The notes under the pieces are model-generated. The model saw only the letters and a list, made by a program, of their open reading frames with translations. It did not search any database and was not told the origin of the DNA. DNA of 42,837 bases from Acidobacteriota bacterium (lineage in GTDB: Bacteria; Acidobacteriota; Terriglobia; Bryobacterales; Bryobacteraceae), in NCBI GenBank assembly GCA_021778335.1, contig JAJYCN010000006.1, forward strand, positions 1-42,837, written 5' to 3'. Shown one piece after another: positions 1 to 42,837 of the stretch (its first letter is position 1; each line of letters opens with the position of its first letter). A program made the translations under genes and the position numbers.

Positions 1-1
1 C

Positions 2-436
2 CACCTGGTGCTGTTCGTGGTCACCGCGGGCGAAGGCGTGCGGGAGAGGAGCGAAGAAGCCAAGCATGCGGGCGAGTTCTTCCGGGCGCACGCGTTGCAG
101 GCGCTGGCGATCGAGACGGCGGAGGCGGCGGCGGAGTGGCTGCACCGCAGGATTCGGGAGGACTGGGGTTTCCCGGATCCGCCGGAGACGACGATGCAGC
201 AGAGGTTCACCAGCCGGTACCGGGGGAAGCGGTACAGCTTCGGTTATCCGGCGTGTCCGAACCTGGACGATCAGCAGGGCATTTGGAAACTGCTGCGGCC
301 GGAGGAGATTGGTGTGAGGCTGACGGAGGGAATGATGATGGAGCCGGAGGCGAGCGTGAGCGCGCTGGTGTTCCATCACCCGGCGTGCGCCTACTTCACG
401 GCTGCCGAGGCCGCGGAACCGGCGCTGGCCGAATAG
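2..436 (+). CDS. metH: Cobalamin-dependent methionine synthase, C-terminal activation domain (partial)
   Basis: The reading frame is open from nucleotide 2 and the 5' part of the gene lies outside the window. The 144 visible residues match the S-adenosylmethionine-binding reactivation domain at the C-terminus of MetH. They show a VTAGEGVRE stretch, an ALETAEAAAEWLH helix, the hallmark GYPACPNLDDQ motif that contributes to AdoMet binding, and the LTEGMMMEPEASVSALVF-type strand near the end. In the family this domain allows reductive methylation of oxidised cob(II)alamin so that homocysteine methylation can resume. The TAG stop is at 434-436. The remnant on the other strand ends 5 nt downstream, so the two are convergent. 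Whether the full protein also carries the homocysteine, pterin and B12 domains cannot be seen. A stand-alone activation-domain protein is the alternative. Confidence 0.85.
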   Translation, partial: HLVLFVVTAGEGVRERSEEAKHAGEFFRAHALQALAIETAEAAAEWLHRRIREDWGFPDPPETTMQQRFTSRYRGKRYSFGYPACPNLDDQQGIWKLLRPEEIGVRLTEGMMMEPEASVSALVFHHPACAYFTAAEAAEPALAE

Positions 437-441
437 GGCGG

Positions 442-744
442 CTAAAGTCCCCGGACGTTGCGCTGTTTCCTGAGCCAGGCGACAAATTCGGGTGGTGCTT
501 CCATCGTCGAGAGCCGACCCTGGCGGACGAGCGCCAAATCGGAGAACGGGCCGGAGTCCTTGATTTCCTTCAGGGTCACAGGTGGGGCGATTCGGCCGGC
601 GAAGGCCAGGTCCACGACAGCCGAGCGGGGCGAGTTCGGGTCGTCGCGGGGCGGCGATTTGACCTGCGCCCAGCCGGCGACGGCGGACTCACCACCGCTG
701 TGGTAGATGAATATAGCTCCCACTTCTGCTTGAAAAAGAGGCAC
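442..744 (-). pseudogene. EVE-domain protein, N-terminally truncated remnant
   Basis: The 100 residues match the C-terminal two thirds of EVE-domain proteins (YTH/PUA-like fold, thymocyte nuclear protein 1 family). They show IFIYHSGGES, then GWAQV, then PVTLKEIKD, then SDLALVRQGRLSTM. EVE domains are thought to bind modified bases in nucleic acids. Family members are about 140-150 residues and begin with a strand of the YWLxKSEP type followed by WDGVRN. That part is absent here. Upstream in frame the sequence reaches a stop at 787-789, and the other minus-strand frames I read do not supply the missing N-terminus. The gap coincides with the promoter region of the exopolysaccharide operon on the opposite strand. 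A decayed or 5'-deleted gene is the simplest reading; a short functional protein from the GTG at 744 is less likely. Confidence 0.6.
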
Positions 745-775
745 TTCTGCGGACCGGCGCGGGGGCGTGGCCCGG

Positions 776-804
776 ATGACGGACGATCAGTGTAAGTGTA
801 CAAT
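776..804 (+). promoter_or_regulatory. Candidate promoter of the exopolysaccharide operon
   Basis: ATGACG (776-781) and TACAAT (799-804) are separated by 17 nt and resemble a sigma-70 promoter with a good -10. A start site near 811 would give a leader of about 60 nt before the ATG at 871. The assignment rests on motif match and position only. Confidence 0.4.
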
Positions 805-870
805 TGGAGGGATGCTGCTGGCCGGGAGGGTATAGTTTTGTCTGATTTCGCCGATAGAAGCACTGGGCCG

Positions 871-1575
871 ATGGCGAAAAGTTATGGGAGCGGTTCGAGG
901 CCGGGGTACCGAATCGGAGGAGCTTGGCTGAGGCTTCTGCTACTGTCGCTTGTGGTGCTGACGGCCTTTGGGCAGACGCAGAGCGTGACGGCGCCGCCCT
1001 CGAATCCGAAACCCGCGGATCCGAACAATCCCTCCGTCGCGCTGCCGTCGGCCGACAAGCGCGACGCCGTATCCGCCCCTGCCTCCGAAGCCGGGGTGGA
1101 CATTCACAAGTACATCATTGGGGCGCAAGATGTGCTGTACGTGCAGGTATGGCGGGAACCGGATTTTACGCGCCAGGTGGTGGTGAGGCCGGACGGCAAG
1201 ATCAGCATTCCGTTGATTGGCGAAGTGGAGGCCGCGGGGTTGACGCCGGAGCAATGCGCCGACAAGGTGCGGCAGGGGCTGACGAAGCTGATCAATAACC
1301 CGGACGTATCCGTTTCGGTCCTTTCGGTAAACAGCAAACGCTATTACATCGACGGCGAGGTATATCGGCCCGGGCTTTACCGCCTAGTGACTCCGACGAC
1401 GGTGCTTGAGGCGCTCAGCGAGGCTGGTGGTTTTCGTGATTTCGCGAACACAAAGAAAATCCGGGTTCTGCGAGGAGATCAGACGCTGAAGTTTAATTAC
1501 AAGGATGTCAGTCACGGCAAGAACATGAGTCAGAATGTCTATCTTCAGAACGGAGACCACATTATCGTTCCGTGA
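871..1575 (+). CDS. Polysaccharide export protein (Wza/GumB-like, Poly_export + SLBB)
   Basis: From the ATG at 871 this is a 234-residue secreted protein. Basic residues are followed by a hydrophobic stretch (LLLLSLVVLTAFG, about residues 22-34), a typical signal peptide; I see no clear lipobox. The Poly_export domain follows (YIIGAQDVLYVQVWREPDF, RPDGKISIPLIGEVEAAGLT), then an SLBB-type beta-grasp domain (YYIDGEVYRPGLYRLVTPTTVLEALSEAGG) and a C-terminal NGDHIIVP. Members form or line the outer-membrane channel for capsule or exopolysaccharide. The protein is shorter than E. coli Wza (about 380) and closer to the GumB/Acidobacteria type with one SLBB. The frame is open further upstream to a GTG at 796, but that start gives no signal peptide at its N-terminus and lies on the -10 box. 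It is the first gene of an operon, 44 nt before the chain-length gene. Confidence 0.85.
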   Translation: MAKSYGSGSRPGYRIGGAWLRLLLLSLVVLTAFGQTQSVTAPPSNPKPADPNNPSVALPSADKRDAVSAPASEAGVDIHKYIIGAQDVLYVQVWREPDFTRQVVVRPDGKISIPLIGEVEAAGLTPEQCADKVRQGLTKLINNPDVSVSVLSVNSKRYYIDGEVYRPGLYRLVTPTTVLEALSEAGGFRDFANTKKIRVLRGDQTLKFNYKDVSHGKNMSQNVYLQNGDHIIVP

Positions 1576-1619
1576 GAGGGTAGGCCCTCGGTGAACGGCC
1601 GGCGACGGAGAGAGAAAGC

Positions 1620-3275
1620 ATGCAACCGCAAGACGCAGTAACGATTACCCGTCGTCCCCTGGATTTTGAGGACTATGTCGATATTGTGCGGCGGCACCGG
1701 AGTTGGATCTTCGGACCGACGCTGGCCGCTGTGGTGATTGCGGTGGTGGTGGCCTATCTCTGGCCGGACACTTACGTCTCGACCGCAACCATCCGTGTGA
1801 TCCCCCCACAGGTGCCGCAGTCGCTGGTTCAGAGCAATCTAACTATGAGCATGTCGGCGCGGATTGCTTCGATGGAGCAGGTGATTCTGAGCCGCGCGAC
1901 GCTGACGAATATCATCACGACATTCGGGCTCTACAAGAAGGATTTGGCGTCGATGCCCATGGATGATGTCGTGGAGCGGATGCGCACGAAGGACATCAGG
2001 ATCTTCCAGCCCCAGGACCTTCCGCAGCGGGACGTGGATCCAGGGACCATGGCGACCGCGTTCCAGGTCAGCTTCTCCTACGACAACCGATTCCAGGCGC
2101 AGAAAGTCACCAACGAACTGGTGTCGCGTTTCATTACGGAGAACCTGCGAAACCGGACCGACGAATCCGCGGGGACAACGCAGTTTCTCGACGGTGAGAT
2201 GCAGGCCGCGAAGAAGCGCCTGGACGATGCGGAGCAGCGGATGAGCGACTTTCGCGCTCAGAACATGGGCCGGCTACCCGACCAGATGCAAGCCAACATG
2301 CAGGCGCTGAACGGGCTGCAGGTTGAGTTGACGAGCGTGAACGCCGCGATGAGCCGCGTCACGCAGGACAAGCTGCTGATGGAGAATCAGATCAAGATTC
2401 TCAAGGACCAGCTCAAGTCGATTCAGGACAGCGCCGCGCAGAGCGAGGTCACCAGCGCAAAGAACGATAAACTCGCGGATCTGGACCGGCAGATCGCTTC
2501 GCTCGAAACGAACCTCACGGCCCTGCGCCAGCGGTATAAGGAGACCTACCCGGACGTGCAGACGGCGGAGAAACTGCTGGCCGACGCTCGCCAGAACCGT
2601 GCGCAGATTCTGAAAGAGCAGGCGGCGGCGCCGGCTCCGGTGCGCAAGATCACGAATCCGCAAACGCTCCGCGAGGCGCAGACGGTAACCGCGTCGATTG
2701 AACGGGTGCAGGCTCAGATGGCGGCGAAAGATCTCGAGATGCAGCAGTACCAGAAGGATCTTGCGAGGATCAACGACTCCATCAAGAGTTATCAGTCACG
2801 CATTGAGTCGGTGCCGGTTGGCGAGAAAGAATATGGGCAGTTGTTGGCGGATGTGGAACTGGCGCGGCGCGAATACTCCGACCTGAACATGAAGTACTCC
2901 ACATCCCGGATTGCGACGAACCTCGAGAACCGGCGTCAGGGGGAGACGCTTGAGTTGCTCGATCCGGCGAGTCTTCCCCAGACGCCGACTCAGCCTAAGC
3001 GCTACATCATCGTGGGAGCGGGTCTGGGTTTGGGCCTTCTGGTAGGCGTCATCGTCGCCGGCGTTCGCGAGATCAAGGATTCGTCGCTGAAGAATTTGAA
3101 AGACGTTCGGGCGTACACGCAATTGCCGATTCTTGGAAGCGTGCCTTTGCTGGAGAACGACCTGGTGGTGCGCAGACGGCGGCGCCTTGGCTGGTTAGCC
3201 TGGTCGACAGCGTGCCTGGTGTCGATTCTCATTATGTCGGGTTCGATTTTGTATTACTACGCGACCCGGGTTTAG
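1620..3275 (+). CDS. Exopolysaccharide chain-length determinant / GumC-like Wzz protein
   Basis: This 551-residue inner-membrane co-polymerase controls polysaccharide chain length and couples polymerisation to export. The Wzz domain begins at residue 12 (DFEDYVDIVRRHRSWI). A first membrane helix lies near residues 30-50, followed by a long periplasmic alpha-helical coiled-coil region (about 190-430, rich in Gln, Lys and Asp). The proline-rich PASLPQTPTQPKR segment precedes a second helix (YIIVGAGLGLGLLVGVIVAGV, about 460-482). Unlike standard two-helix Wzz/GumC proteins there is a third hydrophobic segment at the very C-terminus (about 525-548). No kinase domain is fused; the ATPase is the next gene. 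ATG 1620 is preceded by a purine-rich GGAGAGAGAAAG ribosome binding site. Confidence 0.88.
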   Translation: MQPQDAVTITRRPLDFEDYVDIVRRHRSWIFGPTLAAVVIAVVVAYLWPDTYVSTATIRVIPPQVPQSLVQSNLTMSMSARIASMEQVILSRATLTNIITTFGLYKKDLASMPMDDVVERMRTKDIRIFQPQDLPQRDVDPGTMATAFQVSFSYDNRFQAQKVTNELVSRFITENLRNRTDESAGTTQFLDGEMQAAKKRLDDAEQRMSDFRAQNMGRLPDQMQANMQALNGLQVELTSVNAAMSRVTQDKLLMENQIKILKDQLKSIQDSAAQSEVTSAKNDKLADLDRQIASLETNLTALRQRYKETYPDVQTAEKLLADARQNRAQILKEQAAAPAPVRKITNPQTLREAQTVTASIERVQAQMAAKDLEMQQYQKDLARINDSIKSYQSRIESVPVGEKEYGQLLADVELARREYSDLNMKYSTSRIATNLENRRQGETLELLDPASLPQTPTQPKRYIIVGAGLGLGLLVGVIVAGVREIKDSSLKNLKDVRAYTQLPILGSVPLLENDLVVRRRRRLGWLAWSTACLVSILIMSGSILYYYATRV

Positions 3276-3306
3276 CCGGGGGCGAGAGGAAGACCGGAGC
3301 CACTTT

Positions 3307-4221
3307 ATGAGCCGAGTTCATGATGCGCTGCGTCGAGCCGGAAGCGATCCGGATGCGGCACAAGTTCCCGCGCGTTCCGGGGTTGCCGCCGCCCCGTCCC
3401 CACCTGTGCCAGCATTTGTGCCCGGGCCGCCGGCCGAGCCGCCGGGCGCTCAGGAAGGGCTCTTAGCGCGGATCTCCGAGGTGCCATTCAATCCCTCGCC
3501 GGAAGCGCTTCTCATCGATCCCGAGCACCCTTACGAAGCGCCGACGGAAGAGTTCCGGAGCCTTCGTACGCGTCTGAACCATCTGCAGAGCCTGCAGCCG
3601 ATCCACAACGTGGTGATTACGAGCGCGTCTCCGACGGAGGGAAAGTCGTTTTCGGCTGTGAATCTTGCGTTAGCCCAGGCGCAACTGAGTGGGAATCCGA
3701 CGCTGTTGGCGGACTTCGACCTCCGCCGCCCGGTGTTGCACTCGATATTCCGCATGCCAAGGACGCCGGGCGTTACGGACTTCCTGCTTGGGAGGGCTCA
3801 GCTTCATGAAGTGATCCGCCGCGTGGCCGGGACGAACCTGTACATCCTTCCCGCGGGCGAGGCGGTGCTGAATCCGCTCGAGTTGCTCAATTTGCCCGAC
3901 GTGAAGCGGCTGCTGGACGATCTGCCATCGAGCTTCCACTGGGTGATTCTCGACAGCCCCCCGCTGCTTTTTGCCGCTGACGCCAACCTTTTGTCGACGC
4001 TCTGCCATGGCACGATTCTGGTCGTGCGCGTAGGGGCGACGACGGTCGACTCCGTCACTCGCGCGATGCAGTCTCTCTGCCAGAACAACGTTCTTGGCAT
4101 TGTGGTGAATGGGGCGCGACGTGGCGAACTCTACAGCAAGTACAGCTACTACAACAGCTACTATCAGAACCAGGACGCGTCCGACGATAAAAGCGAGCCG
4201 GCGTCCGGCGCAGGGCAATAA
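3307..4221 (+). CDS. Bacterial tyrosine kinase, CpsD/CapB family
   Basis: This is the cytoplasmic ATPase partner of the Wzz-like protein, 304 residues. A Pro/Ala-rich N-terminal linker (about 20-50) precedes the P-loop kinase fold. Walker A is ASPTEGKS (107-114), Walker A' is LLADFDLRRP (from 133) and Walker B is WVILDSPP (212-219). The C-terminus carries a tyrosine cluster (Y276, Y279, Y281, Y282, Y285, Y286), the usual site of trans-autophosphorylation that regulates assembly of the polysaccharide machinery. The gene starts 31 nt after the Wzz stop and is the last of the three-gene set. No Wzx/Wzy or glycosyltransferase genes follow, so this is an export/regulation module separate from the biosynthetic cluster. 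Confidence 0.9.
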   Translation: MSRVHDALRRAGSDPDAAQVPARSGVAAAPSPPVPAFVPGPPAEPPGAQEGLLARISEVPFNPSPEALLIDPEHPYEAPTEEFRSLRTRLNHLQSLQPIHNVVITSASPTEGKSFSAVNLALAQAQLSGNPTLLADFDLRRPVLHSIFRMPRTPGVTDFLLGRAQLHEVIRRVAGTNLYILPAGEAVLNPLELLNLPDVKRLLDDLPSSFHWVILDSPPLLFAADANLLSTLCHGTILVVRVGATTVDSVTRAMQSLCQNNVLGIVVNGARRGELYSKYSYYNSYYQNQDASDDKSEPASGAGQ

Positions 4222-4438
4222 GGGCTGACCGAGGCGCCCGGGTGGTTCTGTGCGAGTGGGATCGGGCCGCCCGCGGCGAGTTCCCTGGGCGAAATTCCGG
4301 TTCGTGGCGCGTCCCTCGAGCCGGCCGGTAAAGTGAGTTTTAGGGGCGGCTCGTCCGCCAAAGCCGGAGCCGGCGGCCATGCGGCTTCGCGGTAATTCTT
4401 TACTTTCAAGCATATAAGATGTTACCCTGGAAAACTTA

Positions 4439-5743
4439 ATGCGCATCGTTGACCTCATCCAACGTAAGCGGGACGGCGAGGAGCTGACCCCGGAAGAGAT
4501 CGCACGCTTTGTCGAGGATTATACGGGTGGCGAAATCCCCGACTATCAGGCGTCGGCGTTCTTGATGGCCGTGTATTTTTCGGGCATGTCCGACCACGAG
4601 GTCGATGCGCTGGCCCGTTCGATGTTGGCGTCGGGCGCGACGATTGACCTCAGCGACATTCCCGGCGTGAAAGTCGATAAGCACTCGACGGGCGGCGTAG
4701 GGGACAAGACGAGCCTGATCGCAGCGCCGATCGCCGCGTCGACCGGCGTGGTGGTGCCGATGATGTCAGGCCGGGCGCTCGGGCACACCGGCGGCACGCT
4801 GGACAAGCTGGAATCGATTCCCGGGTTCCGGACGGACTTGAGCATCGACGAGTTTCGCGGGCAGCTCGTGTCGTTGGGGCTGGCGTACATCGGGCAGTCA
4901 GCCGAAGTGGCGCCCGCCGACGGCAAGCTTTATGCGCTGCGGGATGTGACGGCGACGGTGGAATCGATACCGCTGATCGCGTCGTCGATCATGTCGAAGA
5001 AGCTGGCCGAGGGAATCGACGCGCTGGTACTGGACGTGAAAGTCGGCTCGGGCGCGTTCATGAAGCGGCAGGTTGAGGCCCGGCGGCTGGCGCAGATGAT
5101 GGTGGGCATCGGGCGGCGGGCGGACAAGCGGGTGCAGGCCCTGATCACGAGCATGAACCAGCCGCTCGGCTATGCGGTGGGCAACGCGCTGGAAGTCATG
5201 GAAGTCTCGCAGACGCTGCAGAATGCGGGTCCGCAGGATCTGACGCGTGTTTCGCTTGAGTTGGCGGCGCGGATGATCTACCTGGGCAAGGTGTCGGCGA
5301 CGCTCGAAGAGGCGCGGGAGATCGCGCAGCGCAAGCTTCTTGAAGGCGCGGGCTATATGAAGCTGAAGGAAGTGATCACGGCGCAGGGCGGCAACGCGCA
5401 GGTTCTGGACCGGTTCGAACTGCTTCCGAACGCGACCGGCGTGCGCGAGATTCTTTCGCCGCGCGCGGGCTTTGTGAGCGCGATCGACGCAGCTTATGTC
5501 GGCCAGGCGGCGGCGATGATCGGCGGCGGACGGGCGGCGAAGGACGACACGATCGACCCGGCGGTCGGCGTGATCCTCGAAGTGAAGTCCGGCCATCGCG
5601 TGGACGCGGGCGGCGTGCTGTGCCGTCTCTATTACACGAATGAGGCCAATATCGACGAGGCCGCGGAGCTGATCGAGGACGCGTTCCGGATCTCGGCGAA
5701 TGCGCCCGAGGAACGGGACCTGATTCTTGAAGTGGTGAGCTAA
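4439..5743 (+). CDS. pdp: Pyrimidine-nucleoside (thymidine) phosphorylase
   Basis: The 434-residue product has the family's usual length. It reversibly phosphorolyses thymidine/uridine/deoxyuridine to the free base and (deoxy)ribose-1-phosphate. Visible features are the all-alpha N-terminal glycosyltransferase-3 domain ([17 protein letters not shown]), the phosphate-binding [14 protein letters not shown] motif (about residues 79-92), the family signature [20 protein letters not shown], the [20 protein letters not shown] substrate region and a C-terminal pyrimidine phosphorylase domain ([19 protein letters not shown]). A nucleoside transporter follows 14 nt later, supporting a role in nucleoside scavenging. 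The choice between Pdp (broad) and DeoA (thymidine) specificity cannot be settled by eye. The 217 nt before it hold an AT-rich patch just upstream of the ATG but no convincing promoter. Confidence 0.92.
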
Positions 5744-5757
5744 GCGCGGCTCGGGCG

Positions 5758-6957
5758 ATGGGCCGCTTCACGGGACTGCTCGGGATTGCGGCGATCCTGG
5801 CTGTCTCCGTGGCGTTCTCCAAGCACCGCCGCGCGATCCGGCCCGGCACGGTGCTCTGGGGTCTTGGGCTGCAGTTCCTGTTTGCCTTCCTGGTGCTGAA
5901 AACGGCCTTTGGGCGCGTGTTCGACGCCGCCAGCGCCGGTGTGAACGCGCTGCTGCATTATTCCGAGGCGGGAAGCCGTTTCGTGTTCGGCGACAAGCTG
6001 GGGGCGGGCACGCCGGAGTTCGGCGTGATCTTCGCTTTCCAAGTTCTTCCGATCATCATTTTCATCGCCAGCTTCTTTTCGATTCTCTACTACATCGGGC
6101 TGATGCCTCTGCTGGTGCGCGGCATGGCGGTGGTGATGCAGCGCGTGATGGGCGCGAGCGGAGCGGAGGCAACGAACGTCGCGGCGAGCATCTTCATGGG
6201 CCAGACCGAGGCGCCGCTGACGATCAAGCCGTTCCTCGACGGGATGACGGAGAGCGAGTTGTTCACGATCATGGTAAGCGGCATGGCGCACGTGTCGGGG
6301 GCGGTGATGGGAGCTTATGTGCTGATGGCGCACGTGGATGCCAAGCACCTGCTCACCGCCGTGATCATGACGGCTCCGGCGACGATTTTGCTGGCGAAGG
6401 TGCTGATTCCGGAAACAGGGAAGCCGGCGACGGCCGGTGGCGTACACATCGCGGTCGAAAAGCCCGGAGTGAACCTCATCGACGCGGCGGCGCGGGGCGC
6501 GGGCGATGGACTGCACCTGGCGCTGAATGTGGGGGGCATGTTGATCGCCTTCATCTCGCTGATTGCGCTGGCGAACGGCATTCTCGGCAATTTTCATCTG
6601 TCGCTCGAAAGGATATTTGGCTTCGTTTTTTCGCCGGCGGCGTGGCTGCTGGGCGTGCCATTCCACGACTGCGCGACGGTGGGCAATCTACTTGGCACGC
6701 GGCTGGTGTTGAACGAATTCGTGGCGTTTCAGGCGCTCGGTCCTCTGAAGGCCGCGCTCGATCCGCGTTCGTTTCTGATTGCGACCTATGCGCTGTGCGG
6801 CTTTGCCAATTTCAGCTCGATTGCGATTCAGATTGGCGGGATCGGCGCGCTGGCGCCGTCGCGGAAGGCGGACCTGGCGCGGCTTGGGTTGCGCGCGGTG
6901 GCCGCGGGGACGATGGCGAATTTCATGACCGCCTGCATCGCCGGCATGCTGGTTTAG
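5758..6957 (+). CDS. Concentrative nucleoside transporter (NupC/CNT family)
   Basis: The 399-residue polytopic inner-membrane protein has an N-terminal CNT domain ([25 protein letters not shown]), a central gate region ([23 protein letters not shown]) and the CNT fingerprint around [12 protein letters not shown], followed by the [21 protein letters not shown] helix. The C-terminal region contains NEFVAFQAL and [17 protein letters not shown], both typical of CNT proteins. Members couple uptake of nucleosides to H+ or Na+ gradients. It lies 14 nt behind the pyrimidine-nucleoside phosphorylase, so imported pyrimidine nucleosides would be split directly. There is no strong ribosome binding site before the ATG, which fits translational coupling to the upstream gene. 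Confidence 0.92.
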
Positions 6958-6986
6958 CAGGTGGGTGTGGCGTCGGAGGAGGAACA

Positions 6987-7970
6987 ATGCAATACGTACG
7001 TCTTGGAAATACCGGTCTGAAAGTTTCCCGGATCTGCCTTGGCGCGATGTCGTACGGCGCGAAGGCGTGGCGGCGGTGGGTGCTCGAAGAAGAGGACAGC
7101 CGGCCGTTTTTGAAGCGCGCGCTCGAATTGGGCATTAACTTCTTCGACACCGCCGACATGTATTCGAACGGAGTGAGCGAGGAGATCCTGGGCCGCGCGC
7201 TGCGGGACTTCGGGCCGGGGCGCGACCGGGTGGTGATCGCGACGAAGGTGTTCAATCCGATGGGCGACGATCCGAACCAGCGCGGTTTGTCGCGCAAGCA
7301 TATCCGCCATGCGATTGATGCGAGCCTGCGGCGGCTGGGGACGGATTATGTGGACCTGTATCAGATCCACCGGCTCGATCCGGATACATCGATGGAGGAG
7401 ACGATCGACGCACTCGACGATGTGGTGCGGAGCGGGAAGGCGCTGTACGTGGGCGCTTCGTCGATGTTCGCCTGGCAGTTCGCGCGGATGCTCGACATGG
7501 CGTCGTACAGCGGCAGGGCGCGGTTCGTCACGATGCAGAACCACTACAACCTGATTTATCGCGAAGAAGAGCGCGAGATGATCCCGCTGTGCGTCGATCA
7601 GGGGATCGGCGTTCTGCCTTGGAGCCCGCTGGCGCGCGGGTTTCTCGCCGGCACGCGCCGCAAAGAGGACTACGGCGACACGGTGCGCGCGAAAACGGAC
7701 GATTACGCGAAGGGTCTGTACTATCAGAGTTCGGACTTCGCCGCGACCGAGCGGCTGAAGGAAGTGGCCGGGCGCCGGGGACTGCCGATGGCGCGCGTGG
7801 CGCTGGCCTGGCTGCTGTCCAAACCGGCCGTGACGGCGCCGATCGTGGGCGCGACGAAGATGGAGCACCTGGAAGAAGCGGTGGCCGCGGTGGACGTTCA
7901 GCTTCAGCCGGAGGAGATTCAAGCTCTCGAAGATCCCTATGCGCCGCACCGTGTGCTAGGGCACTCGTAG
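6987..7970 (+). CDS. Aldo/keto reductase
   Basis: This 327-residue TIM-barrel NADPH-dependent oxidoreductase has the start fixed by a strong GGAGGAGG site just before ATG 6987; the frame is open further upstream only by chance. The catalytic tetrad is visible: D54 and Y59 (FFDTADMYS), K87 (VIATKVF) and H128 (DLYQIHRLD). The C-terminal part has the cofactor-binding pattern PIVGATKMEHLEEA. The overall pattern (MQYVRLGNTGLKVSRICLGAM) resembles AKR subfamilies such as YhdN/IolS that reduce aldehydes or keto sugars; the physiological substrate is not deducible. It sits 29 nt behind the CNT gene and may be co-transcribed. Its last 15 nt overlap the 3' end of the GMC oxidoreductase gene on the opposite strand. 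Confidence 0.9.
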   Translation: MQYVRLGNTGLKVSRICLGAMSYGAKAWRRWVLEEEDSRPFLKRALELGINFFDTADMYSNGVSEEILGRALRDFGPGRDRVVIATKVFNPMGDDPNQRGLSRKHIRHAIDASLRRLGTDYVDLYQIHRLDPDTSMEETIDALDDVVRSGKALYVGASSMFAWQFARMLDMASYSGRARFVTMQNHYNLIYREEEREMIPLCVDQGIGVLPWSPLARGFLAGTRRKEDYGDTVRAKTDDYAKGLYYQSSDFAATERLKEVAGRRGLPMARVALAWLLSKPAVTAPIVGATKMEHLEEAVAAVDVQLQPEEIQALEDPYAPHRVLGHS

Positions 7971-9602
7971 GGCCGAGGCAATGCGTGTCGAGGCGAGGTA
8001 GGCGATCGCCTGGATCGTCAGCGACGGATTGAACCCTCCGTTGTTGACGTGAACGCTGCCGTCCACCACCCAGACATTATCGAGGTCGTGGATACGGCAG
8101 TTCGCGTCCACCACCGAGGTTTTCGGATCGTTGCCCATGCGGCAGGTGCCGGCCTGGTGCTGGCCGCCGCTGACGCCCTCGCCCGGCAGCGAGGTCCAGG
8201 TGCGGCTGGCGCCGGCTTCGGTCAGCCATTCTTGCATTCGCGCGACAAGGAAGCGCGCCACATCGCGGTCGAGCGGATGGCGGTGGCCGCTGATTTTTAC
8301 CGTCGGCATGCCCCAGAAGTCAGTTAGTTCGGGCGCAAGCCGGACTCGGCTTTCAAAGACGGGCATTTCCTGCACGGGGCCGCGCAGGCTGACGCTGCGC
8401 TTGTAGTAGCGCTGGACGTAGCGCTTGTGTTCGGCGCCCCAACGCGGCGCGCCGGGCGGGATCGCCGAGCGCGCGAACAGGTAGGGCTCGCGGATGAATT
8501 CGTTGCCCATCAGCGCGCCACCCTTCAGGCCGCCGGGCAGGCGGTGGCTGAACCGGCAGGAGGCGATTCGCGCGGCCGGCCCGAGGCCATCGAACAGCTC
8601 GTTTTCAAACAGGCCGTCGGCGCCGCAGTAGGCGTGTCCCTGGAGGTTGCGCCCCACCCAGTCGTTGCGGTTGCCGAGTCCATGCGGGTGGAACTGCGTC
8701 GCGGATTGGAAAAGAAGGCGCGGTGTTTCCGTGGCCGAGCAGGAGACGACGACGGCGCGGCAGGGCTGTTCGACGAGTGTCTGGCCTTGAAAGTATTCGA
8801 CCGATGCGGCGCGGCTTCCGTTCGCCATGACGATGCGTTTGGCCTGGCAGCCGATGCGCAGGTCGCAGTTGCCTGTGGCGACGGCGCGAGGGATGACGGT
8901 GACGGCCGTAGAATTTTTCGCGTTTACTTCGCAAGCGTAGCCGACGCAATGCGGGCAGGCGATGCAGGCGGGACGTTTCTGGTACGTGATGGAGTTGATA
9001 GCCATCGGGATCGGAAATGCGTGCCATCCGAGCCGTTGGGCGGCTTTGTCGAGTACGCCGGCTTCGGTGTTGTAGGGCAGAGCCGGCATCGGATAGTCCT
9101 TTGACCGCGGAGCTTCGAACGGATTCGCGCCTCCCTTGCCGCTGACGCCGATCTCCCATTCCGCCTTTGTGTAGAAGGGTTCGAGGCCGGAGTAGGCGAT
9201 AGGCCAGTCTTCGAGAGTGCTTCCCGGCGGTGTTCCGTAGGTGCTCTTCATGCGGAAGTCGCGTTCCATGAATCGCCAGGCCATCGCGCCGTAGCTGGTG
9301 GTGCCTCCGCCGACGCAGGCCGCGATGTTGTTGTAGGCGCCCTCACTCGGCAGCACGCGGCGCGTTTTGCCGTCGAGGCCTTCGGCGAGGCGGACGTAGT
9401 GCGTGTCGTCGGGGCCGAAGGCATTGCCGAGCACGGTGGTGCGTTGGCTGTACAGTTCGTCGTGGCGGGTTTGAGCGAAGCCGAGGCGAGGCCCGCGCTC
9501 GAGCAGCGCCACGTGCAGGCCGGCGAGGGAAAGTTGCTCGGCGACAATGCCGCCCGCCGCGCCCGCGCCGACGACGACGACGTCGACCGGGGAGAGCTTC
9601 AA
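7956..9602 (-). CDS. GMC-family FAD oxidoreductase (gluconate/fructose dehydrogenase-like large subunit)
   Basis: Starting at a TTG that overlaps the upstream stop codon (shared TTGA), the 548-residue product opens with an FAD-binding Rossmann motif VVVGAGAAGG (residues 9-18) and LLERG. The C-terminal GMC domain includes the catalytic-His region GGQHQAGTCRMG and the VDGSVHVNNGGFNPSLTIQA FAD-contact segment. A Cys-rich CIACPHCVGYAC stretch is typical of the membrane-associated sugar and polyol dehydrogenases. The gene directly upstream encodes the small subunit 3 with a Tat signal; in gluconate 2-dehydrogenases the large subunit is exported with that partner and passes electrons to a cytochrome c. 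No cytochrome c gene is present here, so the acceptor is unknown. The frame remains open upstream of 9602, but that region is out-of-frame sequence of the small-subunit gene. Confidence 0.87.
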   Translation of the reverse strand: MKLSPVDVVVVGAGAAGGIVAEQLSLAGLHVALLERGPRLGFAQTRHDELYSQRTTVLGNAFGPDDTHYVRLAEGLDGKTRRVLPSEGAYNNIAACVGGGTTSYGAMAWRFMERDFRMKSTYGTPPGSTLEDWPIAYSGLEPFYTKAEWEIGVSGKGGANPFEAPRSKDYPMPALPYNTEAGVLDKAAQRLGWHAFPIPMAINSITYQKRPACIACPHCVGYACEVNAKNSTAVTVIPRAVATGNCDLRIGCQAKRIVMANGSRAASVEYFQGQTLVEQPCRAVVVSCSATETPRLLFQSATQFHPHGLGNRNDWVGRNLQGHAYCGADGLFENELFDGLGPAARIASCRFSHRLPGGLKGGALMGNEFIREPYLFARSAIPPGAPRWGAEHKRYVQRYYKRSVSLRGPVQEMPVFESRVRLAPELTDFWGMPTVKISGHRHPLDRDVARFLVARMQEWLTEAGASRTWTSLPGEGVSGGQHQAGTCRMGNDPKTSVVDANCRIHDLDNVWVVDGSVHVNNGGFNPSLTIQAIAYLASTRIASALRVP

Positions 9603-10081
9603 TGCTTGTGTCCCTCCATGACGTCCGCGATGCCGAGCATCTTCCAGCTCACCTCGTCCCGGTTGCCTCCGTGGGAAGGCGCGCCATAGAAGCCCTGCAT
9701 GGTGTGATCGACCAGCATCGCGAAAAAGCCGCGGAGGTCCGCATCGTCGCCGGATTCGATGGTTTGAAGAAATGAAGTGCGCGCGGCGGCATCGAGTTCG
9801 GTAAAGGAACGGCCGTGCCGCGCGCGGCAGACGGATTCCAAGCGCGGGATGGCGGTCCGATAGGCCTGCTGGAAGCGCTGGAGCGGGCCGGATAGCTGGC
9901 GGTCGATATAGTAGATCACGCCGGCGTCGGTGGCTCCCGGTCCGTCGCCGCCTGGGATCACGCAATCGCAGATCGACGCGACGAGCTTTGCCTCCGCCGG
10001 AGTGAATGTGACCAAGGGTCCGGCGGCGTGAATCGGCGCCGCGGCCAGGGCAAGGAACGTTCGTCTTCCGATTTCGTCCAT
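9599..10081 (-). CDS. Gluconate 2-dehydrogenase subunit 3-like protein, Tat-exported
   Basis: The 160-residue product starts with a twin-arginine type signal (MDEIGRRTFLALAAAPIHAA). The mature part matches the gluconate 2-dehydrogenase subunit 3 family (LVTFTPAEAKLVASICDCVIPGGDGPGATDAGVIYYID, and a C-terminal DHTMQGFYGAPSHGGN motif). Subunit 3 is a small helical partner of GMC-type flavoprotein dehydrogenases and carries the export signal for the complex. The stop TGA shares bases with the TTG start of the GMC gene, so the pair is translationally coupled. ATG 10081 is preferred because it puts the RR motif at residues 6-7. The gene lies 16 nt behind the molybdopterin oxidoreductase gene. Confidence 0.85.
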   Translation of the reverse strand: MDEIGRRTFLALAAAPIHAAGPLVTFTPAEAKLVASICDCVIPGGDGPGATDAGVIYYIDRQLSGPLQRFQQAYRTAIPRLESVCRARHGRSFTELDAAARTSFLQTIESGDDADLRGFFAMLVDHTMQGFYGAPSHGGNRDEVSWKMLGIADVMEGHKH

Positions 10082-10097
10082 TCTCGCCCGCAGTCTA

Positions 10098-12401
10098 TCA
10101 CGCGGTTGCGGAAGGCTTCGACAACGCCAGGGAGATGACAACCGATTTCGACGCCGGGGTGTTGCTTTTCTCCGCGACGGCCGAGATCGGCACCAGGACG
10201 TTCGCTTCGGGAAAATAGGTGGCGGCGCAGCGGCGCGGAATCTTGTAGGGCACGGCGGTGAACTGGCGGGCGGTGCGCTGTTCGCCGCGGAAATGGCTGG
10301 TGATGTCGACGAGCTGGCCGGCCTCGATGCCTAATTGCTGCAAATCTTCGGTGTTGAGAAAGATGACGCGGCGGCCGTTGTGGATGCCGCGATAGCGGTC
10401 GTCGAGACCGTAGATGGTGGTATTGAACTGGTCGTGAGAGCGGATGGTCATCATGAGAAGCTGGCCGGGGGCGAGAGCGAAGGGCGGCATCGGATGAACG
10501 GTGAAGCGAGCCTTGCCGGTGGAGGTGAGGAAGCGGCGTTCGCGGGCGGCGTTCGGGAGGCGGAAGCCGCCGGGAGCACCGAGACGGGTGTTGTAATTCT
10601 CGCAGCCGTCCACGACGCGCGAGATTGCATCTCGGATGCGGCCATAGCCGGCGATGAGAGCTTCCCAATCGACAGTGCTTCGCGTGCCGAGCGTGGCGCG
10701 GGCGACGCCGGCCACGATGGCGCACTCGCTGCGCAGATGCTCAGAGGCGGGCGCGAGATTTCCCTGGGAAGCGTGCACCATGCTCATCGAATCCTCGACC
10801 GTGACGAACTGCGGACCGCCGGCCTGGCGGTCGATTTCCGTGCGGCCGAGGCAGGGGAGGATGAGCGCCTGGCGGCCGGTGATCAGGTGGGAGCGGTTGA
10901 GCTTGGTGGAGACGTGCGCGGTGAGCCGGCAGCGGCGGAGGGCCTCGGCGGTGTACTGCGTGTCGGGCGTGGCGGAAAGAAAATTTCCGCCCATTCCGAG
11001 GAAGACCTCAGCGCGGCCTTCGTGCATGGCGCGGATCGCGTTCACCGTGTCGTAGCCGTGTTGGCGGGGCGGGGAAAAGTGGAACTCCTCGCCCAATTTA
11101 TCGAGAAAGGAATCGGGCATTTTTTCGAAGATGCCCATGGTGCAGTCGCCCTGCACGTTGCTATGGCCGCGAACCGGGCAGACGCCGGCCCCGGGGCGGC
11201 CGATGTGGCCGCCGAGCAGGAGGAAGTTCGTCACCTGCTGGATGTTGGCTACGGCGTTCTCGTGCTGCGTGAGCCCCATCGCCCAGCAGGCGATGATCCG
11301 CCGGCTTGCAACGGCGATGGAAGCCGCGCGTTCCATCTCTTCTTGCGTGAGGCCGCTCGCGGCGGTGATGGCCGGCCAACTGGTGGCGCGAAGATGGGCG
11401 AGGAATTCATCGAGGCCGGAGGTGTGCTCGCGAAGGAACTCGTGGTCGAAGACATGGCCGGGGCGGCGTTCCTCTTCATCGAGCATGGCCTTCATGATGC
11501 CCTGCATCGCGGCGACGTCTCCGTTGATTCGCACCGGCAGGTGGAGCGTCGCGATGGGCGTGCCTGAGCCGAGGAGATCGAGCGGGTGCTGGGGATGGCG
11601 GAAGCGCACGAGCGCCACTTCTTCGAGCGGATTGATGCTGACGATTCTTGCGCCGCGGCGGGCGGCGGCCTCGAGCGTCGAGAGCATCCGCGGGTGATTG
11701 GTGCCGGGATTCTGACCGAGAATGAAGATCGCGTCCGCGTGGTCGAAATCTTCGAGCGATACCGTTCCCTTGCCCACGCCCAGCACTTCGCCCAGCGCGG
11801 CGCCGCTTGATTCGTGGCACATATTTGAGCAGTCCGGCAGATTGTTGGTGCCGAACTGGCGCACGAAGAGCTGATAGAGAAACGCGGCTTCGTTGCTGGT
11901 GCGTCCGGAGGTGTAGAAGATGGCCTCATCCGGCGAGGCCAGGCGGTTCAATTCATCGGCGAGGAGGCTGAAGGCTCCGTCCCAGGAGATCGGCTCGTAG
12001 TGATCCGAGCCTTCGAGCAGCACCATGGGATGCGTGAGACGGCCCAGCTGGCCCAGCCAATGGTCGGATTCGCGGCTCAGTTCGGCGAGCGAGTGTTGCG
12101 CGAAGAACTCGGGCAGGATGCGCTTGTTAGTGGCTTCTTCGGCGACGGCTTTCGCGCCGTTTTCGCAGAACTCTGCCGTGGCGCGGTGTTCCGGGTCAGG
12201 CCAGGCGCAGCCGGGGCAATCGAAGCCGCCGGTCTGGTTCAGTGCGATCAGCGTGTGCGCGGCGCGCAGAGGGCCCATTTTGCCGACCGCGTGCTGCATT
12301 GCGTGGAGGACCGCGGGAATGCCCGCGGCAACTTTTGGGGGCTGCTTGATCCGAAGGCCTTCGCCTTCGAGCGGAGGTTCCGCCGACGGGGAGCCGTTCA
12401 T
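10098..12401 (-). CDS. YdeP/FdhF-like molybdopterin oxidoreductase
   Basis: The 767-residue product is a DMSO-reductase-superfamily protein of the YdeP (formate dehydrogenase alpha-like) branch. The branch-specific FDCPGCAWPDP motif (C62, C65) replaces a normal N-terminal 4Fe-4S Cys set. The molybdopterin domains show FYTSGRTSNEAAFLYQLFVRQFG, the CSNMCHESSG stretch (C195, the likely Mo ligand position), FILGQNPGTNHPRML and a C-terminal molydopterin dinucleotide-binding domain (MTIRSHDQFNTTIYGLDDRYRG). In enterobacteria YdeP is linked to acid resistance, but its substrate is unknown. Its ATG overlaps the fdhD stop (ATGA), a strong sign of coupling. No signal peptide is seen, so a cytoplasmic enzyme is expected. 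Confidence 0.9.
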   Translation of the reverse strand: MNGSPSAEPPLEGEGLRIKQPPKVAAGIPAVLHAMQHAVGKMGPLRAAHTLIALNQTGGFDCPGCAWPDPEHRATAEFCENGAKAVAEEATNKRILPEFFAQHSLAELSRESDHWLGQLGRLTHPMVLLEGSDHYEPISWDGAFSLLADELNRLASPDEAIFYTSGRTSNEAAFLYQLFVRQFGTNNLPDCSNMCHESSGAALGEVLGVGKGTVSLEDFDHADAIFILGQNPGTNHPRMLSTLEAAARRGARIVSINPLEEVALVRFRHPQHPLDLLGSGTPIATLHLPVRINGDVAAMQGIMKAMLDEEERRPGHVFDHEFLREHTSGLDEFLAHLRATSWPAITAASGLTQEEMERAASIAVASRRIIACWAMGLTQHENAVANIQQVTNFLLLGGHIGRPGAGVCPVRGHSNVQGDCTMGIFEKMPDSFLDKLGEEFHFSPPRQHGYDTVNAIRAMHEGRAEVFLGMGGNFLSATPDTQYTAEALRRCRLTAHVSTKLNRSHLITGRQALILPCLGRTEIDRQAGGPQFVTVEDSMSMVHASQGNLAPASEHLRSECAIVAGVARATLGTRSTVDWEALIAGYGRIRDAISRVVDGCENYNTRLGAPGGFRLPNAARERRFLTSTGKARFTVHPMPPFALAPGQLLMMTIRSHDQFNTTIYGLDDRYRGIHNGRRVIFLNTEDLQQLGIEAGQLVDITSHFRGEQRTARQFTAVPYKIPRRCAATYFPEANVLVPISAVAEKSNTPASKSVVISLALSKPSATA

Positions 12402-13264
12402 GGGTTCATTATGCGCCGCGGCGCGGAGTAAAGGTTGAAGCCGCCAGGGCGAATGAAGCCGGCGAGCGTGATATCGAACTCCCGGGCGAGTTCGACGGCG
12501 AGGCTGGTTGGCGCGCCGACCGCAGCTACGATCGGAATGCGGGCGATAAGGGCCTTCTGCACAAGTTCGAAGCCGATGCGTCCGCTCAATACGAGGACCG
12601 AGTCCGGAAGGGGCAGTTCGCCATCGAGCAGTTTCGCACCGATGAGTTTATCGAGCGCGTTGTGGCGACCCACGTCCTCTCGCACGGCCAATAGCACGCC
12701 GGTAGAGGAAAACAGGCCGGCCGCGTGGAGTCCGCCGGTCTGATGAAAGACGGGTTGCGCGGCGCGAAGGCGTTCCGGCAGTGCGGCGAGGACTTCGGGT
12801 CGGATGCGGGGTGAGCCCGCGGGGAGCGCGGCGCAGCCCCGGACAGCGAGTGCTTCGATGGACGCCTTGCCGCAGACGCCGCAGCTTGACGACACCGTGA
12901 AATTACGCCGGAGACGCTCCAGATCGATGGCAACGCCGGGTTGAAGGTCGACGCGAACGATGTTGCGGGTGTGGTTCCGTCCGCGTGACGGGCCGGCGTG
13001 GGCGATGCGGGCTATGTCATCGCGGGAGCGGACGATTCCTTCGGTGAACAGGAATCCGGCGGCGAGGTCGAAATCGGCGCCGGGGGTGCGCATGGTGACG
13101 GCGAGGCTCCTGGTGGTGAAACCGGTGGGGCCGGTGTGGCCGAGGCGGATCTCGAGCGGTTCCTCGACGGCGAGCGAATCGTCGACCGGCTCGGATGCCG
13201 CGTCCTGGCTTGGGCTGACGCGGTGAACGGGGACGCGGGCGATCGAATCCGAGTCGAGGCTCAT
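12398..13264 (-). CDS. fdhD: Formate dehydrogenase accessory sulfurtransferase FdhD
   Basis: The 288-residue protein transfers sulfur from a cysteine desulfurase to the Mo-bis-PGD cofactor, which is needed for activity of formate dehydrogenases and YdeP-type enzymes. Recognisable segments are VEEPLEIRL, FDLAAGFLFTEGIV, the reactive CxxC in SSCGVCGKAS (C128, C131), GGLHAAGLF, REDVGRHNALDKLIGA and LSGRIGFELVQKALIARIP. It precedes and overlaps the YdeP-like gene by 4 nt, which identifies that enzyme as its likely client. It starts 8 nt behind the fucosidase stop. Confidence 0.93.
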   Translation of the reverse strand: MSLDSDSIARVPVHRVSPSQDAASEPVDDSLAVEEPLEIRLGHTGPTGFTTRSLAVTMRTPGADFDLAAGFLFTEGIVRSRDDIARIAHAGPSRGRNHTRNIVRVDLQPGVAIDLERLRRNFTVSSSCGVCGKASIEALAVRGCAALPAGSPRIRPEVLAALPERLRAAQPVFHQTGGLHAAGLFSSTGVLLAVREDVGRHNALDKLIGAKLLDGELPLPDSVLVLSGRIGFELVQKALIARIPIVAAVGAPTSLAVELAREFDITLAGFIRPGGFNLYSAPRRIMNP

Positions 13265-13272
13265 GGCGCTGG

Positions 13273-14751
13273 TCAGGCGACGGCCGGCGGCGGATAGAGA
13301 GAGAACTCGCGGAGTGCGGGGCCGGCTGCGGCGTGCAGGATCCTGAGCCGGAAGCGGGCCGCTTCAACGGGACTGTCGAGCAGGAACAGGCGGCAGGCGC
13401 CGAGGCTTTCCGCGCGTGCGATCTCGCTCCAGGCGCCGTTGGTTTCGGCCTCCACTGAAAAGGAGTCGATGCGCTGGCCATACGCGACTTCTTCGCGAAG
13501 CCGGATCACCCCGACTCGCTCGGGGCGGGGAAGCGTGAGCGTCACATCGGCTTGGGAAACGCCGTCGCCGGTGGCCCAGTAGCCGGCGGCGAGCGATAAA
13601 AGATGCTCGGGCGCGAAACGCGCGCTGTGGGCGCGGACGTTCGTGGCTTCGATGCGGCCGGATTCTGCGATGTTGTGGGCAAACATGGCGCGAGTGTCCT
13701 TGCCGAACTGCCGCAGCGAGGCGATGTCGGGATCGGCCAGAAGGCCGCGGCGATCCGGTGGGACGTTCAGAAGGAAGCTGGCGCCGCGGCCGACGGACTC
13801 GAAGTACAGCTTCCGCAGCGCCTCCGGCGTCTTCACGCGGGCGTCTTCGGCTTCATGCCAAAACCAGCCGGGGCGAATCGAGACGTCGCACTCGGCGGGG
13901 AGCCAGTGGGAACCGTGGCGCGTGCCGGTGGGGGAATCGGCGGCGCGCACATCGCCGGGAGCGGCGGGTCCGCCATGCTCTCCGACGGGGTCGTAGGTGG
14001 CCCAGCAAGGGTCGCCGGCGATGCCTTTTTCATTGCCGACCCAGCGGATGTCGGGACCGACATCGCTAAAAATCACCGCGCCGGGCTGGAGGCGGCGGAT
14101 GAGATCCCAGGTTGTGGGCCAGCCGTAATAAGTCGTCTTGTCGATGGTGCGGCGCTCGCGGGCGCCGCCGTAGTAGCCGTCGCCGCCGTTGGCGCCGTCG
14201 TGCCAGACCTCGAAGATGGGCCCGTAATTTGTGAGCAACTCGGTCAACTGGCGGCGATAGAGGGGCACGTAGGCGGGGGCGCCGTACGCGGCGTTGTTGC
14301 GGTCCCACGGGGAGAGATACACGCCGAAGTCGAGGCCGTGGCGCCGGGCGGCCTGCGAGATGTCGCGCACGACGTCGCCCTTGCCGTTGCGCCATCGGCT
14401 CGAGCGGACCGAGTGATCGGTGGTTGCGGTGGGCCAGAGGCAGAAGCCGTCGTGATGCTTGCAGGTGAGGATCACGCCCTTCATGCCGGCATCGCGGAGG
14501 GGTTCGACGATGGCGTCGGCGTCGAAATCGGTGGGGTTGAAAACGGAGGGGTCCTCGTCGCCGTAGCCCCATTCCTTGTTCGTGAACGTGTTCACGGTGA
14601 AGTGGAGAAAGGCGTAGAACTCACGCTTGTGCCAGGCAAGCTGGCGAGAAGACGGACAGGCGCCGAAGGGCGCGGGCGGGGCGGCGGAGGCGGCGTATAC
14701 CCACGGCGCGGCGGCTGCGGAAATGAGGAGTGAGCGGCGGGAGAGGTTCAT
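13273..14751 (-). CDS. Alpha-L-fucosidase (GH29), exported
   Basis: The 492-residue product opens with a Tat-like signal (MNLSRRSLLISAAAAPWVYA) and continues as a GH29 catalytic barrel: AFLHFTVNTFTNKEWGYG, AGMKGVILTCKHHDGFCLWPT with the family's HHDGF motif, LSPWDRNNA and IFEVWHDGANGG, where D185 occupies the expected nucleophile position. The C-terminal 130 residues resemble a beta-sandwich accessory domain. It removes alpha-linked L-fucose from polysaccharides in the periplasm or outside. ATG 14751 puts the RR pair at residues 5-6. It is the first gene of a five-gene minus-strand operon (gaps of 8, -4, 16 and -4 nt). The regulatory space to the divergent SDR gene is only 64 nt. Confidence 0.85.
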   Translation of the reverse strand: MNLSRRSLLISAAAAPWVYAASAAPPAPFGACPSSRQLAWHKREFYAFLHFTVNTFTNKEWGYGDEDPSVFNPTDFDADAIVEPLRDAGMKGVILTCKHHDGFCLWPTATTDHSVRSSRWRNGKGDVVRDISQAARRHGLDFGVYLSPWDRNNAAYGAPAYVPLYRRQLTELLTNYGPIFEVWHDGANGGDGYYGGARERRTIDKTTYYGWPTTWDLIRRLQPGAVIFSDVGPDIRWVGNEKGIAGDPCWATYDPVGEHGGPAAPGDVRAADSPTGTRHGSHWLPAECDVSIRPGWFWHEAEDARVKTPEALRKLYFESVGRGASFLLNVPPDRRGLLADPDIASLRQFGKDTRAMFAHNIAESGRIEATNVRAHSARFAPEHLLSLAAGYWATGDGVSQADVTLTLPRPERVGVIRLREEVAYGQRIDSFSVEAETNGAWSEIARAESLGACRLFLLDSPVEAARFRLRILHAAAGPALREFSLYPPPAVA

Positions 14752-14802
14752 GGGCGATGTAAATCTTAGTGCAACTTGCAGTATAAGCGCCGCCGCGCGT
14801 GA

Positions 14803-14808
14803 TATTCT
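14803..14808 (+). promoter_or_regulatory. -10-like box for a near-leaderless SDR transcript
   Basis: TATTCT ends 7 nt before the ATG at 14816, so transcription would begin at or next to the start codon. No good -35 is visible at 16-18 nt (a TTGCAG lies 21 nt upstream). The same geometry recurs at several genes in this window. Confidence 0.35.
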
Positions 14809-14815
14809 GCCCTCG

Positions 14816-15634
14816 ATGGCAAGTATCTTCCGCGAAGGTCTGTTAACCGGGAAAGTAGCATTTGTCACGGGGGGAGGCAGCGGCATCGGGCAGGCGATCG
14901 CGGAGCGCTTCGCCGAGCATGGCGCGCGGGTGACGATCGCCGGGCGAAAGCAGGAACGGCTCGATGCGGCCGCGCAAGCGATGCGCGAGAAAGGCGGAAC
15001 GGTGGCTACCGCCGCGATTGACGTTCGCGATTACACGGCGGTGGCCGAGGCGGTGCAGCACACCAGCGAAGAGTATGGGCCGATCGACATTGTCGTGTGC
15101 GCGGCCGCGGGTAATTTTCCCGCTCCCGCTACCGGCATGTCGGCCAACGGATTCAAGAGCGTCATCGACATCGACTTACTCGGCACTTTTAACACCTGCC
15201 GCGCAGCCTACGAGCACTTGCGCAAGCCGGGCGCTTCCGTGCTGAGCATCTCGGCGGCGCATGCCACGCAGCCGATCGCGTTACAGTCTCATGTGTGCGC
15301 CGCGAAAGCCGGCATTGAAATGCTCATGAAAACACTCGCGCTAGAGTGGGGACCGTCGGGCGTGCGGCTGAACTGTCTGACGCCCGGCCCGACCGGCGAC
15401 ACCGAAGGCATGCGGCGCCTGGCGCCGACCGCGGAGATTCGCGATGCCGTGGAGCGTTCCGTGCCGCTCCGGCGTTTGGGGACTAAGGAGGAACTCGCCG
15501 ATATGGCGCTGTATCTTAGCTCAGACGCCGCGAGTTATATCACGGGCGGCGTCTTTGCCTGCGACGGAGGCAGCTCATTAGTGCGTTCCGGGAGCCTTGG
15601 CGGCGCTATGTTTCCCTCCGCGGTGGCGCGGTAA
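14816..15634 (+). CDS. 2,4-dienoyl-CoA reductase-like short-chain dehydrogenase
   Basis: This 272-residue SDR has the NADP-binding TGGGSGIG motif (about residues 19-26) and the CAAAGNF segment in place of the usual NNAG. The active-site region reads SISAAHATQPIALQSHVCAAKAG. The YxxxK tyrosine is absent, as in peroxisomal 2,4-dienoyl-CoA reductases (DECR2), and the following LALEWGPSGVRLNCLTPGPTGDTEGMRRL closely follows that subfamily. Members reduce 2,4-dienoyl-CoA with NADPH during oxidation of unsaturated fatty acids. The frame extends upstream, but the ATG at 14816 gives the normal N-terminus. The APC permease gene starts 3 nt after its stop. Confidence 0.85.
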   Translation: MASIFREGLLTGKVAFVTGGGSGIGQAIAERFAEHGARVTIAGRKQERLDAAAQAMREKGGTVATAAIDVRDYTAVAEAVQHTSEEYGPIDIVVCAAAGNFPAPATGMSANGFKSVIDIDLLGTFNTCRAAYEHLRKPGASVLSISAAHATQPIALQSHVCAAKAGIEMLMKTLALEWGPSGVRLNCLTPGPTGDTEGMRRLAPTAEIRDAVERSVPLRRLGTKEELADMALYLSSDAASYITGGVFACDGGSSLVRSGSLGGAMFPSAVAR

Positions 15635-15637
15635 CTT

Positions 15638-17017
15638 GTGCTGGATTCTTCCTCGATCCGCCTACTCCGGCAGCTTGGCACGGTAAGCGCTACGGCGCTG
15701 GTCATTTCGAATATGATCGGCACCGGCATTTTTACCGCGACCGGATTCCTGGCCGGTCCGCTTGGTTCCCCGTCGTTAGTTCTCTCTATCTGGATTGTGG
15801 GCGCGGTCTGCGCACTTGCCGGCGCGCTGTGTTACTCGGAGTTAGGCATCAACTTCCCAAGTTCCGGCGGCGAGTATGTGTACCTGACCGAGGCGTTCGG
15901 CCCGACCTGGGGATTCATGACCGGCTGGGTGTCTTTCTTTGCGGGCTTTTCGGCGCCGATTGCGGCGGCCGCGCTCGCCTGCGCCGACTATGCAGGCTAT
16001 TTCTTTCCTGCGCTGAAACAGAACGGCCCGGCGTATGTCATCGGAACCGGAGCCTGGCAGATTCGGTTTGGCTGGGCGCAGGGGCTCGCCTGTGTGCTGG
16101 TGGCGATTTTCACCGCTTTGAACTGCTTCGGTCTGCGCCGGACGGCGCGGATACAGAACCTGCTGACCGGCGGCAAGGTGTTTGTGATCGTCGCGTTCAT
16201 TGTGGCGGCGCTCGTCGCGGGCAACGGGAACTGGCACCATTTCGCAGAACCGGCCGCACGAACCGGTTCGACGCCGCTGGCAGCGCAATACGCGATCAGC
16301 TTGTTCTTCATCTATGTCAGCTACAGCGGCTGGAACGCGGCCACTTACGTCGCCGAGGAGTTGAAGCAACCCTCGAAGACGCTGCCGATCGCGCTCGCCA
16401 CCGGAACCGCTCTTGTTGCGGCGCTGTATGTGGCGCTGAATATCGTGTTCATCTACAGCACGCCGCTCGAGCAGACCAAGGGTGTTGTGGCGATCGGCGC
16501 TCTGGCGGCGTCGCGGCTGTTCGGACCCGGTGTGGCGGGGGCGTTCAGCGCGGCTATGGCGGTGTCCCTTCTGGCCACCGTGAACGCGATGGTGACGATC
16601 GGCCCGCGGGTGTATTACGCGATGGCGCGGAACAGCGCCTTTTTCCCCGCGGCGGCTCGCGTGCATCCGCGCTGGCACACGCCCGTGGTCGCCCTGGTCA
16701 GCCAAGGCGTCTGCACGGTCCTGATGACTCTGACGCCGTTCCGCGATCTGCTCACGTATATCGGATTCACGTTGAACTTTTTCGCCGTGCTTTCGGTTGC
16801 ATCCCTGTTCGTGTTTCGCCGGCGGCCCGGCTGGCAGAAGTTGCGCGTGCTCGACGCCGCGTTTCCGGCGATCCCGGTGTTTTTCATCGTGATCGGCGTT
16901 TGGATGACGATCGTCGGGCTGACGCTGGAGCCGCGCGTGTCGCTTTCCGCCGTGGCCACCATCGCCACCGGGGCCTTGGCGTATCATTTCCGCCGCCGCG
17001 CTTCGTCCGTGGCCTAG
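15638..17017 (+). CDS. APC-family amino acid permease
   Basis: The 459-residue integral membrane protein has about 12 predicted helices. Helix 1 shows the APC glycine-rich NMIGTGIFTATG substrate-binding turn; later segments include YLTEAFGPTWGFMTGWVSFFAGFSAPIAA and YSGWNAATYVAEELKQPSKTLPIAL, which is characteristic of amino acid/polyamine antiporters and LAT-like permeases. The substrate cannot be named from the sequence. GTG 15638 lies 3 nt after the SDR stop, so translation is probably coupled. The C-terminal helices end in a short basic tail. Confidence 0.88.
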   Translation: MLDSSSIRLLRQLGTVSATALVISNMIGTGIFTATGFLAGPLGSPSLVLSIWIVGAVCALAGALCYSELGINFPSSGGEYVYLTEAFGPTWGFMTGWVSFFAGFSAPIAAAALACADYAGYFFPALKQNGPAYVIGTGAWQIRFGWAQGLACVLVAIFTALNCFGLRRTARIQNLLTGGKVFVIVAFIVAALVAGNGNWHHFAEPAARTGSTPLAAQYAISLFFIYVSYSGWNAATYVAEELKQPSKTLPIALATGTALVAALYVALNIVFIYSTPLEQTKGVVAIGALAASRLFGPGVAGAFSAAMAVSLLATVNAMVTIGPRVYYAMARNSAFFPAAARVHPRWHTPVVALVSQGVCTVLMTLTPFRDLLTYIGFTLNFFAVLSVASLFVFRRRPGWQKLRVLDAAFPAIPVFFIVIGVWMTIVGLTLEPRVSLSAVATIATGALAYHFRRRASSVA

Positions 17018-17070
17018 AACGGCCGGTTTCCCCGCGTCAGGCGAACCTTCCTTGTTATCCTCACGGGTGT

Positions 17071-18015
17071 ATGAGCGCCCAGATCCTGGACGGGAAAAGT
17101 GTACGCGATTCGATCCTCGCGGAGTTGAAACCGCGAGTGGAGGCGCTTGCTGCGAAGCATCGACGGCCGGGGCTCGCCGTTGTGCTCGTCGGGGATAATC
17201 CGGCCTCGGAGATCTATGTCCGCTCGAAAGTGAAAGCCTGCGGGGAACTCGGAATTTTTAGCGAACGGCTGACGCCGCCTGATTCGATAACCACCGAGGA
17301 GATGCTGGCGATTGTGGAGGACCTGAACCGACGGCCGGAGATCGACGGAATTCTCGTGCAAATGCCTTTGCCCGCGCAGGTGGACGCGCGCCGGATTTTA
17401 CTGGCGATCTCGCCGGAAAAGGACGTGGACGGATTCCATCCCTACAACGTGGGCTGCCTGGTGGCGAACTCGCCGGCGCCCCGCGCGTGTACGCCGGCCG
17501 GGATCATCGAGCTATTGAAGCGGTATCGGGTTCCGATTGCGGGGCGGAGGGCGGTGGTGATCGGGCGCAGCGACATCGTGGGCAAGCCGATGGCTCTGCT
17601 GCTGCTGCATGAGAACGCGACGGTGACGATTTGCCATTCCAAGACACCCGACCTGGCGGCAGAGTGCCGGCGGGCGGACATCCTTGTGGCGGCGATCGGA
17701 CGGGCTGCTTTGGTTACGGGAGAGTTCATCAAGCCGGGCGCGGCGGTGATCGACGTGGGGATGAACCGGCTTACGAGGCGCGAGGAAGCGGAGCGGATCT
17801 ACACGCGGCAGCCGGAGAAACTGCGGCAGCTTGCGGAGAAAGGGAGCATCCTGCTTGGCGACGTGCATCCGATCGAGGGACCGGAGATGGCGGGCGCCAT
17901 TACGCCGGTGCCTGGCGGCGTCGGGCCGCTGACGATTGCGATGCTGATGTCGAACACCGTCCGGGCGGCGGAGCGGCGATTGGAGGCTCGCGAGGCGGCG
18001 CCGTGCTCCTCGTAG
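17071..18015 (+). CDS. folD: Bifunctional methylenetetrahydrofolate dehydrogenase / cyclohydrolase
   Basis: The 314-residue FolD interconverts 5,10-methylene-THF and 10-formyl-THF in cytosolic C1 metabolism. Signatures are VVLVGDNPASEIYVRSKVKAC (Y49 and catalytic K53), DGILVQMPLP, KDVDGFHPYNVG, the Rossmann segment VVIGRSDIVGKPMALLL, and PGGVGPLTIAMLMSNTV at the end. It is slightly longer than the usual 285-300 residues because of a C-terminal tail (ERRLEAREAAPCSS) that runs into coaE. A TATCCT box lies 9 nt before the ATG. It is the first gene of the folD-coaE-HtrA-hldD-Cys-rich run, each gene overlapping or touching the next. Confidence 0.95.
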   Translation: MSAQILDGKSVRDSILAELKPRVEALAAKHRRPGLAVVLVGDNPASEIYVRSKVKACGELGIFSERLTPPDSITTEEMLAIVEDLNRRPEIDGILVQMPLPAQVDARRILLAISPEKDVDGFHPYNVGCLVANSPAPRACTPAGIIELLKRYRVPIAGRRAVVIGRSDIVGKPMALLLLHENATVTICHSKTPDLAAECRRADILVAAIGRAALVTGEFIKPGAAVIDVGMNRLTRREEAERIYTRQPEKLRQLAEKGSILLGDVHPIEGPEMAGAITPVPGGVGPLTIAMLMSNTVRAAERRLEAREAAPCSS

Positions 18016-18608
18016 GGCTGACCGGCGGGCTGGCTACGGGCAAGTCCTTCGTCGGCCAGGAACTTCAAAAACTGGGCTGTCACTTTATCCAGGCCGACGA
18101 GTTGGGCCATCAGGCGCTTCTCCGTGGCGGCGAAGCGTACGAGGCGGCGGTGGCCGAGTTCGGCAAGGACGTACTCGCCGAGGGTGGGCAGATCGACCGC
18201 AGGAAGCTCGGCGCGCTCGTGTTTGCACACCCGGAACGCCTGCAGCGGCTGAACGCCATCGTGCATCCGGCCGTGCGCCGGCGAGAGCGGGAGATTGCGG
18301 CGGATATTGCGGCCCGGGAACCGGATGCCATCGTGGTTGTGGAAGCCGCCATCCTGGTAGAAACTGGAAGTTACGGCCGCTTCGACAAACTCATTGTGGT
18401 TGTCTGCGGCCGCGAGCAGCAAATTGAACGGGCGATGAAGCGGAGCGGCCTATGCCGGGCGGAGGTGGAAGGCCGCCTGGACCGGCAGTTGCCGGACGAA
18501 GAGAAAATGAAGTTTGCGGATTTCGTGATTGATACTTCCCAATCGAAGGCCCACACCGCCGAGCAGGTGCGCTCTGTGTACGAGGTGCTGCGGAGTGTGA
18601 GCAGATGA
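18003..18608 (+). CDS. coaE: Dephospho-CoA kinase
   Basis: The 201-residue product phosphorylates dephospho-CoA in the last step of CoA synthesis. It begins at GTG 18003 inside the last codons of folD (13-nt overlap), placing the P-loop GLTGGLATGKS at residues 5-15. Further matches are the CoA-domain segments FIQADELGHQAL, LGALVFAHPERLQRLNAIVHP, VVVEAAILVETGSYGRFDKLIVV and a C-terminal ADFVIDTSQS. The frame is open far upstream but that sequence lies inside folD. The stop TGA overlaps the next ATG (ATGA). Confidence 0.93.
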   Translation: MLLVGLTGGLATGKSFVGQELQKLGCHFIQADELGHQALLRGGEAYEAAVAEFGKDVLAEGGQIDRRKLGALVFAHPERLQRLNAIVHPAVRRREREIAADIAAREPDAIVVVEAAILVETGSYGRFDKLIVVVCGREQQIERAMKRSGLCRAEVEGRLDRQLPDEEKMKFADFVIDTSQSKAHTAEQVRSVYEVLRSVSR

Positions 18609-19750
18609 AACGGATTCTGATATTTTCGACCCTGATTGTGACCGCGTTCGTGGCGCTTACCTTGCGCACGGACTGGGGCCAGCGGCGGCTGTTTCGCGAA
18701 ATCCGCTCGACGAGCGTGGCCTGGTCTGAACCCGACACAGCGCACCTGGCGGGACTCAGCCCGGATGAGGTGAATAACATCGACATCTACAAGACCGCGC
18801 ATCTGGCCACGGTGAATATCACCAGCACGGTCTACCAGAGGGACTTCTTCTTCGAGGTGTATCCGTCGAAGGACACCGGATCCGGTTTTTTCATCGACAA
18901 CGGCGGGCGTATTCTGACGAACAATCATGTGATCGCCGACGCGAGCCGCATCGAGGTGACATTGCCGGACCAGACCCACTACCGGGCCCAGTTGCTCGAT
19001 CGCGATCCGGTGAACGACCTGGCGCTGCTGAAGATCGAACCGCGGCGCGCCGAACCGTTCCTGCGGCTTGGCGACTCCGACTCGGTCCAGGTTGGCCAGA
19101 AGGTGCTTGCCATCGGGAATCCATTCGGGCTCGATGGCACGCTGACCACGGGGATTATCAGTTCTCTGGGGCGCGACCTGCAAACCGAAAGCGGGCGCCG
19201 GCTGGAAGGACTGATCCAGACGGACGCGGCGATCAACCCTGGCAACAGTGGCGGACCGCTGCTCGATTCGCGGGGCAACGTGATCGCGATCAACACCGCG
19301 ATCTACGGGCCGAGTGGCAACATCGGCATCGGATTCGCGATGCCGATTAACCGCGCCAAAGTGATGCTCACCGATTTCCGGGCGGGCCGGACGTATCGCC
19401 CGCCGTTTCTTGGTGTGACGACGGTCTATATCGCCGGGTCTTATTCCGAGGCGCTCAATCTGCCGAGTGACGGGGGGTTGCTGGTGCAGGACGTACGGCC
19501 GGGATCGGCGGCAGCGGCGGCCGGAATCCGCGGCGGGCAGCGAAGCGTGGTTCTGGGCAACTACGAGGTCAGCATCGGTGGAGATCTGATTGTCGCCATC
19601 GACGGACAGCCGGTGACGCGGCAGGACGACCTGTCGCGGGCGATGGCGCGCAAGCGCGCCGGCGATGTGATGACGTTGACGGTGTACCGCGGCGGGCGGA
19701 AAGTTCCGGTCAAAGTGACGCTGGGAGCGCAGTCCGAGGAACGGTTCTAA
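18605..19750 (+). CDS. HtrA/Deg-type trypsin-like serine protease with PDZ domain
   Basis: This 381-residue envelope protease has an N-terminal membrane anchor (ILIFSTLIVTAFVALTL, residues 4-20). The catalytic triad is complete: H108 (ILTNNHVIAD), D138 (NDLALLKI) and S215 (NPGNSGGPLLD). A single PDZ domain (about 275-375) carries LVQDVRPGSAAAAAGIRGG. One PDZ and an N-terminal anchor fit a DegS-like arrangement, a periplasmic sensor or housekeeping protease. It overlaps coaE by 4 nt and abuts hldD with no gap, so it is probably expressed with LPS-heptose synthesis. Confidence 0.92.
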   Translation: MKRILIFSTLIVTAFVALTLRTDWGQRRLFREIRSTSVAWSEPDTAHLAGLSPDEVNNIDIYKTAHLATVNITSTVYQRDFFFEVYPSKDTGSGFFIDNGGRILTNNHVIADASRIEVTLPDQTHYRAQLLDRDPVNDLALLKIEPRRAEPFLRLGDSDSVQVGQKVLAIGNPFGLDGTLTTGIISSLGRDLQTESGRRLEGLIQTDAAINPGNSGGPLLDSRGNVIAINTAIYGPSGNIGIGFAMPINRAKVMLTDFRAGRTYRPPFLGVTTVYIAGSYSEALNLPSDGGLLVQDVRPGSAAAAAGIRGGQRSVVLGNYEVSIGGDLIVAIDGQPVTRQDDLSRAMARKRAGDVMTLTVYRGGRKVPVKVTLGAQSEERF

Positions 19751-20776
19751 GTGCGCGATCTTTCCGAGGGCAGGGTCCTGGTGACCGGGGGCGCGGGCCT
19801 GATTGGCAGCGCGATGATCTGGGAGTTGAACCGGCGAAGCCTCCGAAACATTTTTGTCACGGACCGTTTGGGCCGTTCCGAGAAGTGGAGGAATCTGGTT
19901 CCGCTCCGCTTCCTCGACTATATGGAGGCCGAGGAGTGGGAGAGGCGGCTGGCGGACGGCGGACGCGGGCTTCCGGCCGGCATCCGCACGGTGTTTCATC
20001 TTGGCGCGTGCTCGGCGACGACGGAGACGGACGCCACTTACCTGGTCCGGAATAATTACGAGTACACCAAGCGCATGGCGGAATGGGCGCTCGCCAAGGG
20101 AGCGCGGTTTGTGTACGCCTCCTCGGCGGCCACTTACGGCGCGCTCGAGACGAATTTGAGCGAGAGCCTGGAACTCGATACGCTGCGGCCGTTGAACATG
20201 TACGGCTACTCGAAACACCGGTTCGACTGCTACGCGCGCGCGGCGGGCATTCTGGATCGCATCGTGGGCCTGAAGTACTTCAACGTGTTCGGGCCGAATG
20301 AGGACCACAAAGGCGACATGCGCAGCGTGGTGAACAAAGCCTTCCAGCAGATTACGCGCACGGGATCGATGCAGCTTTTCAAGAGCTATCGTCCGGAGTT
20401 CGCCGACGGCTGCCAGAAGCGGGACTTTCTCTACGTCAAGGATGCGGTGAAGATGACGCTCCACCTGGCCTCGCTCGACGACGCGGGCGGCCTTTATAAC
20501 ATCGGCAGCGGAGAGGCGAGGCCCTGGCTCGATCTGGCGCATGCCTTGTTTCGGGCGCTAGGCCGCGAACCCCGGATCGAGTTTGTAGAGATGCCGGAAA
20601 CGCTGCGTCCGAAATACCAGTACTTCACGCGCGCCGAAATGGACCGCTTCCGCGCGACCGGCTACGCCCAGCCGCTGACGACGCTTGAAGACTCGGTAGA
20701 CGACTACGTCAGGAACTACCTCGTGCCCGGACGCAAACTAGGCGACGAGCCGAATGGAGCGGGCGCGCGCGCGTGA
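19751..20776 (+). CDS. hldD: ADP-L-glycero-D-manno-heptose 6-epimerase
   Basis: The 341-residue extended SDR converts ADP-D-glycero-heptose to the L-glycero form used in LPS inner core. It has the nucleotide-binding VLVTGGAGLIGSAM motif, the HldD-specific TDRLGRSEKWRNLV and HLGACSATTETDATYLVRNNY segments, the YASSAATYG loop and the YGYSKHRFD catalytic Tyr-x3-Lys. GVxxxYFNVFGPNEDHKGDMRSV-type residues follow. GTG 19751 directly follows the HtrA stop. An HldE-like fragment and a heptosyltransferase are encoded at 27229-28532, so heptose-containing LPS is expected. Confidence 0.94.
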   Translation: MRDLSEGRVLVTGGAGLIGSAMIWELNRRSLRNIFVTDRLGRSEKWRNLVPLRFLDYMEAEEWERRLADGGRGLPAGIRTVFHLGACSATTETDATYLVRNNYEYTKRMAEWALAKGARFVYASSAATYGALETNLSESLELDTLRPLNMYGYSKHRFDCYARAAGILDRIVGLKYFNVFGPNEDHKGDMRSVVNKAFQQITRTGSMQLFKSYRPEFADGCQKRDFLYVKDAVKMTLHLASLDDAGGLYNIGSGEARPWLDLAHALFRALGREPRIEFVEMPETLRPKYQYFTRAEMDRFRATGYAQPLTTLEDSVDDYVRNYLVPGRKLGDEPNGAGARA

Positions 20777-21159
20777 AGGTGCAACACATCCTGCGAGCCG
20801 CAATTATTTGGCTCGCGATACTGGCCCTCAGCCCCGCCTCGGGGTTTGCCGCGCTTGCTTCGGTGGCCGATGCGGGTTCGTGCCCGGCGATGCCCTGTTG
20901 CAAGGGAATGCACGGGGCCTGTTGCAGGCGGCAACACGCCTCGCGCGACGGTTGGAACGCATCACCGCAGTGCGCGGGCCACTGCCCGTGCGGCGCGCTC
21001 GCGCGCGGCAACTCCGGCGCCTCCTTCGTCTTCATTCCCGGCGGCCGTAGTTTCGATGTTGTTCCTCGCGGGATTGTCACGATCGACCTCGCCCCGTATC
21101 CGCCGGCCGCGAGCGGGCATTTCTTTCATCTCCACCAGCGTCCTCCTCCTCTCGTCTGA
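20773..21159 (+). CDS. Small secreted Cys/His-rich protein, putative metal-binding
   Basis: I recognise no firm family for this 128-residue protein. A hydrophobic signal peptide (IIWLAILALSPASGFA, about residues 11-26) is followed by a segment with eight cysteines between residues 37 and 73 (C37, C42, C43, C50, C51, C67, C71, C73) interspersed with Met and His. The tail is HFFHLHQRPPPLV. Short periplasmic proteins with such Cys/His clusters and an RPPP-type end, next to TonB receptors, recall DUF2946 proteins, which often accompany copper receptors. The start GTG overlaps the hldD stop (GTGA) and a TonB-dependent receptor follows 77 nt later. Heavy-metal (Cu/Zn) binding is inference; a disulfide-rich structural role is possible. 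Confidence 0.6.
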   Translation: MKVQHILRAAIIWLAILALSPASGFAALASVADAGSCPAMPCCKGMHGACCRRQHASRDGWNASPQCAGHCPCGALARGNSGASFVFIPGGRSFDVVPRGIVTIDLAPYPPAASGHFFHLHQRPPPLV

Positions 21160-21236
21160 AGCGTCTCAACACGTCCAGCCGGCGCCGGTCGCTTTAGGAG
21201 AGGTGTCTCATCCGTTCGAAACATTTCATTGCAATC

Positions 21237-23426
21237 GTGTCTCTTCTCATCTGTGGCCTTGTGCGCGCGGGTGTGCTGGGGGATGTGCGCGGCATTGTGC
21301 ACGATCCCTCCCACCGCCCGGTGCAGGGAGTGAACGTGCTGCTGCACGCCGCCGCAAGCGATTACGTACGTACGGCGACAACCGCAGCCGACGGCTCCTT
21401 CGCCTTCGATGCCGTGCCGGCGGGGGATTACGTGGTGTCGGTGTCTTACACCGGATTTGAGGCCCCGGACCAGACCATCCGGGTGAACTCCGGCAGCGCC
21501 CACGTGGTTCACTTTCAACTGGAACTCGCCGCGCAAAGCGAATCCGTCGAGGTGCACGAGAGCCCGGACCTGGTGGACCCGAATTCCGCGACGCCGACCA
21601 CGACGATCACCCGCAGCCAGATTGAGCAGACTCCCGGGGCGAGCCTGACCAACAGCATGAACATGATCACGGATTTCGTTCCGGGTGCGTACATGGTTCA
21701 CGATCAGCTTCATGTTCGTGGGGGCCACCAGGTCACCTGGGCGCTTGACGGCGTGCCGATCCCGAACACGAATATCGCCAGCAATGTGGGCCCGCAGATC
21801 GACCCGAAAGACATCGACTATCTGGAGGTGCAGCGCGGCGGCTATGAGGCGGACTACGGCGACCGGACCTACGGCGTGTTCAACGTTGTGCCACGCACGG
21901 GCTTTGAACGCAACGGGGAATTCGAGCTGACATCGACCTACGGCAGTTTCAACCAGAGCAACGACGAGATCAGCTACGGCGACCACACCGAACGTTTCGC
22001 CTGGTACACGGCGTTGAACGGCAATACGAGCAACTACGGCCTCTCGGCGCCCGGTCCGGAGATCCTGCACGACGCGGCGAACGGCGTGGGAGCGTTCGCT
22101 TCGCTGCTATTCAACCTGAATCCGGCGAATCAATTCCGGATGGTGGCGAGCCTGCGCGGCGACGATTACCAGATCCCCAACGATCCGCTGCAGCAGGCGT
22201 CCGGCATGAGCGACCAGGAACTGGAGCGCGACGCTTCGATTGACTTCACCTGGATCCATACGCTGTCGCCCGGCGTGACCTTCACGCTCTCGCCGTTCTA
22301 TCACTACAATCGCTCCAACTATGACGGCGGCGCGCTGGACGTTCCGGTGAGTACGACGCAGCAGTCCGGCTCAACCTACGCCGGGGCACAGTCGTCAGTG
22401 AATGCGGTCAGCGCACGCCACAACGCCGAGATCGGTGTCTATGGCTTCGCCGAGCGGGAAGACGAATTTATCTCGCTTATGGCCAACGACGGCTCCGGCG
22501 CGGCGCTGCGCCAGCGGGACCTTGCCACGGGGCACCTTGAAGCCGTCTTCCTGAGCGACCAGTTTAAGGCGACGAACTGGCTGACGCTTACCGCCGGCGT
22601 CCGTTTGACCCACTTTACGGGGGCACTCAATGAGAACGCGGCCGACCCGCGCTTGGGTGCGGCGATTCGCATACCGCGCGTGAACTGGATTCTGCACGGC
22701 TTCTACGGGCGGTACTACCAGGCGCCGCCTTTGGTGACGGTGGGAGGGCCGCTGCTCGACTATGCGGTCACGCAGGGCCTCGGCTTTCTGCCGCTCTACG
22801 GGGAACGCGACGAAGAGCACCAGGTGGGCGTGACCATCCCGATGCGCGGCTGGCTGTTCGACGTGAACAATTTCCGGATCAACGCGCGGAATTATTTCGA
22901 CCACAACGCCATCGGCAACTCGAACGTGTTCTTCCCGCTCACCATCGCCGGGGCGCGGCTGTACGGATGGGAGTTCACGCTTCGTTCGCCGCGCCTGTTC
23001 CACCGCGGCGAGGTCCACATCGCCTACTCCTATCAGCACGCGCTCGGCGAAGGCGCGGTGACGGGTGGCCTCACGGATTTCTCGCCGCCGGAAAGCGGAT
23101 TCTTCCTGCTCGACCACGACCAGCGCCACACGCTTCACACCGGCTTCCTATGGGATCTGCCGGAGAAGACGGTTCTCTCCGGCGACGTCTACTTCGGTTC
23201 AGGGTTTACCAACGGAGACAGCCCCGTGCCTGCGCACCTTCAGCCGCACACGACAGCGGACCTGACTCTGTCGCGTCCGTTCGGCGAAAATTTCACGCTG
23301 GGTTTGACGGCATTGAATGTGACCAACCGGCGCTTCCTCCTCGACAACAGCCTGACCTTCGGCGGACTTCACTATGCCGATCCGCGGCAGATTTATATGC
23401 AACTGAGCTGGCGCTTCCAGCCGTAG
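21237..23426 (+). CDS. TonB-dependent outer membrane receptor
   Basis: The 729-residue receptor has a carboxypeptidase-regulatory-like domain (about 14-90), then a plug domain (SQIEQTPGASLTNSMNMITDF, LHVRGGHQVTWALDGVP, DIDYLEVQRGGYEADYG), then a 22-strand-type barrel rich in Tyr/Asn/Gly, ending in an outer-membrane signature (YMQLSWRFQP). It imports a scarce ligand using TonB energy; the upstream Cys-rich protein hints at a metal. Start choice is difficult: GTG 21237 leaves a short signal sequence without basic residues. In frame upstream (from 21207) the sequence encodes LIRSKHFIAIVSLLICGLVRA, a much better signal peptide, behind an AGGAGAGG site at 21196-21203, but no ATG/GTG/TTG exists there. 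Confidence 0.88.
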   Translation: MSLLICGLVRAGVLGDVRGIVHDPSHRPVQGVNVLLHAAASDYVRTATTAADGSFAFDAVPAGDYVVSVSYTGFEAPDQTIRVNSGSAHVVHFQLELAAQSESVEVHESPDLVDPNSATPTTTITRSQIEQTPGASLTNSMNMITDFVPGAYMVHDQLHVRGGHQVTWALDGVPIPNTNIASNVGPQIDPKDIDYLEVQRGGYEADYGDRTYGVFNVVPRTGFERNGEFELTSTYGSFNQSNDEISYGDHTERFAWYTALNGNTSNYGLSAPGPEILHDAANGVGAFASLLFNLNPANQFRMVASLRGDDYQIPNDPLQQASGMSDQELERDASIDFTWIHTLSPGVTFTLSPFYHYNRSNYDGGALDVPVSTTQQSGSTYAGAQSSVNAVSARHNAEIGVYGFAEREDEFISLMANDGSGAALRQRDLATGHLEAVFLSDQFKATNWLTLTAGVRLTHFTGALNENAADPRLGAAIRIPRVNWILHGFYGRYYQAPPLVTVGGPLLDYAVTQGLGFLPLYGERDEEHQVGVTIPMRGWLFDVNNFRINARNYFDHNAIGNSNVFFPLTIAGARLYGWEFTLRSPRLFHRGEVHIAYSYQHALGEGAVTGGLTDFSPPESGFFLLDHDQRHTLHTGFLWDLPEKTVLSGDVYFGSGFTNGDSPVPAHLQPHTTADLTLSRPFGENFTLGLTALNVTNRRFLLDNSLTFGGLHYADPRQIYMQLSWRFQP

Positions 23427-23444
23427 CCGGCCTCACGCGGCGGT

Positions 23445-23450
23445 TACACT
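23445..23450 (+). promoter_or_regulatory. -10-like box before the polytopic membrane protein gene
   Basis: TACACT ends 5 nt before the TTG at 23456, consistent with a leaderless transcript. No clear -35 is present. It is listed because the same spacing recurs in this window. Confidence 0.25.
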
Positions 23451-23455
23451 GAGTC

Positions 23456-24886
23456 TTGCCGCGGATTCGACCGGTTCACCTTCTGCTGCTCCTGCCGCTA
23501 TTGGTGTATCTGGCGCTGCCGACGCGCGCTTACTACTGGGACGGGCTCGCGTTTGCGATCGCCATTGAGCACGGCTATCCGCTGCGCGGCCTGCTGCATC
23601 CCAATCATCTGCTCTACATGCCTTTCGGGCGGATGCTGTGGGTGGCGGCGCAGGGGGCCGGGCTTTCGACGAGGGCGTTGTTCCTGCTGCAGGGTGTCAA
23701 TAGCGTGTTTGCCTTCGCGAGCGTCATGCTCGTTTATCGCCTGCTTCGGATGAAGGGGGTTGAACGCGGAACGGCGGTTGCCGGCGCGCTGGCCATGGCA
23801 TTCTCGGCGACGTGGTGGAAGTATTCGACCGACTGCGACGCCTACATTCCGGGGATTTTTTTCGTGCTTGTGGCGTGGTTCTTTCTCGAATCCGGGCGGT
23901 GGCTGCCGGCGGCGTTCGCCCTGGCCGCGGCGATGCTGTTTCACGAGTTGTCGATTCTGATTCTGCCCGCGGCTCTGCTGACTGTGCCCGCAAAGCACCG
24001 GTTTCGCCTGGCGGTGCTGGCCCTGGCGCCGGTGGGGGCCGTCTATCTGTGGGCGTATCGCGTGGTCCACGGCGACTGGGCCATGGCGGGATTTCCGCGC
24101 TGGCCGACCGCGCACTCGCCGGATTCGAAGTTTTCGTTCGCGCCTCTGAGGGACGCAGGGCTGAGCCTGCTGGGCACTCTGCGCCTGTTTTTCGGCGGGA
24201 AGCCCGCGGCCGCGGTTCCGGACGTGCTCACTGCCACGCTTGTGCTCGTCGCGATTGCCGCGTTAATTGCTCTCGCGATGCTATTGCGGCGGGCCGGCAG
24301 GCTTCAGTTTGGCACGCCCTCGCGGGCGCTGCTGGTGTGGGCCGCGGTTTACGTCTGCTTTCTGTTCGTCTGGATGCCGCAGAACACTTTCTACCGGCTG
24401 TTCTATCTTCCGCCGCTGATCCTGCTGGCGGCCGAGCTGTCCTGGCCCGCGCGTGGCCGGGAAATCGCGGGCGCGGTCCTGGTCGTGTTGTTCAGCGCGA
24501 ATCTGGCTCTGATGATTTACCCCGGATCCCGAATCGACCATAATCCCCCGCTCGCTTGCGCCCTGCGCTTCGAGCCGCAGTGGCCTGCCGGAACGCCGAT
24601 CGTGTTCGAGCGATTCCATCCGGATTTGTGGACGATCAGTTATTTCAACCCGCAGGCCGCGTGGATTGGGTGGGGCAGCGGCGATCCGGCTGAGCTTGAC
24701 CGCTACGTTGCATATGCCCGCTCCCACGGCGTGCCGCTCTGGCTCGAGGCGACCGCATATGACAGGTTGCGTGCGACAGAGAGCGGCCGCTCCTGGCTGG
24801 TGAGGCATCCGGAATCCGGCCCTGAGCTGAGCTGCGGCAACCGGGGGCGCGACTTCCGGTTCTTCCCGATCCGGGCACAGGAATAA
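23456..24886 (+). CDS. Polytopic membrane protein, putative GT-C-type glycosyltransferase
   Basis: The 476-residue product has about ten hydrophobic segments and a soluble C-terminal part (about 375-476). The first loop reads TRAYYWDGLAFAIAIEHGYPLRGLLHPNHLLY, with an acidic residue just outside the membrane as in lipid-phosphate-sugar-dependent GT-C enzymes (RgtA/PMT-like or DUF2723). The helices alternate with short loops and WMPQNTFYRLFYLPPLILLAAEL resembles GT-C cores. There is no DxD and identification is by overall architecture only. TTG 23456 gives PRIRPVHLLLLLPLLVYLAL as the first helix. It lies between a TonB receptor and a CheY-like gene with no obvious functional link. Confidence 0.6.
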   Translation: MPRIRPVHLLLLLPLLVYLALPTRAYYWDGLAFAIAIEHGYPLRGLLHPNHLLYMPFGRMLWVAAQGAGLSTRALFLLQGVNSVFAFASVMLVYRLLRMKGVERGTAVAGALAMAFSATWWKYSTDCDAYIPGIFFVLVAWFFLESGRWLPAAFALAAAMLFHELSILILPAALLTVPAKHRFRLAVLALAPVGAVYLWAYRVVHGDWAMAGFPRWPTAHSPDSKFSFAPLRDAGLSLLGTLRLFFGGKPAAAVPDVLTATLVLVAIAALIALAMLLRRAGRLQFGTPSRALLVWAAVYVCFLFVWMPQNTFYRLFYLPPLILLAAELSWPARGREIAGAVLVVLFSANLALMIYPGSRIDHNPPLACALRFEPQWPAGTPIVFERFHPDLWTISYFNPQAAWIGWGSGDPAELDRYVAYARSHGVPLWLEATAYDRLRATESGRSWLVRHPESGPELSCGNRGRDFRFFPIRAQE

Positions 24887-24961
24887 GAAAAACCTTACAT
24901 TCCAACGTGGTCACCCTAAACCCGCGGCGGTCCCGCGCCGATATGCACAGCGGGGACATAC

Positions 24962-25333
24962 ATGGCCGTGAACGTGTTGATTGTGGATCATTCGGCGGCG
25001 ATTCGGAAGATCCTGGAGCGGGTGCTGCGTCACGCCGATTTTCCTCTCGGCGATGTACATGAGGCCGGTGACGGGAAAGAGGCGCTGGCGAAACTGGCGC
25101 ATTCCGACGTCGGGCTGGTGTTCTCCGACATCAATATGCCGAACATGGATGGCCTCGAGTTTCTGGCCCGGATGAAGTCTAACGAAAGCTGGAGCAAGCT
25201 ACCAGTGATTATGGTTACCACCGAAGGCGGGCAGGAAAAGGTGATGCAGGCGATTCAGTTAGGCGCCACAGGCTACATCCGCAAGCCGTTCACGGCGGAA
25301 CAGATCAAAGAAAAGCTGGCGGGGATCATCTGA
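24962..25333 (+). CDS. CheY-like single-domain response regulator
   Basis: This 123-residue stand-alone receiver has D9 in the acidic pocket (VLIVDHS; the usual second acidic residue is His here), phosphoacceptor D56 (VFSDINMPNMDG), the T86/T87 switch (IMVTTEGG) and K108 (YIRKPF). There is no output domain, as in chemotaxis CheY. The C-terminal FTAEQIKEKLAGII is CheY-like. The frameshifted CheX-like gene starts 31 nt downstream; CheX proteins dephosphorylate CheY-P, so the two were probably a functional pair. No flagellar or other chemotaxis genes are visible. Confidence 0.92.
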   Translation: MAVNVLIVDHSAAIRKILERVLRHADFPLGDVHEAGDGKEALAKLAHSDVGLVFSDINMPNMDGLEFLARMKSNESWSKLPVIMVTTEGGQEKVMQAIQLGATGYIRKPFTAEQIKEKLAGII

Positions 25334-25364
25334 CACGGCTCCGAGCCCGAATGGGAGATAAGCG

Positions 25365-25927
25365 TTGGACGATAGCGAATTGGCGCGGCTGATCCGCGAA
25401 GCGACGGAGGGCGTTTTTTCGGTGATGCTCGAACTGCCGATAGAGTCCGGGACGGTTCAACGCGTCGTGCCCACATCGGGCGGCTACGACGATGTCATTG
25501 CGCCGGTTCGGCTTGGCGGCACGTTGATCGGCTCCGGGCGCCTGGGATGCGGAGCCCCTCGGAAGAAGCCACCGCCGCAAGCGTGCGACGTCCTTCCTCG
25601 GTGAACTCTCTATCGGTGTCGAGGCCCGTTAGGTTCAGGAGGTATTGCGGCAGCATTAAACTTAACCGGGATGACGTTCGCGACAGCCTGGGAGAGATCG
25701 TCAACATGATCGCGGGAAACTTCAAGGCTTTGTTGCCCGACGGCGCTGCGATCTCGATGCCCTCGGTGGTCGAAGGCTCCGATTACACATTGCGTGTCCG
25801 CGGCGGACGCATCGTCACCAACTTGACGATGCGCTGGCGAGCGATAATCACGCCGTCAGGCGCTCTCTCACACCGAATGGAACGGGCTGCGACGGGGCAG
25901 GAGCAAGAGTCCTGCAACGACGATTAA
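25365..25927 (+). pseudogene. CheX-like phosphatase gene disrupted by frameshift
   Basis: Two overlapping frames hold the two halves of one CheX-type protein. The first (TTG 25365 to stop 25604) gives LARLIREATEGVFSVMLELP and VIAPVRLGGTLIGSGRLGC, the N-terminal half. The second frame, usable from about 25547 to 25927, gives the CheX core helix DDVRDSLGEIVNMIAGNFKALLP and then SMPSVVEGSDYTLRVRGG. In intact CheX homologs these lie on one chain with about 20-30 residues between them. None of the three frames reads cleanly across 25547-25660, so at least one indel, possibly two, separates them. The 3' end also runs 60 nt into the opposite-strand MFS gene. A sequencing error or two short polypeptides are alternatives. 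Confidence 0.6.
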
Positions 25928-27079
25928 TGCCGCGCAGAGCAGGGCGGCCCGCTGGGGTCCCGCGACGTGGATCAGCCAGCCTTCGGGAAAATCGCCGAGC
26001 GGGCGTATTCCCATCACCAGCAGTGTATTCAGGCTCATCACCCGCCCGCGAAGTCCCGCCGGTACGCGGCCCTGTAACAACGCTGCCGTAATGACCGACG
26101 TCGCGGCTTGGCCCACTCCAGCCATCATCAGCAGCGCGGCGACGGCCCACAGTGGACGCATGCTCGGAAACGTACCCAGCGCGACGGCCGAGGCGAACAG
26201 TCCCGTGAGGTACGGCACACTCTTGGAGCCGCGATCGCCGCGATGAGCCACGAGCAACGCACCTGCCACGGCCCCGATGCCGGAGCAGGCGAACAACGCC
26301 CCGAGTTTTGCATCCGAAATGTGCCAGACCGAGCCGGCGAGCACCGGCAACAACAGCGCCGATGAGGGCGTCAGAAAAAGCACCGCGGCGTAGCCGCTCA
26401 GGACGGCTCGCAACACCGGATCGGCCTTGAGCGCATCAAACAACTCGGCTACGGCGTGAATCAACCTCTGCCTGCTCTGGCGCGCGCCATTGCCCTCTCC
26501 GCCGGCCAGGAGCAGCGCGATAAGAACCGCGAGGTAGGAAACGGCATTGAGATAGAAGCAGCCTGCGTAGCCGATGCTCGCCGCGGCCAGACCCGCGAGC
26601 GTAGGTCCGGCGATCGAGGCGCCTTGAAAAATCATCGACTGCAGCGCGATCGCGTTCGTGCGTTCGGAATCCGGCACGAGCGACGGCAGCAGCGCCGCCC
26701 GCGCGGGTTGATCGGCGCTGAGCACGCAGCCGCTCGAGAAAGCCAGAACGAGCAGCATCCATAGTTCGATGCGTCCGGACGCAGTCAGATAGCCCAGCAG
26801 GGCCGCCAGGACGCCCAGCACAGTCTGCGACACGAGCAGCAGTTTCCGACGGTCGAATGCATCAGCGATTCCGCCGCCGGCGAGAGCGAACAGCAGGAAC
26901 GCCGCGGCCTGCGACAAGAGCACCGCACCGAGGGCGAACGCCGAGCCATGGGTGATCTTGAGCGTCACCAGGCTCTGCGCCACAATCTGCACCCACGTGC
27001 CGACCGCCGAGCAGGCGAGGCCAGTCCAGACAATGGCGAATCGCCGGTGCGCGAACGACCGCAGCGCGCCGGAACTCAT
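25868..27079 (-). CDS. MFS exporter (enterobactin exporter EntS-like)
   Basis: The 403-residue protein has about 12 membrane helices and belongs to the MFS_3 branch (transmembrane secretion effectors). Signatures are the N-terminal FAIVWTGLACSAVGTWVQIVAQ, the loop 2-3 motif GGGIADAFDRRKLLL, the conserved SSGCVLSADQPARAALLPSLVPDSERTNAIAL loop and FQGASIAGPTLAGL. Substrates in this branch range from siderophores to drugs. ATG 27079 is chosen because upstream in-frame residues to 27214 are low-complexity and precede the first helix of the family. It is divergent from the HldE-like gene (149-nt gap, no clear promoter seen) and its 3' end overlaps the CheX-like remnant. Confidence 0.87.
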   Translation of the reverse strand: MSSGALRSFAHRRFAIVWTGLACSAVGTWVQIVAQSLVTLKITHGSAFALGAVLLSQAAAFLLFALAGGGIADAFDRRKLLLVSQTVLGVLAALLGYLTASGRIELWMLLVLAFSSGCVLSADQPARAALLPSLVPDSERTNAIALQSMIFQGASIAGPTLAGLAAASIGYAGCFYLNAVSYLAVLIALLLAGGEGNGARQSRQRLIHAVAELFDALKADPVLRAVLSGYAAVLFLTPSSALLLPVLAGSVWHISDAKLGALFACSGIGAVAGALLVAHRGDRGSKSVPYLTGLFASAVALGTFPSMRPLWAVAALLMMAGVGQAATSVITAALLQGRVPAGLRGRVMSLNTLLVMGIRPLGDFPEGWLIHVAGPQRAALLCAALIVVAGLLLLPRRSPFHSV

Positions 27080-27228
27080 GCTGGGTGAAACCGCATCTCT
27101 CTCATCGTATGCGACTTGCCCACGTCGCCCGAAGCCGCCCCGCCCCAAAGACGCGGGAGGTGGCGCGAAGCCCGGCGAATTGTTCCAATAGAGGGTTTGG
27201 GATTCTCCCTTCACTTTAGAGAACCACG

Positions 27229-27576
27229 TTGGATTCGCGAAACAAAATTCTATCCTCCGATGAGATCGTCCGCCGCACCGCCGGCCGGGAAACGCTCTGG
27301 CTGCGCGGCCGCTTCGATCCTTTGCTCGCCCATCATGCCCGCTTCATCGAGAAGCGGAAACTGCCTGGCACGACACTGGTGATCGTCGTCGAGCAAGGCG
27401 AAGCGCCTCTCATGGACGTACGGGCCCGCCGGGAACTGGCCGCCTCGCTTCGCGCCGTCGATTACGTCGCCCTCGACGGAACACCCGCGGACGTCTCCGC
27501 GGAGATGCTGGACGACGCCGAGGCTCGCCAAGCGTTCATCGCCCGCGTTCGCGCGCGCAGCGGGGCCGCGGATTGA
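27229..27576 (+). CDS. HldE C-domain-like nucleotidyltransferase with degenerate active site
   Basis: The 115-residue product resembles the D-glycero-beta-D-manno-heptose-1-phosphate adenylyltransferase (HldE C-terminal or RfaE2) domain. The order is IVRRTAGRETLWLRGRFDPLLAHHARFIE, then TTLVIVVEQGE, then RARRELAASLRAVDYVALDGTPADV. In active enzymes the corresponding stretch reads GxFDLLHxGHxxYL. Here F29, D30 and the last His (H36) are kept, but the first His is Leu (L33) and the Gly is His (H35), so the HxGH nucleotide-binding motif is broken. It is also shorter than the typical 130-160 residues, lacking the Ser/Thr-rich C-terminal motif. The start is TTG 27229 and it overlaps the heptosyltransferase gene by 4 nt. 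Confidence 0.65.
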   Translation: MDSRNKILSSDEIVRRTAGRETLWLRGRFDPLLAHHARFIEKRKLPGTTLVIVVEQGEAPLMDVRARRELAASLRAVDYVALDGTPADVSAEMLDDAEARQAFIARVRARSGAAD

Positions 27577-28532
27577 CGCCCACTCCGCTTCGCATCCTCG
27601 TTGTCCGCCTGGGCGCGATGGGCGACGTGATTCATGCTCTGCCGGCGGCTGCCAGCCTCAAGCACAGCTTGCCGGGCTCGATGGTCGACTGGGCGATCGA
27701 GGAGCGCTGGCTGCCTTTGCTCGAGGGCAACCCCTACATCGACCGCGCCGTCCCCATCGACCGCAAGACTTTTCGCGGCATTCGGCGCGCCTGGTCGGAC
27801 CTCCGCTCCGCCCCCTACGACCTTGCCGTCGACTTCCAGGGCCTGATCAAATCCGCGCTCATCGCCGCCATTGCCCGTCCCGAGCGCATCTTCGGTTTCG
27901 ACCGGACGCGGGAACGGCCCGCCGCATGGTTTTACTCCCGCCGTGTCCGCCCGCAGACCGCTCACGTGGTGGATCAGAACCTGGAACTTGTGGCCGCCGC
28001 CGGCGTCTCGAACCCGCTGCGCCAGTTCCCTTTGCCCGAAGGCCGGCTTGAAGGGAGTCTCCCGGAGGGCCCCTTTGTCCTCGCCAACCCGCTGGCGGGC
28101 TGGGGCGCCAAGCAATGGCCGCTCGAACATTACACGGCTCTCGGCGCCATGCTCAAAAGCGATTTGGGACTCACCCTCGTCCTCAACGCCCCGAAGAAGA
28201 TCTCCCTTCCGGACATCGTGCCGCACGTCTCCGGCATCCCGGGCCTGATATATGCGACGCGGCGCGCCGCGGCGGTGGTCGGCCTGGATAGCGGACCGCT
28301 TCATCTGGCCGCGGCGCTCGGTAAGCCGGGTGTCGGGATCTACGGCCCTACCGATCCGGCTCGCAACGGCCCTTACGGCAACACCATCGCCGTTCTGCGC
28401 GCACCCGGCGCGGTCACTACGTACCGCCGCCTGCGGGAGACCGGCGCCGACATGCGCTCCATCTCCCCGGAGATGGTTTTTCAGGCGCTTCGGGAAAAGC
28501 TTGCGCAGTCTCGCGCGGGAGAACGTCCGTGA
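27573..28532 (+). CDS. Glycosyltransferase family 9 (heptosyltransferase I/WaaC-like)
   Basis: The 319-residue GT-B enzyme transfers L-glycero-D-manno-heptose from its ADP-activated form to the LPS inner core. It opens with RILVVRLGAMGDVIHALPAAASLK, characteristic of GT9, followed by DLAVDFQGLIKSALIA. The C-terminal nucleotide-sugar domain has VLANPLAGWGAKQWPLEHYTAL and the GT9 hallmark GLDSGPLHLAAALGKPGVGIYGPTDPARNGPYG. The TTG start overlaps the preceding stop (TTGA) and the stop overlaps the next gene's GTG (GTGA). The sugar donor and acceptor are inferred from family and from hldD in the window. Confidence 0.9.
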   Translation: MTPTPLRILVVRLGAMGDVIHALPAAASLKHSLPGSMVDWAIEERWLPLLEGNPYIDRAVPIDRKTFRGIRRAWSDLRSAPYDLAVDFQGLIKSALIAAIARPERIFGFDRTRERPAAWFYSRRVRPQTAHVVDQNLELVAAAGVSNPLRQFPLPEGRLEGSLPEGPFVLANPLAGWGAKQWPLEHYTALGAMLKSDLGLTLVLNAPKKISLPDIVPHVSGIPGLIYATRRAAAVVGLDSGPLHLAAALGKPGVGIYGPTDPARNGPYGNTIAVLRAPGAVTTYRRLRETGADMRSISPEMVFQALREKLAQSRAGERP

Positions 28533-29083
28533 GCGGTTCGCTGTTCCCCAAGCCTTACGCCGACCTCGTGGCGCGTCTCCGCGTGCCAAGCGGATTTCTG
28601 CTCGTCGCGGAGTTTGCCTGGCTCGCCCGTCCCGAACCCATCGCGCTTGCCACCGGCGTGGCCGTGTCGGCCTGCGGCCTGTTGCTTCGCGGATGGGCGG
28701 CGGGCCACCTGGAAAAGAATCGGCAACTGGCGCGCAGCGGGCCGTATTCGTGGGTGCGAAATCCCTTGTATATCGGCACCCTGCTCGTCGCGGCGGGCCT
28801 CGTCGTCTCCGCCCGGCGCTGGGAACTCGCCATCCTCTTCGGCGCCGTTTTCCTGCTCATCTATCTTCCGGTGATCGAACTCGAAGAACAGCACCTCCGG
28901 CGCCTGTTTCCCGAATATGCCGACTACGCCGCGCAAGTTCCCAAGCTTCTCCCGCGCCGGCCCGTTCAACCCGCCCCAGGGCGATTCCGCTGGGCCGTGT
29001 ACAAGAAAAATCAGGAATACCAGGCGCTGCTCGGTTATCTTGCGGGCCTGGCCTGGCTGATCTGGAAAACGCTCGCCCGGTGA
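28529..29083 (+). CDS. Isoprenylcysteine carboxyl methyltransferase-like membrane protein
   Basis: This 184-residue integral membrane protein has the ICMT/PEMT signature in its C-terminal half: GPYSWVRNPLYIGTLLVAAGLVV followed by a helix pair and VIELEEQHLRRLFPEYADYAAQVPKLLP. These regions bind AdoMet in the family. Bacterial members methylate lipids or unknown small hydrophobic substrates; none has a reason to act on prenylated protein. The gene overlaps the heptosyltransferase by 4 nt (GTGA), suggesting a role in modifying a lipid or LPS component, though that is inference. Confidence 0.82.
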   Translation: MSGSLFPKPYADLVARLRVPSGFLLVAEFAWLARPEPIALATGVAVSACGLLLRGWAAGHLEKNRQLARSGPYSWVRNPLYIGTLLVAAGLVVSARRWELAILFGAVFLLIYLPVIELEEQHLRRLFPEYADYAAQVPKLLPRRPVQPAPGRFRWAVYKKNQEYQALLGYLAGLAWLIWKTLAR

Positions 29084-29109
29084 GTCCGCCGGGCCACAGA
29101 CCCCGGCGC

Positions 29110-29115
29110 TACAAT
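29110..29115 (+). promoter_or_regulatory. -10-like box before a small basic protein gene
   Basis: TACAAT ends 6 nt before ATG 29122, so the expected transcription start is the start codon itself. No good -35 was found at the usual distance. Confidence 0.35.
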
Positions 29116-29121
29116 CGCTCT

Positions 29122-29334
29122 ATGGACGCCACGGCGACGCGAAGAGCCGTTCAAAGCCGAACGCGGAAAAGCCTTCCGGCAATTTGCCGCCGGACCCTCT
29201 CCGCCGTGGCGCGCGCCGCGTCTCGTCTGTTGCGCCGCAAACCGGAAGACCCCTACGCTTATGCCGTGGCCCGTCGGCCAACCGCTCCCCGCGGCCCGCG
29301 GTCTGCCTCGGCCGTCCTGGACCTTCCCGAGTGA
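29122..29334 (+). CDS. Small basic hypothetical protein
   Basis: The 70-residue product has an arginine-rich N-terminal half (TRRAVQSRTRKSLPAICRR, ASRLLRRKPEDPYAYAVARR) and a Pro/Arg/Ser-rich tail ending in AVLDLPE. I do not recognise a domain. No signal peptide or membrane segment is seen. Support for its being real is a TACAAT box 6 nt upstream of ATG 29122 and an ordered KPEDPYAYAV core that does not look like random high-GC translation. The reading frame is open far upstream through the methyltransferase gene, but the residues there are a shadow. It ends 16 nt before the convergent cyanophycinase-like gene. Confidence 0.5.
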   Translation: MDATATRRAVQSRTRKSLPAICRRTLSAVARAASRLLRRKPEDPYAYAVARRPTAPRGPRSASAVLDLPE

Positions 29335-29350
29335 TGCAAACCGGGCGAAT

Positions 29351-30352
29351 TCAGTAGATCGCCCCGCCTTCCTGCGCCGATTTCACCACGCCGTTCTCGA
29401 CCGCGACGGAGAAGCGCACTCCGCCGGCCCCACTCCAACGCAGCAGATCGAAACTGCCGCCTTCGGAGGCGCGGTAGACTTCAGCCCCGTGCAGCGTCAG
29501 CGGGTCGCCTGGGTTGCAGTCGTCGGCCTTTTTCGTCAAGCGGACGAAATACGCCGCGCCGGAGCCAAGCACCGACGCCTTTCCGTCGGGTTCGATCAGG
29601 GCCGCCGTTTTGTCGTCGATGAAAATTCCGTGCGGTTCCGGCGTCCATCCCTGGGCTACGAGCCGTGCAAGGAGGGCCAGATCGCGCCCCATCGCGTCAT
29701 GTTGGGCGAAGTGGGCGTCCGTTAAGGTCCCGCCCAGCAGGGGAATCTTCAGAAAGTGCCGCGCGAGGGCGATCCGATCATCGAAAGGATCGGCCAGCGC
29801 CTGGGCGGAAGTAACCGCTCCGCCGGCCGCCGTGTCGACAAATTCGGAGAGCATATTGAGCCCCGCGGCCGCGCCTCCCATTGGCACGCCCCGCGCGACG
29901 GCCGCGTTGATCTCATCCTGCAGCGGCGACGCTTGCCAGGAATCGACATACTTGGCCTGATCGCCGCCGGCGATGAATATCGCCTCCGCATGGCGTACGG
30001 CCTGGACCACGAAATCCGTTCTCGCTCCCTCGCGGCCTGTCACGGTCAGCGTCGCCACGGAATTCAGCGACGGGCAGACGCGATGGATGTAGCCGTTATA
30101 CGAGTCATCGGAGGAATCGCGGAGTACCAGCAGATCGCCGCCGTTTGCCTTCGCGCATAACCAGGCGATGCCGCGGTCCATGTCGCCTCCGCCAGCGGCG
30201 AGAAGATAACCCGCTGAGGGGCGCGGCGACGCATCCGAGGCCTTGCCGAGCCGGGCATACTTGTATCCGGGATCTTTCACCGAGGCCGGTTGGCCATGGA
30301 CCAGGACGCAGATCGCAAACGCAATATTCGCCAACGGAACAACGGGCTTCAT
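29351..30352 (-). CDS. Cyanophycinase-like (peptidase S51) protein lacking the Ser nucleophile
   Basis: The 333-residue product has an N-terminal signal sequence (MKPVVPLANIAFAICVLVHG). The S51 fold is recognisable: GYLLAAGGGDMDRGIAWLC, DSSDDSYNGYIHR, EAIFIAGGDQAKYVDSW, then VPMGGAAAGLNMLSE, and later LTDAHFAQHDAMGRDLALLARL and GIFIDDKTAALI. In cyanophycinase and dipeptidase E the nucleophile sits in a GGTSAG motif; here that motif reads GGAAAG, with GCC at the Ser codon position, so a hydrolase of the usual mechanism is not expected. It may be a binding protein or pseudoenzyme. It is the last gene of the aroF operon, 28 nt behind the PfkB kinase. Confidence 0.78.
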   Translation of the reverse strand: MKPVVPLANIAFAICVLVHGQPASVKDPGYKYARLGKASDASPRPSAGYLLAAGGGDMDRGIAWLCAKANGGDLLVLRDSSDDSYNGYIHRVCPSLNSVATLTVTGREGARTDFVVQAVRHAEAIFIAGGDQAKYVDSWQASPLQDEINAAVARGVPMGGAAAGLNMLSEFVDTAAGGAVTSAQALADPFDDRIALARHFLKIPLLGGTLTDAHFAQHDAMGRDLALLARLVAQGWTPEPHGIFIDDKTAALIEPDGKASVLGSGAAYFVRLTKKADDCNPGDPLTLHGAEVYRASEGGSFDLLRWSGAGGVRFSVAVENGVVKSAQEGGAIY

Positions 30353-30380
30353 CAGTGACCATGATAGGTCACCCGCGCGG

Positions 30381-31325
30381 CTAAGCCTCCACGGTGCGCG
30401 CCCACGCGATGGTCTCTTCAAAACCCAGCAGTCCCGTGATGCTGCCCACCGCCGTCACGCTCCGCGCCCCGACGGCATTGGCGAGCCGCGCCGCCTCGGG
30501 GAAGTCCATTCCGCGCGCCAACCCGGCAAGGAAGCCGCCCGCGAAACAATCGCCCGCTCCCGTCGTATCCCGTACCGTCACCTTGAATCCCGGCGAATGA
30601 AACTGGCGGTTTCTCTCGAAAACGGCGCAACCCTCGGCGCCCAACTTGATCACAACGGCCCTGGCGCCGGCTTCCTGAAGGATCTCCGCCTGCCGGGACG
30701 GCTCGGTATGGCCGGTCAACTCCCGCGCCTCGTCATGATTGGCAAAAAGCACGTCGGTCTCGGCAAGACTCGGAGCCAGCGACCGCAGCCATTCGCCGCT
30801 CGAATCCCAGCCGCCGTCGATCGAGGTCCGCAGGCCCAATGCGTGCGCTTCCTTCAGCATCGCCGGCCCGTTCGTCCGAAGTCCCGGCACGCCGAAGGGA
30901 TTCCCGATATGGAGAAACCCACAGCCCGCGCTCAGCGCTCCTTCAAGCGGCGGCGGCGGGTTGAAGACGGATCGGCTCACACCCGGACAATGCAGCAGCG
31001 CGCGTGCTCCGTCGGCCCGCACCAGCGCTACGGAAGCGGAGGTCGGCGCTTCCCCCCGGTCCACGAATGAAATCTCGACGCCGGACTCGCGCAGAATAGC
31101 GAGAACTCTTTCGCCGTTGGCGTCTTTGCCGACGCGCCCGGCCAACCGCGCCGGCACGCCGAGCCGGGCGATCGCAATCGCGGTATTGGCGCCGTTGCCG
31201 CCAATCTGTTGTTCAATCGAATCGACCCACAGGCTGGTGTGCCAGTGCGTCTCGTTTGGCGCCGGCCGGACCAGCGTGTCGAACACGATATTGCCGCAGC
31301 AGAGAACCCCGGGCGTCTGGGTCAT
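30381..31325 (-). CDS. PfkB-family carbohydrate kinase
   Basis: The 314-residue ribokinase-type enzyme has the N-terminal GGNGANTAIAIARLGVPARLAGRVGKDANG motif (PfkB signature 1) and the C-terminal DTTGAGDCFAGGFLAGL motif with the catalytic Asp and anion hole (signature 2). The expected lid segment is CGNIVFDTLVRPAP. The substrate could be a sugar, a nucleoside or another hydroxymethyl compound; the sequence does not decide. It starts 4 nt behind the membrane-anchored hypothetical gene in the aroF operon. Confidence 0.9.
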   Translation of the reverse strand: MTQTPGVLCCGNIVFDTLVRPAPNETHWHTSLWVDSIEQQIGGNGANTAIAIARLGVPARLAGRVGKDANGERVLAILRESGVEISFVDRGEAPTSASVALVRADGARALLHCPGVSRSVFNPPPPLEGALSAGCGFLHIGNPFGVPGLRTNGPAMLKEAHALGLRTSIDGGWDSSGEWLRSLAPSLAETDVLFANHDEARELTGHTEPSRQAEILQEAGARAVVIKLGAEGCAVFERNRQFHSPGFKVTVRDTTGAGDCFAGGFLAGLARGMDFPEAARLANAVGARSVTAVGSITGLLGFEETIAWARTVEA

Positions 31326-31329
31326 CGGC

Positions 31330-32256
31330 TCAGTTCGCGCCGCCTTCTCCCAGCGTGGCCAGGAACTGGGCCGGCAACGGCCATTCGCCGGTCACCCGGT
31401 TGCGCTCGCAATGGAATGTTCCCGAGGCGAGCAATCCGCCCACGCTCGGCGTATTCGCGGCTGCGCCATTCTGCTGCGCCAACTCGGTCCGAAGTGTGGC
31501 CGTGCTGGTTTCGAGTTGAGCTTCGAGTTGCGTCGCGGCCGGCGGATCCTGACAGTCGAGTTGTGCCTCCAGGACAAGTCCGGCTCCGCGCGCCGAAAGC
31601 GTAAACACAATGGGCCGCGTTCCGGCCACGGAAGCCAGCAGCGGCCTGGCCGGTTCCGGCAACAACCCCGATGCCGTAATCGCCTGCGCGCTCGTCTTTA
31701 CCCAAACCGCGCCGGTAGGAGTATCACCGGGCCGTGCGTCGCGCGCGTGGATCTGCCGCACCGCTTCGCCCTCCGTGCTCACAGCCAGGTCGAGCACGTC
31801 ATCCTGATCGAGATAGAACGAGATCCTCCGCTCCGGACGGCTCCCGCTCATCCGGCAGACGCCCCCCTGGCAGTTTCCTCCCTGCTGTTCCGCATACGCC
31901 TCGAGCGATTTCCAGTCGAAGCGTCCACGCAGCACAAAGAACTCCTCCCCGCCGGCGAACAGTATCGCGGCGGCGTCCAGATCGCGCTGGTAGTCGAACC
32001 GTGTCCGCGCGACAAACTGGCGGTAGTCGGCGTCCTGTTCCGACTCCGAACCGTTGAGAAGGCCAAGCAGTCCCGCGCGCCTCGCGGAGGCGAAATCCAG
32101 ATAAACGATGGTGCCCGCCCGTCCGGGCAGCATCGCCACCAGCTCCGCGGACGACATCGCTTTGCCGCGCCGCATCCAATACACGCCGCCCAGAATCGCC
32201 CCGCACAGGACGAGCAGCGCGGTTGCAAGCTGGAACGGGTGCAGATGGAAGCGCAC
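31330..32256 (-). CDS. Membrane-anchored hypothetical protein
   Basis: I do not recognise the family of this 308-residue product. One N-terminal membrane helix (FQLATALLVLCGAILGGVYW, about residues 8-27) is followed by a soluble, probably periplasmic part. That part has a repeated pattern of extended strands (GTIVYLDFASARRAGLLGLL, AAAILFAGGEEFFVLRGRFDWKSL, RPIVFTLSARGAGLVLEAQLDC) and two cysteines close together (C128, C133). It is reminiscent of bacterial proteins with DUF3352-like beta-rich repeats, but I cannot assign it. GTG 32256 is used, 12 nt behind aroF. Co-transcription with aroF and a PfkB kinase is likely. Confidence 0.65.
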   Translation of the reverse strand: MRFHLHPFQLATALLVLCGAILGGVYWMRRGKAMSSAELVAMLPGRAGTIVYLDFASARRAGLLGLLNGSESEQDADYRQFVARTRFDYQRDLDAAAILFAGGEEFFVLRGRFDWKSLEAYAEQQGGNCQGGVCRMSGSRPERRISFYLDQDDVLDLAVSTEGEAVRQIHARDARPGDTPTGAVWVKTSAQAITASGLLPEPARPLLASVAGTRPIVFTLSARGAGLVLEAQLDCQDPPAATQLEAQLETSTATLRTELAQQNGAAANTPSVGGLLASGTFHCERNRVTGEWPLPAQFLATLGEGGAN

Positions 32257-32268
32257 AAGCGAAGCCGC

Positions 32269-33309
32269 TTAAACCGCTACCGCCGCTACCGCCTCGCGGG
32301 AGGACTTCCACAGCTTCACGTAAGGCTCCAGGTCCCGCATCATCTTCGCGAACTGAGGCAAGTCCAGCGACTGCGCCCCGTCGCTCACCGCTTTGTCCGG
32401 ATGCGGATGCACCTCGACAATCAGTCCATCGGCGCCGATCGCCACACCCGCGCGCGACAGGGCCGGCACCAGACTCCGTTTCCCCGTCGCGTGACTCGGA
32501 TCGAGGATCACCGGCAGATGCGTCAGTTCGTTCAAAAGCGCAACGGCGGTGATGTCGCAGGTGTTTCGCGTCGCCGTCTCAAACGTGCGGATGCCGCGCT
32601 CGCACAAAATGACGTCCGAATTGCCGTGCGCCACCACATACTCGGCCGACATCAGAAGTTCCTTGATCGTCGAGCTCATGCCGCGCTTCAAAAGCACGGG
32701 ACGGCCGCAGCGGCCCAGCGTCTTCAGCAGCGAGAAGTTCTGCATGTTCCGCGCGCCGATCTGCAGAATGTCGGCGTAGGATGCGACTAGCTCCACATCA
32801 CGGTCGCTCATCACTTCGGTGATGATGCCGAGCCCGGTGGCCTGCTTCGCCTTGTGCAAGAGCTTCAGGCCTTCTTCTTCGAGCCCCTGAAAATCGTAAG
32901 GCGACGTCCGCGGCTTGAACGCGCCGCCGCGCAGGAACTTCGCCCCACACGCGGCCACGCCCTCGGCCGCCTCGAGGATCTGTTTCTCATTCTCCACCGA
33001 GCACGGGCCGGCCATGACGATGAACTCATCGCCGCCGATCTCGACGCCATTGGCGACCACCTGGGTTTTCGCCGGCCTGAATTCGCGGCTCACGAACTTA
33101 TAAGGCGCTGAAATGCGCACCGCACGCTCCACCTGAGGCATCGCTTCCACCGACTCCAGGCAGGCGGTCACATCTCCCATGCCCACCACGCCGATCACTA
33201 CCCGCTCCTCGCCTTCAATCGAGTGGACCTTGTAGCCGAAGTCGCGAATCCGCTCGCAAACCTGGTCAATCTCTTCCTTCGTTGAATGCCGCTTCATGGA
33301 AATAATCAT
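32269..33309 (-). CDS. aroF: 3-deoxy-7-phosphoheptulonate synthase (DAHP synthase, type I-beta with N-terminal regulatory domain)
   Basis: The 346-residue enzyme condenses PEP and erythrose-4-phosphate, the first step of the shikimate pathway. A ferredoxin-like regulatory domain (about 1-70) precedes the TIM barrel. Visible motifs are [40 protein letters not shown] (PEP/E4P-binding), [48 protein letters not shown], the [17 protein letters not shown] segment and [15 protein letters not shown] (metal and phosphate ligands). Its N-terminal domain allows feedback by Phe/Tyr in related enzymes. A complete attenuator with an aromatic leader peptide lies directly upstream (33325-33489). Three genes follow it in the same direction with gaps of 12, 4 and 28 nt. 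Confidence 0.95.
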
Positions 33310-33324
33310 TCTCTAGGTGCCCCT

Positions 33325-33353
33325 AAAATAAAAAACCCACTCTTTCGAGTGGG
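33325..33353 (-). terminator. Attenuator terminator hairpin upstream of aroF
   Basis: On the minus strand CCCACTC (33353-33347) and GAGTGGG (33342-33336) form a perfect 7-bp stem closed by a GAAA tetraloop, followed by TTTTTTATTTT (33335-33325). This is a canonical intrinsic terminator. It lies 15 nt before the aroF start, inside the leader rather than behind a gene, so it must act as an attenuator. Its 5' arm is complementary to the alternative antiterminator arm at 33390-33384. Confidence 0.9.
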
Positions 33354-33383
33354 CCGTTACTTACTTTCCTCAAACTTGCAGCG

Positions 33384-33398
33384 CCACTCGTGACGAGT
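33384..33398 (-). promoter_or_regulatory. Antiterminator/pause arms of the aroF attenuator
   Basis: Region 1 (ACTCG, 33398-33394) pairs with CGAGT (33390-33386) as a 5-bp hairpin with a TCA loop. Region 2 (CGAGTGG, 33390-33384) is also perfectly complementary over 7 bp to CCACTCG (33352-33346), which is the 5' arm of the terminator. Region 1 begins at the last base of the leader-peptide stop codon, the standard geometry for ribosome-controlled switching. Confidence 0.8.
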
Positions 33399-33451
33399 CA
33401 GGTCCCGTACCAGAACCAAAATCGAAACGAGTTGAACGACACGATCCGCAT
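33398..33451 (-). CDS. Aromatic leader peptide of the aroF attenuator
   Basis: A 17-codon reading frame (ATG 33451, TGA ending 33398) encodes MRIVSFNSFRFWFWYGT. Seven of 17 residues are aromatic (Phe at 6, 9, 11 and 13; Trp at 12 and 14; Tyr at 15), six of them packed in positions 9-15 just before the stop. That composition is what attenuation needs: shortage of charged tRNA-Phe, -Trp or -Tyr would stall the ribosome over region 1 and let region 2 sequester the terminator's 5' arm. The ATG is 8 nt after the -10 box, so the leader mRNA is essentially leaderless. It is too short for routine gene calling. Confidence 0.88.
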   Translation of the reverse strand: MRIVSFNSFRFWFWYGT

Positions 33452-33459
33452 CAAATCGA

Positions 33460-33489
33460 AGTATAGGCTGATTCCCTGAGCGATTGCAA
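33460..33489 (-). promoter_or_regulatory. aroF promoter
   Basis: On the minus strand TTGCAA (33489-33484) and TATACT (33465-33460) are separated by 18 nt, a good sigma-70-type promoter in the gap behind the phenylalanine hydroxylase gene. Predicted initiation is near 33453, at the leader-peptide ATG. The -35 hexamer is identical to that of the CHAT-operon promoter at 40601-40628. Confidence 0.75.
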
Positions 33490-33515
33490 GCGGAATCTTC
33501 AGGCCGGGCGCGCCC

Positions 33516-34433
33516 TTATAACGTCTTCGCGAGAAAGCTCTCCAGGTCGTGCTCGTTCACCGCGGGTTCTCCCGGCGCCACATTGCTCAGCTTACCCGCC
33601 TTCATCCAACGCTCTAACTCGCCCACCAGGTCAAAGAGGTGGTCGAAAGAATCGACAACAAAAAGCAAGGGCTGAAAGTGATCGATCTCGAACGCCTGGT
33701 TGATGGCCCACTCAAGTTGAATCGGATACCGCCGCACCTGGGGTGCGTCGATGGCGTGAGCGATCTCGCCATACGAACTCAGCAGTCCGCTGCCGTAGAC
33801 CTTCAATCCATCGCCGGATCGCATCAGGCCGAACTCGACGGTGAACCAGAAAAAGCGCGCCATCGCCCGGATTATGCTCGTCAGCGTGTGTATCTTTGTG
33901 TCGTGGCCCCGAATGCCCGCCACAAGGTCCGCCGCCGTGTGCGCGCATTCGCCGAATCGCACCAGCGTCTCGGCGAAGTTGCGGTCCGTGTGCATCGGCA
34001 CGTGCCCGGCGATGTCGTGAAAGATGTCGGGCTCGGGCAGATAGTCGAGACGGTCCGCGCGGCGAATCGTAATCGTTGTGGGAAACTCGCGATTGCGTAA
34101 ACAGTCGAAGAACAAGAACGCCGGTACGTACCCGCTTACCGCTTTGGCGCGGAAACCTGTCAAGGGGTTCAGGAAACGATTGACGTCGTCGAGCCTCGGC
34201 ACGCGATACGGGTCGAGACATAGAGACCCGATCCCGCGCAAAAACTGCGGATTTGCGTACCGCTCCCAGCGCGGAACCATCCGTCCATACAGGTTCCGCC
34301 ACGCCTCGTGATTGGCCTCCGAGTACAGATCGTAGGGCTGATGAATGTAGAGCTCCCCGTGCCCGCGCGCCTCCTCGATAAATGGCGCCTCCGATGTGGT
34401 GAGCCCGGCGGAAACCGATTCGGTACGCGTCAC
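33516..34433 (-). CDS. phhA: Phenylalanine 4-monooxygenase
   Basis: This 305-residue (from GTG 34433) iron- and tetrahydropterin-dependent hydroxylase converts phenylalanine to tyrosine. The facial triad is visible, numbering from ATG 34439: H141 and H146 in PDIFHDIAGHVPMH and E202 in FFWFTVEFGLM. The pterin/substrate-binding GLKVYGSGLLSSYGEI and the C-terminal FVVDSFDHLFDLV are also present. GTG 34433 is preferred because an AGAGGAGG site directly abuts ATG 34439 with no spacer, but lies 6 nt before this GTG. It is longer than monomeric enzymes of the Pseudomonas type (about 262). The gene sits just upstream of the aroF attenuator, and an inverted repeat lies 27 nt upstream of the ATG at 34439. 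Confidence 0.93.
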   Translation of the reverse strand: MTRTESVSAGLTTSEAPFIEEARGHGELYIHQPYDLYSEANHEAWRNLYGRMVPRWERYANPQFLRGIGSLCLDPYRVPRLDDVNRFLNPLTGFRAKAVSGYVPAFLFFDCLRNREFPTTITIRRADRLDYLPEPDIFHDIAGHVPMHTDRNFAETLVRFGECAHTAADLVAGIRGHDTKIHTLTSIIRAMARFFWFTVEFGLMRSGDGLKVYGSGLLSSYGEIAHAIDAPQVRRYPIQLEWAINQAFEIDHFQPLLFVVDSFDHLFDLVGELERWMKAGKLSNVAPGEPAVNEHDLESFLAKTL

Positions 34434-34466
34434 GCGCATCCTCCTCTACCAAAACAATACTATCAA

Positions 34467-34486
34467 ACACCACATAAAAGTGGTGT
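34467..34486. promoter_or_regulatory. Inverted repeat (candidate operator) between phhA and the beta-lactamase-like gene
   Basis: ACACCAC (34467-34473) and GTGGTGT (34480-34486) are perfect 7-bp inverted arms around an AT-rich ATAAAA. The 20-bp element lies 27 nt before ATG 34439 of the divergent phhA gene, typical of a dimeric repressor/activator site. It has no U-run, so a terminator is unlikely. The binding protein is unknown. Confidence 0.5.
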
Positions 34487-34528
34487 GTCACATGGGTTCC
34501 CGGATGCGTAGAGGGATGGCATGTTGTT

Positions 34529-34534
34529 TATAAT
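34529..34534 (+). promoter_or_regulatory. Consensus -10 box of the beta-lactamase-like gene
   Basis: A perfect TATAAT lies 9 nt before ATG 34544, implying a 5' leader of only a few nucleotides. No ribosome binding site is visible between them and no good -35 hexamer is found 16-18 nt upstream. Confidence 0.5.
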
Positions 34535-34543
34535 TGCAGCGCC

Positions 34544-35935
34544 ATGTTTCGATGCCTCCATGCCGGCCTATGCCTTGCCGCGGGCGCAGGGGTCCTCCTC
34601 GCGCAAAGCCCTTCCACCGCGCCGTCCGACATCGCATCCGGTCTGACGCCCGAGATCACCGGCGCCCTGCGTGCCAGCGGCGTTCCAGGCGTCTCGATCG
34701 CCGTCGTGCGCGACGGGCGTCTTGCTTTCGCGCAAGCTTTCGGCATGGCCGACCTCGCCGCGAGCCGCGCCGCCTCGGTTGAAACTCGCTATGCCGCCGG
34801 CAGCGTCAGCAAGCAGTTCACCACAGCGATCCTGCTGCTGCTTGCCGAGCAGGGCAAACTGTCGCTTGACGATCCCGTCTCGCGCTATTTCCCGGATCTC
34901 ACCGATGCGGGCCGCGTCACGATCCGCCAACTGCTCTCGCACACCTCCGGCTATCAGGATTACGCGCCGCAGGACTACATGATCCCGGCCTGGCTGAAAC
35001 CGGTCACTCCCTCCTACATCCTCGACCGATGGGCCAAGAAACCTCTCGACTTTCCGCCCGGCACGCGCTGGGAGTACAGCAATACCAACTATGTCCTGGC
35101 GGGCCGGATCATCGAGAAAGTCTCCGGCCGGAGTCTATTGAGCCTGTTGCGCGAAAACATCTTCGATCCGCTGGGAATGGCTTCAGCCGGCGACTGCGGT
35201 GAACGCCGCCCCGGCGACGCAACCGCGTACACGCGGTATGGCCTGGGCGCGCCGCGTCCCGCGTTACGTGAAGCTACCGGGTGGTATTTTGCCGCCGGCG
35301 AGCTTTGCATGACCCCGTCGGATCTGGCTCGCTGGGATATCGCGTTCCTCAATCACCGCATCCTCAATCCGCATTCCTACGAGGAGTTCACGCAGGAGGT
35401 GCGGCTGAACAACGGGGATCACACCAATTACGCCCTCGGCCTTCAGATCGGTACGCTATCGGGTATTCCCACCCTCACGCATGGCGGCGAGGTTTCGGGT
35501 TTTCTTGCCTCCAACTGGATCCTGCCCAATCGCGGCGGCGCCGTCGTGGTGCTCTCGAACCAGGACGCAAGCGACCTGGTCAGTTCGCTCGCCCGCCAAC
35601 TCGCGACTTCCGTGTTCGTGCCGCCAACGGAACAGGTCCAGACGGCCGACTCGCAACGCGCCCGCGCGTTCCTCGAGGGGCTGCTTGCGGGGAAAGTGGA
35701 TCGCACGCGCATCACCGAGGACTTGAGTTCCTACTTTACAGCCGAATCTCTCGGCGACATTCGGCATTCGCTCCACCCATTCGGCCGCTTGCAGGACGTC
35801 ACCGGCGAAGTGGAGCGCCATCGAGGCGGGATGACCATGCGCATCTTCCGCGCGCGTTTTAAGAAGCGTGCCGTCACGATCGTCACCTATACGACGCCGG
35901 ACGGCAAGTACGAACAATTTCTGATTACGGGTTGA
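34544..35935 (+). CDS. Serine hydrolase, class C beta-lactamase / D-alanyl-D-alanine carboxypeptidase family
   Basis: The 463-residue exported protein has a signal peptide (LHAGLCLAAGAGVLLAQ) followed by the PBP4-like fold. The active-site motifs are SxxK in AGSVSKQFTTA (catalytic Ser and Lys), YxN in WEYSNTNYVLAG, and HGG in LTHGGEVSGFL. The C-terminal 100 residues form a separate small beta-rich domain. Such proteins are mostly esterases, peptidases or D-amino acid-specific hydrolases; resistance function is not implied. It converges on lexA with a 5-nt gap. Confidence 0.88.
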   Translation: MFRCLHAGLCLAAGAGVLLAQSPSTAPSDIASGLTPEITGALRASGVPGVSIAVVRDGRLAFAQAFGMADLAASRAASVETRYAAGSVSKQFTTAILLLLAEQGKLSLDDPVSRYFPDLTDAGRVTIRQLLSHTSGYQDYAPQDYMIPAWLKPVTPSYILDRWAKKPLDFPPGTRWEYSNTNYVLAGRIIEKVSGRSLLSLLRENIFDPLGMASAGDCGERRPGDATAYTRYGLGAPRPALREATGWYFAAGELCMTPSDLARWDIAFLNHRILNPHSYEEFTQEVRLNNGDHTNYALGLQIGTLSGIPTLTHGGEVSGFLASNWILPNRGGAVVVLSNQDASDLVSSLARQLATSVFVPPTEQVQTADSQRARAFLEGLLAGKVDRTRITEDLSSYFTAESLGDIRHSLHPFGRLQDVTGEVERHRGGMTMRIFRARFKKRAVTIVTYTTPDGKYEQFLITG

Positions 35936-35940
35936 GCCGG

Positions 35941-36579
35941 TTAGCGGTACTTGCGCAGCACCGCGAGGAGTCGTCCCTGGACCTCGATACGCGCGGGATC
36001 CACATAGATAGGACCCATCGCCGCGTTTGCCGGCTGCAGACGAATCCGGCCGTCCGCCTCGCGGTAGAAGCGCTTCAACGTCGTTTCAGCGCCATCCACG
36101 AGCGCCACTACGATGTCTCCCTCCTTCGGTTCGGAGGTCTTCTCGATCAACACGTAGTCGCCCGGGCAGATGTGATCCTCGATCATCGACTCACCCTGCA
36201 CCTCCAACGCATATGTGCCCGGCGAGCCGGAGAAGTCGGCGAATTGCAGTTGTTCCGCGGTGGGGTAGGTCTCCACCGGCACGCCCGCGGCGATCCGGCC
36301 GAGTAACGGAACGCCGCCCACCTCGGCCCTGGCGCCACTGGCTCGTGCGGCGCGGCGGGCTTCGAGGTAGACTGGCTCGACTTCGAGCGACCGGCTCTGG
36401 TTGAAGCCGCGGCGAAGATACTTGCGGCCCTCCAGCGCCTCCACGTGCTTGTGCACGCTGGCGAGCGAGGAAAGCGCCAAACCATGCGCCATCTCCTCGT
36501 AGCTCGGACTATAACCGTGGTCGAGGATGAAATCCGCCAGATAGTCGAGAACTTCCTTTTGCCGCCGTGTAAGAGCCAT
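35941..36579 (-). CDS. lexA: LexA repressor
   Basis: The 212-residue SOS repressor has a winged-helix DNA-binding domain (residues 1-65; RQKEVLDYLADFILDHGYSPSYEEMAHGLALSS) and an S24 autocleavage domain. The cleavage site is Ala98-Gly99 (GRIAAGVPV), the nucleophile is S131 (QGESMIEDHI) and the general base is K169 (TTLKRFY). Upon DNA damage RecA filaments trigger self-cleavage and derepression. The ORF is open upstream of 36579 but only ATG 36579 gives the normal LexA N-terminus. I see no E. coli-type (CTGT-N8-ACAG) or Bacillus-type box upstream, so the operator sequence in this lineage must differ. The gene is 70 nt behind the anti-sigma-like gene. Confidence 0.93.
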   Translation of the reverse strand: MALTRRQKEVLDYLADFILDHGYSPSYEEMAHGLALSSLASVHKHVEALEGRKYLRRGFNQSRSLEVEPVYLEARRAARASGARAEVGGVPLLGRIAAGVPVETYPTAEQLQFADFSGSPGTYALEVQGESMIEDHICPGDYVLIEKTSEPKEGDIVVALVDGAETTLKRFYREADGRIRLQPANAAMGPIYVDPARIEVQGRLLAVLRKYR

Positions 36580-36649
36580 ACCTGTCCCTATTATTGGCGA
36601 ACAAAAGGGGAAACGGCAAGAAAAATCTGTCGGTCCGGAGAATGCGGCC

Positions 36650-37309
36650 CTAGCGGGCTTCCATGCCGTACTCCCGGACCAGCACGGGCGAACCGGACAC
36701 GGCGTAGAGCCGCGCCCAGTATTTGCCGGAAAGAAGCAGCCGCGATGGCGCGAAGTGGAGTTGGTTCCTGACCCCAACACCCGCTCCCGACCACACGAGC
36801 TGTCCCTCGTCATTGACCAGGTCAAGCCGGTAGGAAGAAGCCGCGGGAATTTCGGTTAAATCAATATCCAGCCGGAGCGGGCGCCCGGCGGCAACCGTCG
36901 TCAACAAATCTTGCGCGGCTCCGCGAGAGACAGCCAACGCCACGTCTTCCGGCGTGCCCCCCTGGGACAACTGCTTGGGAACGGCAAGGGAAAGCGCGAG
37001 CGCGGCAACCGCGAACGCTCCTGCCGGCCAGAGCCACCTCATTCCCCAATGGAGGGACGGCTTTCTTTTCCCCCAAAGAGACGATGAGGCTACCGGAGCG
37101 GCTTTCGGTTGCTCGTTCAGCAACAAGCGAGCGGCATCCCGCATCGCCACAACATAATGGTCCGCCTCACTCAGACGTTCCTGGCACTGTGGGCACACGA
37201 GGAGGTGTTCCTCGATCGGTTCGAGGTCGGACGCGCCGACACGGCTGAGTGCATACCTCTCTAGAATTTCCTCCGATGGATGATGGGCAAAGTCGGACTG
37301 CGCTACCAT
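36650..37309 (-). CDS. Zinc-finger (HxxxCxxC) transmembrane anti-sigma-like protein
   Basis: The 219-residue product has an N-terminal zinc-binding anti-sigma motif H35-x3-C39-x2-C42 (EEHLLVCPQCQERL), preceded by a short helix PSEEILERYALSRV, as in ZAS-type anti-sigma factors. One membrane helix (WLWPAGAFAVAALALSLAV, about 93-111) follows and a beta-rich C-terminal region (about 115-219) would be periplasmic. In the family the cytoplasmic zinc domain holds an ECF-type sigma factor and release is triggered outside. Here the gene directly follows a sigma-factor gene (59 nt), which is its likely target. ATG 37309 is favoured by a GGGAGG site 5 nt upstream; a GTG at 37339 is the alternative. The pairing is inference. 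Confidence 0.85.
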   Translation of the reverse strand: MVAQSDFAHHPSEEILERYALSRVGASDLEPIEEHLLVCPQCQERLSEADHYVVAMRDAARLLLNEQPKAAPVASSSLWGKRKPSLHWGMRWLWPAGAFAVAALALSLAVPKQLSQGGTPEDVALAVSRGAAQDLLTTVAAGRPLRLDIDLTEIPAASSYRLDLVNDEGQLVWSGAGVGVRNQLHFAPSRLLLSGKYWARLYAVSGSPVLVREYGMEAR

Positions 37310-37368
37310 GACGCCTCCCGGCCGGCGCACTTCCTTCACGCGCCAACAACGAATTTCCTCTTACTCAA

Positions 37369-38097
37369 CTAGTGCGGGACAGACGTCGATGTTCTCAGAA
37401 TAAATTTCCGCAGGGACCCGCCTTGCAGCCTCTTTCGGCCTAGCTCCCCGAAACGGGCCTTGGCCCGGCTCTTGAGCAGGCGGAACTGGGTCTCGCTCAG
37501 CGACATCTCCTGGCAGATTTGTTCCTGTGACTGCTCATGGAGATAAAAGCGGGTAAGGATCTCACGGTCCTTCTCGGACAGGGAACGCAGCACGCCGGCC
37601 ATGAGTTCGGCCCGCTGGCGGTCGCTCGCCGAACGCTCCGGGTTATGCCGGATGTCTGCCACGCGGGAACCGATCTCGAGGTCGACCTCCTCTTTGCGGC
37701 TGTGAACCGCCTGGTCGATATGGGCGGCCACCTGGCGGCGCACCACCGTCCTGACGAAACCCATCAGACGCTCCGGCTCGCGAAGCTCGCCTCGCTGGAT
37801 GGCCTGAACCACAATCAGGAACGCGTCGTGCACGCGATCGTCGAGTTCCTGCGGACCGAGCTGGCGGCAGAGGTAGAACCTGATCCCCTTCGAAAATACG
37901 CGATAAAGGTCTTCCAGGCCGGATTCGTCCCCGGTTTGAATGCGCGCCACCATCTCAGGCCAGTCGGCGCCGCCGGCGGGCGCGGCGGCAGATGCGCCAT
38001 GGCCGGGTATTTCCTGGGGACCGGTTCTCCCCTGTTCCGGGGCCTGCTGATTCGTTGGTTCCGCAGTCGGATCCGGTGCCCTTCGAGCCGCGAACAT
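37369..38097 (-). CDS. RNA polymerase sigma factor, sigma-70 family (ECF-like)
   Basis: The 242-residue product has a 45-residue Pro/Ala/Gln-rich N-terminal tail, then a region 2-like domain (about 49-130: MVARIQTGDESGLEDLYRVFSKGIRFYLCRQLG, followed by DRVHDAFLIVVQAIQRGELREPERLMGFVRTVVRRQVA) and a region 4-like helix-turn-helix (about 167-222: VLRSLSEKDREILTRFYLHEQSQEQICQEMSLSETQFRLLKSRAKARFGELG). The two-domain layout without region 3 is typical of ECF factors. The start is ATG 38097 with an AGGAGTG site that lies inside the end of the CHAT gene (3-nt gap). The downstream gene encodes a zinc-finger anti-sigma-like membrane protein. Confidence 0.87.
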   Translation of the reverse strand: MFAARRAPDPTAEPTNQQAPEQGRTGPQEIPGHGASAAAPAGGADWPEMVARIQTGDESGLEDLYRVFSKGIRFYLCRQLGPQELDDRVHDAFLIVVQAIQRGELREPERLMGFVRTVVRRQVAAHIDQAVHSRKEEVDLEIGSRVADIRHNPERSASDRQRAELMAGVLRSLSEKDREILTRFYLHEQSQEQICQEMSLSETQFRLLKSRAKARFGELGRKRLQGGSLRKFILRTSTSVPH

Positions 38098-38100
38098 GCC

Positions 38101-40494
38101 TCACTCCTTTCCCATCTCGTAAAACGACGCCCAGTAGCTGGGTTTGGCCCGCCAGGAGCCCGATCGGATCATGTCAAGTTGCGCAGCCTGCAGGGCTTCG
38201 GAAATGGCGCGCGTACCCGAGCCCGACCCATGCCGCAGATTCTGGTAGAACTTCACAAAGAAAGAACCGCTGTCATCCGGGTCCGCCCAGCGCGTCCCCA
38301 CCACCGCGTCGGCCCCGGCGATGAGCCACGCCCGCGCCAGCCCGAGCACGCCGATCGGATCCGGAGCAGGCGCCGAAGCGGAGCTGCAGCCGCTCATCAC
38401 AACGGCTCCTCCGTGCAGATTCCAGCGGACGATATCGTAGTGCGTCAGCACTTCGGGGCCGCCCGAGCGGTTCAGTCCGAGCGCGATCAGTGCTCCTTCG
38501 GGCCGCCCGTCCGGCTGCAGCACATGCGCCGCGATATGAACCACCGCCGGGTTCCGTTGTATGGCCTCTTCGACACCTTCCCGCGTCGCACGGAGCCCCG
38601 TCAACAACGCCCCTTCCTTCATTCCAAAAACCCTCGCGCACGCCATTAGCTCCTGCCCGCTACCTACAAGGCGCGGCAACTCGATGGAGGCCTGTGCGCT
38701 AAACACGCTCGGCAACTTCAGGGCGGGCCCGCCCCAACTCCGCACGGACCTCCATCTTGGATCGGCCCGATTGTAGACCCCGTCTCCAATTCCCAGGAAC
38801 GGCCCGTCGGCGCGCAGCGGCAGGGACGCACGTAGGGAAAACGCGCTCGGCACAAAACGCAGCGTGTGCCGCTCGATCAGAAACCCGCCTCCGGCCATGC
38901 CCGCCGGAAGTGCGGCCAGAGGTGTTCTTAGCAGCGTATCGTCGCTCGTCAGCACCCATTCCGGTTGCCGCTGGACCTCGGCGCCCAGCGGCTTGAGCAG
39001 CGACGTGTACAACCGCTCGCCTGCACTTTCCGCCGATGGTCGATTTTGCTGGATGGCCGCCAAGAATTTCTCCGCGTCGTCCCGAATTTCGGAAGCCGCC
39101 CGAAGACGATGCGCTTCAAAGCCATGGCGCCTGACGGCCCAGACGCAGGAGGAACGCAACCCTAGATGAAAACTCAGTATTACTTCCCGGGGCGATAGCT
39201 TAGCCTCGATACTACTGAGTGTCTCCCCCACGGAGAATCTCTCGTCCGGTCTATACAGGGTAGTACCAGGAAGCGCTAGGGCCTTTACTTCGATCTCCTG
39301 AAGACGCTCCTCCATCTGGCCCAATGACGCACGAAGCGCTTCGGAATTGCCGGTGAGAAGGCGGGACTGCCCGGCTCTCAACTGCGCCAGCAACGCCCAG
39401 TAGGACTGCGGAAGCGATACACTCTGCCGTCCCCGCTCGAGCAGGGTCTGCCGCAACGCCGCCGAACGGCTCTCCTCCGATGCCAGGAACGCTTCCCGGG
39501 CAGACATCGAGCCGGGGCGTTCGAAATCCGGCGCGTCCAGCAGCGTGTCGATGTACTGCGCGTAGAGCGCATCCAGCCAATGGGAAGAGCCGGCTCGCAA
39601 CGCATCGGTTGGCGCCGTGCCCTCGCGCCATGCGCGGGCTCGCGCGATGGCCTTCCGGTATTCGGCCAGGGCGGCGGCGCGATGCTGCAAATGGGCTTGA
39701 ATGCGTCCCGCCTGAAAATGCAGGTACCAGTCGGGGGCGCCTGCCGCGGCAGGATTCTCAAAGGCCCGGCCTAGCAGCACCCAGGCGGTCCGGAAATCGC
39801 CCTCGCGCTCGGCAAGTTCGCTCAAATGCGGATAGTTGGGCGATCCGGCCAGTTTTGGGAAGAGCACCGTAAGCCGGTAGGACTCGATCAGCGCCCTTGC
39901 GGCGTTCCGTAGATGCCCCGCCTCCAATTCGACAACACCGAGGTTGTCCCAGGCCTGAGCCAGCAACGAGCGATTGTTCAGCCGATCCGCCTCCGCAATC
40001 GCAGCCCGGAAAGCCTGCTCGGCCTGTGCATGGTCGCCAAGGCGCGAATTCACCTGGCCGCTCAGCGTCAGCAGCGACGAACGCGTCCCCGTGGCATCGT
40101 CCGGGCGCAACTCCCGCAACCCACGCTCAGCGCTCTGCCGGGCCCAGTCGAAGTTACCCAGTTGGATATAAAGCGAGGCAAGGTTGGCGCTCAGCCGTCC
40201 TGCTCCCTCCATGTCCCCCGAACCAGCCGCCATGTCATGCGCCTGCAATAGGGTGCTGAGCGCTCCCCGCAGGTCCCAAACCGCAAACCGGCAACTGCCG
40301 GCGTTGCCCAGGTATCGGGCCGCCAGCGCGCGCCGGCCTTCCCGCACCGCCACGTCGTATGCCTGGCGGTACAAAACCTCTGCCGCAGCAAAATCTCCAT
40401 GCCGAATCGCGGCGGACGCACGCTCGTGGAGCGGGCGCAGTTCCGCGGCGTCCTCCACCGGAGCACTTGCGCTCCGCCGGTGACAACTGGGCAT
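38101..40494 (-). CDS. TPR-CHAT caspase-like protease
   Basis: The 797-residue product has an N-terminal helical region with tetratricopeptide repeats (about 20-290; ERASAAIRHGDFAAAEVLYRQAYDVA, ARLSANLASLYIQLGNF-type repeats) and a C-terminal CHAT domain (about 425-797). The caspase-like dyad is visible: His657 in VVHIAAHV and Cys703 in VVMSGCSSASA, followed by the expected GVLGLARAWLIAGADAVVGTRWADPDDSGSFFVKFY. Such proteins are cysteine proteases that cleave specific partners; in type III-E systems a TPR-CHAT protein cleaves a sigma-regulating partner. Here sigma and anti-sigma genes follow in the same operon. ATG 40494 is uncertain: in frame upstream, a CTG at 40539 behind an AAGAGG site would add AVLIMPSC, a lipoprotein-like signal. 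Confidence 0.85.
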   Translation of the reverse strand: MPSCHRRSASAPVEDAAELRPLHERASAAIRHGDFAAAEVLYRQAYDVAVREGRRALAARYLGNAGSCRFAVWDLRGALSTLLQAHDMAAGSGDMEGAGRLSANLASLYIQLGNFDWARQSAERGLRELRPDDATGTRSSLLTLSGQVNSRLGDHAQAEQAFRAAIAEADRLNNRSLLAQAWDNLGVVELEAGHLRNAARALIESYRLTVLFPKLAGSPNYPHLSELAEREGDFRTAWVLLGRAFENPAAAGAPDWYLHFQAGRIQAHLQHRAAALAEYRKAIARARAWREGTAPTDALRAGSSHWLDALYAQYIDTLLDAPDFERPGSMSAREAFLASEESRSAALRQTLLERGRQSVSLPQSYWALLAQLRAGQSRLLTGNSEALRASLGQMEERLQEIEVKALALPGTTLYRPDERFSVGETLSSIEAKLSPREVILSFHLGLRSSCVWAVRRHGFEAHRLRAASEIRDDAEKFLAAIQQNRPSAESAGERLYTSLLKPLGAEVQRQPEWVLTSDDTLLRTPLAALPAGMAGGGFLIERHTLRFVPSAFSLRASLPLRADGPFLGIGDGVYNRADPRWRSVRSWGGPALKLPSVFSAQASIELPRLVGSGQELMACARVFGMKEGALLTGLRATREGVEEAIQRNPAVVHIAAHVLQPDGRPEGALIALGLNRSGGPEVLTHYDIVRWNLHGGAVVMSGCSSASAPAPDPIGVLGLARAWLIAGADAVVGTRWADPDDSGSFFVKFYQNLRHGSGSGTRAISEALQAAQLDMIRSGSWRAKPSYWASFYEMGKE

Positions 40495-40600
40495 TATCAG
40501 AACTGCAATCGCGACGGCGGTGAGCGACGCCTGACTCAGATCCAGCCTCTTTCGTGTTCTAGTATCACCGATCGTACTAGTACCAGTACTCCAAATTAGG

Positions 40601-40628
40601 ACTATATCAGATCTTGACCTGATTGCAA
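40601..40628 (-). promoter_or_regulatory. Promoter of the CHAT-sigma-anti-sigma operon
   Basis: On the minus strand TTGCAA (40628-40623) and TATAGT (40606-40601) are separated by 16 nt. Just downstream the predicted leader carries three tandem GTACT-like hexamers (AGTACT, GGTACT, AGTACG, 40592-40575), including the palindrome GTACTAGTAC. This could be an operator at the start site. Confidence 0.55.
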
Positions 40629-40962
40629 GAGGAATTTTTTCCTTTAGGTACTAATCCCCTCTGAAATCATGAAATACTCTCGCGCTTGGAACGGGTCGCC
40701 CATCCGAAACGCCTGTAAGCGAGAGAACATTCAGGCGGACCCGGTTGGCCAAGCCGGTTCCTGCCCGCATCGCTTGCGCTCAAAATCGCGGCGATGCCCT
40801 TGCTTTACCAGAAAATGATGATCGGTGTCGGCATTTGCGTAAGGGTCCTTTCTTTGGAAATTGCTTCCAGCGCTGTTCCGCGCTACCCTCACGCTAATTC
40901 GGCACGTTCTTGCGGCAGGTTTAGAGTTACTCTAAGTGATTCATAGGAGGGGAGTAAGTAAA
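40629..40962. other. Divergent intergenic region between the CHAT operon and the hydrolase gene
   Basis: This 334-nt stretch (468 nt between the annotated genes) holds no gene I can support. It contains inverted repeats: CTCTCGC (40677-40683) with GCGAGAG (40719-40725) around a 35-nt loop, and a CCGGTTGGCCAAGCCGG element just downstream. It ends in an AGGAGGGG ribosome binding site for the hydrolase. No riboswitch class is recognised, and the GGCACGTTCTTGC stretch at 40901 has the wrong spacing for a sigma-54 promoter. Confidence 0.4.
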
Positions 40963-42837
40963 ATGAAGAATTTTGTGAACGCGTTTTGCATCGCGCTCGC
41001 CGCCGGTTGCGCACTGCTCGCGCAGACTGGCGCCAAGCCGCCCGCTTTCGATGTGAAGGCGCACTACACCAAGTACGAGTACAAAATTCCCATGCGCGAC
41101 GGCGCGCACCTGTTCACCGCCGTGTATGAGCCGAAGGATGCCTCCCACACTTATCCGATCCTTCTGAACCGGACTCCGTATAGTATTGCGCCTTACGGCG
41201 TGGACAATTACCGTGAGCGACTGGGGCCGTCGGAGAAATTCGACGAGGCCGGCTACATTTTCGTGTTCCAGGATGTTCGCGGCCGCTACCTGTCGGAAGG
41301 CAAATTCGTCGAGATGACGCCGCACATCGACCACAAGCGCGGCCCACAGGACACCGACAACAGTTCCGACACCTACGACACGATCGAATGGCTGCTCAAG
41401 CACGTGCCGGGCAACAACGGTAAAGCCGGTATCTGGGGCATCTCCTATCCTGGCTTTTACACTTCTTCGAGCATCATTGACTCGCACCCTGCACTGAAGG
41501 CAGCCTCTCCGCAGGCGCCGATGACGGATCTGTTTATGGGCGACGATGCCTACCACGGAGGCGCCTTCCAACTTGCGGCGAATTTTGGGTTCTACGTTTT
41601 CTTCAAACCCTTCGACGAGCCCACCCGCCCGCCGCGAGACTTCATCCCGTTCGACTACAAGACCCCCGACGGCTACGAGTTCTTTGAACGCATGGGTCCC
41701 CTCGCCAACGCCATGCGGTACTTCAAAGGCGGCAACTTTCTCTGGAACGACCAGGTCGCTCACGATACTTATGACGATTATTGGAAGGTCCGCAACCTCG
41801 CGCCGCACATGCACAACATCCACTGCGCCGTGATGACCGTAGGCGGATGGTACGACGCCGAAGACCTCGCCGGTCCGTTCAAAACCTACCGCTCCATCGA
41901 GGAGAAGAACCCCGGCATCGCGAACGTCCTCGTGGCCGGACCGTGGTTTCACGGCGGATGGGCCATCTCCGACGGGGACCACCTCGGCCCGGTTCAATTC
42001 AACGCAAAAACCGCCGACTTTTTCCGCGACAATATTCAATTTCCTTTCTTTGAGCAATATCTGAAAGGGAAAGGCGACGCGAACCTGCCCGAAGCCTACG
42101 TCTTTGAAACCGGCACGAACGTCTGGCGCCGCTACGACGCCTGGCCTCCGAAACAAACCGCATCAAAAATGTTGTATCTCCGTTCCGGCGGGCGCCTCGC
42201 TTTCGATCCGCCACAAGCCGGAGAGCCGGTATTCGACGAATACGTGAGCGACCCCTCGAAGCCTGTTCCGTTCCTCGATTACTTCGCTCTCGATTTTCCC
42301 CGCGAATACATGACGGGAGACCAGCGCTTCGCCTCCCGCCGTCCGGACGTGCTCGTCTATCAGACCCCCGAGCTCGGCCGCGATGTGACCATCGCCGGCC
42401 CGTTGGCCGTGAAGCTCCGCGTCTCCACCTCGGGAACAGACTCCGACTTTATCGTCAAACTCATCGACGTCTATCCCGACGACTTCCCCGACCCGAAGCC
42501 GAATCCTTCCCGCATCCGAATGGGCGGCTACCAGCAATTAGTGCGCGGTGAACCCATGCGCGGGAAGTTCCGCCACAGTTTCGAGAAGCCCGAGCCGTTC
42601 ACTCCGGGTAAATTGAGCGACGTCGACTTTGAGATGCCGCCCGTGAACCACTGCTTCCGCGCCGGTCACCGCATCATGGTTCAGGTTGAGAGCACCTGGT
42701 ATCCCCTGGTCGACAAAAATCCCCAAAAATTCATCGACATTCCTCACGCTACCGCGGCCGATTTTCAGAAGGCCGCCGAGCGCATTTATCACGAGCCCGG
42801 GCAGGCTTCCGGCATCGGCGTTCTGGTTCTTCCGGAG
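40963..42837 (+). CDS. CocE/NonD family hydrolase (X-Pro dipeptidyl-peptidase S15-like), 3' end outside window
   Basis: The reading frame is open from ATG 40963 to the window edge (625 codons, no stop seen), about the full length of the family, so only a few residues can be missing. A signal peptide (FVNAFCIALAAGCALLA) follows the ATG. The alpha/beta-hydrolase domain has MRDGAHLFTAVYEPKD, a QDVRGRYLSEGKF segment and the nucleophile-elbow motif GISYPGFYTSS (catalytic Ser). A C-terminal jelly-roll domain typical of CocE starts near residue 410 (MLYLRSGGRLAFDPP, PLAVKLRVSTSGTDSDFIVKLIDVYP). It is an exported esterase or acyl-peptidase; the substrate is unknown. A strong AGGAGGGG site lies 11 nt upstream. 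Confidence 0.88.
   Translation, partial: MKNFVNAFCIALAAGCALLAQTGAKPPAFDVKAHYTKYEYKIPMRDGAHLFTAVYEPKDASHTYPILLNRTPYSIAPYGVDNYRERLGPSEKFDEAGYIFVFQDVRGRYLSEGKFVEMTPHIDHKRGPQDTDNSSDTYDTIEWLLKHVPGNNGKAGIWGISYPGFYTSSSIIDSHPALKAASPQAPMTDLFMGDDAYHGGAFQLAANFGFYVFFKPFDEPTRPPRDFIPFDYKTPDGYEFFERMGPLANAMRYFKGGNFLWNDQVAHDTYDDYWKVRNLAPHMHNIHCAVMTVGGWYDAEDLAGPFKTYRSIEEKNPGIANVLVAGPWFHGGWAISDGDHLGPVQFNAKTADFFRDNIQFPFFEQYLKGKGDANLPEAYVFETGTNVWRRYDAWPPKQTASKMLYLRSGGRLAFDPPQAGEPVFDEYVSDPSKPVPFLDYFALDFPREYMTGDQRFASRRPDVLVYQTPELGRDVTIAGPLAVKLRVSTSGTDSDFIVKLIDVYPDDFPDPKPNPSRIRMGGYQQLVRGEPMRGKFRHSFEKPEPFTPGKLSDVDFEMPPVNHCFRAGHRIMVQVESTWYPLVDKNPQKFIDIPHATAADFQKAAERIYHEPGQASGIGVLVLPE

Follow-up and report, generated by a model that had tools for sequence, protein, structure and literature searches.

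A candidate ribosome-mediated attenuator with a Phe/Trp/Tyr leader peptide upstream of aroF in Bryobacterales

The trpL and pheL leaders of Proteobacteria follow a four-arm logic, in which competing hairpins are chosen by a stalled or a terminating ribosome; the locus described here shares this logic, but the proteobacterial leaders each read a single amino acid and control genes of a branch (trp, pheA). An earlier note on this locus had taken aromatic leaders to be known from these proteobacterial genes only, and overlooked aroF attenuators in C. glutamicum and Acholeplasma. Ribosome-mediated attenuation of the C. glutamicum aroF operon has been attributed to the aroR leader (Neshat et al. 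2014; PMC11802643, PMC4046766). Like our leader, aroR is a short ORF that carries aromatic codons (Phe-Tyr-Phe) and precedes a DAHP synthase gene, but it belongs to another phylum, no Trp is among its reported residues, and it reportedly responds to Phe only (PMC11802643). Compared with aroR, which we liken to it by its published description, the leader in our locus has a longer run that mixes Phe, Trp and Tyr, and it is conserved across an order. In Acholeplasma, uORFC-13-1 is a Phe-coding uORF followed by a terminator before aroF and a proposed attenuator, much like our locus; unlike it, uORFC-13-1 is described with a ribosome binding site and has a Phe-coding U run, no Trp or Tyr is reported in it, and it lies in another phylum (PMC8632094). 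No Rfam match for uORFC-13-1 was found in the window (the whole stretch of 42,837 nucleotides that was analysed). Attenuation of E. coli aroF was an early hypothesis, as cited in PMC8632094 and PMC2659441.

Leader peptides whose mRNA begins at the leader AUG are likewise known to act by attenuation, in S. meliloti (peTrpL, PMC7298713) and in S. lividans (trpL1, ilvL and leuL, PMC8079986), and IlvL combines several end products (Val, Ile and Leu; PMC8079986). They concern other genes and phyla, and none of them mixes three aromatic amino acids. T-boxes are found upstream of aroF in four Bacillota loci, whose leaders match RF00230. Like the system proposed here, these T-boxes let the aminoacylation state of tRNA control transcription of DAHP synthase, but they do so by direct tRNA binding without translation, and the window gives no match to RF00230.

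The mechanism proposed below is the classic one, and both aroF attenuators (C. glutamicum; proposed in Acholeplasma) and leaderless leader peptides were already known, which narrows the novelty first claimed for this leader. Our literature search, which covered few subscription papers, found no description of an aromatic attenuator in Acidobacteriota and none of a leader that combines all three aromatic amino acids. In 2010, predicted Acidobacteriota attenuators were said to have almost no assigned functions (PMC2965389).

Layout of the aroF locus

The predicted elements of the window, all on the minus strand, are as follows.

33484–33489, minus strand: −35 element TTGCAA (TTGCAA/CTTGCA is the commonest −35 among homologues)
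33460–33465, minus strand: −10 element TATACT, ending 8 nt 5' of the leader ATG (commonest −10 among homologues)
33398–33451, minus strand: leader ORF MRIVSFNSFRFWFWYGT with its stop, 17 codons, four Phe, two Trp and one Tyr
33428–33435, minus strand: arm 1 UCAACUCG, within the leader and directly 5' of the aromatic run, partner of arm 2
33422–33424, minus strand: 5' half of the inner hairpin, the Arg codon CGA of the FRFW core, pairing with UCG at 33396–33394
33379–33390, minus strand: arm 2, 5' strand of the antiterminator, CGAGTGG-(C)-GCTG, with the bulged C at 33383
33346–33356, minus strand: arm 3 CGGCCCACTCG, partner of arm 2 (antiterminator) or arm 4 (terminator)
33334–33355, minus strand: intrinsic terminator hairpin GGCCCACTC-GAAA-GAGTGGGTT, arms 3 and 4
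33325–33335, minus strand: terminator U run TTTTTTATTTT, the expected 3' end of the attenuated RNA
32269–33309, minus strand: aroF, DAHP synthase type I-beta with an N-terminal ferredoxin-like domain (NF006421, PF00793, PF18152)
31330–32256, minus strand: 308-aa protein with an N-terminal hydrophobic segment

Most of what the earlier note had read from the letters holds. The promoter is present at 33489–33460 with 18 nt between its boxes, and the leader (ATG at 33451, stop TGA at 33400–33398) does have seven aromatic residues among its 17. Arm 2 follows the stop after 7 nt, and its CGAGTGG (33390–33384) is perfectly complementary to CCACTCG in the 5' arm of the terminator. The GAAA-loop terminator and its U run occupy 33355–33325, and the aroF ATG lies downstream of the T run, at 33309.

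Three genes follow aroF on the same strand, coding for the 308-aa protein, a PfkB-type sugar kinase and a cyanophycinase-like S51 peptidase. The earlier suggestion that the attenuator governs all three agrees with the gaps among the four genes, none of which exceeds 12 nt; of the three, the 308-aa gene alone lies beside aroF in most relatives (125 of 158 loci). This gene is probably cotranscribed with aroF; its product has no match in Pfam or NCBIfam. Directly upstream of the attenuator lies a phenylalanine 4-monooxygenase gene (33516–34439, minus strand), an adjacency seen only in the window's genus (2 of the 144 loci with enough upstream sequence).

Conservation of the leader and its RNA arms

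We looked for aroF in 200 genomes from the order, of which 195 gave a match, and also in a named collection of genomes, and compared the regions upstream of the orthologues. Automatic criteria (a −10 box 6–12 nt before an ATG or GTG, and an ORF of 10–40 codons with at least four aromatic residues) gave 119 leaders. An independent scan found a terminator in 111 of these, and in most of the remaining eight the terminator is imperfect. When hand-rescued cases are counted, the device is present at 124 of 152 usable Bryobacterales aroF loci, a count whose members are not independent, since the homologues are related by descent. Aromatic-rich leaders do occur where the earlier note had proposed to look for them, and homologues that keep the stems without the aromatic codons, which it had named as refuting, were not seen among the loci compared. 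Comparison of more than 100 genomes supports its central claim, namely that a DAHP synthase gene stands behind a complete transcription attenuator whose leader mixes Phe, Trp and Tyr. An abundant soil phylum gains with it an amino acid attenuator that is well defined, open to testing and kept across most of an order.

A covariance model of the device, built from 64 leaders, has one convincing match in the window's genome (86.6 bits; the next scores 20.2). It also detects the device in family f3 of the order, as well as in genomes that the protein screen could not pick up because their aroF has diverged too far. Across 297 genomes of the phylum, all strong matches fall within the window's family. 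Among weak matches in other classes, read singly, several are apparently genuine but different attenuators (trpE, aroF), and others proved on inspection to be plain terminators. The second copy of aroF (contig C241) and trpE(G) of Bryobacteraceae were also searched for a leader, and neither has one that we could find.

In 102 of the 119 homologous loci the gap between the −10 box and the AUG is 8–10 nt, which leaves no space for a ribosome binding site. This spacing suggests that the leader mRNA is very probably leaderless, with a start site at the AUG or about 2 nt from it; in S. lividans the distance from the −10 box to the start site is 4–9 nt, with a mean of 6.3 (PMC8079986). Counted from a leaderless AUG, the transcribed leader is only ~127 nt long.

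The aromatic leader is not a product of chance. Dinucleotide-preserving shuffles of the 119 upstream regions never produced an ORF behind a −10 box with at least six aromatic residues making up at least 30% (0 of 2380), compared to 77 of the 119 real sequences. Phe is present in all 119 leaders, Trp in 108 and Tyr in 111 (missing from 11 and 8, respectively), and 100 leaders contain all three. Within the stall window, defined as the codons at which a ribosome could stall with arm 2 still uncovered, Phe, Trp and Tyr account for 27, 10 and 11%, as opposed to 4.1, 1.3 and 2.3% in neighbouring proteins; all three lie inside it in 72 of 98 leaders.

These figures bear on whether the same attenuator senses mainly phenylalanine, with the Trp and Tyr codons being minor or serving for fine-tuning, a reading that we consider possible but rather unlikely. 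Phe alone occurs in every leader and is the commonest aromatic residue (the average leader, with 19 residues, has 3.3 Phe, 1.2 Trp and 1.7 Tyr), and the Phe-Tyr-Phe leader of C. glutamicum reportedly answers limitation of Phe and not of Tyr (PMC11802643). However, Trp and Tyr reach ~7.7 and ~4.8 times background in the stall window and are kept there in 84–86% of leaders. Retention of a single Trp codon, TGG, across many genera is also unlikely without selection, although RNA pairing could partly hold it. The conservation of codons is consistent with one peptide that would sense all three end products.

The constraint on the leader can be followed at single positions. At the position before the Arg of the core, Phe is found 56 times and Tyr 31 times, and Ser and Cys never (TTT 43, TTC 13, TAT 16, TAC 15, with 7 others coding for Gly, Arg or Pro), with about 11 switches between the Phe and Tyr states on the aroF tree. 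At the Phe position that follows, every codon is TTY or TAY, and T and C both occur as third base. Since a purely structural RNA would not prefer a T-to-A transversion over a T-to-C transition, the Phe/Tyr exchange points to a coding constraint.

The core motif [FY]-R-F-W recurs in most leaders, as might be expected if this were a TnaC-like arrest peptide, in which the nascent R-F-W peptide would bind a free aromatic amino acid and stall the ribosome, without tRNA charging being sensed. Such a peptide is very unlikely here. The core itself varies (F/Y exchange, RFR, SYW, GFW), the rest of the peptide is not conserved, and the identity of the stop codon is free (48 TGA, 47 TAG and 24 TAA in 119 leaders). 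The Arg is conserved because its codon pairs with bases just past the stop: CGA is associated with UCG, and CGG with CCG (Fisher p = 0.0007, without correction for relatedness), so that RNA pairing accounts for it.

Alignment of the homologues shows four arms, arm 1 CGCCAnCTCG in the leader, arm 2 CGAGTGG-C-GTTGG, arm 3 CCAACCCACTCG and arm 4 GAGTGGG. Arms 2 and 3 form an antiterminator helix of 12 bp (11 bp in the window) that contains a single bulged C, and in which 87.6% of cells are paired, compared to 42.4% at most when slid. Seven of its base pairs have changes on both sides, and its 17 double-change cells were matched by only one of 500 shuffles. In the terminator, 98.6% of cells are paired and there are 23 double-change cells, a number that none of 500 shuffles reached. 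The antiterminator and the terminator are mutually exclusive, sharing arm 3, and covariation is seen in both helices; some changes extend over three arms, with CCCGCTC answered by GAGCGG in arms 2 and 4 of one locus (L135), and CCCACCC by GGGTGG in two others (L172 and L218).

The compensatory changes that had been proposed as a check are therefore found in helices 2:3 and 3:4, but not significantly in 1:2, which is conserved (79% of cells paired, 35–58% when slid) with covariation not above that of the shuffles. Arm 1 has also been relocated. The 1:2 hairpin that the earlier note placed at the stop codon, ACTCG-TCA-CGAGT, is in the window sequence, yet homologues do not keep it as arm 1; the conserved partner of arm 2 is the CGCCAnCTCG segment inside the leader.

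The arms (CGAGTGGCGTTGG, CCCACTC/GAGTGGG) are more conserved than a terminator needing pairing only would require, and this, together with the T-boxes that precede aroF in Bacillota, could be taken to favour a riboswitch, T-box or protein-binding attenuator that works without a peptide. We regard such an element as extremely unlikely, as it leaves the aromatic-codon constraint unexplained, and the conservation of each arm can come from its having two or three partners. The ~127-nt leader is too small for a T-box Stem I, and no Rfam family was accepted in the window at gathering or relaxed thresholds; Trp_leader (RF00513) scores 17.0 bits against a cut-off of 41. The TGGC after GAG in arm 2 was considered as a T-box feature and rejected, as there is no space for Stem I and no match.

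Ribosome positions and proposed mechanism

We consider it highly likely that aroF is controlled by a ribosome-mediated transcription attenuator of the classic TrpL/PheL type. The sequences show the elements, how well they are conserved, the compensatory changes in helices 2:3 and 3:4, and the spacing; from these we infer where transcription starts, that the leader is translated, that ribosomes stall and transcripts terminate in the cell, and how the device responds to each amino acid. Transcription would start at the leader AUG or within ~2 nt of it, and the leader would be translated from a leaderless mRNA. When charged tRNA-Phe, tRNA-Trp or tRNA-Tyr is short, the ribosome would stall in the run of aromatic codons, where it would cover arm 1 and open the inner hairpin, while arm 2 stays free. 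Arm 2 would then pair with arm 3 (11–12 bp, one bulged C), and RNA polymerase would read into aroF. With all three tRNAs charged, the ribosome would reach the stop codon and cover arm 2, and arms 3 and 4 would terminate transcription near 33325. An untranslated leader is expected to form the arm 1:arm 2 hairpin and the terminator. As any one uncharged tRNA would stall the ribosome, the leader would work with OR logic, and shortage of any single aromatic amino acid would increase the enzyme that opens the common pathway. One sensor would in this way respond to all three products of a branched pathway, at the first step that they have in common.

The spacing of the elements agrees with this model. 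With an assumed ribosome footprint of 15 nt on either side, the last aromatic codon, whose median distance to arm 2 is 17 nt (quartiles 17 and 20), places arm 2 just beyond the leading edge. A ribosome at 376 of 389 aromatic codons leaves arm 2 clear, while one at the stop codon overlaps it in 61 of 70 loci. When only the RNA outside the ribosome, as far as arm 3, was folded, the antiterminator formed in 91 of 118 loci with the ribosome stalled at the last aromatic codon and in 7 of 118 with the ribosome at the stop; with shuffled spacers it folded in 26%. In the window, the antiterminator reaches −15.5 kcal/mol for stalls at codons 12–15, compared to −14.9 for the terminator, and drops to −5.5 with the ribosome at the stop codon. 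The most stable fold of the full leader of the window without a ribosome consists of the arm 1:arm 2 hairpin and the terminator.

Action in trans has been reported for S. meliloti rnTrpL/peTrpL, and a trans role of the leader RNA or peptide would explain why the arms are conserved beyond the need for pairing. That the leaderless OR sensor for three aromatic amino acids is the only aromatic attenuator of the order, and that its terminated leader RNA or peptide acts in trans, is in our judgement improbable.

Loss of the device and other leaders in Acidobacteriota

The device is absent from 28 of the 152 loci (~18%), and its presence requires about 14 gain or loss changes on the aroF tree, which indicates that it is dispensable. 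Stages of its loss are visible. In L094, L116 and L208 the leader is deleted and the terminator remains immediately behind the promoter, as in a relic attenuator, and L160 has kept the terminator with a decayed leader that contains one Phe; arms 1 and 2 are also lost or decayed in these four loci. In a further group the entire device is missing, and the −10 box lies directly before aroF, whose mRNA looks leaderless itself. Conversely, the three loci of one genus (g8) keep the leader (e.g. MAPRHSYRFWYWYFAPRERVDLSAMKN) on an aroF that has lost the N-terminal ferredoxin-like regulatory domain, with ~266 aa left.

In a sub-group of Bryobacterales, a palindromic box, ACACC-N6-GGTG, lies 66–73 nt upstream of the start codon of the leader (eight loci) or, where there is no leader, about as far from that of aroF (six loci). 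It was not seen in the window. The box looks like the site of a DNA-binding regulator, with a position that would be fixed relative to the promoter.

Different leaders were observed elsewhere in the phylum. In three loci of family f19, a Trp/Phe leader (NWFWWPWHF or NWFWWSWRF) and a terminator precede aroF. In four loci from other Acidobacteriota families, trpE lies behind leaders that mix Trp with Tyr or Phe (VFFVFGYNYAWRWYSS, SYWYWF, NNYFWCWYR and FNRYYWWYR), again with a terminator. At one locus of family f4 (L238, ~1500–1640), a peroxiredoxin-like gene lies behind a terminator and a short ORF in which five Cys codons stand in a row (SFRCCCCCN), a possible Cys leader.
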